NCBI GenBank assembly: GCA_031290475.1
Contig: JAITNM010000016.1
Location: forward strand, 1 to 40,271
Reading direction: 5' to 3'
Origin: Treponema sp.
GTDB lineage: Bacteria; Spirochaetota; Spirochaetia; Treponematales; Breznakiellaceae
Length of the DNA: 40,271 bases
Both the position numbers and the translations under genes were made by a program. This document shows, in pieces, positions 1 to 40,271 of the stretch (positions are counted from its first letter, which is position 1; each line of letters starts with the position of its first letter). A model generated the notes under the pieces. The model made no database searches. It was given only the letters and a program-made list of their open reading frames with translations, and was not told the DNA's origin.

Positions 1-273
1 TCCGGAGTGCCGGTAAATCTGCTTATCAGTGACGCCGGGGGCTACTCGGTGCTCACCGCCTGGGCCGCGGGGAAATTGTCCGCCAGCTCCATCGCCCGGT
101 TCGTCAAAGAGAAGGATATTGAGAACAAGATCAAAAACCGGAACCTCATCATTCCGGGAAAAGTGGCGGTACTCAAAGGCGAACTGGAAGAGAACCTTCC
201 GGGCTGGAAGATCATCGTAGCCCCCAATGAAGCGGTGGGCGCGGTAAAGTTCCTCAAGGAACTGAAAGTTTAA
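1..273 (+). CDS. acsC: Corrinoid iron-sulfur protein large (gamma) subunit, C-terminal fragment
   Basis: Only the last 90 codons are in the window; the frame is open from base 1 and ends at TAA 271-273. The fragment (SGVPVNLLISDAGGYSVLTA, then GKLSASSIARFVKE and NRNLIIPGKVAVLKGELEE) resembles the C-terminal corrinoid-domain end of AcsC/CdhE. The large subunit of the corrinoid iron-sulfur protein accepts the methyl group from methyl-tetrahydrofolate and passes it to acetyl-CoA synthase in the cytoplasm. The neighbour 47 bp downstream is the matching methyltransferase acsE, which strongly supports the call. The start, the [4Fe-4S] domain and most of the TIM barrel lie to the left of the window, so completeness cannot be judged. 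Confidence 0.82.
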   Translation, partial: SGVPVNLLISDAGGYSVLTAWAAGKLSASSIARFVKEKDIENKIKNRNLIIPGKVAVLKGELEENLPGWKIIVAPNEAVGAVKFLKELKV

Positions 274-320
274 GAAAAGCACGTTTTGTTATTTAATTAT
301 GTTATATATGGAGGAAGAAC

Positions 321-1109
321 ATGGCAGGTAAATTTATTACCATAGGGGAACGCATTCACTGTATTTCGCCGGTGATCCGGGCGGCGATGGAAAACAAGGA
401 CCCGGCGCCCATTCTCAAGCGGGCTAAGGAACAGCTTGACGCCGGGGCCACCTACCTGGATGTAAACATCGGCCCCGCGGAAAAAAGCGGTGAAGACTTA
501 ATGAAATGGGCGGTAAAACTGCTCCAGGAAAACTTCGACAACGTGCCCCTCTGCCTGGATACGGCGAACAAGAAGGCCATAGAAGCGGGGATTTCAGTAT
601 ACAACCGCGCCAAGGGCAAACCCATCGTGAATTCCGCCGATGCCGGAGACCGGATCAGCAATATTGATCTTGCCGCCGCCAATGACGCCATTGTTATCGC
701 CCTCTGCTCCAAGGCAGGGGTACCCTCGGACAACGATGAGCGCATGAGCTACTGCCAGGAAATGCTTGAACGGGGCATGGAAGGGGGCATGGAAGCTGAG
801 GACCTTTGGTTTGACCCGCTCTTTTTGGTTATCAAGGGTATGCAGGATAAACAGAAAGACGTGCTGGACTTTATCAAACAGCTTTCCGACATGGGCTTCA
901 ATTCCACCGGCGGCCTTTCCAATGTTTCCAACATGATGCCCAAGCATATAAGGCCCATCATGGACTCGGTTATGGTGGCCATGGCGATTAACCAGGGCCT
1001 TACCTCGGCTATTGTGAACCCCTGCGATGTACGGCTCATGGAGACCGTCAAGTCCGCGGACATCATCATGAACCACAGCCTCTATGCCGATTCATACCTG
1101 GAACTGTAG
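321..1109 (+). CDS. acsE: Methyltetrahydrofolate:corrinoid/iron-sulfur protein methyltransferase
   Basis: This enzyme moves the methyl group of 5-methyl-THF to the cob(I)amide of the corrinoid iron-sulfur protein in the Wood-Ljungdahl pathway. The 262-residue length is typical of AcsE. Family features include the N-terminal ITIGERIH, the pterin-binding stretch AGATYLDVNIGP, the LCLDTAN strand, IVNSADAG and the GGLSNVSNMMP loop, which carries the conserved asparagine near the pterin. The protein fills the pterin-binding TIM barrel with no signal peptide. ATG 321 follows a strong Shine-Dalgarno, GGAGGAAG (310-317). It lies 47 bp after acsC and 2 bp before the next gene, so it is probably co-transcribed with both. 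An acsE next to acsC indicates a complete acetogenic CODH/ACS locus upstream. Confidence 0.95.
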   Translation: MAGKFITIGERIHCISPVIRAAMENKDPAPILKRAKEQLDAGATYLDVNIGPAEKSGEDLMKWAVKLLQENFDNVPLCLDTANKKAIEAGISVYNRAKGKPIVNSADAGDRISNIDLAAANDAIVIALCSKAGVPSDNDERMSYCQEMLERGMEGGMEAEDLWFDPLFLVIKGMQDKQKDVLDFIKQLSDMGFNSTGGLSNVSNMMPKHIRPIMDSVMVAMAINQGLTSAIVNPCDVRLMETVKSADIIMNHSLYADSYLEL

Positions 1110-1111
1110 TT

Positions 1112-1384
1112 ATGGAAAAGGAACACCAACACTCAGGCGATCATGACCATGAACACCATGACCACGGCCACGGCGCCCCGGACCTGGCAAAAATAACCAC
1201 CCTTTTGGGTTATATGCTGAGCCACAACAACGAACACGCCGGGGAAATTGCCGAGATAGCCCACCTGCTTCGTCATGCCGATAAAGACGGCGCGGCGGAT
1301 CTCCTTGAAGAATCGGTTAAGGACTTTGACACAGGAAACGAAAAACTCTCCCAGGCCCTGGCCCTCCTTAAGGGAGGCGCGTGA
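1112..1384 (+). CDS. Small histidine-rich protein, putative nickel-binding accessory of CODH/ACS
   Basis: This is a 90-residue soluble protein. Its first 21 residues are dominated by His, Asp and Glu (HQHSGDHDHEHHDHGHG), a classic metal-binding tail. The rest is predicted helical (LAKITTLLGYMLSHNNEHAGEIAEIAHLLRHADK) with further scattered histidines. It starts 2 bp after acsE, and its TGA overlaps the ATG of the CooT-type gene by one base (TGATG), so translation is probably coupled. In Rhodospirillum rubrum the His-rich nickel chaperone CooJ is encoded beside CooT. A similar role here, storing or handing over nickel for the A-cluster and C-cluster, is inferred from composition and position. 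I see no clear CooJ sequence similarity, since CooJ carries its His-rich region at the C-terminus. It could instead bind cobalt or zinc. Confidence 0.75.
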   Translation: MEKEHQHSGDHDHEHHDHGHGAPDLAKITTLLGYMLSHNNEHAGEIAEIAHLLRHADKDGAADLLEESVKDFDTGNEKLSQALALLKGGA

Positions 1385-1650
1385 TGTGCCTTTCAACCGC
1401 CTGGAAACTGGACAGCCTGGGGGAGAAGGAAATGCTCGGCGAATACATAAGCGGCGTTTCCGTGGCGGGGGATACCATCACCCTTACCGATCTTATGGGC
1501 AATGAAACGATTGTAAAGGGGATTCTGCGGGGCGTTGATCTGATAAAAAATTTTATTACTATCACGCCCGTAGAAAACGGCGCGGTATTTGGAACCGGCA
1601 AATCATCACAAGTAACCAATATCTTTTCTGAAAAGGAGCATGTGTCATGA
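1384..1650 (+). CDS. cooT: CooT-type nickel-binding protein
   Basis: This small protein (88 residues from ATG 1384) begins MCLSTAWKL, matching the MC-S start of the CooT family (RNA-binding-like fold), in which Cys2 is a nickel ligand. The beta-rich remainder (GEYISGVSVAGDTITLTDLMGNETIVKG, then ILRGVDLIKNFITITPV) also fits. A GTG three bases upstream would put an extra Met before the Cys, so ATG 1384 is preferred. CooT homodimers bind one nickel and assist maturation of Ni-CODH. The position behind acsC-acsE fits that role. It overlaps the upstream stop by 1 bp, and the next gene starts inside its last codons (ATGA overlap at 1647-1650). Confidence 0.85.
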   Translation: MCLSTAWKLDSLGEKEMLGEYISGVSVAGDTITLTDLMGNETIVKGILRGVDLIKNFITITPVENGAVFGTGKSSQVTNIFSEKEHVS

Positions 1651-1874
1651 AACGCTACGAACGGATTCGGGAAATTCTCAATAACTGTGATAATTCGAGA
1701 ATGCGGGATGTGGATATTAAGGAAATCGAAGTTGAAGATGTGGATATGGCGGTTAAAGAATTCTGCATGGGCAAAGATGTGAAATGCGAAAAATTTGTCA
1801 AGAACGACGGTACCATTGTATTTGACATCCACGCCGACGGCCTCGATCAGCGGGTCACCTACATGGAACTCTAG
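1647..1874 (+). CDS. Unknown 75-residue protein closing the CODH/ACS operon
   Basis: I do not recognise this family. The acidic cytoplasmic protein (MKRYERIREILNNCDNSRMR, then EIEVEDVDMAVKEFC) has a helical N-terminal half and a probable beta hairpin at the end (KNDGTIVFDIHADGLDQRVTYMEL). It has three cysteines: one near residue 14, then a pair spaced as CMGKDVKC around residues 40-47. Its ATG overlaps the cooT stop by 4 bp and an AAGGAG at 1633-1638 provides the ribosome site, so it is translated with cooT. Position suggests a role in CODH/ACS maturation or in metal or redox handling, but that is inference. Its TAG lies in a CTAG that also gives the stop of the convergent transporter gene. 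Confidence 0.72.
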   Translation: MKRYERIREILNNCDNSRMRDVDIKEIEVEDVDMAVKEFCMGKDVKCEKFVKNDGTIVFDIHADGLDQRVTYMEL

Positions 1875-3751
1875 AAAAGCCCTACGGCCCAGGTGGACAG
1901 GAAGGGCAGATAGGTCACCAGTAATACTACCCCAAGCTGTATGGCCAGGAAGGGGAGCACGTTCCGGGAAGTTTCCACAAAGGGCCTTTCAAAGCGGTAA
2001 CTTGCCAGGAACAGGTTAAGCCCCACCGGGGGGGTAAGGAAGCCCGCCTCCATGTTGATAAGAAAGATGATCCCCATGTGTACCGGATCTATGCCGTAGA
2101 CCGCGCAGAGGGGGGCGATCAGGGGCAGGATGATCCAGATGGCGGAAAAAATGTCGATAAGGCAGCCTGTCGCAAGAAGGGCCAGGTTGAGGAGCAGAAG
2201 GAAGATCCACCGGGAATGCACGGCCTCCTGCATCCAGTCGGCAAAATACTCGGGGATTTGGCTGTCCACGATGTAAAAAGACAGGGCCTGGGCAAGGGCC
2301 AGGATAGAAAGTATGCCGCCGATGATGGGAACGGCTTTTGAAAAAACTTCGGGGGTCTTCTTAATGGGGACTTCCCGGTACACAAACACTTCCGCTATAA
2401 ACACATAGATCGCCGCTACGGCGCTGAGCTCAACCAGGGAAAACAGCCCGGTAAAGTACCCCGCGATAAGGAAGAAGGGGAGCAGTATTTCCGCCAAGGC
2501 GCCCTTGAGACCCCGGAGGGCTTTCTTTAAACTGAAGGGCTCCACGGGGATTTTGGTTTTAACTGAAACAACAATACCCAGGAAGATGGTCGCCGCCACC
2601 AGAATAAGACCGGGGACGATCCCCCCCAAGAAGAGGTGCATAGTATTGGTTCTGGTGGTGGCCCCGACAAGGAGTATGGGAAGGCTGGGGGGAAAAAGGA
2701 GGCCGATGCTCCCCGAGGCGGTAAGGAGGCCGATGATGAATTTATCCGGGTACCCCGTAAGTACCCGGAACAGGACGCCTCCCATGGCGAGGATGGTTAC
2801 CCCCGAAGCGCCGGTAAAGGAGGTGAAAAAGGCGCAGAGGACCACCGTAACGAGGATCATGCCCCCCGGGAGCCAGCCGAAAATACCCTTAAAGGCAACA
2901 ACCAAACGCTCCCCGGCCCTGCTCCCGGAAAGGATAAAGCCCGCCAGGGTAAAAAGGGGAATGGCGGCCAGGCTCGTCTGGGTCAGGGCGGTGTAAATCT
3001 GGTTCGCCGTAATATCAATTTCGCCCCAGCTGCCCTGGATCAGGATCAGCGCGGCGCCGCCTATAACCGCAAAGAGGGGCGTTCCGGCCAAAGCTGCCAG
3101 GATGAGCAGAATCAGTACCGGAACCTTGACCAATGCCGCCAGGGCGCAAAAGGCGTCCGTTACGGACCAGGCAAATTCGGGGAGATCGATGCCCCAGATA
3201 AATTTAAAAATCGCCGGCAGTGATGCTGCCGTTCCCAGGATAATCGAAAGAAAAGGCAGTATTCCTGCTGTCCCTTTAAGCCCTGTCCGCCGGGCAAAAC
3301 GGAAGGCAATGACGGCGTACCCGGCGGGCATGACCAGGGCAAACAGGCGGTCGGGAATAAAGCCGATGTACTGTACCGGGTAGAGTCCCACCCGGATAAA
3401 GGAAACCGAGCACCAGAGAAAAATGGTTGTGAGAAATGCCGAAAGGAGGCCGATGCATGAGGCCAGAAATCCTCTGGCTTTTTCGCGCTTGATAAACTGA
3501 AAGAGCCCGATAGAAAGATGCTCCCCTTTTCTGGTACAGATCATCCCCGAAAGGAGGCCTAATACTAAAAGCAGATGGGCTATAAGGGAAGGAGCGGCGG
3601 GGACGCGGCCCCCAAACAAGGCGCGTATCAGGGCATTAACCGCGGGGAGCAGGGTGAGTGAGGCCAGGGAGAAATAGCAGAGGGCGTCTTCCAGGCGGTA
3701 CAGAAAAACGATTACCCTTCCCTTGCCGGCTGTTTCCTCAACGGCGGGCAC
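1871..3751 (-). CDS. TRAP transporter, fused small and large permease (DctQM)
   Basis: This is a 626-residue inner-membrane protein. Residues about 1-170 form a DctQ-like four-helix domain (RLEDALCYFSLASLTLLPAV). The rest is a DctM-type permease of about 430 residues, with hallmarks TGASGVTILAMGGVLFRVL, GYPDKFIIGLLTASGSIGLL, FPPSLPILLVGATT and the late FLINMEAGFLTPPVGLNLFL. DctM uses a sodium gradient to import the solute delivered by the binding protein. GTG 3751 has GAGG at a suitable distance and overlaps the dctP end by 14 bp, so the two genes form one unit. Fused QM proteins are common in TRAP systems. The substrate cannot be read from the sequence; carboxylates are the commonest. The gene ends on a CTAG shared with the convergent acs operon. 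Confidence 0.93.
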   Translation of the reverse strand: MPAVEETAGKGRVIVFLYRLEDALCYFSLASLTLLPAVNALIRALFGGRVPAAPSLIAHLLLVLGLLSGMICTRKGEHLSIGLFQFIKREKARGFLASCIGLLSAFLTTIFLWCSVSFIRVGLYPVQYIGFIPDRLFALVMPAGYAVIAFRFARRTGLKGTAGILPFLSIILGTAASLPAIFKFIWGIDLPEFAWSVTDAFCALAALVKVPVLILLILAALAGTPLFAVIGGAALILIQGSWGEIDITANQIYTALTQTSLAAIPLFTLAGFILSGSRAGERLVVAFKGIFGWLPGGMILVTVVLCAFFTSFTGASGVTILAMGGVLFRVLTGYPDKFIIGLLTASGSIGLLFPPSLPILLVGATTRTNTMHLFLGGIVPGLILVAATIFLGIVVSVKTKIPVEPFSLKKALRGLKGALAEILLPFFLIAGYFTGLFSLVELSAVAAIYVFIAEVFVYREVPIKKTPEVFSKAVPIIGGILSILALAQALSFYIVDSQIPEYFADWMQEAVHSRWIFLLLLNLALLATGCLIDIFSAIWIILPLIAPLCAVYGIDPVHMGIIFLINMEAGFLTPPVGLNLFLASYRFERPFVETSRNVLPFLAIQLGVVLLVTYLPFLSTWAVGLF

Positions 3752-4745
3752 GATGGGCCTCGAGCAGCGATGTTATCCGTTCATACAGGGCCTTGTCAAA
3801 AGTGCTCCCTATAAGGGAAGGCATGGCCCTTGCCGTATCGGCGTACCAAAGGGCCGCCTGCTGGGGGCTCACCTGGTTGATAACCAGGCCGTACCGGACC
3901 ATGGTATCGATCACCTCATTTTCCAGGGCCTGGACCGAATGGTCCAGTTCCGCCTCTACCCTCTTGACCAGGCGCAGCAATTCGGGCCGGTACTTTTCCG
4001 GAATGGACCGCCATGCCCGCTGGGTCATAACGATGCTTCCCAGGAAGGGGGCCACCGGGATGGACGCCATGTTTCTTGCCAACCCGAAGATCTGGAGCCC
4101 CCCGGCAATGACGGGACTTTGGTAAACCGCGTCAATAAGGCCGCCGGAAAGATTTACCAGAATATGTTCCGTAGCCACCGGGGTCATCTGATAGCCCATG
4201 GCTTTAAAAATATCCATCATTTCCTGTTCGGTTTCAATGGTGCCCAGCTTCTGTTTTTTCAGATCAGCGGGGACAAAAACCGGACTTTTGGAAAAAAACC
4301 GTACCCAGCCGATCTTGGACCATGCCAGGGTAAAATACCCCTTATCGTTGATACCCTTTTCCATTTCAGGTTTCAGGGCATTTAGAACAACGTCTAACTC
4401 CTGGTTATCCCTGATAAGAAAGGGACAACTTAAAGTCATGATGGGAGGGTTGATGAGTTTCATCCCTAACGTACTCAGCACGGCCGCCTGGATCTGGTTC
4501 ATATTGAGTTTACGGATAACATCGGCTTCATTTGACTGGTTGTTGTGGTAAATCTGCAAGGTTACTTCACCGTTGGTGGCCTCCTTCCATTCCACCGAAA
4601 GCCGGTTCAAAAGGTTGCCCCAGGGGGTATTTTCGGGGACCAGGGACACAAGCTTAATAGTAACCTTCCGCTGGGCAAAAACCGGAATGGGAAGCATAAC
4701 AAAAATCAGGGTAAGGCATAGCAGCAGGCAGCGTATTTTTTTCAT
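3738..4745 (-). CDS. TRAP transporter solute-binding protein (DctP family)
   Basis: This 335-residue periplasmic protein captures substrate for the adjacent DctQM permease. The signal peptide begins MKKIRCLLLCLTLIFVMLPI and probably ends at VFAQ. Family features are IKLVSLVPENTPWGNLLNR, EVTLQIYHNNQSNEADVIRK, the hinge region around GWVRFFSKSPV with its conserved arginine, and QSPVIAGGLQIF. The open frame reaches 11 codons further upstream, but ATG 4745 is the likely start because GGAGGAA precedes it with a 7-nt gap; the ATG two codons earlier is too close to that site. A sigma70-like promoter lies just upstream. The ligand is unknown. Confidence 0.92.
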   Translation of the reverse strand: MKKIRCLLLCLTLIFVMLPIPVFAQRKVTIKLVSLVPENTPWGNLLNRLSVEWKEATNGEVTLQIYHNNQSNEADVIRKLNMNQIQAAVLSTLGMKLINPPIMTLSCPFLIRDNQELDVVLNALKPEMEKGINDKGYFTLAWSKIGWVRFFSKSPVFVPADLKKQKLGTIETEQEMMDIFKAMGYQMTPVATEHILVNLSGGLIDAVYQSPVIAGGLQIFGLARNMASIPVAPFLGSIVMTQRAWRSIPEKYRPELLRLVKRVEAELDHSVQALENEVIDTMVRYGLVINQVSPQQAALWYADTARAMPSLIGSTFDKALYERITSLLEAHRARR

Positions 4746-4767
4746 CCCCATTCCTCCGTTTCTAATT

Positions 4768-4796
4768 AGTATACCCAATCGCTTTTATAGATGTAA
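4768..4796 (-). promoter_or_regulatory. Sigma70-like promoter for the TRAP operon
   Basis: On the minus strand a TTACAT -35 box (4791-4796) is followed after 17 bp by a perfect TATACT -10 box (4768-4773). Transcription would start about 15-20 bases before the dctP ribosome site. Assigned by consensus only. Confidence 0.6.
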
Positions 4797-4823
4797 GAGT
4801 AATTTTTTGCTAATTGGGGCGAA

Positions 4824-5171
4824 TTATTGGCCTTTTGCCTTTTTTAATTTAATAGCATTTCGTTCCCGCCGGACCGCGACGAAGATGACTATCACGAAAA
4901 AGAGGAAGATCAGAACAGTAATAATAAGGATGATGAGATTGACCGGTTCCGCGTTTTCAGACGCCGGAGGGGAATCGGGGGAAATTACCGGGCCACTTGG
5001 CGCGACAGATCCGGCTATGAGAAAGAAGGCGCACGCCAAGAGGGAGAGTACCGCCAAAATTAAGGCAACAACCGCCGCCCGGCGTATTACGGGAGAAGAT
5101 TTTTTCGAGACCACAAAATAGACCATCCCCCCCATGGCAAGGAGGGCTATAAGTACCGGAAATATCAGCAT
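4824..5171 (-). CDS. Small three-helix membrane protein of unknown function
   Basis: This 115-residue protein has three hydrophobic stretches: residues about 2-20 (LIFPVLIALLAMGGMVYFVV), 31-53 (AAVVALILAVLSLLACAFFL) and 77-100 (NLIILIITVLIFLFFVIVIF). A Pro/Ser-rich loop lies between the second and third, and the tail is very basic (RRERNAIKLKKAKGQ), probably cytoplasmic. I recognise no family. It begins SD-less at ATG 5171 and stands alone on the minus strand, divergent from the ferredoxin gene. The 78 bp between its end and the TRAP start hold the TRAP promoter. It is probably real, given its clean membrane topology and lack of a competing frame. Confidence 0.6.
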   Translation of the reverse strand: MLIFPVLIALLAMGGMVYFVVSKKSSPVIRRAAVVALILAVLSLLACAFFLIAGSVAPSGPVISPDSPPASENAEPVNLIILIITVLIFLFFVIVIFVAVRRERNAIKLKKAKGQ

Positions 5172-5225
5172 AGTTAATAATCGGCTCTTTCTCCCTTTTT
5201 TTGAACCAGGTTTTCTTCAGAACCC

Positions 5226-5254
5226 TTGTCTTCCTGCAAATAATAGCGTATTAT
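5226..5254 (+). promoter_or_regulatory. Promoter of the ferredoxin gene with palindromic -10 region
   Basis: TTGTCT (5226-5231), a 17-bp spacer and TATTAT (5249-5254) make a good sigma70-like promoter about 30 bp before the ferredoxin ATG. The -10 lies in a perfect palindrome, AATAATA-GCG-TATTATT (5239-5255). This could place a second -10 facing the divergent membrane-protein gene or serve as an operator. Confidence 0.6.
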
Positions 5255-5285
5255 TTTGAGTAAATTTACCAGAGAGAGGTATATC

Positions 5286-5456
5286 ATGGCATATAAAATC
5301 AGTGACGCTTGTTTGAATTGCGGATCCTGCGACAGTGAATGTCCGACGGAGGCAATCTCCGAAAAAGAGAACGCCCGTTGGATCGATCCTGACAAATGTC
5401 AGGACTGTGGCTCATGCGCCGCGGTTTGCCCTGCCGACGCAATTTCTCAAGAATAA
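5286..5456 (+). CDS. 2[4Fe-4S] ferredoxin
   Basis: This is a 56-residue clostridial-type ferredoxin. Two complete cluster motifs are visible, CLNCGSCDSECP and CQDCGSCAAVCP, each Cx2Cx2Cx3CP, separated by the usual short loop. It is a cytoplasmic low-potential one-electron carrier. In an acetogen it would serve CODH, hydrogenases and pyruvate:ferredoxin oxidoreductase. ATG 5286 begins MAYKISDACL, typical of the family, and follows AGAGAGG (5272-5278); the frame is open 10 codons upstream but that extension has no support. It has its own promoter (5226-5254) and terminator (5479-5505), so it is probably a single-gene transcript. A second open frame overlapping its 3' end is discussed with the M23 gene. 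Confidence 0.95.
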   Translation: MAYKISDACLNCGSCDSECPTEAISEKENARWIDPDKCQDCGSCAAVCPADAISQE

Positions 5457-5478
5457 AATCAGGAAATTGCAGGGGGGA

Positions 5479-5505
5479 GGCAAGGAATTTTCCTTGCCTT
5501 TTTTT
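5479..5505 (+). terminator. Rho-independent terminator after ferredoxin, covering the M23 start region
   Basis: GGCAAGGA (5479-5486), loop ATTT and TCCTTGCC (5491-5498) give a perfect 8-bp stem followed by seven T (5499-5505). It is placed to end the ferredoxin mRNA. Its arms also contain the AAGGA and the TTG that form the best ribosome site and start of the next gene. Confidence 0.8.
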
Positions 5506-6495
5506 ATACTCGCCCTTTTCTTCGCCTTTTACCCCCCGGCATTGCCCGCTGTTTTTGGACAGGACATCCCGGCGCCGTCTCCGGATGGGGCGGGTGAACC
5601 GCGGGGCCAGCCGGCGTTCCCCCTCATCACCCGCCTTGATCCCGGGGACGGGGTGTTCAGGCAATACCTGGCGGATGTGGAAACCGCCCGGCTGCTCCTC
5701 TTCAGCAGGAGGCGATCCTCCCCCTTGCAGGGCGCCGAAGAGCCGGAGCTTCCCGGCGGAACCCTGGGAGAGGCCCTGACCATATACGCGTACAGGCTCC
5801 GGGGAGAGGATCTCTTGAGCCTGGCGGCACGGTGCAATGTCCCCTATGCGGCCCTGGCAACGTTGAACCGCATTCCCCATCCCCAGGAAATGGCCCGGGA
5901 GGGCGTCTTCCTCCTCCCTTCCATGCCGGGACTCTTCGTGCCTGAAGAGCCGGAAACCGACTTGGAACGGCTTCTCCGTTCTTCCCGGGACGGTGAGGGA
6001 GGCGCGGTGATCACCGTGAGGCACGACGGCAAAAGCGGCGAAGGACAGCGTTTTCTTTTCCTCCCCGGAGCGGAATTTACCGCCACCGAACGGGCGTTTT
6101 TCCTTACCAGAGGCTTCCGGTTCCCCCTCAAGGCATACCGGCTTACCAGCGGATTCGGCCCTCGGATAAACCCGGTAACCGGGAATTTGCGGAACCACCA
6201 GGGACTGGACCTGGCGGCGCCCATGGGAACCGAGGTCTACGCCGCCCGGGACGGTACGGTTACCGATATCGGGGAAGATTCCATTTACGGCAAATACGTG
6301 ATCATCCGCCATAAGGATAACTGGACCAGCCTCTACGGACACCTTTCAGAGATAAATACAGCCTTGCGAAGAGACGTTCAATCTGGTACTCTTATAGGCA
6401 GGGTAGGATCAACAGGTCAATCCACCGGCCCCCATCTGCATTTCGAGCTTAGACAGCATGGGAAGGCGCAAGACCCTGGAAGGTTGCTATTTTAA
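5494..6495 (+). CDS. Exported M23-family metallopeptidase with LysM-like region
   Basis: The protein is 333 residues if TTG 5494 is the start. It has an N-terminal export segment (PFFILALFFAFYPPALPAVFG, then QD), a LysM-like region near residues 90-140 (IYAYRLRGEDLLSLAARCNV, then ATLNRI) and a C-terminal LytM/M23 domain. Zinc and catalytic residues are present: H235 and D239 in NHQGLDLAAP, H283 in LYGHLS, H314 and H316 in GPHLHFEL. It should cut peptidoglycan cross-links in the periplasm. The start is uncertain. TTG 5494 has AAGGA at 7 nt but sits inside the ferredoxin terminator hairpin, TTG 5467 has poor spacing, and ATG 5335 would overlap the ferredoxin. Its stop overlaps the next ATG (TAATG). 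Confidence 0.85.
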   Translation: MPFFILALFFAFYPPALPAVFGQDIPAPSPDGAGEPRGQPAFPLITRLDPGDGVFRQYLADVETARLLLFSRRRSSPLQGAEEPELPGGTLGEALTIYAYRLRGEDLLSLAARCNVPYAALATLNRIPHPQEMAREGVFLLPSMPGLFVPEEPETDLERLLRSSRDGEGGAVITVRHDGKSGEGQRFLFLPGAEFTATERAFFLTRGFRFPLKAYRLTSGFGPRINPVTGNLRNHQGLDLAAPMGTEVYAARDGTVTDIGEDSIYGKYVIIRHKDNWTSLYGHLSEINTALRRDVQSGTLIGRVGSTGQSTGPHLHFELRQHGKAQDPGRLLF

Positions 6496-7487
6496 TGAAA
6501 AGCCGCGCCGTAACTCCGTTCTTGATCGCCGTTGTTTTTTCTCTGGTATTCCCCTGTGTCCTCAAGGCTGAGTCTATCCGTGTTGTTATTGCCGGCGCCG
6601 CCCTGGTCTCGGCGGAAAGCCCCGGCGGTGTTTCCATACCCCTGTCCTATATTGATTCCGCCCTGATCTCCCTGAGTCCTGATGTCCGTTTCTTCCGGGG
6701 CGTTGAGCTGGAATTCACGGTGCCCCAGGCCTACATGGCCTACAGGGGCAGTCTCGCCCTGGCGATCTACGGTGATTTGAACCGTATCCCGGAGAAAGGC
6801 GTCGCCGATCTCAATGCCCGGCAGCTGAATTTTGAGCCTGTTCCGAATAAAATTCAGTCCGTATACCAGATCCCCATCAGGAGGCAGCACGGCCTGCGCT
6901 CAACCCCCTATGTCTCGGTCATTTCCACCACGGTTCCCCCCAATGCTTTTCCCCTGATCTTCCGGGTTATGCCGGTAATCAAGGGGTTAAGTGAAGATTT
7001 TGAGACTATGCGCTTTAATCTGAATGTAAAGCCCATTCTGAGCGATGAGGGGGCAATCCGTATCGGTATTAAACTGCCGGAGAATTTGCAGGACAAGCCC
7101 TTTACCCTCCTCATTGACGATCAGGTAATTGAGAGGCCCCAGGAAGAACGGCTCTTGCGGGAGGGGGAACATCACCTGCTGATCCTTTCAGAAGATTACC
7201 GCAACGAGAACCGGGTTTTTATGGTAGAACGGGGCAAGACCCTTGAACTGAACATCACCCTTCAGGACCCTACCCCGCTGATTATCTTTGAGGCTCCGGC
7301 AAATGCCCGGATCTTCTTCGATAACGTCCAAATCGATCCCGGAAAAGCCCTGATGGTGGAACCAGGCAACCACGAAGTCCGGTTCCAGCTGAGCGATTAT
7401 GCCGTCGTTAAGCCCCTGTCGGTCCAGAAAGGCAGGACCTACCGGGTAGCCATGGCCGTAGACGTGCTGGTCATCGAAAGCGATTAA
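6495..7487 (+). CDS. Exported protein with two PEGA-like repeats
   Basis: This 330-residue protein has a signal peptide (MKSRAVTPFLIAVVFSLVFP, ending near LKAES) and is otherwise beta-rich. The C-terminal third contains two PEGA-like units: residues about 195-255 (LLIDDQVIERPQEERLLREG, then EHHLLILSED) and 260-325 (IIFEAPANARIFFDNVQID, then GNHEVRFQLSDY). PEGA domains are surface or periplasmic beta modules, often linked to S-layer or envelope anchoring. The N-terminal part (VSIPLSYIDSALISLSPDVR, then VELEFTVPQAYM) is not recognised. ATG 6495 overlaps the M23 stop by one base, so the two are coupled and probably act together on the cell envelope. A spirochaete-restricted family is my impression, not a search result. 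Confidence 0.78.
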   Translation: MKSRAVTPFLIAVVFSLVFPCVLKAESIRVVIAGAALVSAESPGGVSIPLSYIDSALISLSPDVRFFRGVELEFTVPQAYMAYRGSLALAIYGDLNRIPEKGVADLNARQLNFEPVPNKIQSVYQIPIRRQHGLRSTPYVSVISTTVPPNAFPLIFRVMPVIKGLSEDFETMRFNLNVKPILSDEGAIRIGIKLPENLQDKPFTLLIDDQVIERPQEERLLREGEHHLLILSEDYRNENRVFMVERGKTLELNITLQDPTPLIIFEAPANARIFFDNVQIDPGKALMVEPGNHEVRFQLSDYAVVKPLSVQKGRTYRVAMAVDVLVIESD

Positions 7488-7538
7488 ATCTAAGGAATCG
7501 CTTTATTTAAAAAAAAATTCTTTTTTTTAGAAAAAAAT

Positions 7539-7568
7539 TTGCACATCTGCGGATAAAATGATTAAATT
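7539..7568 (+). promoter_or_regulatory. Strong-looking promoter with A/T-tract upstream element, driving a small RNA
   Basis: TTGCAC (7539-7544) is followed at 17-18 bp by TTAAAT/TAAATT (7562-7568). Immediately upstream lie A9-TTC-T8 and A7 tracts (7509-7537), which resemble a UP element and would raise promoter strength. No open reading frame follows on this strand. Confidence 0.5.
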
Positions 7569-7573
7569 TACAT

Positions 7574-7703
7574 TAAGGATTCGGTCTTAGAGACCGATAT
7601 TCTACTTGTCGGACTTATAGTTCCCCTCCCAAATCACTATATTTCCGGCATGCCTCAAGGGCAGGGCCGGTGTGAGCCGTAAGGTTTGCGCCGGCCTTTT
7701 TTT
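7574..7703 (+). ncRNA. Candidate structured small RNA, about 130 nt
   Basis: The segment lies between a promoter-like sequence and a strong intrinsic terminator, in a 283-bp gap with no plausible gene. A 6-bp hairpin, CGGTCT-TAG-AGACCG (7582-7596), is followed by a stretch rich in C and U containing TTCCCCTCCC (7621-7630). A weak TGCC/GGCA stem (7650-7664) and the terminator stem come next. The C-rich stretch is complementary to Shine-Dalgarno cores such as GGGAGG, as found before lon and the hydrolase at 21735, so an mRNA-binding role is conceivable. I compared it from memory with 6S, SRP and tmRNA patterns and saw no convincing match, though a divergent 6S RNA cannot be excluded. Ends are estimated. 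Confidence 0.5.
7665..7703 (+). terminator. Intrinsic terminator of the small RNA
   Basis: GGCCGGTGTGAGCC (7665-7678), loop GTAA and GGTTTGCGCCGGCC (7683-7696) form a 14-bp stem with four G-U pairs, followed by seven T (7697-7703). The G-U pairs fit only the plus-strand transcript, which fixes the direction. Confidence 0.85.
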
Positions 7704-7770
7704 GTCTTCACCGTCAGATTAACCAACAACCCCGCCCCAAGGGGCTAAACTTGACCCGCAAAATATTTAA

Positions 7771-8598
7771 TCAGGGGGTCCCTAAAAGGTCCGCGAGTTT
7801 TGTCTCTTCCCCGGGGGAAAGGGTCCCCGGCAGGATGAGGGGTTCTTCCGGCCCTGGGGGGAGGAGGAAGCCCTTCTCCAGGAAGCGCCGGAACAAGGCG
7901 GTATAGTCGTCTTCTCCCCCGGGGGAGGCGAGGCTGAGGTATATACCCCGCCGCCGCCACCTTCCGTCCTGGGAAAGGACCCTGGTAATTTTGGGGAAAC
8001 CGGCTGCCCGGCAGGAGGACGAGGCGAGATCGTAGACTGCCCTGGCGGAGGCGGCCAAAATGACCGGGGAAACAAACTCCGGGGGCGGGAAGGAAGCCTC
8101 CAGGCTCTTGTCCAGGACCAGCGCCCGGGGGGCAAGGGGCCAGGGCAGAATGGGGATGAGGAGGGACGAAAGCGGCTGGCCGTCCGCCAGAAAGGGCCGC
8201 CAGAGCATGGGCCGGTAATTGTCCCCCGCCTCAGTTTCCGTAAAAGCCGGGTCCGGGAATGGGCCGTCTTCGGGGCTAAGAAATCCGGCTTTACACAAGG
8301 CCCGGCGGAGGGAAGCTTCGTCTTGGTAAACCCGGAAACCGCGGCCGGGAAAGAGGACGGACAGGGCTTTAAAGAAACGTCCCTCCAAATGGCTTGAAAA
8401 AGGGGCAAAAAGCCCCCGTTCGGAGGTATTTTTCAATTCCCTGAGGACCGCGGGAGGGGTATGCCCCAGGACAGCCCGGCCGCCGTCCTGCCAGAGATCC
8501 GTCAGGCGGCCGCCGGCGGCGGTGTAAAGCCGGAACTCCCGGGCGCGGCGGATTTGGGGAACCAGGCGGAGGCGGGAAACGCGGGATTCGGAAGCCAT
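7771..8598 (-). CDS. Reduced PLP-dependent-transferase-like protein, function unknown
   Basis: This 275-residue soluble protein has an N-terminal segment, residues about 24-58 (LYTAAGGRLTDLWQDGGRAV, then LGHTPPAVLRELKN), resembling the start of class III aminotransferases, where a D-G-x-x-hydrophobic-D-x-x-x-G-x-x-x-LGH pattern opens the fold. The end (EEPLILPGTLSPGEETKLADLL) resembles the small-domain C-terminus. The protein is well short of the usual 400-450 residues, and I see no cofactor lysine motif where one would be expected, so it is probably not a working aminotransferase. Its ATG follows the helicase stop directly (TAG-ATG), so the two are co-translated. It could be a spirochaete-specific protein derived from that fold, or the resemblance could be chance. 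Confidence 0.6.
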   Translation of the reverse strand: MASESRVSRLRLVPQIRRAREFRLYTAAGGRLTDLWQDGGRAVLGHTPPAVLRELKNTSERGLFAPFSSHLEGRFFKALSVLFPGRGFRVYQDEASLRRALCKAGFLSPEDGPFPDPAFTETEAGDNYRPMLWRPFLADGQPLSSLLIPILPWPLAPRALVLDKSLEASFPPPEFVSPVILAASARAVYDLASSSCRAAGFPKITRVLSQDGRWRRRGIYLSLASPGGEDDYTALFRRFLEKGFLLPPGPEEPLILPGTLSPGEETKLADLLGTP

Positions 8599-10941
8599 CT
8601 AATCGTCCCCGATTTTGGTGAAGCGGCTGCTCTGGCTTGCGCTCAGAAAACGCAGTTCCTTGCCGGTATCGAAACGGACCCGGATCACCGGGCCGTCTTC
8701 CGCGTCCTCCCGGATCTCGATCACCGCGCCGTAACCGTGATCGTCGTGGAAGCTCCGCTCCCCCACCCGCCAGCGGCCGTCGGAAGAAGGCTGTCCGCCC
8801 CTGGGGGAACCGGCGCGGCCCGGAACCGCCCCGGCGGGCGCTGCCCGTATAGCGCCTCTGCCGCCGGCCGAAAAGCCGTAGGGGGGTTTTCCGAGGATAC
8901 GCAGGGCCCCCCGGCCCTCCTTGGAGGCCGCCGCTTCCCTCAGGAAGAGGGAGGGCTCCATGGGCTGGGTGCGGCCAAAAACACGGCGCATGGCGCAGGA
9001 CGAAAGGTAGAGTTCGTCCATTGCCCGGGTAACCCCCACGTAGAAAAGGCGGCGCTCTTCTTCAAGGTCCTCGCCCTTTTTATCGTCCCGGGGAAAGACC
9101 CCCTGCTCCACCCCGGTGATGATCACCCGGCGGAATTCCAGCCCCTTGGTGTTGTGAAGGGTGATGAGGCTTACCACGTCTTCAGCCCCGTCTTTTTCTC
9201 CCGGATTCTCCAGAGAACGGTCCAGTTCAATGTGTTCCAGGAATTCCAAAAGCCCCTCCCTGGCCGAAGGGTAGAGACTCGCGGCGTTGACCAGTTCCTG
9301 GAGGTTGGCAATACGCTGATTCCCGGCGATTTCGTCATGGGCAAGGTGGTACTCCGCAAGCCCTACCCCGTTGATAAGGGCGACGACACAGCGGGAGAGC
9401 CCTTCCCCGGCGCGGAGCTCACCGCCCCGGTTTTTGCCGCCCGGCGCCGGGGAAGCCGGGAGTTTGCCGGGCTTTGGCCCTTTGTCCTTAGGGCCGTCCT
9501 GATCCCCGCCTGGGACCGCGCCCAAAGTTTCCTCCCCGGAGGCAATGGCGGCGAGAAAGTCCCGGAGGCCCGAACGGGCTTTGACGGCAAGATCCGGCAT
9601 GATACGCCGGGCCGCGGCGGCAAGATCCTCGCCATGGATTCCGGCCCTGGCAACCACCCGGTCCACCGTAACGCCCCCTACGCCACGGGCAGGCTTGTTC
9701 ACCACCCGGCGGAAGGCTACCTCGTCACGGGGGTTCACCAGGAAGGAAAGAAGGGCCAAGGCGTCCTTTATCTCCTCCCGTTCGTAAAATTTAAGAGAAC
9801 CCAGTATCCGGTAGGGGATACGCCGGCGGAGCAGCTCAGTCTCAAAACCCAGGGATTGGGCATTGGTCCGGTAGAGGATGGCCCAATCGGAATAAGAGGA
9901 TTGAGCCCCCCCGGCGCCCTTTACCGCGTTGGCAATGAGATCCGCGCAAAAGGAGACTTCCCCATCCTGATCGGGGAGGAAAACCAATGCCGGCGTTTTA
10001 CCGGGGCCCCGCTCGGAGCGGAGGGTTTTCCCCAGCCTGCCGGAGTTGTAGTTCACCACTGAGGAGGCTACCCGCAGGATGGGCTCGGTAGAGCGGTAAT
10101 TCCGTTCAAGGCGGATGATGTCGGCGCCGGAAAAACGGTCGGGAAATTCCAGGATGTTCCGCACCTCGGCGCCCCGGAAGCGGTAAATAGACTGATCGTC
10201 ATCACCTACAACACAAATGTAGGTACCGGTCCCGGCCAGTTCTTTCAGTAATTCAAACTGGGCTACGTTGGAATCCTGGTATTCGTCTACCAGAATCACC
10301 CGGAACCGGTCCCGGAAACGCCGGGCCACCTCGGGATTGGCCCTGAGGATGTCCACGGGCTTTTTAATAAGATCGCCAAAGTCCACATTGCCGATCTCTG
10401 CAAGCCGTTCCTCATAGCGGGTGTAGATTTTGCGGAACTTTTTCCGGTGATCGATGCGGTCCAGTTCGGGATCTTCCGGGCCGAGGAAGAAATCTTTGGC
10501 CCGGCTTATGGCGCGAGATGCAAGCTTTACTTCAGCCTTAGGGACATCGTCCATCAAAGAAGAGAGGAGGGAAACCGCGTCATCATCATCGTAAATGACA
10601 AAATTTGAATTTAAGCCCAGCGCCGCGCCGTTCCGGCGTAAGAACCACGCCCCAAAGGAGTGGAAGGTCCGGATCATGGCCTCACCTGAGCGCCCCTCAA
10701 TCCGGCGGGCCCGTTCCGCCATTTCCCGGGCGGCCTTGTTGGTAAAGGTCACCGCCAGAATGGAATAGGGGTCCACCCCCTTCTCCCGGATCAGATAGGC
10801 GATCTTGGTGGTGATCACCCGGGTTTTTCCGGAACCGGCGCCGGCAAGGATGAGCAGGGGGCGATCGGAATGGAGCACCGCTTCCCGCTGTTCCCTGTTC
10901 AGGGCTTCCAGATAGACCGGAAGCGCCTCTTTATCACTCAT
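8599..10941 (-). CDS. UvrD/Rep/PcrA-family DNA helicase (superfamily 1A)
   Basis: This 780-residue ATP-dependent 3'-5' helicase acts in repair and replication restart. Motifs in order are AGAGSGKT (33-40), AVTFTNKAAREM, TFHSFGAWFLRR, VDEYQDSN (218-225), GDDDQSIYRFRGA, LERNYRST, ILYRTNAQ, LITLHNTKGLEFRRVII and EERRLFYVGVTRAMDELYLS. The C-terminus (GERSFHDDHGYGAVIEI, then VRFDTGKELRF) matches the PcrA/UvrD beta-rich tail. Residues about 472-512 are a Gly/Pro/Lys-rich low-complexity insert inside the second domain pair, unusual for the family. It leads the two-gene minus-strand unit with the reduced PLP-like gene, and diverges from the response regulator. A long open frame antisense to it is an artefact of GC-biased codons. 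Confidence 0.95.
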   Translation of the reverse strand: MSDKEALPVYLEALNREQREAVLHSDRPLLILAGAGSGKTRVITTKIAYLIREKGVDPYSILAVTFTNKAAREMAERARRIEGRSGEAMIRTFHSFGAWFLRRNGAALGLNSNFVIYDDDDAVSLLSSLMDDVPKAEVKLASRAISRAKDFFLGPEDPELDRIDHRKKFRKIYTRYEERLAEIGNVDFGDLIKKPVDILRANPEVARRFRDRFRVILVDEYQDSNVAQFELLKELAGTGTYICVVGDDDQSIYRFRGAEVRNILEFPDRFSGADIIRLERNYRSTEPILRVASSVVNYNSGRLGKTLRSERGPGKTPALVFLPDQDGEVSFCADLIANAVKGAGGAQSSYSDWAILYRTNAQSLGFETELLRRRIPYRILGSLKFYEREEIKDALALLSFLVNPRDEVAFRRVVNKPARGVGGVTVDRVVARAGIHGEDLAAAARRIMPDLAVKARSGLRDFLAAIASGEETLGAVPGGDQDGPKDKGPKPGKLPASPAPGGKNRGGELRAGEGLSRCVVALINGVGLAEYHLAHDEIAGNQRIANLQELVNAASLYPSAREGLLEFLEHIELDRSLENPGEKDGAEDVVSLITLHNTKGLEFRRVIITGVEQGVFPRDDKKGEDLEEERRLFYVGVTRAMDELYLSSCAMRRVFGRTQPMEPSLFLREAAASKEGRGALRILGKPPYGFSAGGRGAIRAAPAGAVPGRAGSPRGGQPSSDGRWRVGERSFHDDHGYGAVIEIREDAEDGPVIRVRFDTGKELRFLSASQSSRFTKIGDD

Positions 10942-10985
10942 AACCCGAGTATAACACCAAAGACACGGTTTCTTAAAGCGGGCAA

Positions 10986-11015
10986 TTGACAGCAGGAGGG
11001 GGATATCAGCATACT
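10986..11015 (+). promoter_or_regulatory. Promoter of the response-regulator gene
   Basis: A perfect TTGACA -35 (10986-10991) is followed after 18 bp by CATACT (11010-11015), with TACTAT two bases later as an alternative. It sits about 35 bp before the start codon in the 108-bp gap between divergent genes. Confidence 0.55.
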
Positions 11016-11049
11016 ATTTTCTAGATTATCCCATAAAAAAGGAGCGGGG

Positions 11050-11682
11050 ATGCATACTATTGTCCTCATTGATGATCACCCTATGATACGCCGGGCGTTT
11101 AACACCTATCTGAGCGAAACCGGGCGCTTTCTTGTGACGGGCGAAGCGGGCTCTCTGGACGAAGCCCGGGCGCTCTTCAGTACCCTTACGCCAATACCGG
11201 ATCTCGTGCTGTTAGACATTGAGCTGGGAGAAGAAAACGGCCTGGATCTGCTCCCCTTGCTCCGGGCAATGGAGTCTCAAAATGATAAAAAAAAGAACAG
11301 GGTAGAAAGTTTTTCTCCCATGGTTTTGGTGTTTTCCATGTTTGAGGATCCCTTTAAAATCCAGACGGCCCTTCACCAGGGCGCCCGGGGTTATGTTTCC
11401 AAAACCGCGGATGAAACAGAGATCGCCTCCGCCCTGGAATCGATCCTGAACGGGGAAATCTATATCGACAAGCGGCTCAAAACCAAGGCAACGGAAACCA
11501 AGGACATCTACGCCGGACTTTCTAAACGGGAACGGATCATCCTTGACCTGGTCCAGAAAAACATGGATAACCGGAGCATTGCGAAAAAGCTGGACCTTAA
11601 AGCCAGAACCGTGGAAAACTACATTTCCCGGATCTACACCAAAACCGGCGCCCTTACCCGGGGCGATCTGGCCCGTTTATAG
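11050..11682 (+). CDS. NarL/LuxR-family response regulator
   Basis: This 210-residue protein has an N-terminal receiver with the acidic pair D8/D9 (IVLIDDHPMIRRAF), phospho-acceptor D56 (DLVLLDIELGEENG), switch S96 and conserved K118 (GYVSKTADETEI). The C-terminal LuxR-type helix-turn-helix is at about 150-208 (LSKRERIILDLVQKNMDNRS, then RTVENYISRIYTKT). An insert, MESQNDKKKNRVESFSP, between strands 3 and 4 of the receiver is longer than usual. ATG 11050 follows AAGGAG (11039-11044) at 5 nt. The probable partner is the histidine kinase at 12452, with a membrane protein on the other strand between them. Its last 29 bp overlap the end of that convergent gene. Target genes are unknown. Confidence 0.93.
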   Translation: MHTIVLIDDHPMIRRAFNTYLSETGRFLVTGEAGSLDEARALFSTLTPIPDLVLLDIELGEENGLDLLPLLRAMESQNDKKKNRVESFSPMVLVFSMFEDPFKIQTALHQGARGYVSKTADETEIASALESILNGEIYIDKRLKTKATETKDIYAGLSKRERIILDLVQKNMDNRSIAKKLDLKARTVENYISRIYTKTGALTRGDLARL

Positions 11683-12394
11683 TCGCGATAGCACTTCCCC
11701 AAGCGGCCCGGTAAACTCCTAACCGGCTTTTTATCCTGAAGATAAACAGGAAGAGTCCGTAGCTCCCGAAAACAACTATCACCCGGTCAACCATATTCAC
11801 CGGAATCCGGGCCAGAATATTTGCCAGGATCAGGTTTACCTGGTTTCTTAAAAGCCCAAGCTTGAAGTACATCTCCGGGGAATAGGTTTTTTCGACGCTC
11901 TTGAAAACCAAGGTATTTACAGAACCGATAATACCCCCCAAGAGACTAATCACCAGGCACATTGAAACGGAAATGACGCAGAGGGCCGATATCACATAGA
12001 GGAGCAAAAAATTAAAATTGTCCTCCTTAAAAACGCCAAACTTGTCCGTCATACCAAAGCAGGGTTCTGAATTTTTTGTGATGATATGAAACCGTAAACA
12101 GAACCCCCTTACCAGGATCAATTCGGTAATACTGCAGATTACAAAAAGGTCCCCCGGCCAGTAGGGTTCCCCCAGGAAAAGTCCGTAGGGAAGAAGGCTT
12201 AAAAAAGCGGTAATAATCCCGGGGATGATTCCCCCGCTTAAGGCAATGGTCAGGGTGAACAGGGTGTCCACAAATAAGAACTGGGAAAACACCTTCGCCG
12301 CCAACTGGTTGAGGCCAAAATTAGCCAGAGCCGCGACAAAACAGAAAAATAGTAAGATGATTTTCTTGCCCGGATTTCCGCCTCTTCCTTTCAT
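11654..12394 (-). CDS. Polytopic membrane protein, ECF-transporter S-component-like
   Basis: This 246-residue hydrophobic protein has about six membrane segments. The stretch FVDTLFTLTIALSGGIIPGI, then ITAFLSLLPYGLF, resembles the substrate-binding S components of ECF vitamin transporters and related membrane sensor modules, where F-D-T/L-I-x-T followed by GG-x-x-x-G recurs. No ATPase or EcfT partner is nearby. Instead it sits between the response-regulator and histidine-kinase genes on the opposite strand, with only 57 bp to the kinase start and a 29-bp tail overlap with the regulator. A ligand-sensing or transport role tied to that two-component pair is inference. The start at ATG 12394 lacks a clear Shine-Dalgarno. 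Confidence 0.7.
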   Translation of the reverse strand: MKGRGGNPGKKIILLFFCFVAALANFGLNQLAAKVFSQFLFVDTLFTLTIALSGGIIPGIITAFLSLLPYGLFLGEPYWPGDLFVICSITELILVRGFCLRFHIITKNSEPCFGMTDKFGVFKEDNFNFLLLYVISALCVISVSMCLVISLLGGIIGSVNTLVFKSVEKTYSPEMYFKLGLLRNQVNLILANILARIPVNMVDRVIVVFGSYGLFLFIFRIKSRLGVYRAAWGSAIATINGPDRPG

Positions 12395-12417
12395 TATGTT
12401 ATTACATATAGCATAAA

Positions 12418-12448
12418 TTTACATTTTGTGTATACTATATATAGTATA
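12418..12448 (+). promoter_or_regulatory. Promoter overlapping an 18-bp perfect palindrome before the histidine kinase
   Basis: TTTACA (12418-12423), a 16-bp spacer and TATAGT (12440-12445) resemble a sigma70 promoter. The palindrome TATACTATA-TATAGTATA (12431-12448) contains the -10 on both strands, so it could be an operator or a shared promoter for the divergent membrane-protein gene. The -10 ends 6 nt before ATG 12452. Confidence 0.45.
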
Positions 12449-12451
12449 TAT

Positions 12452-13747
12452 ATGATTAAACAGGCTGTTTTTTGTCCTTTGGCGCCGTTAGCCTTGCTCC
12501 TCTTGCAGCTGTTGTTTTTTTATCCGGATCTCTATGCCTCGGGAAGCGGCCAGCAGGAAAACTATTCGATTTACGAAATCGCCCGGCATTGGGCGGAATG
12601 GGACGGAAAGCTGGAACGGTATTTCGAGGGAAAAGAGGATATTCCGTCCCTGGTGGAATCATTAAACGGGTTTTCCCGGGAATTGAACAGTTTTATACAA
12701 TCCAAATCGCTGCAATACTATATTTCCGGTCACTTTAGTTTCCGTGAGCGGGGGGAAAAAATTATCGGCATGGTGGGGGAAATCCGTCTTGCCCTGGAAA
12801 CGGACCAGCCGGAAACAGCCGTACTCTACGCCCTGGAAACAGACCGGCTCCTCATGGGCTGGCAGTACCGGGACGCCAAGCTCACCGACAGCATAAACAT
12901 GCGGTACTTCTATCAGTTTTTTCTCTTTTCCCTGATGATCATCACCCTGGTACTGTTCATCTGGCTGCTCTGCCATGCCCTGATGGCCTCCCGGATCCGG
13001 GAACAGGAATCCCAGGCTTTTTCCCGGGAGATCATCCTGGGTCAGGAACGGGAGCGGAAGCGGATTTCCCGGGAACTCCACGATACGGTGGCGCAGGAAC
13101 TGCGTTATCTGGGGATGAAGCTGACCCGGATCTACCGGGAAACGGCTAAAAACGATGGGAAGGCCATATCGGCCCTCTGCAAAGAGGTTATCAGGGAACA
13201 AAAGACCCTGGCCGACCGGGTGCGTTCCATTTGCCGCAACCTCATTCCCCCGGATTTTCAAAGACAAAACCTGGTGGATGCCCTGAACCTTCTCTGTACC
13301 GATTTCTCCGAACGGACGGGAATCAAATGCGTTCTCTCCGCGGAAGAGAACCTCAGATTCGATTCCCTTTCCCCGGACGCGCAGCTCCAGTGTTTCAGGA
13401 TCGTCCAGGAGGCCTTGATCAATATCGAGAAACACGCGGAAGCCTCTGAGGCATCGGTGGTGGTGCGGAACGGCAGGGCCGAGAAAAACCCGGCGCCCCG
13501 GGGACTTCCCTCCCTGGTGATCTGCGTCTCCGATGACGGCAAGGGATTCGACGAACCCCCTTCTTCGCCGGCCATTCTTGCCGGCGCCTATGATCATTTT
13601 GGTATCAGGGGAATGTACGAACGGACCGCTATGCTGAACGGTTCCCTGGAATTTCTCGGGGAAAAGGGAGAAGGCGTCCTGGTAAAAATCATGATTCCCC
13701 TGGAAAGCGATTTTTCTCTGGAATTACCCCGCCCTAAAGCGGTCTAA
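12452..13747 (+). CDS. Sensor histidine kinase, HisKA_3/NarX-like
   Basis: The protein is 431 residues from ATG 12452. An N-terminal membrane segment or uncleaved signal (VFCPLAPLALLLLQLLFFY) is followed by a periplasmic helical sensor region of about 125 residues and a second membrane helix near 153-178 (FYQFFLFSLMIITLVLFIWL). The HisKA_3 dimerisation box, ERKRISRELHDTVAQELRYL, carries H210. The ATPase domain shows FRIVQEALINIEKHAEAS (N box), VSDDGKGFD and FGIRGMYERTAML. On sensing a signal it should phosphorylate the NarL-type regulator encoded at 11050. The open frame extends to GTG 12428 through the AT palindrome, but ATG 12452 is favoured. No Shine-Dalgarno is visible and the -10 is 6 nt away, so the transcript may be leaderless. 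Confidence 0.93.
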   Translation: MIKQAVFCPLAPLALLLLQLLFFYPDLYASGSGQQENYSIYEIARHWAEWDGKLERYFEGKEDIPSLVESLNGFSRELNSFIQSKSLQYYISGHFSFRERGEKIIGMVGEIRLALETDQPETAVLYALETDRLLMGWQYRDAKLTDSINMRYFYQFFLFSLMIITLVLFIWLLCHALMASRIREQESQAFSREIILGQERERKRISRELHDTVAQELRYLGMKLTRIYRETAKNDGKAISALCKEVIREQKTLADRVRSICRNLIPPDFQRQNLVDALNLLCTDFSERTGIKCVLSAEENLRFDSLSPDAQLQCFRIVQEALINIEKHAEASEASVVVRNGRAEKNPAPRGLPSLVICVSDDGKGFDEPPSSPAILAGAYDHFGIRGMYERTAMLNGSLEFLGEKGEGVLVKIMIPLESDFSLELPRPKAV

Positions 13748-13759
13748 CGTTCAGCAATT

Positions 13760-14992
13760 TTACTTTCTGAGCCCTTCCACGTGGCGGTAGCGTAACACCA
13801 TATCTACAAAGTCCCGGTTGAAGAGGGGCGGCTTCTTAAAGTAGTAAAGGTGGCTGCCTCCGTTCCTGCCGCACCGGCAGTCGGAACAGCCGAAACCCGG
13901 TACGCCCCTGGCGCCGGTTTTTTTCAGGTCCTCCGCAAGGCTGCACTCCAGGTTCCGGTAGGACATGATCGGCAGGGCGGAAAGTGTTTCCGCGTAGGGG
14001 GTAAGAAAATCAAAATGCCAGTGTTTCTGTTTATGGGTCTTGCGGAGATGCCGGCGTACCCTTTGGGAAAGGTTTTTCCGGGCCGAACCGGCATAGACGT
14101 ACCACCCCTCTTCAAAGGCAATGATCCCCAGGGCCCCTACCTCAATTTCCCGTCCCTCCCCAAGTTTCAGAATAATAAGGTAGTTTCCGCCGTTGCCCAG
14201 GGCAAGTTCCCCGTGGCCCAGGTCCACAGGCACAGAGGGCTTCACCAGGCGCGCCTTGCCCCCATCCTCACAGCTGAGGAGGGCCGCGTGAACCGCGACC
14301 TTGCCGGCGGCGTGGGGGGCCGCCGCCCCCAGGCGCGACAGGGCCGATGCAAAGGCGGGATCGGTGTGGAGGTTCGGGACAAAGCGGCGGCACTCGCCGT
14401 GGAGGATGACAAAAAGCACGTGACAGGAGTAGCCTTTAGCAGTCAGGGCGGCAAGCTCCTCCAGGTGTTTCAGCGCCCTCTGGCTGGGGGCGTCGGGGAA
14501 CATGGCGACCCCTTCCTCAACCAGGGAACAGGCCTTCACCTCAACGAGGTGGCGGACGCCGGAAGCGTCCAGGCAGAGAAAGTCGAAACGGGAAGAACCT
14601 ATGGCATACTCGGGGTGTACTGCCCCGAGGTTCGGAATGATCGCTTTCAGGAGAAGTTCTTCCGCAGCCCTGTTGGCCCGGGAAGAGAAGAGGGGCATTA
14701 TCCGGTCCCGGTGGTAGACCGCCGCCGCGGTCCAGAGGGTTTTCGCAGGCTTTGCGGCTTCCGGCTTTTTACCCCCCGGTTTTGGAACAGAAGAACCGCC
14801 CGCGTCCGCTTCACTGGCGCCCCGTTTTTCCAGAATCAGGCGGGCGCCGGGAAACAGGACCTCCATGAGCCGCCCCGGATTAGGGCAGTGACAGAAAAGC
14901 TCTTCGTCACCGTCCCGGGCTATAATCAAAAACCGGTTAGGCCGTTTCACAAAAACAGCTTCCCTGTCATTACGGAAAAAAACCACGTTCAT
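13760..14992 (-). CDS. sfsA: SfsA domain fused to a DUF123 GIY-YIG-like domain
   Basis: This is a 410-residue two-domain protein. Residues 1-250 match SfsA (VKRPNRFLIIARDG, HCPNPGRLMEVLFPGA, YAIGSSRFDFLC, HLVEVKACSLVE, MFPDAPSQRALKHLEEL). SfsA is a DNA-binding protein with a PD-(D/E)xK nuclease-like core, here D137, E151 and K153. Residues 268-390 match DUF123 of the GIY-YIG superfamily (NYLIILKL, GWYVYAGSARKNLSQRVRRH, HWHFDFLTPY, GVPGFGCSDCRC). A Gly/Ala/Lys-rich insert splits the SfsA N-terminal part at about 58-85. ATG 14992 is chosen because SfsA homology begins there, though the frame is open 117 codons upstream through the DMT gene; no clear Shine-Dalgarno is seen. The biological function of either domain is not established. 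Confidence 0.9.
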   Translation of the reverse strand: MNVVFFRNDREAVFVKRPNRFLIIARDGDEELFCHCPNPGRLMEVLFPGARLILEKRGASEADAGGSSVPKPGGKKPEAAKPAKTLWTAAAVYHRDRIMPLFSSRANRAAEELLLKAIIPNLGAVHPEYAIGSSRFDFLCLDASGVRHLVEVKACSLVEEGVAMFPDAPSQRALKHLEELAALTAKGYSCHVLFVILHGECRRFVPNLHTDPAFASALSRLGAAAPHAAGKVAVHAALLSCEDGGKARLVKPSVPVDLGHGELALGNGGNYLIILKLGEGREIEVGALGIIAFEEGWYVYAGSARKNLSQRVRRHLRKTHKQKHWHFDFLTPYAETLSALPIMSYRNLECSLAEDLKKTGARGVPGFGCSDCRCGRNGGSHLYYFKKPPLFNRDFVDMVLRYRHVEGLRK

Positions 14993-15021
14993 TTTCAAAT
15001 TGTTAAAGACCCGCACGGGTC

Positions 15022-15960
15022 CTAAGAATTCCGGCGCCCTATAATAACATCCCACTGGGTAGCGAGCATTCCGCAGAACATCAGGACAAAACCCAGAAGC
15101 GTCCAGGTTCCCAGGGGCTCCGATAGTATAATTACCCCGCCAATGGCGGCGAAGATGCCTTCCAGGGAAAGGAGGATGGTGGCATGGGAAGGGGGCGCGT
15201 ATTTTTGGGCCACCGCCTGGAGGGTATAGGCAATCCCCACGGAACAAAAGCCCCCATAGAGAACGGGAATGATCCCGTCCAGGAGGGAACCGGGAACAAT
15301 GGTCTCGGTAAAAAAGGCGATGATAAGGGAAATCAGGCCGCACCAGAAAAACTGTCCCAACGAAAGGACTATGGCGTCCACCCGCCGTACCAGGGCATCG
15401 ATAATGAGCACATGGGCGGTCCAGAAAAGGGCGCTTACCGCAGTAATTATATCCCCCTGGTTGAGTGAGAAAGAACTTATTGAAGCGTCACGGCCGATGA
15501 TCTGGCCCGCCGCGCTCAGGAAAAAAAGTCCGGTAAAAGTCAGGAGCGCCCCAATCCAGGTGGGAAGATGGGTCTTCTTTCCGAGAAATATCCCGATGAT
15601 GGGGGTGAACACCACATAGAGGCCCGTGATAAAACCCGAATTCCCCGCAGTGGTATAGATGATGCCGATCTGTTGCAGGGTAGCCGCGATAAAAAGACAG
15701 CTCCCCGCCAGAACAGAAGAAACAATGAAAACCTTCAAACTCAGGGGCTTTCCGGTTTTACCGTCCTTATGGTATTTGGGATTTCGAAACCTGACGAGTA
15801 CCAGGGGGAGGAGGGAAAGGCTTCCCAGTAGAAAACGAATGCCGTTGAAGGTAAAGGGGCCCATGAACTCCATACCGGTTCTCTGGGCCACAAAGGCAAA
15901 ACCCCAAATGCACGCAGTGATCAGCAGCAAGATGTCCGCTCTAAGGGCCTGTTTATTCAT
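15022..15960 (-). CDS. DMT-superfamily permease (EamA family)
   Basis: This 312-residue inner-membrane protein has ten predicted helices in two EamA repeats. The first begins ADILLLITACIWGFAFVAQR, GMEFMGPFTFNGIRFLLG, and the second GDIITAVSALFWTAHVLIID. GNSGFITGLYVVFTPIIG and HATILLSLEGIFAAIGGVII are typical EamA segments. The family exports amino acids or other metabolites, but the substrate cannot be predicted. ATG 15960 (MNKQALRAD) is the family-like start; a TTG at 16002 lies upstream but would place the promoter inside the gene. It is divergent from pyrE, with 59 bp between starts, and lies 29 bp upstream of the sfsA fusion on the same strand, with which it may be co-transcribed. Confidence 0.9.
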   Translation of the reverse strand: MNKQALRADILLLITACIWGFAFVAQRTGMEFMGPFTFNGIRFLLGSLSLLPLVLVRFRNPKYHKDGKTGKPLSLKVFIVSSVLAGSCLFIAATLQQIGIIYTTAGNSGFITGLYVVFTPIIGIFLGKKTHLPTWIGALLTFTGLFFLSAAGQIIGRDASISSFSLNQGDIITAVSALFWTAHVLIIDALVRRVDAIVLSLGQFFWCGLISLIIAFFTETIVPGSLLDGIIPVLYGGFCSVGIAYTLQAVAQKYAPPSHATILLSLEGIFAAIGGVIILSEPLGTWTLLGFVLMFCGMLATQWDVIIGRRNS

Positions 15961-15972
15961 ACACGGTATGAT

Positions 15973-16002
15973 ATAGTATCCGCTGACAGATAACAAGGGC
16001 AA
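15973..16002 (-). promoter_or_regulatory. Promoter of the DMT permease gene
   Basis: On the minus strand TTGCCC (15997-16002) is followed after 18 bp by TACTAT (15973-15978). The -10 ends 12 nt before ATG 15960, predicting a 5' leader of only about five bases, and no Shine-Dalgarno is present. Confidence 0.45.
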
Positions 16003-16019
16003 ATCAGAGGTTGAATAAG

Positions 16020-16616
16020 TTGAATAATATGGATGAAGTAATTAATTTACTGCGTGAATCGGAAGCCATGCTGGAGGGGCATTTTCTCCTCTCCTCCGGA
16101 CGGCACTCGGACCGGTACTTTCAGTGCGCCCGGCTTTTGCAGTACCCCGGCCGGGCGGCGGCGGCCCTGAGCGGGGTGGCGGCTAACATCAAGGCGGACA
16201 TCGCCGCCGGAACCCTGGCGGTTGACGCCGTAGCGGGCCCCGCCATGGGGGGGATCATCGTGGCCTACGAACTGGGCCGCCAGCTGGGGCTTCCCGCCTT
16301 CTTCACCGAGCGGGACGACAGCGGGGCTATGACGCTGCGCCGGGGTTTTGAAATAAGGCCCGGCCTGCGCATCCTCATCGCCGAAGACGTGGTTACCACC
16401 GGGAAGAGTTCCCTTGAGAGCGCCGTGGTGCTGGAAAAGCTGGGGGGCAGGGTAACCGCCCTGGCCTGTGTGGTGGATCGCCGGGCGGCGGGGGTTCCGG
16501 CGTCCTGGCCCATATACGCCGCCGCCGCTTTGGAAGCGGCCAACTGGGAAGCGGACTCCTGCGAGCTCTGCAAAAAAGGCATTCCCGCGGTTAAGCCGGG
16601 CTCCCGGAAATTTTAG
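16020..16616 (+). CDS. pyrE: Orotate phosphoribosyltransferase
   Basis: This 198-residue cytoplasmic enzyme converts orotate and PRPP to OMP in pyrimidine synthesis. Diagnostic parts are HFLLSSGRHSDRYFQCARLL, the AGPAMGGIIVAYELGR loop, FFTERDDSGAMTLRRGFEI and the PRPP-binding ILIAEDVVTTGKSSLESAV. The family-typical cysteine-bearing end (SCELCKKGIPAVKPGSRKF) is intact. Three in-frame starts compete: TTG 16011, TTG 16020 and ATG 16029. CAGAGG (16005-16010) is 9 nt before TTG 16020 and 18 nt before the ATG, so 16020 is chosen with moderate certainty. purD follows after 17 bp, giving a small nucleotide-synthesis operon. Confidence 0.94.
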   Translation: MNNMDEVINLLRESEAMLEGHFLLSSGRHSDRYFQCARLLQYPGRAAAALSGVAANIKADIAAGTLAVDAVAGPAMGGIIVAYELGRQLGLPAFFTERDDSGAMTLRRGFEIRPGLRILIAEDVVTTGKSSLESAVVLEKLGGRVTALACVVDRRAAGVPASWPIYAAAALEAANWEADSCELCKKGIPAVKPGSRKF

Positions 16617-16633
16617 CCTTTTGAGGTTCTTTG

Positions 16634-18040
16634 ATGAATATACTGATAATCGGATCCGGGGGCAGGGAACACGCCATGGCGTGGAAACTCGCCGAAGAGC
16701 CAAATATTGATAGAGTGTACGTCAGTCCGGGTAACGGCGGGACCGGCCTTGAAGAAAAATGTGAAAATGTACCCCTTCCGGGGGATCTTCGGGAGGAGAA
16801 AACCCAGGAAGCCCTCATGGAAATTGCCAGGAATATCCATGCAGGCATTACCGTGATAGGGCCCGAAGCGCCCCTGGAAGCGGGGCTGGTGGACCGCTTT
16901 CGGGATAACGGGCTTCCCATTATCGGGCCGAACCGGGCCGCAAGCCGTCTTGAAACCAGCAAAAGTTATGCCAAATCCTTCATGGAAAAGTACGGCGTCA
17001 GGACCAGCCGCAGCCGGTTTTTTACCGGTTACGAAGCCGCCCTGGGCTATGCGGAAAACTACTTTAAGGATACCCTTGGAATCCCAACCGGGATCCGAAG
17101 CGAAGGTTCCCCTCCTGGCGGCGGAGATCCTGCGGGGGTAACGAGCGCCGGGGCGCCCCTGGTGATAAAAGCCGACGGGCTTGCGGCCGGCAAGGGGGTG
17201 GTGATAGCCCTTACCATAGAAGAAGCGGAAGCCTCCCTGAGATCCTTCATGAAAGAAGGGCGCCTGGGGAAGGCGGGAAAAACCGTGGTTATGGAAGAAT
17301 TTGTGGAGGGCCGGGAAGTCTCGGTACTGGCGGCGGTGAGTGTGAGCCCTAAAAGGGCGCCTTTTATGCTGCCCTTTATTTCCGCCCGGGACCATAAACG
17401 CCGTTTTGACGGCGGAAGCGGCCCTAATACGGGGGGTATGGGGGCTATTGCCCCGGCGCCGGATTTTTTCGGCGCCGCCCAACAGGACTTTGCCGCCCGG
17501 ATCCTTGCCCCAACCCTGCGGGGAATGGAGCAGGAAGGGATGGATTACCGGGGGTTCATCTTCTTCGGCCTCATGATCCGGGAAAACCACTGCTACCTGC
17601 TGGAATACAACGCCCGTCTGGGAGACCCCGAAACCCAGGCGGTGCTCCCGTTGATGGATTCAAACTTTTCAGATCTCTGCCTTGCCATCCTGGAAAACCG
17701 GCTCGACAGGTTTCCCCTGATGTGGAAAAAAGGGGCTGTCTGCGCCCCCGTAGCGGTGGCCGGGGAAATTCCCGGTTTTCCGGGTTATCCCGGCCCCTAC
17801 CGGAACGGAAATCCCATCAGAGTAGACCGGGAAAGGCTCATTCACGCGGGGGCCCGGCTCTTTGCCGCCGGTACGGCCTATGCCGGCAAGGGGGAAGAAA
17901 TGCTTACCGCCGGAGGGCGGGTACTCGCGGTTTCGGCCTGGGGCGCCGACGGAGAGGAGGCCCGGCGGCGGGCATATGAAGGGCTGGCGGCGGTTTCCTT
18001 TGAAGGGATGGCTTTTAGAACCGACATAGGCAGGGGCTAA
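16634..18040 (+). CDS. purD: Phosphoribosylamine-glycine ligase (GAR synthetase)
   Basis: This 468-residue ATP-grasp enzyme catalyses the second step of purine synthesis. Visible parts are the N-terminal MNILIIGSGGREHAMAWKL, SPGNGGT, GPEAPLEAGLVD, GPNRAASRLETSKSYAKSFM, PLVIKADGLAAGKGVVIA, EGREVSVLA, HKRRFDGGSGPNTGGMGA and EYNARLGDPETQAVLPL. Residues about 146-174 are a Gly/Pro/Ser-rich insert just before the ATP-binding PLVIKADG strand, absent from typical PurD, and they probably form a surface loop. ATG 16634 follows TTGAGG at 7 nt. It is 17 bp behind pyrE and is probably transcribed with it. Confidence 0.96.
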   Translation: MNILIIGSGGREHAMAWKLAEEPNIDRVYVSPGNGGTGLEEKCENVPLPGDLREEKTQEALMEIARNIHAGITVIGPEAPLEAGLVDRFRDNGLPIIGPNRAASRLETSKSYAKSFMEKYGVRTSRSRFFTGYEAALGYAENYFKDTLGIPTGIRSEGSPPGGGDPAGVTSAGAPLVIKADGLAAGKGVVIALTIEEAEASLRSFMKEGRLGKAGKTVVMEEFVEGREVSVLAAVSVSPKRAPFMLPFISARDHKRRFDGGSGPNTGGMGAIAPAPDFFGAAQQDFAARILAPTLRGMEQEGMDYRGFIFFGLMIRENHCYLLEYNARLGDPETQAVLPLMDSNFSDLCLAILENRLDRFPLMWKKGAVCAPVAVAGEIPGFPGYPGPYRNGNPIRVDRERLIHAGARLFAAGTAYAGKGEEMLTAGGRVLAVSAWGADGEEARRRAYEGLAAVSFEGMAFRTDIGRG

Positions 18041-18059
18041 TCTACTCACATTGTAAGTA

Positions 18060-18111
18060 CCTGTACTGTTACAGGATTATAATTGACGTTAATCCTAAAC
18101 GCATATATATT
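18060..18111 (+). promoter_or_regulatory. Inverted repeat and promoter before the PilZ gene
   Basis: CCTGTA-CTGT-TACAGG (18060-18075) is a perfect 6-bp inverted repeat just upstream of TTGACG (18083-18088), a 17-bp spacer and TATATT (18106-18111). The -10 ends 7 nt before ATG 18119. The repeat is placed like an activator or repressor site, or could be a weak terminator of purD. Confidence 0.5.
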
Positions 18112-18118
18112 TAGTAGT

Positions 18119-19132
18119 ATGGCCGTAATAACCAGTCAAAAAATAGCTACCTATTACGAACGGTATAAATCCATTGATGTCACCTATACTAAGGATATTA
18201 TCCAAGTGACGGGGATGGTTACCCAACAGGTTTTCCTCAAATGCGGCGGTGATTTCTGGCCCTGCGTGGTTTATTCAAGTTCTTTTGAGGGAGCTAAGAT
18301 CGTTGCTAATACCAAGTCGGGGATTCTCAACAAACTTGAAGTGGCAAATAACGCCGCAAGCCTTAGGTTTTGTTTTTCCAACCAGGAGTCTTCTTCGCCG
18401 GTAACCTTCTTTGTAGCGGTCAGAGTGGGTAGTAATACTCCTTACGGTGGTGACTCCAAAGATATGGCCCTTTTCAACCTCCAGTTCACCCAGCGTCCCC
18501 CTGATGATCTTATCGAAATTATGGGCCGTCTCCTGGACGCCAATGTCAACTCGGTTAAACGGAAGAACGAACGGATCAACTTGACCACCGAAACTGTCCG
18601 GCGGCTCAGGATCCTTACCAAGGATATTGCCGCCTTTATCCAGGGGGTGCCCCGGCGCTGTATTTTGCGGGACATCTCCTTTGGGGGGGCAAGACTGGTT
18701 ATTATGGGAGTGGCTAAATTCCTGGTAGACAAGGACTCGGCCCTGCGGGTGGATTTTGACGACCCAAGGGCAAGTTTTCTTATCAAGGGAAAATTCATCA
18801 AAGCTGAGCCGGTAGAAGGCCGGCAGGATCTGCTGGCGGTAGACATTGAATTTACGGAAGCCCACATCCCCATGGGGTACAAAATCCGGTTAAATGATTT
18901 CTTAGGCCAGACCTGGGCGGATTCCCGGATCAACGAAAAGTCCGACAAGACCGCGGAAAATTCCAGGGCCGCGAAAAAAGCCGCTTCCACCGAAAAGACG
19001 GAAAAGGAAAAAGCCGTAGACGCCCTTAAGGCCATGAAAAACAGCGGTTCCAACGAAGAAGAGGGAAAAGCGGCGCCGCCGGTGGAAAAGACCCTGGGTA
19101 GTAGTTCTGAATCTGAAAAAGCCGGGGCGTAA
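18119..19132 (+). CDS. PilZ-domain c-di-GMP-binding protein, PlzA-like
   Basis: The protein is 337 residues from ATG 18119. Residues 1-140 form an N-terminal beta domain (TYYERYKSIDVTYTKDIIQV). Then comes a PilZ domain with both c-di-GMP motifs: R148-x-x-x-R152 in KRKNERIN and D185-x-S-x-x-G190 in RDISFGGARL. This two-domain plan resembles the spirochaete c-di-GMP receptor PlzA of Borrelia. A charged tail of about 65 residues rich in Lys, Glu, Ala and Ser follows (270-337) and is probably disordered. The frame extends to TTG 18083, but that TTG is the -35 box, so ATG 18119 is preferred and the mRNA may be leaderless. A TPR gene follows after 9 bp, probably in the same operon. Effects on motility or envelope are expected from the family. 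Confidence 0.9.
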   Translation: MAVITSQKIATYYERYKSIDVTYTKDIIQVTGMVTQQVFLKCGGDFWPCVVYSSSFEGAKIVANTKSGILNKLEVANNAASLRFCFSNQESSSPVTFFVAVRVGSNTPYGGDSKDMALFNLQFTQRPPDDLIEIMGRLLDANVNSVKRKNERINLTTETVRRLRILTKDIAAFIQGVPRRCILRDISFGGARLVIMGVAKFLVDKDSALRVDFDDPRASFLIKGKFIKAEPVEGRQDLLAVDIEFTEAHIPMGYKIRLNDFLGQTWADSRINEKSDKTAENSRAAKKAASTEKTEKEKAVDALKAMKNSGSNEEEGKAAPPVEKTLGSSSESEKAGA

Positions 19133-19141
19133 AAACTTGTA

Positions 19142-20356
19142 ATGGAATCCAACCAGGGGCGTATCGTTTTTTTATCGGTTCCCGAATCCTTGCGGAGCCG
19201 GATTGCGCCGGAACCCCATGATCATGACCACCGCGATGAAGAGCCTGATGATGATGATTTTACCATCGATCCGTCGATTCCCATACCGGTAGAACTGCGA
19301 CCGGGGGAAACAAACCTGGATCTTGAAGAGCTTTCCTGGGAAATGATTATTTCCGGAATGCTCCGGGTTATTTCCGCCGGTGAAAAGCGCCTGGAGGATC
19401 CCCCCCCGGGACAAAAGAATCCCCTTGAGAACAATCCCGGCTCGGGCCTTGATCCCGATGACATTGACTACTACCGCCGTTTTGTCCTCTCGGTAAGACC
19501 CCGTATTAGGGGAGAATTTACCGAGGCCGCCATACTCCACGCCCGGAACGGGGATTTTGCCCCGGCCCTGGAGATCCTTGACGTTCTCCAGGGACTCTTC
19601 CCCCGGTCTCCGGCGCTGCTTTTGAACCGGGCTTTGGTCCTGGAAAATCAGGCTGAGGCTCTGGAACGGGCCGGAAGGGAAACAGAGGCTGAGGCGGGAT
19701 TCAAGGCCGCCCATGAAGGCTACCGCCGGCTTCTGGCCCTGGAGCCGCCCTTCCCCGACAGTTTTTTTAACGCCGCTTTCTTTTACATGAAGCGGCATAA
19801 TTTCGACCAGGCCAGGGAGTGTTTCATCTCATACCTTCCCCTCTCGGATGATGATGAAAAGCGGCTCAGGGCGGAACGCTTTATCAGGGAAATTGAAAAG
19901 GGCGGTCTGGATGACCAAATGTTCCGGGAGGCCTACGATTTAATCCGTCTTGGGGAAGAACAGGAAGGCATGGAGCGGATACGCGACTTTATTGAGCGCC
20001 ACAGCGGGGTCTGGAACGGTTGGTTCATCCTTGGCTGGGCTTTACGGCGGCTCGGCCGCTGGGAAGACGGCGCAGTATCCCTGCGCAAGGCGGTGGATCT
20101 GGGGGGCGGCAACAGCGACACCCGGAATGAGCTTGCCATCTGCCTTATGGAAAAAGGTGACTACGCCGAAGCCAGGAAGGAATTGGAATCGGCCCTGAGG
20201 GAAGAGCCTGAAAACGTGAAGATCATCTCCAACCTGGGGGTACTGTCCCTTAAAACCGGGAACGCCGTTGAGGCGGCGGGATTTTTTCGCACAGTCCTGG
20301 AAATTGAACCCGGCGATCCGATTGCGAAACAGTACCTGGAATCTTCGCAATCCTAA
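19142..20356 (+). CDS. Tetratricopeptide-repeat protein
   Basis: This 404-residue protein has no signal peptide, so it is probably cytoplasmic. The N-terminal 110 residues are acidic and partly low-complexity (EPHDHDHRDEEPDDDDFTID). From about residue 125 onward it is built of TPR-like helical pairs: AAILHARNGDFAPALEILDV, FFYMKRHNFDQARECFISYL, WFILGWALRRLGRWEDGAVS, ELAICLMEKGDYAEARKELE and NLGVLSLKTGNAVEAAGFFR. TPRs mediate protein-protein contacts. It starts 9 bp after the PilZ gene, so the two may work together, for example as a c-di-GMP receptor and scaffold; that is inference. The stop is followed by a long hairpin element that separates it from convergent genes. Confidence 0.88.
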   Translation: MESNQGRIVFLSVPESLRSRIAPEPHDHDHRDEEPDDDDFTIDPSIPIPVELRPGETNLDLEELSWEMIISGMLRVISAGEKRLEDPPPGQKNPLENNPGSGLDPDDIDYYRRFVLSVRPRIRGEFTEAAILHARNGDFAPALEILDVLQGLFPRSPALLLNRALVLENQAEALERAGRETEAEAGFKAAHEGYRRLLALEPPFPDSFFNAAFFYMKRHNFDQARECFISYLPLSDDDEKRLRAERFIREIEKGGLDDQMFREAYDLIRLGEEQEGMERIRDFIERHSGVWNGWFILGWALRRLGRWEDGAVSLRKAVDLGGGNSDTRNELAICLMEKGDYAEARKELESALREEPENVKIISNLGVLSLKTGNAVEAAGFFRTVLEIEPGDPIAKQYLESSQS

Positions 20357-20373
20357 ATTTAGAATTGCTGCTC

Positions 20374-20445
20374 TTAGGAGCCTGTCGGACTTGTGGATTT
20401 TTGCACCAAAACTGATGCAAAAATCCCCGATTTATGGGCTCCTTA
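20374..20445. repeat. Nested palindromic element between convergent genes
   Basis: The 72-bp element has outer arms TTAGGAGCC (20374-20382) and GGCTCCTTA (20437-20445), a short TCGG/CCGA pair, and a perfect 11-bp inner stem, GGATTTTTGCA (20395-20405) and TGCAAAAATCC (20416-20426). It can form one long hairpin in either strand. It may be a bidirectional terminator or a REP-like repeat. No T run follows the outer stem. Confidence 0.55.
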
Positions 20446-20448
20446 CGG

Positions 20449-20850
20449 TTATGCCTGGCCTAAGGAGAAATCCCCGATGATCTTAAAACGTTTTCCATCC
20501 CGGACCACTTCGAGTTTACGGTCCGGAAAATAACGGGGCAGTTTCCGCCTTATAAGGAGCGCCGCTTCGGTCATGAGGTACTCAAACTGTTCATCCCGAA
20601 CCTGTTCCAGGGTAGCCACTTTAAGGGAAACTATGTAGCCCCTCCCTTTCTCGGAACCAATGCCTACGGTAAAGTCCGGGGCGATGTCGAAGAGCCCGTC
20701 CATCTCGGGGTTGTAGGTCTCCCCCCTGCCGGGGCGGTTGGGATGGCGGGGAAAACTTTCGCCCCAGAACTCTTCCAATTCTTCATCAACTTCGTGAAAA
20801 AGGGCTTCCAGGGTCTCGTTAAAGGCTACAAGCTTGGGATGGGTGTACAT
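20449..20850 (-). CDS. Conserved-looking hypothetical protein, 133 residues
   Basis: I do not recognise the family. The soluble protein begins MYTHPKLVAFNETLEALFHE and has a very acidic helix (VDEELEEFWGESFP). A loop follows (RHPNRPGRGETYNPEMDGLF), then a beta-alpha-beta arrangement (DFTVGIGSEKGRGYIVSLKV, EYLMTEAALLIRRKLPRYFP, RKLEVVRDGKRFKIIGDFSL). The ordered amphipathic pattern and lack of a signal peptide suggest a small cytoplasmic alpha/beta protein. It lies 6 bp downstream of the alpha/beta hydrolase gene on the same strand and is probably co-transcribed with it. The start at ATG 20850 is the first ATG in frame after the hydrolase stop. Confidence 0.65.
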   Translation of the reverse strand: MYTHPKLVAFNETLEALFHEVDEELEEFWGESFPRHPNRPGRGETYNPEMDGLFDIAPDFTVGIGSEKGRGYIVSLKVATLEQVRDEQFEYLMTEAALLIRRKLPRYFPDRKLEVVRDGKRFKIIGDFSLGQA

Positions 20851-20856
20851 GGCCGT

Positions 20857-21735
20857 TTAGGAAGTGACAGGAAACCGTTCGGAGAGAAAAGCGGTTATGG
20901 CTTTCATGGTCTCTTCATACTGATCTGAAAAAATAGAATGACTGCTCTCTTCCAGAATAACTGTTTTACAATCAGAAAGTCTTTCCGCAATTTCAATGGT
21001 ACAGGCAATAGGGGTTACCCAGTCGTGCCTCCCCCCGATTAAAAGCACCGGACAGGAGATCCTATGGAGATCCCGCAAAAAATCAAAAGTCTTAAGGTCT
21101 CCGCCGAATGCCCTGTTCAAAGCCTTGTAAGAAAGTATTTCCCTGGTGGCATACCTGGCAAAAGTTTCGGCGGATTTCTTTTTATGGGTATATATGCCGG
21201 CAAAGATACGGTAGTATTCCAGAAAAGTTTCGTTGTCCGGAAATTTACCGTCCCAGAGGTACTTTTCGGCAGTCTCAATCTGTTCCCTGGAGCCCCGCTT
21301 TGCAAGTTCCTCCCTGGCCATATCAAAGGCATGGTGGTGTGCGGCGGTGTTAAGAAGTATGAGTCCTTCAACATTTTCAGCATAAGAAATCCCATAGCTC
21401 TGGGCCGCAATACCGCCGTAGGACTGTCCAAAGAGAATGATCTTTTCCAGCCCCAGATACCGGCGCAGGGCTTCAATATCTTCCACATTCTGAGCGATAG
21501 TATACGTACCCTCGTCAGGATAATCGCTACGGCCGTTTCCCCGGTAATCTATATACACAAGCTGCGTGTATTTTGTCAGGGGGTCCAGTTCCGGAAGATA
21601 GGATGTATGATCGCTCCCGGGTCCGCCGTGGAGAATAAAACATACCGGTTTTCTTTTCATCTCCGTACCATCGGGAATCCACTGTTTGCCGTCAATATCA
21701 AAAAAAATACGAGTGCCGTTAATACCGGCGTACAT
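20857..21735 (-). CDS. Alpha/beta hydrolase, proline iminopeptidase-like (S33)
   Basis: This 292-residue cytoplasmic hydrolase has oxyanion-loop HGGPGSDHTSY (36-46), VYIDYRGNGRSD, nucleophile S105 in GQSYGG, acid D238 in GGRHDWVTP and base H266 in EESSHSIFSDQ, so the catalytic triad is complete. The HGGPG and GxSYGG motifs place it with proline iminopeptidases and related amidases, which release N-terminal residues from peptides. Real substrates in this subgroup vary, so an esterase or lactonase role is possible. The open frame extends 27 codons upstream, but ATG 21735 has a strong GGGAGGTGA at 21740-21748 and begins the recognisable fold. It lies 172 bp after lon on the same strand, with a terminator between. 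Confidence 0.88.
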   Translation of the reverse strand: MYAGINGTRIFFDIDGKQWIPDGTEMKRKPVCFILHGGPGSDHTSYLPELDPLTKYTQLVYIDYRGNGRSDYPDEGTYTIAQNVEDIEALRRYLGLEKIILFGQSYGGIAAQSYGISYAENVEGLILLNTAAHHHAFDMAREELAKRGSREQIETAEKYLWDGKFPDNETFLEYYRIFAGIYTHKKKSAETFARYATREILSYKALNRAFGGDLKTFDFLRDLHRISCPVLLIGGRHDWVTPIACTIEIAERLSDCKTVILEESSHSIFSDQYEETMKAITAFLSERFPVTS

Positions 21736-21874
21736 AGAGTTCACCTCCCGGACTTGGATTGTCAATGGGAACCGCCCAACCTGAACCATCGGGCAGACTT
21801 CTTGAGAAACTGCCATATAATACCGGAAAATATAAAAAATGAAAAGAGAAATTTCTTTAAATTATCAAATTTTG

Positions 21875-21904
21875 AAAAAAGAACCCCGTTAAAGCGGGTT
21901 TTTT
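21875..21904 (-). terminator. Terminator downstream of lon
   Basis: On the minus strand AACCCG, loop CTTTAA and CGGGGTT form a short stem with one bulged base (21882-21900), followed by TCTTTTTT. The plus strand also shows a stem followed by six T (21899-21904), so it could work in both directions. Confidence 0.65.
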
Positions 21905-21907
21905 GCC

Positions 21908-24307
21908 TTAATCCGGCAGCGCAAGGTGCAGCACTTCGTCAAAACGTTCCACAGGGTGAAACTCGATCCCCTTTTTCACATGATCCGGGATGTCATCCAG
22001 ATCCCGCATATTCTGCTTGGGGATGATGATATGTTTTGCCTTGTTCCGCCGGGCAGCGATGGTCTTCTCCTTAAGCCCCCCTATGGGAAGCACCTGGCCT
22101 GTAAGGGACAGCTCTCCGGTCATCACAAGATTGCCGGTGATAATCCGGTTCCGCATCAAAGACAGTAACGCTGTTGCCATGGTAATTCCTGCGGAAGGCC
22201 CGTCTTTGGGAGTAGCCCCTTCCGGAATATGCAGGTGAATGTGGTTTTTCTCAAACCAGTCCTGCAACACCCCGTAGCGTTCCGAACCGAGCTTGCGGGC
22301 CACGGTCATGGCAATGGCGGCGCTTTCCTTCATGGTGTCCCCCATCTTGCCCGTCAGGGTAAAGCCCTCTTTACCCAACACCGCCTCCGCCTCAATTACC
22401 AGCGTGTCCCCCCCCAGGCTGGTCCAGGCAAGCCCCACAGACATGCCCGGCCTGTCCGCCTTCTTGATATCCTCCTCGGGAAAGAAGGGCTTACCAAGAT
22501 GCTTTTCCACAGCCTTCCTGTCAATGGCAAATTTCTGGAAAGGTACGCCGGCGGCGCCGGAGGCGGACGCCTCTTCCTCTTTTGCCACGATCTGCATGGC
22601 CAGCTTCCGGTGTATCTTGTCCAGATTTTTTTCGAAATTCCGCACCCCTGCTTCCCTGGCATAGCCGTTGGCTATGTGGAGCAGGGAATCCCGGGAATAC
22701 TTTACCTGGGTCTTTTTAAGGCCGCTTTTCTCAAAGCTCTTGGGAAGCAGGTAGCGCTTGGCAATCTCCAGCTTTTCTACGTCAATATAGCCGGGGAGTT
22801 GGATTATTTCCATGCGGTCCAAAAGGGGCGCAGGGATTGTGTCCATGGTATTAGCGGTAACAATAAAGAAGATCTGGGAAATATCAAAGGGAAGGTCCAG
22901 GTAATGATCCCGAAAACTGTTGTTCTGTTCCGGGTCCAGGACTTCAAGGAGCGCACTGGCCGGATCTCCCTGAAAACTGGCGCCCATCTTATCAATTTCG
23001 TCGATCATGAACACCGGGTCTTTGGTTTTAACGATCTTGAGTCCCTGTATAATCTTACCCGGCAGGGCGCCGATGTACGTGCGCCGGTGGCCTTTAATTT
23101 CAGCCTCGTCCCGCATACCGCCTACAGAAAAACGGAAAAACTGTTTTCCCAGGGCCCGGGCAACGGACCTGCCGACCGAGGTTTTACCCACGCCGGGAGG
23201 ACCCACAAGGCAGATAATGGAACCTGAGGGGATCTTTCCGTCCAGGGTTGCGTCTTTCCGCAGTTTTCGTACCGCCAGGTACTCAACAATGCGATTCTTC
23301 ACGTCCTTAAGGCCGTAGTGATCCTGTTCTAAAATTCCCATGGCGGTTTTAAGATCAAAGTGTTCCGGCACAGGGTTCCCCCAGGGAAGGCTTGAAATAA
23401 TGTCCAGGTAGTTCCGGGTAACGACAAACTCCGCCGAGTTGGGGTCCATGAGGCTGAACTTCTCAAGTTCCTGGTCCACCGCTTCTTTAATCTCCCCTTC
23501 AAATTTAAAGGCCTCGATCTTTTCTTTAAAACGCTGGTGCTCGGAACTCTTCGCGTCTGTGGCCATTCCCAATTCGCCCTTAATGGCCTTAAGTTCTTCT
23601 TTAAGAAAATAGTCCCGCTGTGATTTTTCTATTTTTTCATTGATCTCCTTCTGGATCCTTTTCTGGATCCGCAGGAGTTCCTGTTCCTTCTTGATAAACA
23701 CCAGTACCTGTTCCATCCGCTTGCGGACGTTGAGGATCTCCAGGATCTTTTGCTGTTCGGTCTTATCAATGTTGAGGATGCTGGCAATAAAATCGGCGAT
23801 CTTTCCGGGATGATCGATGTTGATCATATTGAGCCGCATCTCTTCCGAGAAAAGGGGGTTATTCTCGGAGATCTGTTTCATTTCGCTGATGAGGGCCCTG
23901 GTCAGGGCTTTTACCTCGCTCGTGTTGTCCTCTTCGTCTTCAAGGTACGTCACCGCCCCCACAATGGGGTTGGAGGGGGAAAGGGTCTTTCTTATCCGGA
24001 AGCGCTTAAGGGTAGAAATAAAGATGTTTACCCCGCCGTCGGGGAGGTTTATTTTTTTAACGATCTTTGCCGCGGTCCCCACTTTGTGGAGATCCGCAAT
24101 CCCGGGGGTCTCGGTCTCGTTCTGCAGCATTACCAGGCCGATAAGACCATCCCCGGCCACCGCCTCGTCCACCACCTTCACATCCGCCGGATTCCCAATC
24201 ATGATGGGGGTAAAGATCCCCGGGAAAATCGGCCGGCCCATAAGGGCAACCAAGGGTAATTTATTGGGAAGGATCTGATCTATAGGAACAACGCTCTGAT
24301 CGGACAT
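21908..24307 (-). CDS. lon: ATP-dependent Lon protease
   Basis: This 799-residue cytoplasmic AAA+ protease degrades misfolded and regulatory proteins. The order is complete: N-terminal LON domain (LPLVALMGRPIFPGIFTPIM), coiled helical linker (about 180-300), Walker A GPPGVGKT (369-376), Walker B VFMIDEID (432-439) and the protease domain with S705 in DGPSAGITM and K748 in GGLKEKTIAARR. All key residues are present and the length is normal. The start is ATG 24307, preceded by GGGGAGG at 7 nt; the frame is open 16 codons further up without support. A 6-bp inverted repeat (24335-24351) lies in its upstream region and a terminator follows it. No CIRCE-type heat-shock operator was seen. Confidence 0.97.
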   Translation of the reverse strand: MSDQSVVPIDQILPNKLPLVALMGRPIFPGIFTPIMIGNPADVKVVDEAVAGDGLIGLVMLQNETETPGIADLHKVGTAAKIVKKINLPDGGVNIFISTLKRFRIRKTLSPSNPIVGAVTYLEDEEDNTSEVKALTRALISEMKQISENNPLFSEEMRLNMINIDHPGKIADFIASILNIDKTEQQKILEILNVRKRMEQVLVFIKKEQELLRIQKRIQKEINEKIEKSQRDYFLKEELKAIKGELGMATDAKSSEHQRFKEKIEAFKFEGEIKEAVDQELEKFSLMDPNSAEFVVTRNYLDIISSLPWGNPVPEHFDLKTAMGILEQDHYGLKDVKNRIVEYLAVRKLRKDATLDGKIPSGSIICLVGPPGVGKTSVGRSVARALGKQFFRFSVGGMRDEAEIKGHRRTYIGALPGKIIQGLKIVKTKDPVFMIDEIDKMGASFQGDPASALLEVLDPEQNNSFRDHYLDLPFDISQIFFIVTANTMDTIPAPLLDRMEIIQLPGYIDVEKLEIAKRYLLPKSFEKSGLKKTQVKYSRDSLLHIANGYAREAGVRNFEKNLDKIHRKLAMQIVAKEEEASASGAAGVPFQKFAIDRKAVEKHLGKPFFPEEDIKKADRPGMSVGLAWTSLGGDTLVIEAEAVLGKEGFTLTGKMGDTMKESAAIAMTVARKLGSERYGVLQDWFEKNHIHLHIPEGATPKDGPSAGITMATALLSLMRNRIITGNLVMTGELSLTGQVLPIGGLKEKTIAARRNKAKHIIIPKQNMRDLDDIPDHVKKGIEFHPVERFDEVLHLALPD

Positions 24308-24334
24308 ATAAAAACCTCCCCTGCTATGAAAACG

Positions 24335-24351
24335 CCGATTAACGCAATCGG
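24335..24351. promoter_or_regulatory. Inverted repeat upstream of lon
   Basis: CCGATT-AACGC-AATCGG is a perfect 6-bp inverted repeat, 28 bp before the lon start codon and close to its ribosome site. It could be a repressor operator or a 5' UTR hairpin. No convincing promoter hexamers were fixed around it. Confidence 0.35.
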
Positions 24352-24442
24352 GCATTATCCCTATAGCTTTTGAAAAGAAACTCCTGTTTAGAATATCGCA
24401 AAATTACGATCAAAAGGCAAGAAATTAGGCTGGAGCAGCAGT

Positions 24443-27400
24443 TCAACTCTTGGAGCTGGAGTAGAGTTCCTGGATGAGTTCCACCACGCTTCGGGAGAGC
24501 TTAAGGCTCTGGGCAATTTCGTCAACTTTCCAGCCGGCGCGCAGCAGTTTGATAACATTTTCCCGCACCGCCACAGGAGGGGCGCCCTTGTCCCGCCCCT
24601 GGGGCTTGGGATCGTCTTTTATAATCTGCCCCAGAAGCTTTCCCTGGGACTTAATCTCCGTATTGATATTCCCCAGCTCCGTAGCCGCGTCGGCGATCCA
24701 CTGCCGGGCTGTTTGCATTTCAGTGATCCGTTCCTCTATGCCCGAAAGTTCCTGATCCAGTATTGTTAGTTTGTCCGCCGTTGTCCGGGCCTGTTCGTTC
24801 TCCCTGGTGAGCTTCTCAATGGCCTGGGCGAGACTTTCCTCTTCCGCCCGGCGCTGTTCCAGGTCTTCGGTAAGCTGTTTCAGTTCCGCCTCGGTTTTCT
24901 GGAGGATCTTGAAGTTACGGTCCACCCCCAGGTTGATGCTTTCCAGGGTCTGATTCTTTTTTTCAATGCGCTGGAACTTCTCTTCCGTCTCCGCCAGGGC
25001 GTCGTTGAATTTGCGGATCTGCACCTGAATAGCCTGGAGGGTATCGTCGGAGGCGGAAACCTCGGCGAGTTTGTCGTTCACTGCCTGGGAAGTCTGGAGG
25101 AGCCGGTTAAAGTCCGCCTCCATGAGTTCAATGCGCCGCTGCTCCGTGAGGAAGCGGGTCATCTTGGCGTTTATCTCATCCTCCAGGCGCTTGATCTTGA
25201 CAAATTGGGCTTCCAGTTCCGCCGCTTCGGTACGGCGCTGATCCAGGCCGTCTATATCTCCCCGGAGATCCTCAATACGCTGCTGTAAATCCCGCTTCAA
25301 AACCTCGGCCTGGTCAAAGAGCTTGGTTTGGGTAATGAATTCCTGAATATGCCTTTCCGCTTCGGAAATAGCCGAATCCAGCTCCTTTGTGTCGGTATCA
25401 ATGCGGGAGAAAATCTCCCCTTTCTGAGTCTCGGCTTCCGCCCGCAGTTCTTCGATAAGGGAACGTACCGACGCAAGGCGATCATCGCCTTCGGCGGACA
25501 GTTCCCTGACCTTGCGGCGCACCTCTTCCATGGCGGCCCCGGAATCCTTGATCTGGGAAGCCACCTTGCCTTGCCATTCCTCGATTTCCTTTCGGGAAGC
25601 GTCCTGCAAGGCCGAGAGTTCTCCGTTCCGCTCTTCCACCTCTTTGGCTATCTTATCCAGGGATGCGGCGAGGTCCCGCTGGGCCTGCTTTAAGTTATCC
25701 GAGACGGAAAGGGCAAAACGGCCCATCTCCGCTTTAACCAGGGTTTCCGCGGCGGCCCGGGCTTCGCTTAAATCGCCGTCAAGCTGGGTTTTGTAGGCTG
25801 ACAGGGTCTCTCCGCCCTGGGTCATCTCATCCAGGATACCTTCCTCAAAGGCGGCAGTCTGGGCCTTAAGGCGCTCCAGCTCCGCTACAAGCCGTTCGTG
25901 CTGCTCCTGGAGCCGTTCCCGCAGTTCCTCTGAAAAGTTGAGCTCCAGCTGCTGCCGTTGAGCGCCGAAGTCCTCGCCCATGGCGGCAAGGGTTCCGTCC
26001 AGTTTGGCCTTCCAGTCTGCAAGCTGCTGCCCAATATCCCTTTCCCGCCGGACAAGGCCGGCGGTAAAATCATCTTCAAAGACGTTGAGTTTCTTTGATA
26101 TATTATCCGCGGTTTTTGCCTTAAGGGCTTTCACTTCCTGTTCAATCTGGTCCAGTTCCTTCCGCAGGGCCTCTACAGACTGACCAAAGGCTGAGGCTAC
26201 CGCTTCCCGCTCCTTCAATGAGGTCTGCTCAAAAACGGCAAAATCTCCCCGCACCTTGTTTTCGGTTTCCTGCATATAACGCCGCAGTTCCCCTTCCAGC
26301 CGGACCGTATCTTCCGCCAGGCTGTCCAGGGAACGGAACTGCTGAGTTTGAGCGGCCCGGTATTCTTCAAGGCGTTCGCCGGTGGATTCCAGCACCTTCT
26401 GTTCCGTTTCTTCCACGATCTTGGAGAGCTTTTTCTGGAGTTCCAGGGTGGTACCGGCGGTTTCTTTTTCAAAAGCCTTGAGCCGTTTATCAAGTTCCCC
26501 AAGCCGGGTATCAACGCGGCTTTGGGCCTGACCGGAATTTTTTTCCAGATCCGCCAGGATGTCCCGGGTTTTGGCGTCCCATTCGGCCACCGCTCCCTTC
26601 CAGACGGCAAATTTTTCATTCGCGGTACTCTGCCATTTTTCTAAATTCGCTGTAGACGCCGTTTCCCACTTGCGGAAATCCTCCTGAGCCGTGTTCTGCC
26701 AGTTCTTTAGCTCTATATCCGCCGCGGTCTTGGCTTTTTCCCCCGCGGTACGCAGGGTATCCGCAAAAAGGGGCTCTACCTGGGCGACCGTTTCGGCCAG
26801 TCTGCTGTTCAGGGCGTCCATCCGTTCTTCCAGGGCGGTGACGGCCCGGCTAAAAGCCTGTTCCCGCACGTCCGCCTGGGCTGCTATAGCAGCATCCCGG
26901 TCCGCGGCTTGGGCATTGATGGTTCCGGCAGCCTCCAGAGCCGCGGTTTCCCATTCGCTCAGGAGTTTCTTGGTCTGGGCGTCCACATCCCCCACCGCCT
27001 GCTTCCACTGGACAAAATTCTCATCAGCCTGGGCCCGCCATGCCTTAAGTTCCTCGGATGCCCTGGCTTGGGCCTTGGCCCCGGCCCGCTGTATGGTATC
27101 CTCCAGGAGGGTTTCCACCTTGGCCGAATCCTCCCGGATCTGTTCCGCAATTTGCCGGACCCTTTCCTCCAGGACGGCGGCGGTATCAGAAACCGACTGC
27201 TCCCATTTTGCCATGGAATCCGCAATAAACGCCTCCCGTTCCGCAACCCTGGCCATGACAGCCTCATCCCGCTTTTCGGCCTCTGCCGCGAGGGCCTCTC
27301 CGGCTTCCCGGGCCGCGGCCTCCCATTGGGTAATACGTTCGCCGGTACGAGATTCCGCGGCGGCGGCCGTTTCTTCCAGTTGGACGACCCGCTCCCCCGC

Positions 27401-30064
27401 ACGGGATTCCGCTTCGGTAAAGGCGGCCCGCCATTCGGTCAGGAGCTTTTTGGCCCCTTCCCCCTCAAGGGCAAGGGCCTCTTTCCATTTGGCAAGGTTC
27501 TCTTCCGCCCCGGTCTTCCATTTTTCCAGCGCTTCTTGGGCAAAAACCCGGGAGCGGTCTTCCGCATCCGCCGTGGCGCCGGCAAAAAGCCGGTCTATGC
27601 CGTCTGAAATGCCCGCAATCCGGTCCTGAATGCCCTGGAAACGGCTTTCCAGGGCCGCGGCATTGGCGGCAGCCTCTTCCTCGCACCGGGCAAATTGGGC
27701 CGCAACGGCCTCTTCACGCGCTTTGGCTTCCGCCGCGACGGCCTCCGCGGCTTCTCCGGCGGCGGCCTCCCATTGGATAATACATTCGCCGGTACGGGAT
27801 TCCGCGGCGGCAACCGTTTCCTCCAGTTGAACGACCCGCTGCCCTACACGGGATTCCGTTTCGGTAAAGGCGGCCTCCAATTGGCTGATACGTTCGCCGG
27901 TACGGGATTCCGCGGTGACGGCCGTTTCTTCCAGTTGAACGACCCGTTCTCCCGCATGGGATTCCGCTTCGGTAAAGGCGGCCCGCCATTCGGCCAGGAG
28001 CTTTCTGGCCCCTTCCCCCTCAAGGGCAAGCGCCTCTTTCCATTCGGCAAGGTTCTCTTGCGCCCCGGTCTTCCATTTTTCCAGCGCTTCTTGGGCAAAA
28101 ACCCGGGAGCGGTCTTCCGCGTCCGCCATGGCGCCGGCAAAAAGCCGGTCTATACCATCTGAAATGCCCGCAATCCGGTCCTGAATGCCCTGGAAACGGC
28201 TTTCCAGGGCCGCGGCATTGGCGGCAGCCTCTTCCTCGCACCGGGCAAATTGGGCCGCAACGGCCTCTTTACGCGCTTTGGCTTCCGCCGCGACGGCCTC
28301 CGCGGCTTCTCCGGCGGCGGCTTCCCATTGGGTAATACGTTCGCCGGTACGGGATTCCGCGGCGGCGGCCGTTTCCTCAAGTTGGACAACCCGCTCTCCC
28401 GCACGGGATTCCGCTTCGGTAAAGGCGGCCTCCAATTGGGCAATACGCTGTCCTGCCTGGGATTCCGCTTCGGTGAAGGCGGTACTCCACTCCGCAAAGA
28501 GCTTCCGGGCCTTGTCTTCTTCTTTTGCAGCCGCCTCTTGCCACCCGGCAAATTGCCCTTCCGTTTCGGCTTTCCACTTTTCCAGTTCTTCCCCTGCCAG
28601 GGAACGGGCCTTTACCTCAGCCTCGGCTTGGGCGGCGGTAAACAGATTTTCCATATTCCCCGCGGCCTCGCCTATCCACGCCTGGATCTGTCCGATACGG
28701 CTCTCTATAGCCTCTGCGGCCCCGGTAAAACGCCTCTCCTGTTCCGCCGCCCTGGCGAGGCGGGCGGTTTCCCGTTCGGCGGCTTGGGCGGCTATGGCCT
28801 CGTCCCGTTCGGCAGCGCGGGCGGCAATAGCGGCTTCCCGTTCGGCGGCCTGGGCGGCGATGGCTTCGTCCCGTTCCCGGGCTTCCCGGTCGATCCGCTC
28901 CACGGTCTCCGCGGCAACTACTTCCAGGGCGCTGAGCTGTTCACGGCCCTTAATAAGCCCCGCGTTAACCGCATCTTCCAGGGCGGCGATTTGTTCGCGG
29001 CCCTTAATAAATCCGGCGTTAACCGCATCTTCCAGAGCGGCGAGATGTTCTTTACTTTTCCGTCCACCCTCTTCCGCCGTCTGTTTCCAGGCTTCCTGCT
29101 GTTCCCGGGAAAGGGCGGATAGCTCCCCAATGTCCTTCTTAATACCTTCACGGTAATTACGGCGCTGGGTTTCCAGGGCGTCATCTTCCTGTTTCCAGGA
29201 ATTCTTGAGATCCCGCACCTGGGCCTGGGCTTCGGCAACCCGGGCCTTGGTCTCCTCCTGGTAAACCTTGAGTTTTTCATCCACCGCGTCACGGAACTGG
29301 CGGACCCGTTCGGAAGCCTGATCCCGGAGGCGGGCAAGGGATTCATCCTCAAGTTTATCCGCCCTTTCCCCTGCCTTGCTAAGGGCTTTTTCCAGAGTTT
29401 CATGAATCAGGACAAGATCCTGTTCCAGACTTTCACTCCGCTGTCTTTCCGCCAGGCCAATCGCCTCCCGGTGATCTTCCACCTTACGTTCTATGGTTTC
29501 CATGGTGGCCTGCAAATCCGAAACGACGGAACGCACCGAAGCCAGGGCGGTTTCGGAGAGCTGCTCCAGGGAATCGGCGCTCTCCTTCTCGAACCGGTTC
29601 TGCATTTCCTGGAGTTCCAGTTCCACATCCTTGAGCCTTTCCTCAGCCTGGCCTATACGCTTAACCGCGGTCTCCACAAAGGCGGACTCATCCCGGATCC
29701 GGTTAAGGTTTTCCTGAACCCGGCTTGTCATGCGGACCAGTTCTTCCAGGGAGGCATCGTACCCGCCGATTCGTTCATCTATTTGAGTTATAGCCTCGGC
29801 CTTGGTTTTGAGTTCCTCTTCGGTGAGGACCAGACGGTCCAAAAGGGCCTTGGCGGTGGTATGCCTAACCTCCAGATCCACCGCGTAATCCTGTACCGCT
29901 TGGACCTTTTTATCTACGAACTGATCTAAATCGCTCTTAAGCCGCTTTCCGTATTCCCGCAGTTTGTCCATGGATTGACGGCGGCGGGTTAACTGATGGT
30001 AGAGGATGAAGGTGAGCGCAATAATAACTAAGGTTAATATATTACCAACCGTAAAAAAGCCCAT
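24443..30064 (-). CDS. SpiroCoCo-type giant coiled-coil membrane-anchored protein
   Basis: This protein of 1873 residues has one N-terminal membrane helix (NILTLVIIALTFILYHQL, residues 8-25) followed by basic residues, placing the long C-terminal part in the cytoplasm. Nearly everything after that is predicted coiled coil rich in Ala, Glu, Lys, Arg and Gln. The centre holds hendecad (11-residue) and 18-residue repeats and two near-identical 185-residue blocks. The last 45 residues form a small helix-turn-helix-like domain (ENVIKLLRAGWKVDEIAQSL, then KLSRSVVELIQEL). The plan matches the SpiroCoCo coiled-coil family of spirochaetes, whose function is unknown. A structural role in the long helical cell or a chromosome-membrane tether is conceivable. 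The start ATG 30064 is 5 bp behind the HAD gene with no clear Shine-Dalgarno, so translation may be coupled. Confidence 0.92.
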   Translation of the reverse strand: MGFFTVGNILTLVIIALTFILYHQLTRRRQSMDKLREYGKRLKSDLDQFVDKKVQAVQDYAVDLEVRHTTAKALLDRLVLTEEELKTKAEAITQIDERIGGYDASLEELVRMTSRVQENLNRIRDESAFVETAVKRIGQAEERLKDVELELQEMQNRFEKESADSLEQLSETALASVRSVVSDLQATMETIERKVEDHREAIGLAERQRSESLEQDLVLIHETLEKALSKAGERADKLEDESLARLRDQASERVRQFRDAVDEKLKVYQEETKARVAEAQAQVRDLKNSWKQEDDALETQRRNYREGIKKDIGELSALSREQQEAWKQTAEEGGRKSKEHLAALEDAVNAGFIKGREQIAALEDAVNAGLIKGREQLSALEVVAAETVERIDREARERDEAIAAQAAEREAAIAARAAERDEAIAAQAAERETARLARAAEQERRFTGAAEAIESRIGQIQAWIGEAAGNMENLFTAAQAEAEVKARSLAGEELEKWKAETEGQFAGWQEAAAKEEDKARKLFAEWSTAFTEAESQAGQRIAQLEAAFTEAESRAGERVVQLEETAAAAESRTGERITQWEAAAGEAAEAVAAEAKARKEAVAAQFARCEEEAAANAAALESRFQGIQDRIAGISDGIDRLFAGAMADAEDRSRVFAQEALEKWKTGAQENLAEWKEALALEGEGARKLLAEWRAAFTEAESHAGERVVQLEETAVTAESRTGERISQLEAAFTETESRVGQRVVQLEETVAAAESRTGECIIQWEAAAGEAAEAVAAEAKAREEAVAAQFARCEEEAAANAAALESRFQGIQDRIAGISDGIDRLFAGATADAEDRSRVFAQEALEKWKTGAEENLAKWKEALALEGEGAKKLLTEWRAAFTEAESRAGERVVQLEETAAAAESRTGERITQWEAAAREAGEALAAEAEKRDEAVMARVAEREAFIADSMAKWEQSVSDTAAVLEERVRQIAEQIREDSAKVETLLEDTIQRAGAKAQARASEELKAWRAQADENFVQWKQAVGDVDAQTKKLLSEWETAALEAAGTINAQAADRDAAIAAQADVREQAFSRAVTALEERMDALNSRLAETVAQVEPLFADTLRTAGEKAKTAADIELKNWQNTAQEDFRKWETASTANLEKWQSTANEKFAVWKGAVAEWDAKTRDILADLEKNSGQAQSRVDTRLGELDKRLKAFEKETAGTTLELQKKLSKIVEETEQKVLESTGERLEEYRAAQTQQFRSLDSLAEDTVRLEGELRRYMQETENKVRGDFAVFEQTSLKEREAVASAFGQSVEALRKELDQIEQEVKALKAKTADNISKKLNVFEDDFTAGLVRRERDIGQQLADWKAKLDGTLAAMGEDFGAQRQQLELNFSEELRERLQEQHERLVAELERLKAQTAAFEEGILDEMTQGGETLSAYKTQLDGDLSEARAAAETLVKAEMGRFALSVSDNLKQAQRDLAASLDKIAKEVEERNGELSALQDASRKEIEEWQGKVASQIKDSGAAMEEVRRKVRELSAEGDDRLASVRSLIEELRAEAETQKGEIFSRIDTDTKELDSAISEAERHIQEFITQTKLFDQAEVLKRDLQQRIEDLRGDIDGLDQRRTEAAELEAQFVKIKRLEDEINAKMTRFLTEQRRIELMEADFNRLLQTSQAVNDKLAEVSASDDTLQAIQVQIRKFNDALAETEEKFQRIEKKNQTLESINLGVDRNFKILQKTEAELKQLTEDLEQRRAEEESLAQAIEKLTRENEQARTTADKLTILDQELSGIEERITEMQTARQWIADAATELGNINTEIKSQGKLLGQIIKDDPKPQGRDKGAPPVAVRENVIKLLRAGWKVDEIAQSLKLSRSVVELIQELYSSSKS
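27328..28437 (-). repeat. Tandem duplication of a 555-bp unit inside the SpiroCoCo gene
   Basis: Two copies, about 27328-27882 and 27883-28437, align at an offset of exactly 555 bp (185 codons). Long stretches are identical, for example the run from about 27617 to 27722 and its partner near 28172-28277. Differences are mostly single bases. The copies encode RFQGIQDRIAGISDGIDRLF and KWKTGAEENLAKWKEALALE-like segments. Boundaries blur because both ends lie in the shorter 54-bp repeats. Confidence 0.85.
28327..28488 (-). repeat. 54-bp (18-residue) repeats in the SpiroCoCo gene
   Basis: The word GGGATTCC recurs at 28351, 28405 and 28459, exactly 54 bp apart, encoding units such as AAFTEAESRAGERVVQLE. 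Related units recur within both 555-bp copies. A separate 54-bp pair, with GTTAACCGCATCTTCCA at 28964 and 29018, encodes ALEDAVNAGFIKGREQIA. Eighteen residues equal one heptad plus one hendecad. Confidence 0.8.
28771..28876 (-). repeat. 33-bp (11-residue, hendecad) repeats in the SpiroCoCo gene
   Basis: CCCGTTC recurs at 28771, 28804, 28837 and 28870, exactly 33 bp apart. The units encode RDEAIAAQAAE, REAAIAARAAE and RETARLARAAE. An 11-residue period is the signature of a nearly straight or right-handed coiled coil. Confidence 0.85.
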
Positions 30065-30069
30065 TGGTA

Positions 30070-30774
30070 CTAATTTAGCACATATGCGGATAATTGGCGA
30101 TAGCTTGAGAAAACAAAATCCGCATCACCCTCACGTTTACCCCCGGGACGTCCCTTGGTCCTGAAGAAATGGAAGATACCCGGGGCAATCAGGGCGGCTT
30201 TCATACCCACGCTTTTAGAGCCTATTACATCGTAATGGATGCTGTTCCCCACGTACAAAATACGTTCAGGGGGAAAACCCATTTGCTCAGCCAGGGCAAG
30301 AAAGGGCGCCCGGGCCGGCTTAAGCCCCCCGGCCAGCTCGGAGCAGAGCTGGACATCCCAAAGGCCGTCGAGGCCGAGCAAACGCAGTTTCCGGTCCGGG
30401 GGCACGTCCGAGAGCAGCCCCAGCTTGAACCCGGCGCGGCGGAATTCCTGTAAAACTTCTTTTACATAGGGAAAAAGAGGAATAACGCCGAAAATCTCTT
30501 CCCATCCTCTATAAATTAATGTATCTAACTTCTTCTGAACCAGCTCCACGTCACTTTTCAGGTACCCCGCCATGAGAGACGCCTGGATCTCATAAAAAAT
30601 TTTGGGCTTGTAATCTTTGGCTGTATCTTTCCGTATGGCGTTCCGGGCCTTGCCCCAGGCCATAAGAAACCGGGGCTGTTGAAAAAGAAAAGGGATAATT
30701 CGGAAATAGAAATGATGATTAGAGTACAAAGTGCCGTCAACGTCAAAGGCAATTCCGTCAAACTTTTTGCTCAT
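30070..30774 (-). CDS. HAD-superfamily hydrolase
   Basis: This 234-residue cytoplasmic phosphatase-like protein shows motif I D11-V-D13-G-T-L (FDVDGTLYSN), motif II LLSDV, motif III lysine in GGLKPARAPF and motif IV GNSIHYDVIGSKSVGMKAAL, where Asn replaces the common Asp of GDS. The helical cap lies at about 20-95. The layout fits subfamily I phosphatases of the phosphoglycolate/haloacid dehalogenase type, but the substrate is unknown. It lies 91 bp downstream of the NlpC/P60-like gene and 5 bp upstream of the SpiroCoCo gene, so it is probably co-transcribed with the latter. ATG 30774 has AAGG only one base away and a promoter -10 eight bases away, suggesting a leaderless or very short leader. 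Confidence 0.9.
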   Translation of the reverse strand: MSKKFDGIAFDVDGTLYSNHHFYFRIIPFLFQQPRFLMAWGKARNAIRKDTAKDYKPKIFYEIQASLMAGYLKSDVELVQKKLDTLIYRGWEEIFGVIPLFPYVKEVLQEFRRAGFKLGLLSDVPPDRKLRLLGLDGLWDVQLCSELAGGLKPARAPFLALAEQMGFPPERILYVGNSIHYDVIGSKSVGMKAALIAPGIFHFFRTKGRPGGKREGDADFVFSSYRQLSAYVLN

Positions 30775-30782
30775 ACCTTATT

Positions 30783-30810
30783 TTTATACAATTTTTTTAC
30801 TTTATTACAA
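30783..30810 (-). promoter_or_regulatory. Promoter of the HAD-SpiroCoCo unit
   Basis: On the minus strand TTGTAA (30805-30810), a 16-bp A-rich spacer and TATAAA (30783-30788) resemble a sigma70 promoter. The -10 ends 8 nt before ATG 30774. Confidence 0.45.
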
Positions 30811-30865
30811 TAGCCGGTCCTAAAATTCAGCATTTGAAGCCTTCAGGCAAAGCCCGGCATATTGT

Positions 30866-32272
30866 CTAGCGGGCGGCGAGGGGCGGGGCGGGATCAAAAA
30901 CCCCTTCTACGGGGATGCGGACCAGGTTGACGTAATGGCCGGGATAGCGGTTTTTAAAACGGATAAAGGCGGTCTCTTCGGCGCTTTCAAAAACCGCGAT
31001 CCGGAAAATCCCGTATTCGTTAAAATAAGGGATAAGGACCGCTATGTGGAAGTGCTGACGCATACGGTAGGGGACCTTCCCTTCCCTTCCCGGAGGAAGG
31101 GGCCTGTTGTTCGGGTCGTTGATTTCGTTGTTTACCGAGGCGAGGTATATCCGGCCGGGCTCGTCAATCGCCAGGGTGTAGAGCAAGGCCTGGAGCCCTT
31201 CCACCCCAAAGCCGGCGTTGAGCAGGAAACCCGGATAAGGTTTTACATACACCGGCGCGTCCTTCCGCCGGTCGATCACCGCGCCAATGGGGGCCCTGCG
31301 TACCTCAAATTCTTCCACCTCGGCAAATGCCGGCGAAAGCAGGGTCCCCATTGCCCTGGAGGCCAGGTTTCTGGTCCAGTCCAGGCCGAAAAAGGGATCC
31401 CGAAGCGCTTCGTAAGGCTCGGTGAAGGAAGAGCCCCGTTTCCCAAAGGCCTGCTTCAGGGGCTCAATGGGGAGGAGCGTCCCGGTATAGGGCCGAAGCA
31501 TACCGTCTACCACCCATTTGGCAAAACCGGAGCAGTTAAGCCCGCCCTTTCCATCCTGGCTTTCCAGGGTATTAATAAAAACGTAGCGGCCCTGATCGTC
31601 CAGAGCCCCGTCGTCACGAAAACTGAGAGAAGGCAGGGCGACGCGGATCTTTTCAACCAGGGTGATAGTATCCTTATACAAGGCCGGGAGGGGATCGAAA
31701 TAACGCCGGGGAAAGGCTATTCCCGCATTGCGGTACACCTCTTCCATGGGGATTTCCATGATCCGGTCAAAATTCAAGGGCACAGGATGGGACTGGACGA
31801 GGTAGCTGTCGTAGGCAACTACGTCCATCTGGCTCTTACCGCCCCCCAGGGACCGGAACTGAACATAGACATAGGGGTCCCTGCCCGGGAATACCCGGAT
31901 ATGGAGGGGGCTGCCGTCGGTTTTGTTACGGGTAAGAGCCCAGGAACCCTGGGCCCAGCCGGGGAATTCTCCGGTTTTCCGCCCCTCCGCGCCGGTTAGA
32001 AGCTCCCGGGCCAAAATGATAGAAAACTCGTTTCCCCGGGATTCGGAGCGGACTTCAATACGGCTGCCCCCGGGGAGGGTATGCAAAAAAGACTTGGCCG
32101 CCAGCACAACCCCCGGACTCTCCTTAAACCAGGAAGGGATTATGGAACGGCGCAGGGCGGAATCGTCTTCGATCTTTGCCGAAGGACTTTCCAGGGCCCA
32201 GGCAGCCGGGGAGAAGATCAAAAAAGACAGGGAGAAACATAAAAATCCGCGAAAACACATACGTAAAGCCAC
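30866..32272 (-). CDS. Exported NlpC/P60-like putative cysteine peptidase or amidase
   Basis: This protein is up to 468 residues with an N-terminal signal peptide (FRGFLCFSLSFLIFSPAAWA, then LES). The centre carries GGLNCSGFAKWVVDGML with C247, matching the D/N-C-S-G-F catalytic motif of NlpC/P60 peptidases, and QHFHIAVLIPYF near 406-417 supplies a candidate catalytic histidine (H407 or H409). The surrounding sequence does not match a standard NlpC domain: the Cys-to-His distance of about 160 residues is longer than usual. A role in peptidoglycan or surface-peptide processing is inference. The start could be GTG 32272 or ATG 32260, neither with a strong Shine-Dalgarno. It is followed on the same strand by the HAD gene, which has its own promoter-like sequence. 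Confidence 0.72.
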   Translation of the reverse strand: MALRMCFRGFLCFSLSFLIFSPAAWALESPSAKIEDDSALRRSIIPSWFKESPGVVLAAKSFLHTLPGGSRIEVRSESRGNEFSIILARELLTGAEGRKTGEFPGWAQGSWALTRNKTDGSPLHIRVFPGRDPYVYVQFRSLGGGKSQMDVVAYDSYLVQSHPVPLNFDRIMEIPMEEVYRNAGIAFPRRYFDPLPALYKDTITLVEKIRVALPSLSFRDDGALDDQGRYVFINTLESQDGKGGLNCSGFAKWVVDGMLRPYTGTLLPIEPLKQAFGKRGSSFTEPYEALRDPFFGLDWTRNLASRAMGTLLSPAFAEVEEFEVRRAPIGAVIDRRKDAPVYVKPYPGFLLNAGFGVEGLQALLYTLAIDEPGRIYLASVNNEINDPNNRPLPPGREGKVPYRMRQHFHIAVLIPYFNEYGIFRIAVFESAEETAFIRFKNRYPGHYVNLVRIPVEGVFDPAPPLAAR

Positions 32273-32376
32273 TTCATTTTAACTATCGGCGAATTTTAAG
32301 GCGATTTCAACCTTTTCCGGCGTATCGGGCATTCCATGGAATTAGGCTCTATCACTACATTTTTGCAAGAACTCTA

Positions 32377-34089
32377 TTATTTCTCCGAATCCTTGCTGCG
32401 GATCACGTTCCGCTGGATTTTACCGCTGATGGTTTTCGGCAGTTCTTCAATAAATTCCACAATCCGGGGGTATTTATAGGGTGCGGTTACCCGTTTTACG
32501 TGGTTTTGCAGTTCCTTTTTCAGTTCTTCCGAAGGGCTGAAACCCCGGGCCAGAACGATGGTTGCCTTGACCACCTGCCCCCGCATGGGGTCCGGCGCCG
32601 CCGTTACCGCACATTCAAGCACCGAAGGATGTTCCATCAGGGCGCTTTCAACCTCGAAAGGACCGATGCGGTAGCCGGAACATTTGATCACGTCGTCATT
32701 TCTTCCCACAAACCAGTAATAACCTTCGTCATCGTGCCAGGCCATGTCGCCGGTTTGGTATACGTCCTGTTCCCAGCATTTGCGGGTAATATCCTCATCC
32801 TTCCAGTAGGCGCGGAACAGGCCGGGTATGCGGGATTGTTCCGTTCCCGCATACATATTGGGTCCCGCATTGGTGATGCTCATGTTGCCCACAATGCCGT
32901 CATCGCAGGACTTGCCCTCTTCATCAAGCAGATTAAGGCCGAAAAGAGGCGCGGGCTTCCCCATGGAGCCGGGCTTTACCGGCAGCCACTTGAATGCCGC
33001 CGCCATAACCGAAGTCTCGGACTGGCCGAATCCTTCCCGGATCTCCAGGCCGGTTTTTTCCTTAATTTGATGAAACACCTCCGGGCTCAAAGGCTCCCCC
33101 GCCACAGAGGTATGTTTGATAAAACTGAAATCGAATCCGGAAAGATCTTCTTTTATAAGATACCGGAAGATCGTTGCGGGGGCGCAGAAAGTGGCGGGCT
33201 TGAGCCGTTGCAGGGCGCCGAGTATGCCCTGGGGCGTAAACTTTTCGGTGTCATAAGCGCCCACGGCAGCGCCGCAGATCCACTGGCCGTAAATTTTGCC
33301 CCAGGCAAATTTGGCCCAGCCTGAATCGGTCTGGGTAAGATGCACCTTGCCGTCCTCAACGCACTGCCAGTATTTGGCGGTAACAATATGGCCCAGGGGC
33401 AGGGAATGATTATGAAGCACCATCTTGGGCATTCCCGTAGTGCCCGAAGAAAAGTAGATCAGCATACGGTCTTTGGTTCCGGTATCCGCCGCTCCCGAAG
33501 GCCGGCTGAAATGTTCATCCGCCTTTTCAATTGCGGCGCACATATCATAACTTCGGGGGAGACAAGCAGCCGGGGTAAGGGCTGAACCTACAATTGCAAT
33601 TGTATTGAGATGCGTACATTTGGGCCGGGCTGTTTTTATATTTTTCAGAAGCTCCGCATCATCCACAGCGACAAGAAGTTTAACCTCCGCAATATTACAG
33701 CGGTACTCCAGATCTTTGGCGGTAAGCTGATATGTTCCGGGAATACATACCGCCCCGATTTTCATCAGGGCGCACATGAGAATCCATACTTCAGGGCGCT
33801 GCTTTAAGATGAGCATCACCACATCGCCTTTTTTGACGCCCAGTTCCAGCAGGGCATTTGCGGCCTTATCCGAAAGGCGCTTCATTTCTGCGAAAGTAAA
33901 GGATTTCATTTCCGGAGCGTCATTGGTCCAGAGCAGGGCAAGCTTTTCCGGCTTCAGGGCGGCCCATTCATCAACAACGTCATACGCAAAATTAAAATTA
34001 TCCGGAACATTGCATTGGTAATTGGCGTAGAAATCTTCATAGGAATCGAATTCGATTCTGGGGCAGTAGCGGGATAAAATTTCATTCAT
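32377..34089 (-). CDS. AMP-forming acyl-CoA synthetase, medium-chain/acetyl-CoA synthetase-like
   Basis: This 570-residue ANL-superfamily enzyme activates a carboxylic acid with ATP and CoA. The P-loop YFSSGTTGMPK (212-222), EGFGQSE, the YQTGDMAWHDDEGYYWFVGR motif with its ATP-ribose aspartate, NDDVIKCSGYRIGPFEVE and the C-terminal catalytic lysine in LPKTISGKIQR (K557) are all present. The N-terminus and PGTYQLTAKDLEYR fit the MACS/benzoate-CoA-ligase-like group rather than long-chain FadD. The exact acid is unknown. It lies 4 bp behind a XRE-cupin regulator, an arrangement often seen where the regulator controls acyl-CoA or acetate metabolism, so autoregulation of the pair is likely. ATG 34089 is preceded by only a weak ribosome site. 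Confidence 0.93.
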   Translation of the reverse strand: MNEILSRYCPRIEFDSYEDFYANYQCNVPDNFNFAYDVVDEWAALKPEKLALLWTNDAPEMKSFTFAEMKRLSDKAANALLELGVKKGDVVMLILKQRPEVWILMCALMKIGAVCIPGTYQLTAKDLEYRCNIAEVKLLVAVDDAELLKNIKTARPKCTHLNTIAIVGSALTPAACLPRSYDMCAAIEKADEHFSRPSGAADTGTKDRMLIYFSSGTTGMPKMVLHNHSLPLGHIVTAKYWQCVEDGKVHLTQTDSGWAKFAWGKIYGQWICGAAVGAYDTEKFTPQGILGALQRLKPATFCAPATIFRYLIKEDLSGFDFSFIKHTSVAGEPLSPEVFHQIKEKTGLEIREGFGQSETSVMAAAFKWLPVKPGSMGKPAPLFGLNLLDEEGKSCDDGIVGNMSITNAGPNMYAGTEQSRIPGLFRAYWKDEDITRKCWEQDVYQTGDMAWHDDEGYYWFVGRNDDVIKCSGYRIGPFEVESALMEHPSVLECAVTAAPDPMRGQVVKATIVLARGFSPSEELKKELQNHVKRVTAPYKYPRIVEFIEELPKTISGKIQRNVIRSKDSEK

Positions 34090-34093
34090 GATG

Positions 34094-34642
34094 CTATTCC
34101 TGAATTATGGTAATGAATTGCGCAGGCCCGTCAACCGCACTCTGCCCGTGGGGCAAAGCGGCGTCAAAATAAACAGAGTCCCCCTGGTCAAGAATATACT
34201 CACGCTTTCCCACAGTTACCTTGACTTTGCCTTCCACCACATAGTTGAATTCCTGCCCCGAATGGGTTACCGGCGCCGCCGGAGCCTTTGAAGGGTCCAG
34301 ATACACCAGGAGGGGCTCCATGGTTCTTTCCTTAAAATTGTAGGCCATGCTTGAAAATTCATAACCCGGATAGCGTTCTATCCGCACGCCCTTGCCTTTT
34401 CTGCACACCGCAGCGTTCTCCATTCTCGGATCTTCCCCGGTAAGCAGCACCGTGGCGTCAGTTCCCAGGCGGCTGGCGATCTTGTAAAGAACACTGATGG
34501 GAATATCAAGCTCCCCGCTTTCGTACCGGGTATAGGTCGCGTAGGGGATGCCTATATCCCCGGCCATATCCATGGCGCTGATATCCAGGATTTCCCGGAA
34601 TTCCTTTATCCGCCCGGGTATTTGGGCAATGTTTTCATCCAT
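34094..34642 (-). CDS. XRE-type helix-turn-helix regulator with C-terminal cupin
   Basis: The protein is 182 residues. Residues 8-68 form a Cro/CI-type helix-turn-helix (RIKEFREILDISAMDMAGDI, then YATYTRYESGELDIP). Residues 110-180 form a cupin_2 barrel (PVTHSGQEFNYVVEGKVKVT, then LDQGDSVYFDAALPHGQSA) with His and Glu residues that could bind a metal or small ligand. Such proteins sense a metabolite through the cupin and regulate neighbouring genes. The acyl-CoA synthetase starts 4 bp downstream, so it is the obvious target, with the effector perhaps an acyl compound; this is inference. The start ATG 34642 has AAGGA at a good distance, and a clear promoter lies upstream. Confidence 0.93.
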   Translation of the reverse strand: MDENIAQIPGRIKEFREILDISAMDMAGDIGIPYATYTRYESGELDIPISVLYKIASRLGTDATVLLTGEDPRMENAAVCRKGKGVRIERYPGYEFSSMAYNFKERTMEPLLVYLDPSKAPAAPVTHSGQEFNYVVEGKVKVTVGKREYILDQGDSVYFDAALPHGQSAVDGPAQFITIIQE

Positions 34643-34661
34643 AATGATTCCTTAAAAAATT

Positions 34662-34690
34662 ATGATAATTTATTTTACATTTTTAAACAA
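34662..34690 (-). promoter_or_regulatory. Promoter of the XRE-cupin/acyl-CoA synthetase operon
   Basis: On the minus strand TTGTTT (34685-34690), a 17-bp AT-rich spacer and TATCAT (34662-34667) precede the AAGGA and ATG of the regulator by about 20 bp. Confidence 0.55.
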
Positions 34691-34705
34691 GTATTTGCTT
34701 AAGGA

Positions 34706-34758
34706 AGCACTGATTGCCGAAACTTCGTTTCGGATGCAATCGAGCATAAATCAGTGCT
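34706..34758. repeat. Nested palindromic element (REP-like candidate)
   Basis: Outer arms AGCACTGATT (34706-34715) and AATCAGTGCT (34749-34758) are perfect 10-bp complements. Inside is a perfect 7-bp hairpin, CCGAAAC-TTC-GTTTCGG (34717-34733), followed by CAATC, which can pair with the GATTG at 34712-34716. It occupies the 182-bp gap between two minus-strand regulator genes. No T run follows, so a simple terminator is unlikely. Confidence 0.55.
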
Positions 34759-34824
34759 ACTTTAAAACGCCGTATCGCGCTTATCACCGGCATGGCCCGC
34801 AATTTCTCGTTTATATCATACGTT

Positions 34825-35394
34825 TCAGCCCATCCATTGGGTCAATTTGATCAGCATGGCGGCCAATTCAGGGATGGGGATGTTCATATTGTTTTTTAAC
34901 CAATGCTGCACAAGAGCGACGCTACCGCTTATCACAAAGACAAGATAATACTCGTTTTTTTCTTCGTCCACCGGTTTTTCAACAAAATATTTCATCATTT
35001 TCTGCCTATCGGTAAAACGGCGGAAAAACCGTTTCTGAAAATTTATATCGCCGTTTTCGCTTAACAGCACCTGAATTGAATTACTGTTATCGGCGATGTA
35101 TTTCAGCATTTCCTCCACCATCTGCTTCATGTCACGCGCACTTCCTTTGTTGTCGTATTTTTTAAGCATATCCTCAAGCGCGGTGAGGGTTCCGTCTTCT
35201 ATCTGCTTGAGCAGATCGTATTGGTCTTTGTAGTACGCGTAGAACGTTGAACGGCTTATATCCGCCTGGTCGCATAGTTCTTTAACGGAAATATCAAGGA
35301 TTGGCCGCGTCTGCATCAGTTCTATAAGACTGTCCCGCAATGCCATTTTGGTATAACGGGTTTTCCGGCTGTCTTTAGTCTCATTGTCCGTCAC
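34825..35394 (-). CDS. TetR-family transcriptional regulator
   Basis: The protein is 189 residues from GTG 35394. The N-terminal helix-turn-helix is clear (KMALRDSLIELMQTRPILDI, SVKELCDQADISRSTFYAYY, then KDQYDLLKQIE). The C-terminal helical ligand domain (VLLSENGDINFQKRFFRRFT, then EYYLVFVISGSVALVQHWLK) resembles TetR members of the DhaS/YbiH-like group. AGGAGG lies 4 nt before the GTG; the ORF is open 10 codons upstream without support. It is divergent from the RND/LolA-like/barrel operon, with 204 bp between starts holding several inverted repeats. By the usual TetR pattern it should repress that operon and itself, with release by a hydrophobic ligand, probably the transported molecule. 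Confidence 0.92.
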   Translation of the reverse strand: MTDNETKDSRKTRYTKMALRDSLIELMQTRPILDISVKELCDQADISRSTFYAYYKDQYDLLKQIEDGTLTALEDMLKKYDNKGSARDMKQMVEEMLKYIADNSNSIQVLLSENGDINFQKRFFRRFTDRQKMMKYFVEKPVDEEKNEYYLVFVISGSVALVQHWLKNNMNIPIPELAAMLIKLTQWMG

Positions 35395-35418
35395 AATACC
35401 TCCTATTAAATCGAAAAC

Positions 35419-35433
35419 CAACACGCAGTGTTG
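35419..35433. promoter_or_regulatory. Candidate TetR operator 1
   Basis: CAACAC-GCA-GTGTTG is a perfect inverted repeat with 6-bp arms, 25 bp before the TetR start codon. It shares the AACA...TGTT half-sites with the second candidate near the RND promoter, as expected for one regulator acting on both. Confidence 0.45.
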
Positions 35434-35493
35434 ATTATGACTCCCTTACAAATTAACAAAAAACGTCCAAAACCGGACATTACCAACCTGCCC

Positions 35494-35530
35494 TGTTCAA
35501 TACAAAACGTATTAGAATGAACAGTCTGTT
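35494..35530. promoter_or_regulatory. Candidate TetR operator 2: overlapping inverted repeats at the RND promoter
   Basis: A 30-bp inverted repeat runs from TGTTCA (35494-35499) to TGAACA (35518-35523) with an inner ATAC/GTAT pair. It overlaps AACAG-T-CTGTT (35520-35530), which abuts the -35 box of the RND promoter. Binding here would block RNA polymerase. Confidence 0.45.
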
Positions 35531-35557
35531 TACATTTATTCTTAGTGTGCGGATAAT
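35529..35557 (+). promoter_or_regulatory. Promoter of the RND/LolA-like/barrel operon
   Basis: TTTACA (35529-35534), a 17-bp spacer and GATAAT (35552-35557) are close to consensus, 41 bp before the RND start codon. The -35 overlaps the end of the AACAG-T-CTGTT repeat. Confidence 0.6.
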
Positions 35558-35598
35558 TTGGATGAAAGTCAAGAAGACGAAGGAGCACGCGAACCGCA

Positions 35599-38247
35599 AT
35601 GGAAAAATTTTTTAGGCGCCCGGCTTTGGTTGTAGGCGTTATCGCCCTTGTCGCGGTGTTCTTCGCGTTCCAGCTTGCCGGGGCGGAACTGGACAACAAC
35701 AACTTTCGTTATATACCCGATGACAACCCCGCCCATATTGTCTCGGAATACCTTGACGATACTTTTGGCGGACAGGTCAGCGTCCTGGTCGGTCTTGAGC
35801 GAAAGTTCGGCACGGTCTTTGAGGCTGAGTTCCTGGCGCGGGTGCGGGACTTTGCGGCAAGGGTTGAGGACTTTGATTACATAAAAGACGTTACATCCCT
35901 TATGTCAACCCAATATATCACCGGCAATGCCGACAGCATCATTGCCGGCGATCTGGTGGACCCTCTCTTTAGCGGCAGTCCCGGGGAAATTGCGGAACTT
36001 AAACGGCGGATCGCGTCCTGGGATTTATTGCAGGGGGCGCTGGTATCCGAGAGCGGCGCGGCAACACAGGTACTGGTCACCCTTAATGTGGATTCCGATG
36101 ATGCCGGAAAGCCGGAAGTAGTCGCGGTTGTGGCCCAAATACGGAACGCCGCAAAGGAAATGTTTGCAGGCCTTGCGGAAGTCTACGTTACCGGCCAGCC
36201 TGTTATCAGCGCCGCCATCAACGAATCAATTATCGCCGATATGTTCTTTTTGATACCCATGGTAGTAGCAGTACTCCTCGCGGTGCTTTTCTTTTCCTTC
36301 CGCCGCTGGAGCAGCGTATTTTTGGTGCTGCTCACGGTACTCGTGGCGGTGATCTGGTCCATCGGCGCCATGCCTCTTTTCGGCGTCAAGCTTACCATCA
36401 TTTCCATGCTGCTGCCGGTTATACTCATGGCTGTGGGGAGCGCCTACGGTATCCATGTAGTAACCCACTATATGGAGGATACACGAGACCGCATATTGAG
36501 TGCGGAAGAACACCGCGCCCTGGTCTTTGCTCTTGTGCGGAAAATGATAAAGCCCGTCTTTCTTGCTGCGCTCACCACCTTTGCAGGGTTTGTATCCTTC
36601 TGCTTTACCTCGATTATACCGATACGGGAGTTCGGAATGTTCGCCAGTTGGGGGGTGTTAGTCTCCTTTATGGTGGCAGTAACCCTGATCCCATCGCTCA
36701 TCTTGATTAAAGGCCCGCCGAAAAAGGCTTCGATTAAACGCATTAAACACAATAATAAAACTGCGGTAAAATCAAAACGTGATTTTAACAACACCTTGGC
36801 CGGCGGCCTGCTTGCCGTGGCGGAAAGGAAAAAAACCATCCTCGCCCTTACCGCCCTGGTTACGGCGCTTGCCTTCTACGGCCTTACCAGACTTGTTGTT
36901 GACAATGTGATGATAGAATTTTTCCGGGGTGAAACGGACATGAGCCGTTCCGACGGCTTTATGCGGGAATACTTTGGCGGCTCCAAAGAATTAAGCATGG
37001 TGGTGGAGGCCGACAGCGCGGAAATACTGTTAAGCCCTGAGGTGTTGCGCGCCATTGATGATTTTTCCGTGTGGATGAGCGCCAATGTAAGCGGTGTCGG
37101 CAAGGTGGTGGGTTTTACGGACGTGATAAAACGCATCAACCAGGTGTTCAATGTTGATGAAAGCCCTGATGGGTTGCAAGTAAATATAACCACGGACCAC
37201 ACAAACTTCACGAACGATGATTTTGGCTTTGGCGGCTTTGATGATTTTAATGATGTTAGCTTTGGCGATTTTGGTGATGATGGTTTTGAAACCCCGCCGC
37301 CTGACACAAATACGGTTGGCGCAGCCTGGTCCATCAATGAGTACACCGCCGCGGACATCATCGCCCTGCTGGATATGGCGGCAGCCCAGGGGGGGAACGG
37401 GGCCGGGCTGGCGCGGGAGCTGAAACGGCTTACCAATTATGAAGGGTTTTCCTATTACGAAATCCCCGCCGATCCGGCCCGTTACGGCAAAACCAGCGAT
37501 GAAGAATTGCAGCGTTTGGTCTCAAATTATCTGGTGTTAGTTGCCGGAGGCGACTTTTCAGACTATGCCAACGACCCTATGGAACCGACCGCAATCAGAA
37601 CCATGCTGCAACTGCGGACGACAGGCGACCGGGACACCAAGGCGGTCATGGCAACCATTAACGATTATATTGAAGCCAAGTTCCCAAAAACGGTGCGGGT
37701 AACGGTGGGCGGCAGCGCCAGTATAGAAAGCGCCATTACCGCGCTTATCGTAAACTCCCAAATTATCTCCATCGCCATTTCCATACTGGTAGTACTGATC
37801 ATACTGACCTTCTCTTACCGATCATTTGCGGCCGGCGTTATCGGCGCCATTCCCCTGGCGCTGGCCATTATTTGCAATTTTGCGGTCATGGGCTTTTTGG
37901 GGATAAAACTGAACATCGGCACCGCGCTCATCGCCAGCATTTCGGTAGGTATAGGCATTGATTATACCATTCATTTTATTGACGCCTTTAAGCGCGAGTA
38001 TACCCAGGGCGGCGAATACCTCCGCAGAACTTTTATCGGTTCCGGTAAGGCAATTCTGATTAACGCCGTATCCGTGGGCGCGGGTTTTGGCGTACTCGCG
38101 TTTTCCCGCTTTAAGATGCTGGCGGAATTCGGCGCTCTTATTATGTTGAGCATGTGTATCAGCGCCCTGGTAAGCCTTACGGTCATCCCCGCCCTTTTAA
38201 CCACGGTTAAACCAAAATTTATATACAAGGGAAGCCCTGATTCATGA
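35599..38247 (+). CDS. RND/MMPL-superfamily transporter
   Basis: This 882-residue inner-membrane protein has the duplicated RND plan. Each half has a first helix (LVVGVIALVAVFFAFQL; ILALTALVTALAFYGLTRL), a large periplasmic domain and a cluster of helices (FLIPMVVAVLLAVLFFSF, IISMLLPVILMAVGSAYGIH, LTTFAGFVSFCFTS; SIAISILVVLIILTFSYRSF, ASISVGIGIDYTIHFIDAFK). GSAYGIHVVTHY and GIGIDYTIHF are the family's conserved proton-relay helices. Such MMPL/HpnN-like proteins move lipids or hydrophobic molecules using the proton gradient. Residues about 538-570 of the second periplasmic loop are an odd Asp/Gly/Phe-rich stretch (NDDFGFGGFDDFNDVSFGDF). An AGGAG lies 13 nt before ATG 35599, longer than usual. 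It heads a three-gene operon. Confidence 0.93.
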   Translation: MEKFFRRPALVVGVIALVAVFFAFQLAGAELDNNNFRYIPDDNPAHIVSEYLDDTFGGQVSVLVGLERKFGTVFEAEFLARVRDFAARVEDFDYIKDVTSLMSTQYITGNADSIIAGDLVDPLFSGSPGEIAELKRRIASWDLLQGALVSESGAATQVLVTLNVDSDDAGKPEVVAVVAQIRNAAKEMFAGLAEVYVTGQPVISAAINESIIADMFFLIPMVVAVLLAVLFFSFRRWSSVFLVLLTVLVAVIWSIGAMPLFGVKLTIISMLLPVILMAVGSAYGIHVVTHYMEDTRDRILSAEEHRALVFALVRKMIKPVFLAALTTFAGFVSFCFTSIIPIREFGMFASWGVLVSFMVAVTLIPSLILIKGPPKKASIKRIKHNNKTAVKSKRDFNNTLAGGLLAVAERKKTILALTALVTALAFYGLTRLVVDNVMIEFFRGETDMSRSDGFMREYFGGSKELSMVVEADSAEILLSPEVLRAIDDFSVWMSANVSGVGKVVGFTDVIKRINQVFNVDESPDGLQVNITTDHTNFTNDDFGFGGFDDFNDVSFGDFGDDGFETPPPDTNTVGAAWSINEYTAADIIALLDMAAAQGGNGAGLARELKRLTNYEGFSYYEIPADPARYGKTSDEELQRLVSNYLVLVAGGDFSDYANDPMEPTAIRTMLQLRTTGDRDTKAVMATINDYIEAKFPKTVRVTVGGSASIESAITALIVNSQIISIAISILVVLIILTFSYRSFAAGVIGAIPLALAIICNFAVMGFLGIKLNIGTALIASISVGIGIDYTIHFIDAFKREYTQGGEYLRRTFIGSGKAILINAVSVGAGFGVLAFSRFKMLAEFGALIMLSMCISALVSLTVIPALLTTVKPKFIYKGSPDS

Positions 38248-38288
38248 ACCACGGACAGGAAGATTTCAAACAAAAAGTCTGTGTGGTT
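38247..38288 (+). other. Intercistronic stem-loop between the RND and LolA-like genes
   Basis: AACCAC-GG-ACAG (38247-38258) pairs with CTGTGTGGTT (38279-38288) around a 20-nt loop, leaving two bulged G. It starts at the RND stop codon and is followed by AT-rich sequence rather than a T run. It could protect or separate the upstream message, or act as a partial terminator. Confidence 0.4.
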
Positions 38289-38317
38289 AAAATATTATTT
38301 ACACAAGGAGTGTTGAA

Positions 38318-39106
38318 ATGAAAAGAATTGCAATGGCAGTGGCAGTGTTACTCACTTGCTCATTTCTGGTGGCCGCTCAGGACGCGGACGCACAGCGTGC
38401 GGCGGCGATTATGAAGACGGCCAGGGAACGGAACGAGAGTAGCAGCATGGGAACTCGTGACCGCATGGTGGTTGCCTCAAAAAACGGCTCGACCAAAGAA
38501 ATGGTTATCGACCAGTATTCCAAGGACGGCCCCAACGGTTCACGGACGATGATAGTCTTTAATTCACCTGCCGGTCAAAAAGGCACCCGCTTCCTCAGCA
38601 TGGAAAACGGATCGGGGAATACCGACCAGTGGATATTTTTATCATCCCTGGGGAAAAGCCGCCGGATTGCGTCCTCGGAAAGCGGCGGCAGTTTTATGGG
38701 CACCGATTTCTCCTACGATGATATGTCGCTCATGAGCAGGGAAGCCGGTGACGACAGGCACAGTATAGTGCGGGAGGAAACGTTGAACGGCGCGGCCTGT
38801 TACGTCATCCAGTCAGTTCCCAGAGAGAGCGATTATCAGTATTCAAAGACAATTTCGTGGGTCGATATGGCGAACAGCCGCATCTATAAAGCTGAGCTAT
38901 ACGATAAAAAGGGCGCGTTGGTAAAGCTGCTGGAAATGTCAGACTACCGGGATGTGCAGGGCAGGGACACGCCGAAGTCGACCAGAATAAGCACCGTTGC
39001 CGCAGGGACATCAACTACCATCTACATGGACCGTATCGAGTATGATATGAATATCCCCGAGAGCGTCTTTACCACATCCTATCTTGAAACCGGGAGGGCG
39101 AGGTGA
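38318..39106 (+). CDS. LolA-like periplasmic outer-membrane lipoprotein-sorting family protein
   Basis: This 262-residue exported protein has a signal peptide (MKRIAMAVAVLLTCSFLVAA, then QDADAQ). The mature part is rich in beta strands, with STKEMVIDQYSKDGPNGSRT, MIVFNSPAGQKGTRFLSMEN, DQWIFLSSLGKSRRI and SFMGTDFSYDDMSLM. The last pattern (GSFMGTDFSYDD) is typical of the LolA_like/outer membrane lipoprotein-sorting family that accompanies RND transporters. These have an open half-barrel that carries a lipid or lipoprotein across the periplasm. Treponema pallidum has a comparable neighbouring pair (TP0789/TP0790), from memory. AAGGAG lies 7 nt before ATG 38318. Its stop overlaps the next GTG (GTGA), so the two proteins are co-translated. 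Confidence 0.88.
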   Translation: MKRIAMAVAVLLTCSFLVAAQDADAQRAAAIMKTARERNESSSMGTRDRMVVASKNGSTKEMVIDQYSKDGPNGSRTMIVFNSPAGQKGTRFLSMENGSGNTDQWIFLSSLGKSRRIASSESGGSFMGTDFSYDDMSLMSREAGDDRHSIVREETLNGAACYVIQSVPRESDYQYSKTISWVDMANSRIYKAELYDKKGALVKLLEMSDYRDVQGRDTPKSTRISTVAAGTSTTIYMDRIEYDMNIPESVFTTSYLETGRAR

Positions 39107-40271
39107 AAAACACTATTGCTGTTATTACCGCGCTTTTGTTCGGCGTAACAACCGGATTATCCGCACAAGACTTCGGTTTTGGTTTTGACGATACTGGCGC
39201 GGAAGAAACGGGAAGCAGTATTCCATTCGCCGTCTCTATCGGGGGAGAAGCCGGCGCGGAACTTGTAGGCTATGTGAAAGATATTTTTTCAGAGGAAATA
39301 GGAGAGGCGCAGCTTGGGGATATTTTTTTAGGGAAGCTCAATTTTAGCGCGGAAACTTCCCACGCTAAAGGGATCATCAATCTGAAACTGTCCCCCACCG
39401 TTTCACCTGTTGCGATTGACGAAGCCTATATGGCCGCTTTTTTCGGTAATTTCGATATTGAAGGCGGCCTTCGCAAACTCACCTGGGGCAAGGCCGATAG
39501 TTTCGGCCCCCTGGACGTGATCAATCCCCTTGATTTCTCAAGCCTTACCAACATGACGAGCGTCCTGGAACGCAAAATCGCCCGCCCACTTGTGCACGCT
39601 TCATACCGTTTTGGGCAATTCTCAAAACTGGAGGGCGTGTTTGTCCCAACCTTTGAAGGCATCCGTTTTGCCACAAGCGGACGCTGGGTCCCGCCTCAAT
39701 TTGCGTCAATTCCGGAAGGGCTGACGATCAACACTCCCGACACATCGAAACTGGAATACGCCCAGGCAGGGCTTCGGTTCACCACAACAGCCGGGCCTGC
39801 GGATATTGGCTTTCAGTATTACTACGGGTACTTAAGCCGCCCCGGGATGGTTCTTAATTTTACCGGCCCGGTTCCAACCGGTATTGATCTCCTCTACAAT
39901 CCCTACCATCAAATCGGCGCGGATTGGGCGCAGGTCATAGGCGGTTTTAATCTCCGCGCCGAAGCTGCCGCCAATATCACCGGTGACCTTGCGGGGGATG
40001 ATGGCTCTGTGTACAACCCCGCCCTCGCGTGGTCGCTCGGCTTTGACCGCGATCTCTTTTGGAACATAAACCTGAACCTCCAGGTGAATGAGACAATCCG
40101 TTTGCTTGACAGCAAATGCGGTCCCCTGGATATAGAAGCCAATGCCGATATAACGTCTACCCGCGTTACGGCGAAACTCTCAAAAAAGTTTTTGCGTGAT
40201 GAACTTGAAATCAGTGCTGCTGCTATCTGGGGTATTGAGGACTCCGATTGTCTTATCATGCCTTCTCTCAT
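39103..40271 (+). CDS. Exported outer-membrane beta-barrel protein (partial), partner of the RND/LolA-like pair
   Basis: The gene starts at GTG 39103, overlapping the previous stop by 4 bp, and is open for 389 codons to the window edge, so the C-terminus is missing. A signal peptide (MKNTIAVITALLFGVTTGLS, then A) precedes a mature start QDFGFGFDDTG. The rest alternates in beta strands of outer-membrane type: FAVSIGGEAGAELVGYVKDI, KLNFSAETSHAKGIINLKLS, GFQYYYGYLS and GGFNLRAEAAANITGDLA, plus LRKLTWGKADSFGPLDVINP. The last motif and the layout resemble the DUF1302-type barrels that accompany MMPL and DUF1329/LolA-like genes in other bacteria. It is the likely outer-membrane exit or entry of this transport system. 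Confidence 0.8.
   Translation, partial: MKNTIAVITALLFGVTTGLSAQDFGFGFDDTGAEETGSSIPFAVSIGGEAGAELVGYVKDIFSEEIGEAQLGDIFLGKLNFSAETSHAKGIINLKLSPTVSPVAIDEAYMAAFFGNFDIEGGLRKLTWGKADSFGPLDVINPLDFSSLTNMTSVLERKIARPLVHASYRFGQFSKLEGVFVPTFEGIRFATSGRWVPPQFASIPEGLTINTPDTSKLEYAQAGLRFTTTAGPADIGFQYYYGYLSRPGMVLNFTGPVPTGIDLLYNPYHQIGADWAQVIGGFNLRAEAAANITGDLAGDDGSVYNPALAWSLGFDRDLFWNINLNLQVNETIRLLDSKCGPLDIEANADITSTRVTAKLSKKFLRDELEISAAAIWGIEDSDCLIMPSL

Follow-up and report, generated by a model that had tools for sequence, protein, structure and literature searches.

Known Systems Linking Pumps to LolA-Like Carriers

AmeABCD of Castellaniella defragrans combines, in one operon, an HAE3-type RND pump, a DUF1329 protein of the LolA superfamily and a DUF1302 protein, and its role in the export of hydrophobic compounds is supported by deletion (PMC6394551). 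For TOL_3187/TOL_3188 of Thalassolituus oleivorans, an MMPL pump carries a LolA-like domain and a porin-like protein is encoded next door; the MMPL-LolA protein is induced on a long-chain (C28) alkane, and alkane uptake has been proposed (PMC6304351). The nearest characterized pump families are HpnN (hopanoid) and the MmpL transporters; HpnN reportedly functions with neither a carrier nor an outer-membrane gene associated with it (PMC6394551). In studies of Porphyromonas gingivalis and Flavobacterium johnsoniae, LolA3 was treated as a Lol paralog whose role is unknown (PMC13103446, PMC11885536), and term searches of these two papers found no mention of an RND, MMPL or DUF1302 partner.

The locus described here lies in a 40,271-nt stretch of Treponema sp. 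DNA (the window). The host is a termite-gut spirochaete. By itself, its triplet of pump, carrier and barrel genes belongs to the same known kind as AmeABCD and TOL_3187/3188, and the former bears out the comparison with MMPL plus DUF1329/DUF1302 sets that a first-pass annotation drew. AmeABCD differs in its gene order and in a fourth protein, AmeC (COG4447); the set here is not of this tetrapartite type, and no further gene, COG4447 (AmeC-like) or other, lies between the three genes in the window or in relatives. The carrier is a PF17131 protein with only a weak DUF1329 match, as against DUF1329 in AmeABCD, and it is encoded separately from the pump, whereas the two are fused in the Thalassolituus protein. 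Nor is this an AcrAB-TolC-type tripartite pump: in place of a membrane-fusion adaptor and a TolC-type factor, the pump is encoded with a LolA-like carrier and a porin-like barrel. What is new here is a covarying tag on the pump and the barrel.

Organization of the Locus

The RND permease (35599-38247, + strand, 882 aa) is followed after 70 nt by the LolA-like carrier (38318-39106, +, 262 aa with signal peptide) and then by the outer-membrane barrel (39103-40271, +, GTG start), of which 389 aa are present before the frame runs off the contig end. The stop codon of the carrier gene and the start codon of the barrel gene share the letters GTGA (39103-39106), confirming the linkage noted earlier. 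The divergent TetR-type regulator (34825-35424, - strand), likewise confirmed, carries TetR_C_8 (PF14278, E 3.3e-18). Divergent orthologs of this regulator adjoin the triplet in three related loci (L049-L051; 74%, 68% and 74% identical). A candidate TetR operator, the palindrome GTCC-N6-GGAC at 35465-35478, is kept in the alignment by L049 and L050, and one half of it by L051. A promoter-like site for the operon (TTTACA-17-GATAAT, 35529-35557, +) scores 10/12 in a consensus scan in which the number of sites was not above that in shuffled sequence; its -10 region is conserved in the aligned orthologs. No linked cargo gene was seen, and the genes flanking the set vary among loci.

The pump is of the MMPL type of RND proteins (PF03176, two stretches, E 4.6e-48, 164.3 bits against a cut-off of 20.5). 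Its best NCBIfam model is TIGR00921 (HAE3), at 241.5 bits below the cut-off of 351.9, so that by sequence the pump is HAE3-like and falls outside the HAE3 subfamily proper. It likewise falls short of the HpnN models (141.2 bits, cut-off 751.85; 94.3 bits, cut-off 1100), and solved MmpL4 and HpnN match it by sequence. The predicted structure of the L049 ortholog aligns over its whole length with NPC1, Patched, AcrB and MmpL structures (Z about 41).

The carrier is a LolA3-type periplasmic protein. It belongs to LolA_like (PF17131, E 4.9e-61, 206 bits against a cut-off of 30), and its nearest solved structure is LolA3 of P. gingivalis (PDB 9tp6; E 5.7e-30 by sequence). A model of the L098 carrier superposes on 9tp6 with Z 28.0 and rmsd 2.1 over 233 aligned residues, giving a LolA-type fold. 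The operon has no LolCDE or LolB gene of the classical lipoprotein pathway.

The window spans the entire contig, so the C-terminus of its barrel is missing; the barrel has no significant Pfam family, the only hit being Wzi at E 0.074. Among full-length relatives, which occupy the same place in related loci, 112 of 121 have a C-terminal Phe (ending YxF), and the L098 relative is modeled as a closed barrel of about 18 strands. Judged on its relatives, the third protein is a barrel, and the contrary case, named in the first-pass annotation as a refutation, is not borne out. The putative DUF1302 connection is indirect: PF06980 (cut-off 23.2) matches the barrels of L135 (38 bits, E 1.4e-9) and Prevotella (51.3 bits, E 1.3e-13) and does not match the window's own truncated barrel. 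The three parts and the envelope locations first given to them are supported.

Distribution of the Triplet

Among 80 related spirochaete loci, fetched with LolA alone, in most, LolA is preceded by the RND gene and followed by the barrel gene, all on the same strand; such conservation of gene order goes far beyond chance. A divergent TetR occurs in one large group of loci, many of the 80, and is absent from another large group, to which the second triplet of the window's own genome belongs. It was first suggested that the set may define a distinct spirochaete route. This is not supported, because Prevotella nigrescens has MMPL - LolA_like - DUF1302 in the same order as the window, with a pump lacking the insertion described below and a barrel lacking the tag, and the same parts are found in Fusobacteriota. 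In a genome inferred to be T. pallidum, the LolA-like/RND pair is adjacent, as first noted for this species; T. pallidum TP0790 has been called an RND pump and modeled as AcrB-like with an adaptor (PMC8407342).

A Tag Common to Pump and Barrel

A short aromatic-acidic motif occurs both at the mature N-terminus of the barrel (QDFGFGFDD) and in a periplasmic insertion of the pump (DDFGFGGFDDFNDVSFGDFGDD). In the barrel, DFGFGFDD (39169-39192, +, residues 23-30) directly follows the predicted signal-peptide cut; across 121 sets, the first aromatic lies a median of 4 residues into the mature protein. In the pump, the insertion belongs to the second periplasmic domain (37213-37290, +, residues 539-564 from alignment, NDDFGFGGFDDFNDVSFGDFGDDGFE), has a median of nine aromatic residues and is disordered in the L049 ortholog model (residues 524-572, pLDDT <50). 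Tags on both sides are uniformly acidic (median pI about 4). Close relatives nearly all carry an FGF-type tag, and across Spirochaetia the tag varies in step on pump and barrel (PPLGF(D/E), DDWGS, GFT(S/T)F, DSFFDD, SFFEE).

The agreement is closer within a locus than between loci. With 19 pumps less than 50% identical, tag similarity was 35.0 for matched and 28.5 for re-paired loci (p = 0.0002), and control segments of barrel and carrier had no such likeness. Of the 121 sets in which the pump has the insertion, 116 have the barrel tag, vs. 3 of the 14 in which it does not; where the insertion is absent, the tag is mostly absent too. The tag is kept even where pump-carrier and barrel are unlinked (G270). 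Exceptions exist: L147 (where the pump is fused to the carrier), L169b and Ilyobacter have tag-like barrel N-termini and no pump insertion by a simple score, and L135 and L180 have a weak tag match or none. No matching permease tag was seen for barrels beside ABC-type permeases. In the window's own genome, the DFGFG pattern has four matches in the two triplets and two elsewhere, and control patterns have none; the two non-triplet proteins are not barrels by inspection, which rejects the tag as a generic outer-membrane signal.

In the TonB box of TonB-dependent receptors, too, the N-terminus of a barrel in the outer membrane bears a short motif that is read in the periplasm. The tag is alike in this one respect, but it is also found on an inner-membrane pump, and the comparison extends neither to TonB nor to a plug domain or energy transfer. 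The tag was missed in the first-pass annotation and is the most informative feature of the locus; a search of open-licence papers found no report of it.

A Possible Shuttle and Its Alternatives

Why would a pump and a barrel carry the same tag? Most economically, pump and barrel would both dock to a single periplasmic partner. The tag is probably a docking site, and there is an even chance that the docked partner is the LolA-like carrier. The RND permease would lift cargo from the inner membrane or periplasm, driven by the proton-motive force; the LolA-like protein would hold it in a hydrophobic groove on the way across the periplasm; and the barrel would pass it into or through the outer membrane, with TetR sensing a ligand and controlling the operon. 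The pump insertion and the barrel N-terminus would act as flexible arms that capture the carrier at each membrane in turn. Such a regulated shuttle for a hydrophobic molecule, with both arms docking one partner, most likely the carrier, is the best reading and has about an even chance. Speaking for it are the families and folds of the parts, their conserved order and the covarying, mostly jointly absent tag, with AmeABCD and the C28-alkane-induced MMPL-LolA protein and its porin as precedents; the missing insertion in L147, where pump and carrier are fused, is also in its favor. The cargo is probably hydrophobic (lipid or lipid-like), and the direction of transport is more likely outward than not. 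The carrier is not clearly basic (pI 6.0 in the window, median 7.0), so a simple charge match with the acidic tags is not expected. Partial Mantel tests did not single out the carrier, and a control segment correlated too. Neither tag was seen docking by AlphaFold2 in read-through chains, which are artificial (DNA-derived, stop read as Gly, internal signal peptides kept) and whose first alignment placed some barrel tags on the carrier.

Alternatively, the tags may join pump and barrel without the carrier, tag to tag or through another periplasmic scaffold, in a membrane bridge of the kind seen in tripartite efflux pumps. The length of both arms, their predicted disorder and their many aromatic and acidic residues would suit multivalent stickers, but acidic tags on both sides would repel each other, the carrier is the sole linked candidate scaffold gene, and pump, carrier and a DDFGVF tag are all retained in the genome inferred to be T. 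pallidum while no matching tagged barrel was found in its reading frames (overlapping 20-kb pieces); the bridge is improbable. Could the likeness instead be functionless, a by-product of composition or of DNA copying within the operon? Composition accounts for about a third of the excess similarity, but residue order explains the rest, beyond all 30 shuffles, and composition is thus rejected as the full cause. Codon identity between the two tags is 0.46, equal to the 0.46 expected from codon usage, and therefore gene conversion is ruled out; with other barrel and carrier segments lacking such likeness, a by-product is very improbable.

Other explanations concern the cargo. Detoxifying efflux of foreign hydrophobic compounds, TetR-induced and AmeABCD-like rather than serving outer-membrane building, would fit the group of loci with a divergent TetR, and cells deleted for AmeABCD tolerate monoterpenes less well and accumulate more Nile Red (PMC6394551). 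The other large group, which lacks this regulator, argues against it, and a Sulfitobacter pump-carrier pair that comes after a polyketide synthase hints at an endogenous product there; we regard efflux of this kind as unlikely, though less so than a bridge. That the carrier is a true lipoprotein-sorting LolA, the set delivering lipoproteins to the outer membrane or surface, is suggested by the annotation of PF17131 as lipoprotein-sorting and by its position beside MacB/LolE-like permeases with an ATPase elsewhere in the phylum (L139, L144-L146). Against this, LolA3 of P. gingivalis, the closest solved relative of the carrier, has only very weak affinity for the lipoprotein receptor LolB (PMC13103446), lolA3 deletion in F. 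johnsoniae had no phenotype (PMC11885536), and the pump is an MMPL-type RND protein rather than LolCDE; lipoprotein delivery is very improbable. The lipid-transport interpretation of the first-pass annotation is, overall, partly supported.

Implications

Envelope biology has yet to explain how a soluble carrier recognizes both its proper pump and its proper outer-membrane acceptor. We tentatively propose, at somewhat less than even confidence, a two-station docking code for spirochaete RND-LolA-barrel systems, in which a co-evolving tag would recruit one soluble carrier to both membranes and set which pump, carrier and barrel match among paralogous sets. The tag also suggests that the T. pallidum pump TP0790 may work with the adjacent LolA-like protein rather than as an AcrB-like pump with an adaptor. 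A tag that changes in step over a bacterial class would be a concrete interaction code, testable with peptides and predicting pairings among paralogous sets.

Triplet and outer-membrane barrel

Taken alone, the triplet of an MMPL-type RND permease (the pump), a LolA-like periplasmic carrier and an outer-membrane barrel is an already known sort of system; what is new is a co-evolving tag, a short aromatic-acidic motif common to pump and barrel, of which no description was found in the open-licence literature, to which the search was limited. The window is a complete contig (C273) of a 3.2-Mb draft genome (G000). The permease (35599-38247; Pfam MMPL) is followed by the carrier (38318-39106; Pfam LolA_like) and by a third gene (39103-40271) with a GTG start and a frame open at the contig end, and a TetR gene (34825-35424; Pfam TetR_C_8) is divergent to them. 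ORFs and Pfam agree with this arrangement as proposed in the first-pass annotation, including the GTGA in which the LolA stop overlaps the start of the third gene; the weak point is the third gene itself, which is truncated and gave no significant match in a Pfam search. The closest named relatives are Treponema MAGs (LolA of locus L049 is 84% identical); their termite-gut origin is presumed from the isolate series. An acyl-CoA synthetase (closest NCBIfam model MbcS, under cut-off) and an HTH-cupin regulator upstream of TetR (32377-34642, minus strand) are probably outside the module, since the pair does not adjoin the triplet in the orthologs searched. A 1873-aa ORF (24443-30064, minus strand) has long internal repeats and looks coiled-coil-like by eye.

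The suggestion that the third protein is a barrel held on full-length relatives and on a structural model, with C-termini and fold of barrel type. Barrels inserted by BAM usually end in Phe, with Tyr two residues before. Among sets (pump, carrier and barrel of one locus) with a pump insertion, the C-terminal residue is Phe in 112 of 121 barrels, with Tyr two residues earlier in 92 of 121. AlphaFold2, given carrier and third protein of the relative L098 as one in-frame read-through chain, predicts a barrel of ~18 strands (our own count from the listed structural elements), mostly at pLDDT 85-97, which aligns with the OccK/OprD, MOMP and AlgE barrels (Z ~20-21, VIA-align), while the carrier part aligns with P. 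gingivalis LolA3 (Z 28.0, VIA-align). None of the solved structures searched by sequence matches the barrel; DUF1302 is matched over cut-off by barrel homologs of Prevotella and of locus L135. Among relatives and paralogs (alignment A1), the conserved barrel is interrupted, near residues 253-263 of the window protein, by a likely surface loop whose length varies from none to ~100 residues.

Across spirochaetes, the order RND-LolA-barrel on one strand is kept in most of 80 loci (named genomes, fetched with the LolA alignment), and the divergent TetR is present in one large group of them and missing in another. The flanking genes differ among loci and the module is therefore self-contained. G000 itself carries a second full triplet (contig C13) and a carrier-barrel pair whose pump lies beyond the contig (C57). 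The triplet is widespread, because PF17131, the carrier family, was found in 174 of 247 sampled spirochaete genomes and sets occur in Prevotella (same triplet, barrel annotated DUF1302) and Haliovirga (all three genes, order different). In two of the closest orthologs (L049, 8353-8853; L051, 6035-6535), the barrel is followed by a DUF2147 protein, possibly an extra periplasmic part. A locus labelled Clostridiales bacterium (L052, JAITPB010000042.1), with a LolA 80% identical to that of the window and a spirochaete-type barrel, is probably a mis-binned Treponema contig. Elsewhere in the phylum (L139, L144, L145, L146), a LolA_like carrier and a barrel-like protein adjoin MacB/LolE-like permeases and an ATPase, not an RND pump, a layout that recalls the Borrelia BBJ23-29 cluster (PMC13078400).

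A tag common to pump and barrel

In the window, QDFGFGFDD forms the first residues of the mature barrel, and the pump insertion carrying DDFGFGGFDDFNDVSFGDFGDDGFE lies in the second periplasmic domain, directly before the conserved YYEIP segment; both stretches are disordered in models of relatives (pLDDT <50). Almost all pumps and barrels of close relatives have an FGF-type tag. Farther within the class, the tag type shifts jointly in both proteins, to PPLGF(D/E) in L167, (L/I/V)PSF or PGFGD/E in L165, DDWGS in L154, GFT(S/T)F in L169 and L174, DSF(F/Y) with EDD in L177, DSFFDD in L187, (S/T)FGFD in L188 and SFFEE in L138. In genome G270, the barrel (L149) is far from the pump-carrier pair (L142), and an FG-type tag is kept in both. 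Other paralogous sets, from a different subfamily (L254-L256), have barrels that begin nearly directly with the first strand, and no insertion could be extracted from their pumps.

The LolA-like/RND pair cited for T. pallidum was recovered as adjoining genes (L134; G045:C1, ~855-860 kb) in a genome of 1,139,633 bases presumed to be T. pallidum, where it carries a DDFGVF tag; no barrel of the triplet family was found there at E 1e-6, and none with a matching tag. For the T. pallidum pump TP0790, a published model is AcrB-like and pairs it with a MacA-like adaptor (PMC8407342).

Covariation was assessed by locally aligning each pump insertion to its own barrel tag and comparing the scores with those of re-paired loci. 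Own pairs scored 35.0 vs 28.5 for 19 pumps <50% identical (p = 0.0002) and 36.9 vs 30.0 for 47 pumps <62% identical (p = 5e-5), and the LolA N-terminus or a later barrel segment, used as controls in the same test, gave no signal in either pump set. Approximately one third of the excess similarity survives residue shuffling inside the tags; composition therefore contributes, and residue order carries most. Could the likeness stem from gene conversion? At four-residue words identical in pump and barrel, codon agreement is 46%, no higher than codon usage predicts, which speaks for selection on the protein and against gene conversion. By a simple score, 116 of the 121 sets whose pump has the insertion carry a barrel tag, vs 3 of the 14 whose pump lacks it (Fisher p = 3e-10, indicative only, as it ignores relatedness and the negative sets were hand-entered from loci seen before). 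In partial Mantel tests the carrier was not separable from general relatedness, and AlphaFold2 docked neither tag in two read-through chains, such artificial single chains being a weak test.

Cargo and mechanism

Fold and precedent support, by analogy, a role of the triplet as a shuttle for hydrophobic cargo. The RND relatives of the pump (NCBIfam) are transporters of hopanoids, sterols and mycolates. In Castellaniella defragrans, deletion of AmeABCD (an HAE3-type RND pump, a DUF1329 carrier, a DUF1302 outer-membrane protein and AmeC) lowered monoterpene tolerance (PMC6394551), and in Thalassolituus oleivorans C28 alkane induces an MMPL-LolA protein and a porin (PMC6304351). On a Sulfitobacter dubius plasmid (L191), a type I polyketide synthase gene directly precedes MMPL and LolA_like genes, a hint of endogenous cargo in this relative.

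Why would pump and barrel share a tag? In the simplest meaning, each would bind one common partner through it. We infer that this partner may be the LolA-like carrier, because it is the sole other constant member of the set. A pump-carrier fusion of 1031 aa (L147) has a pump without the insertion, as would be expected if the insertion serves to hold the carrier.
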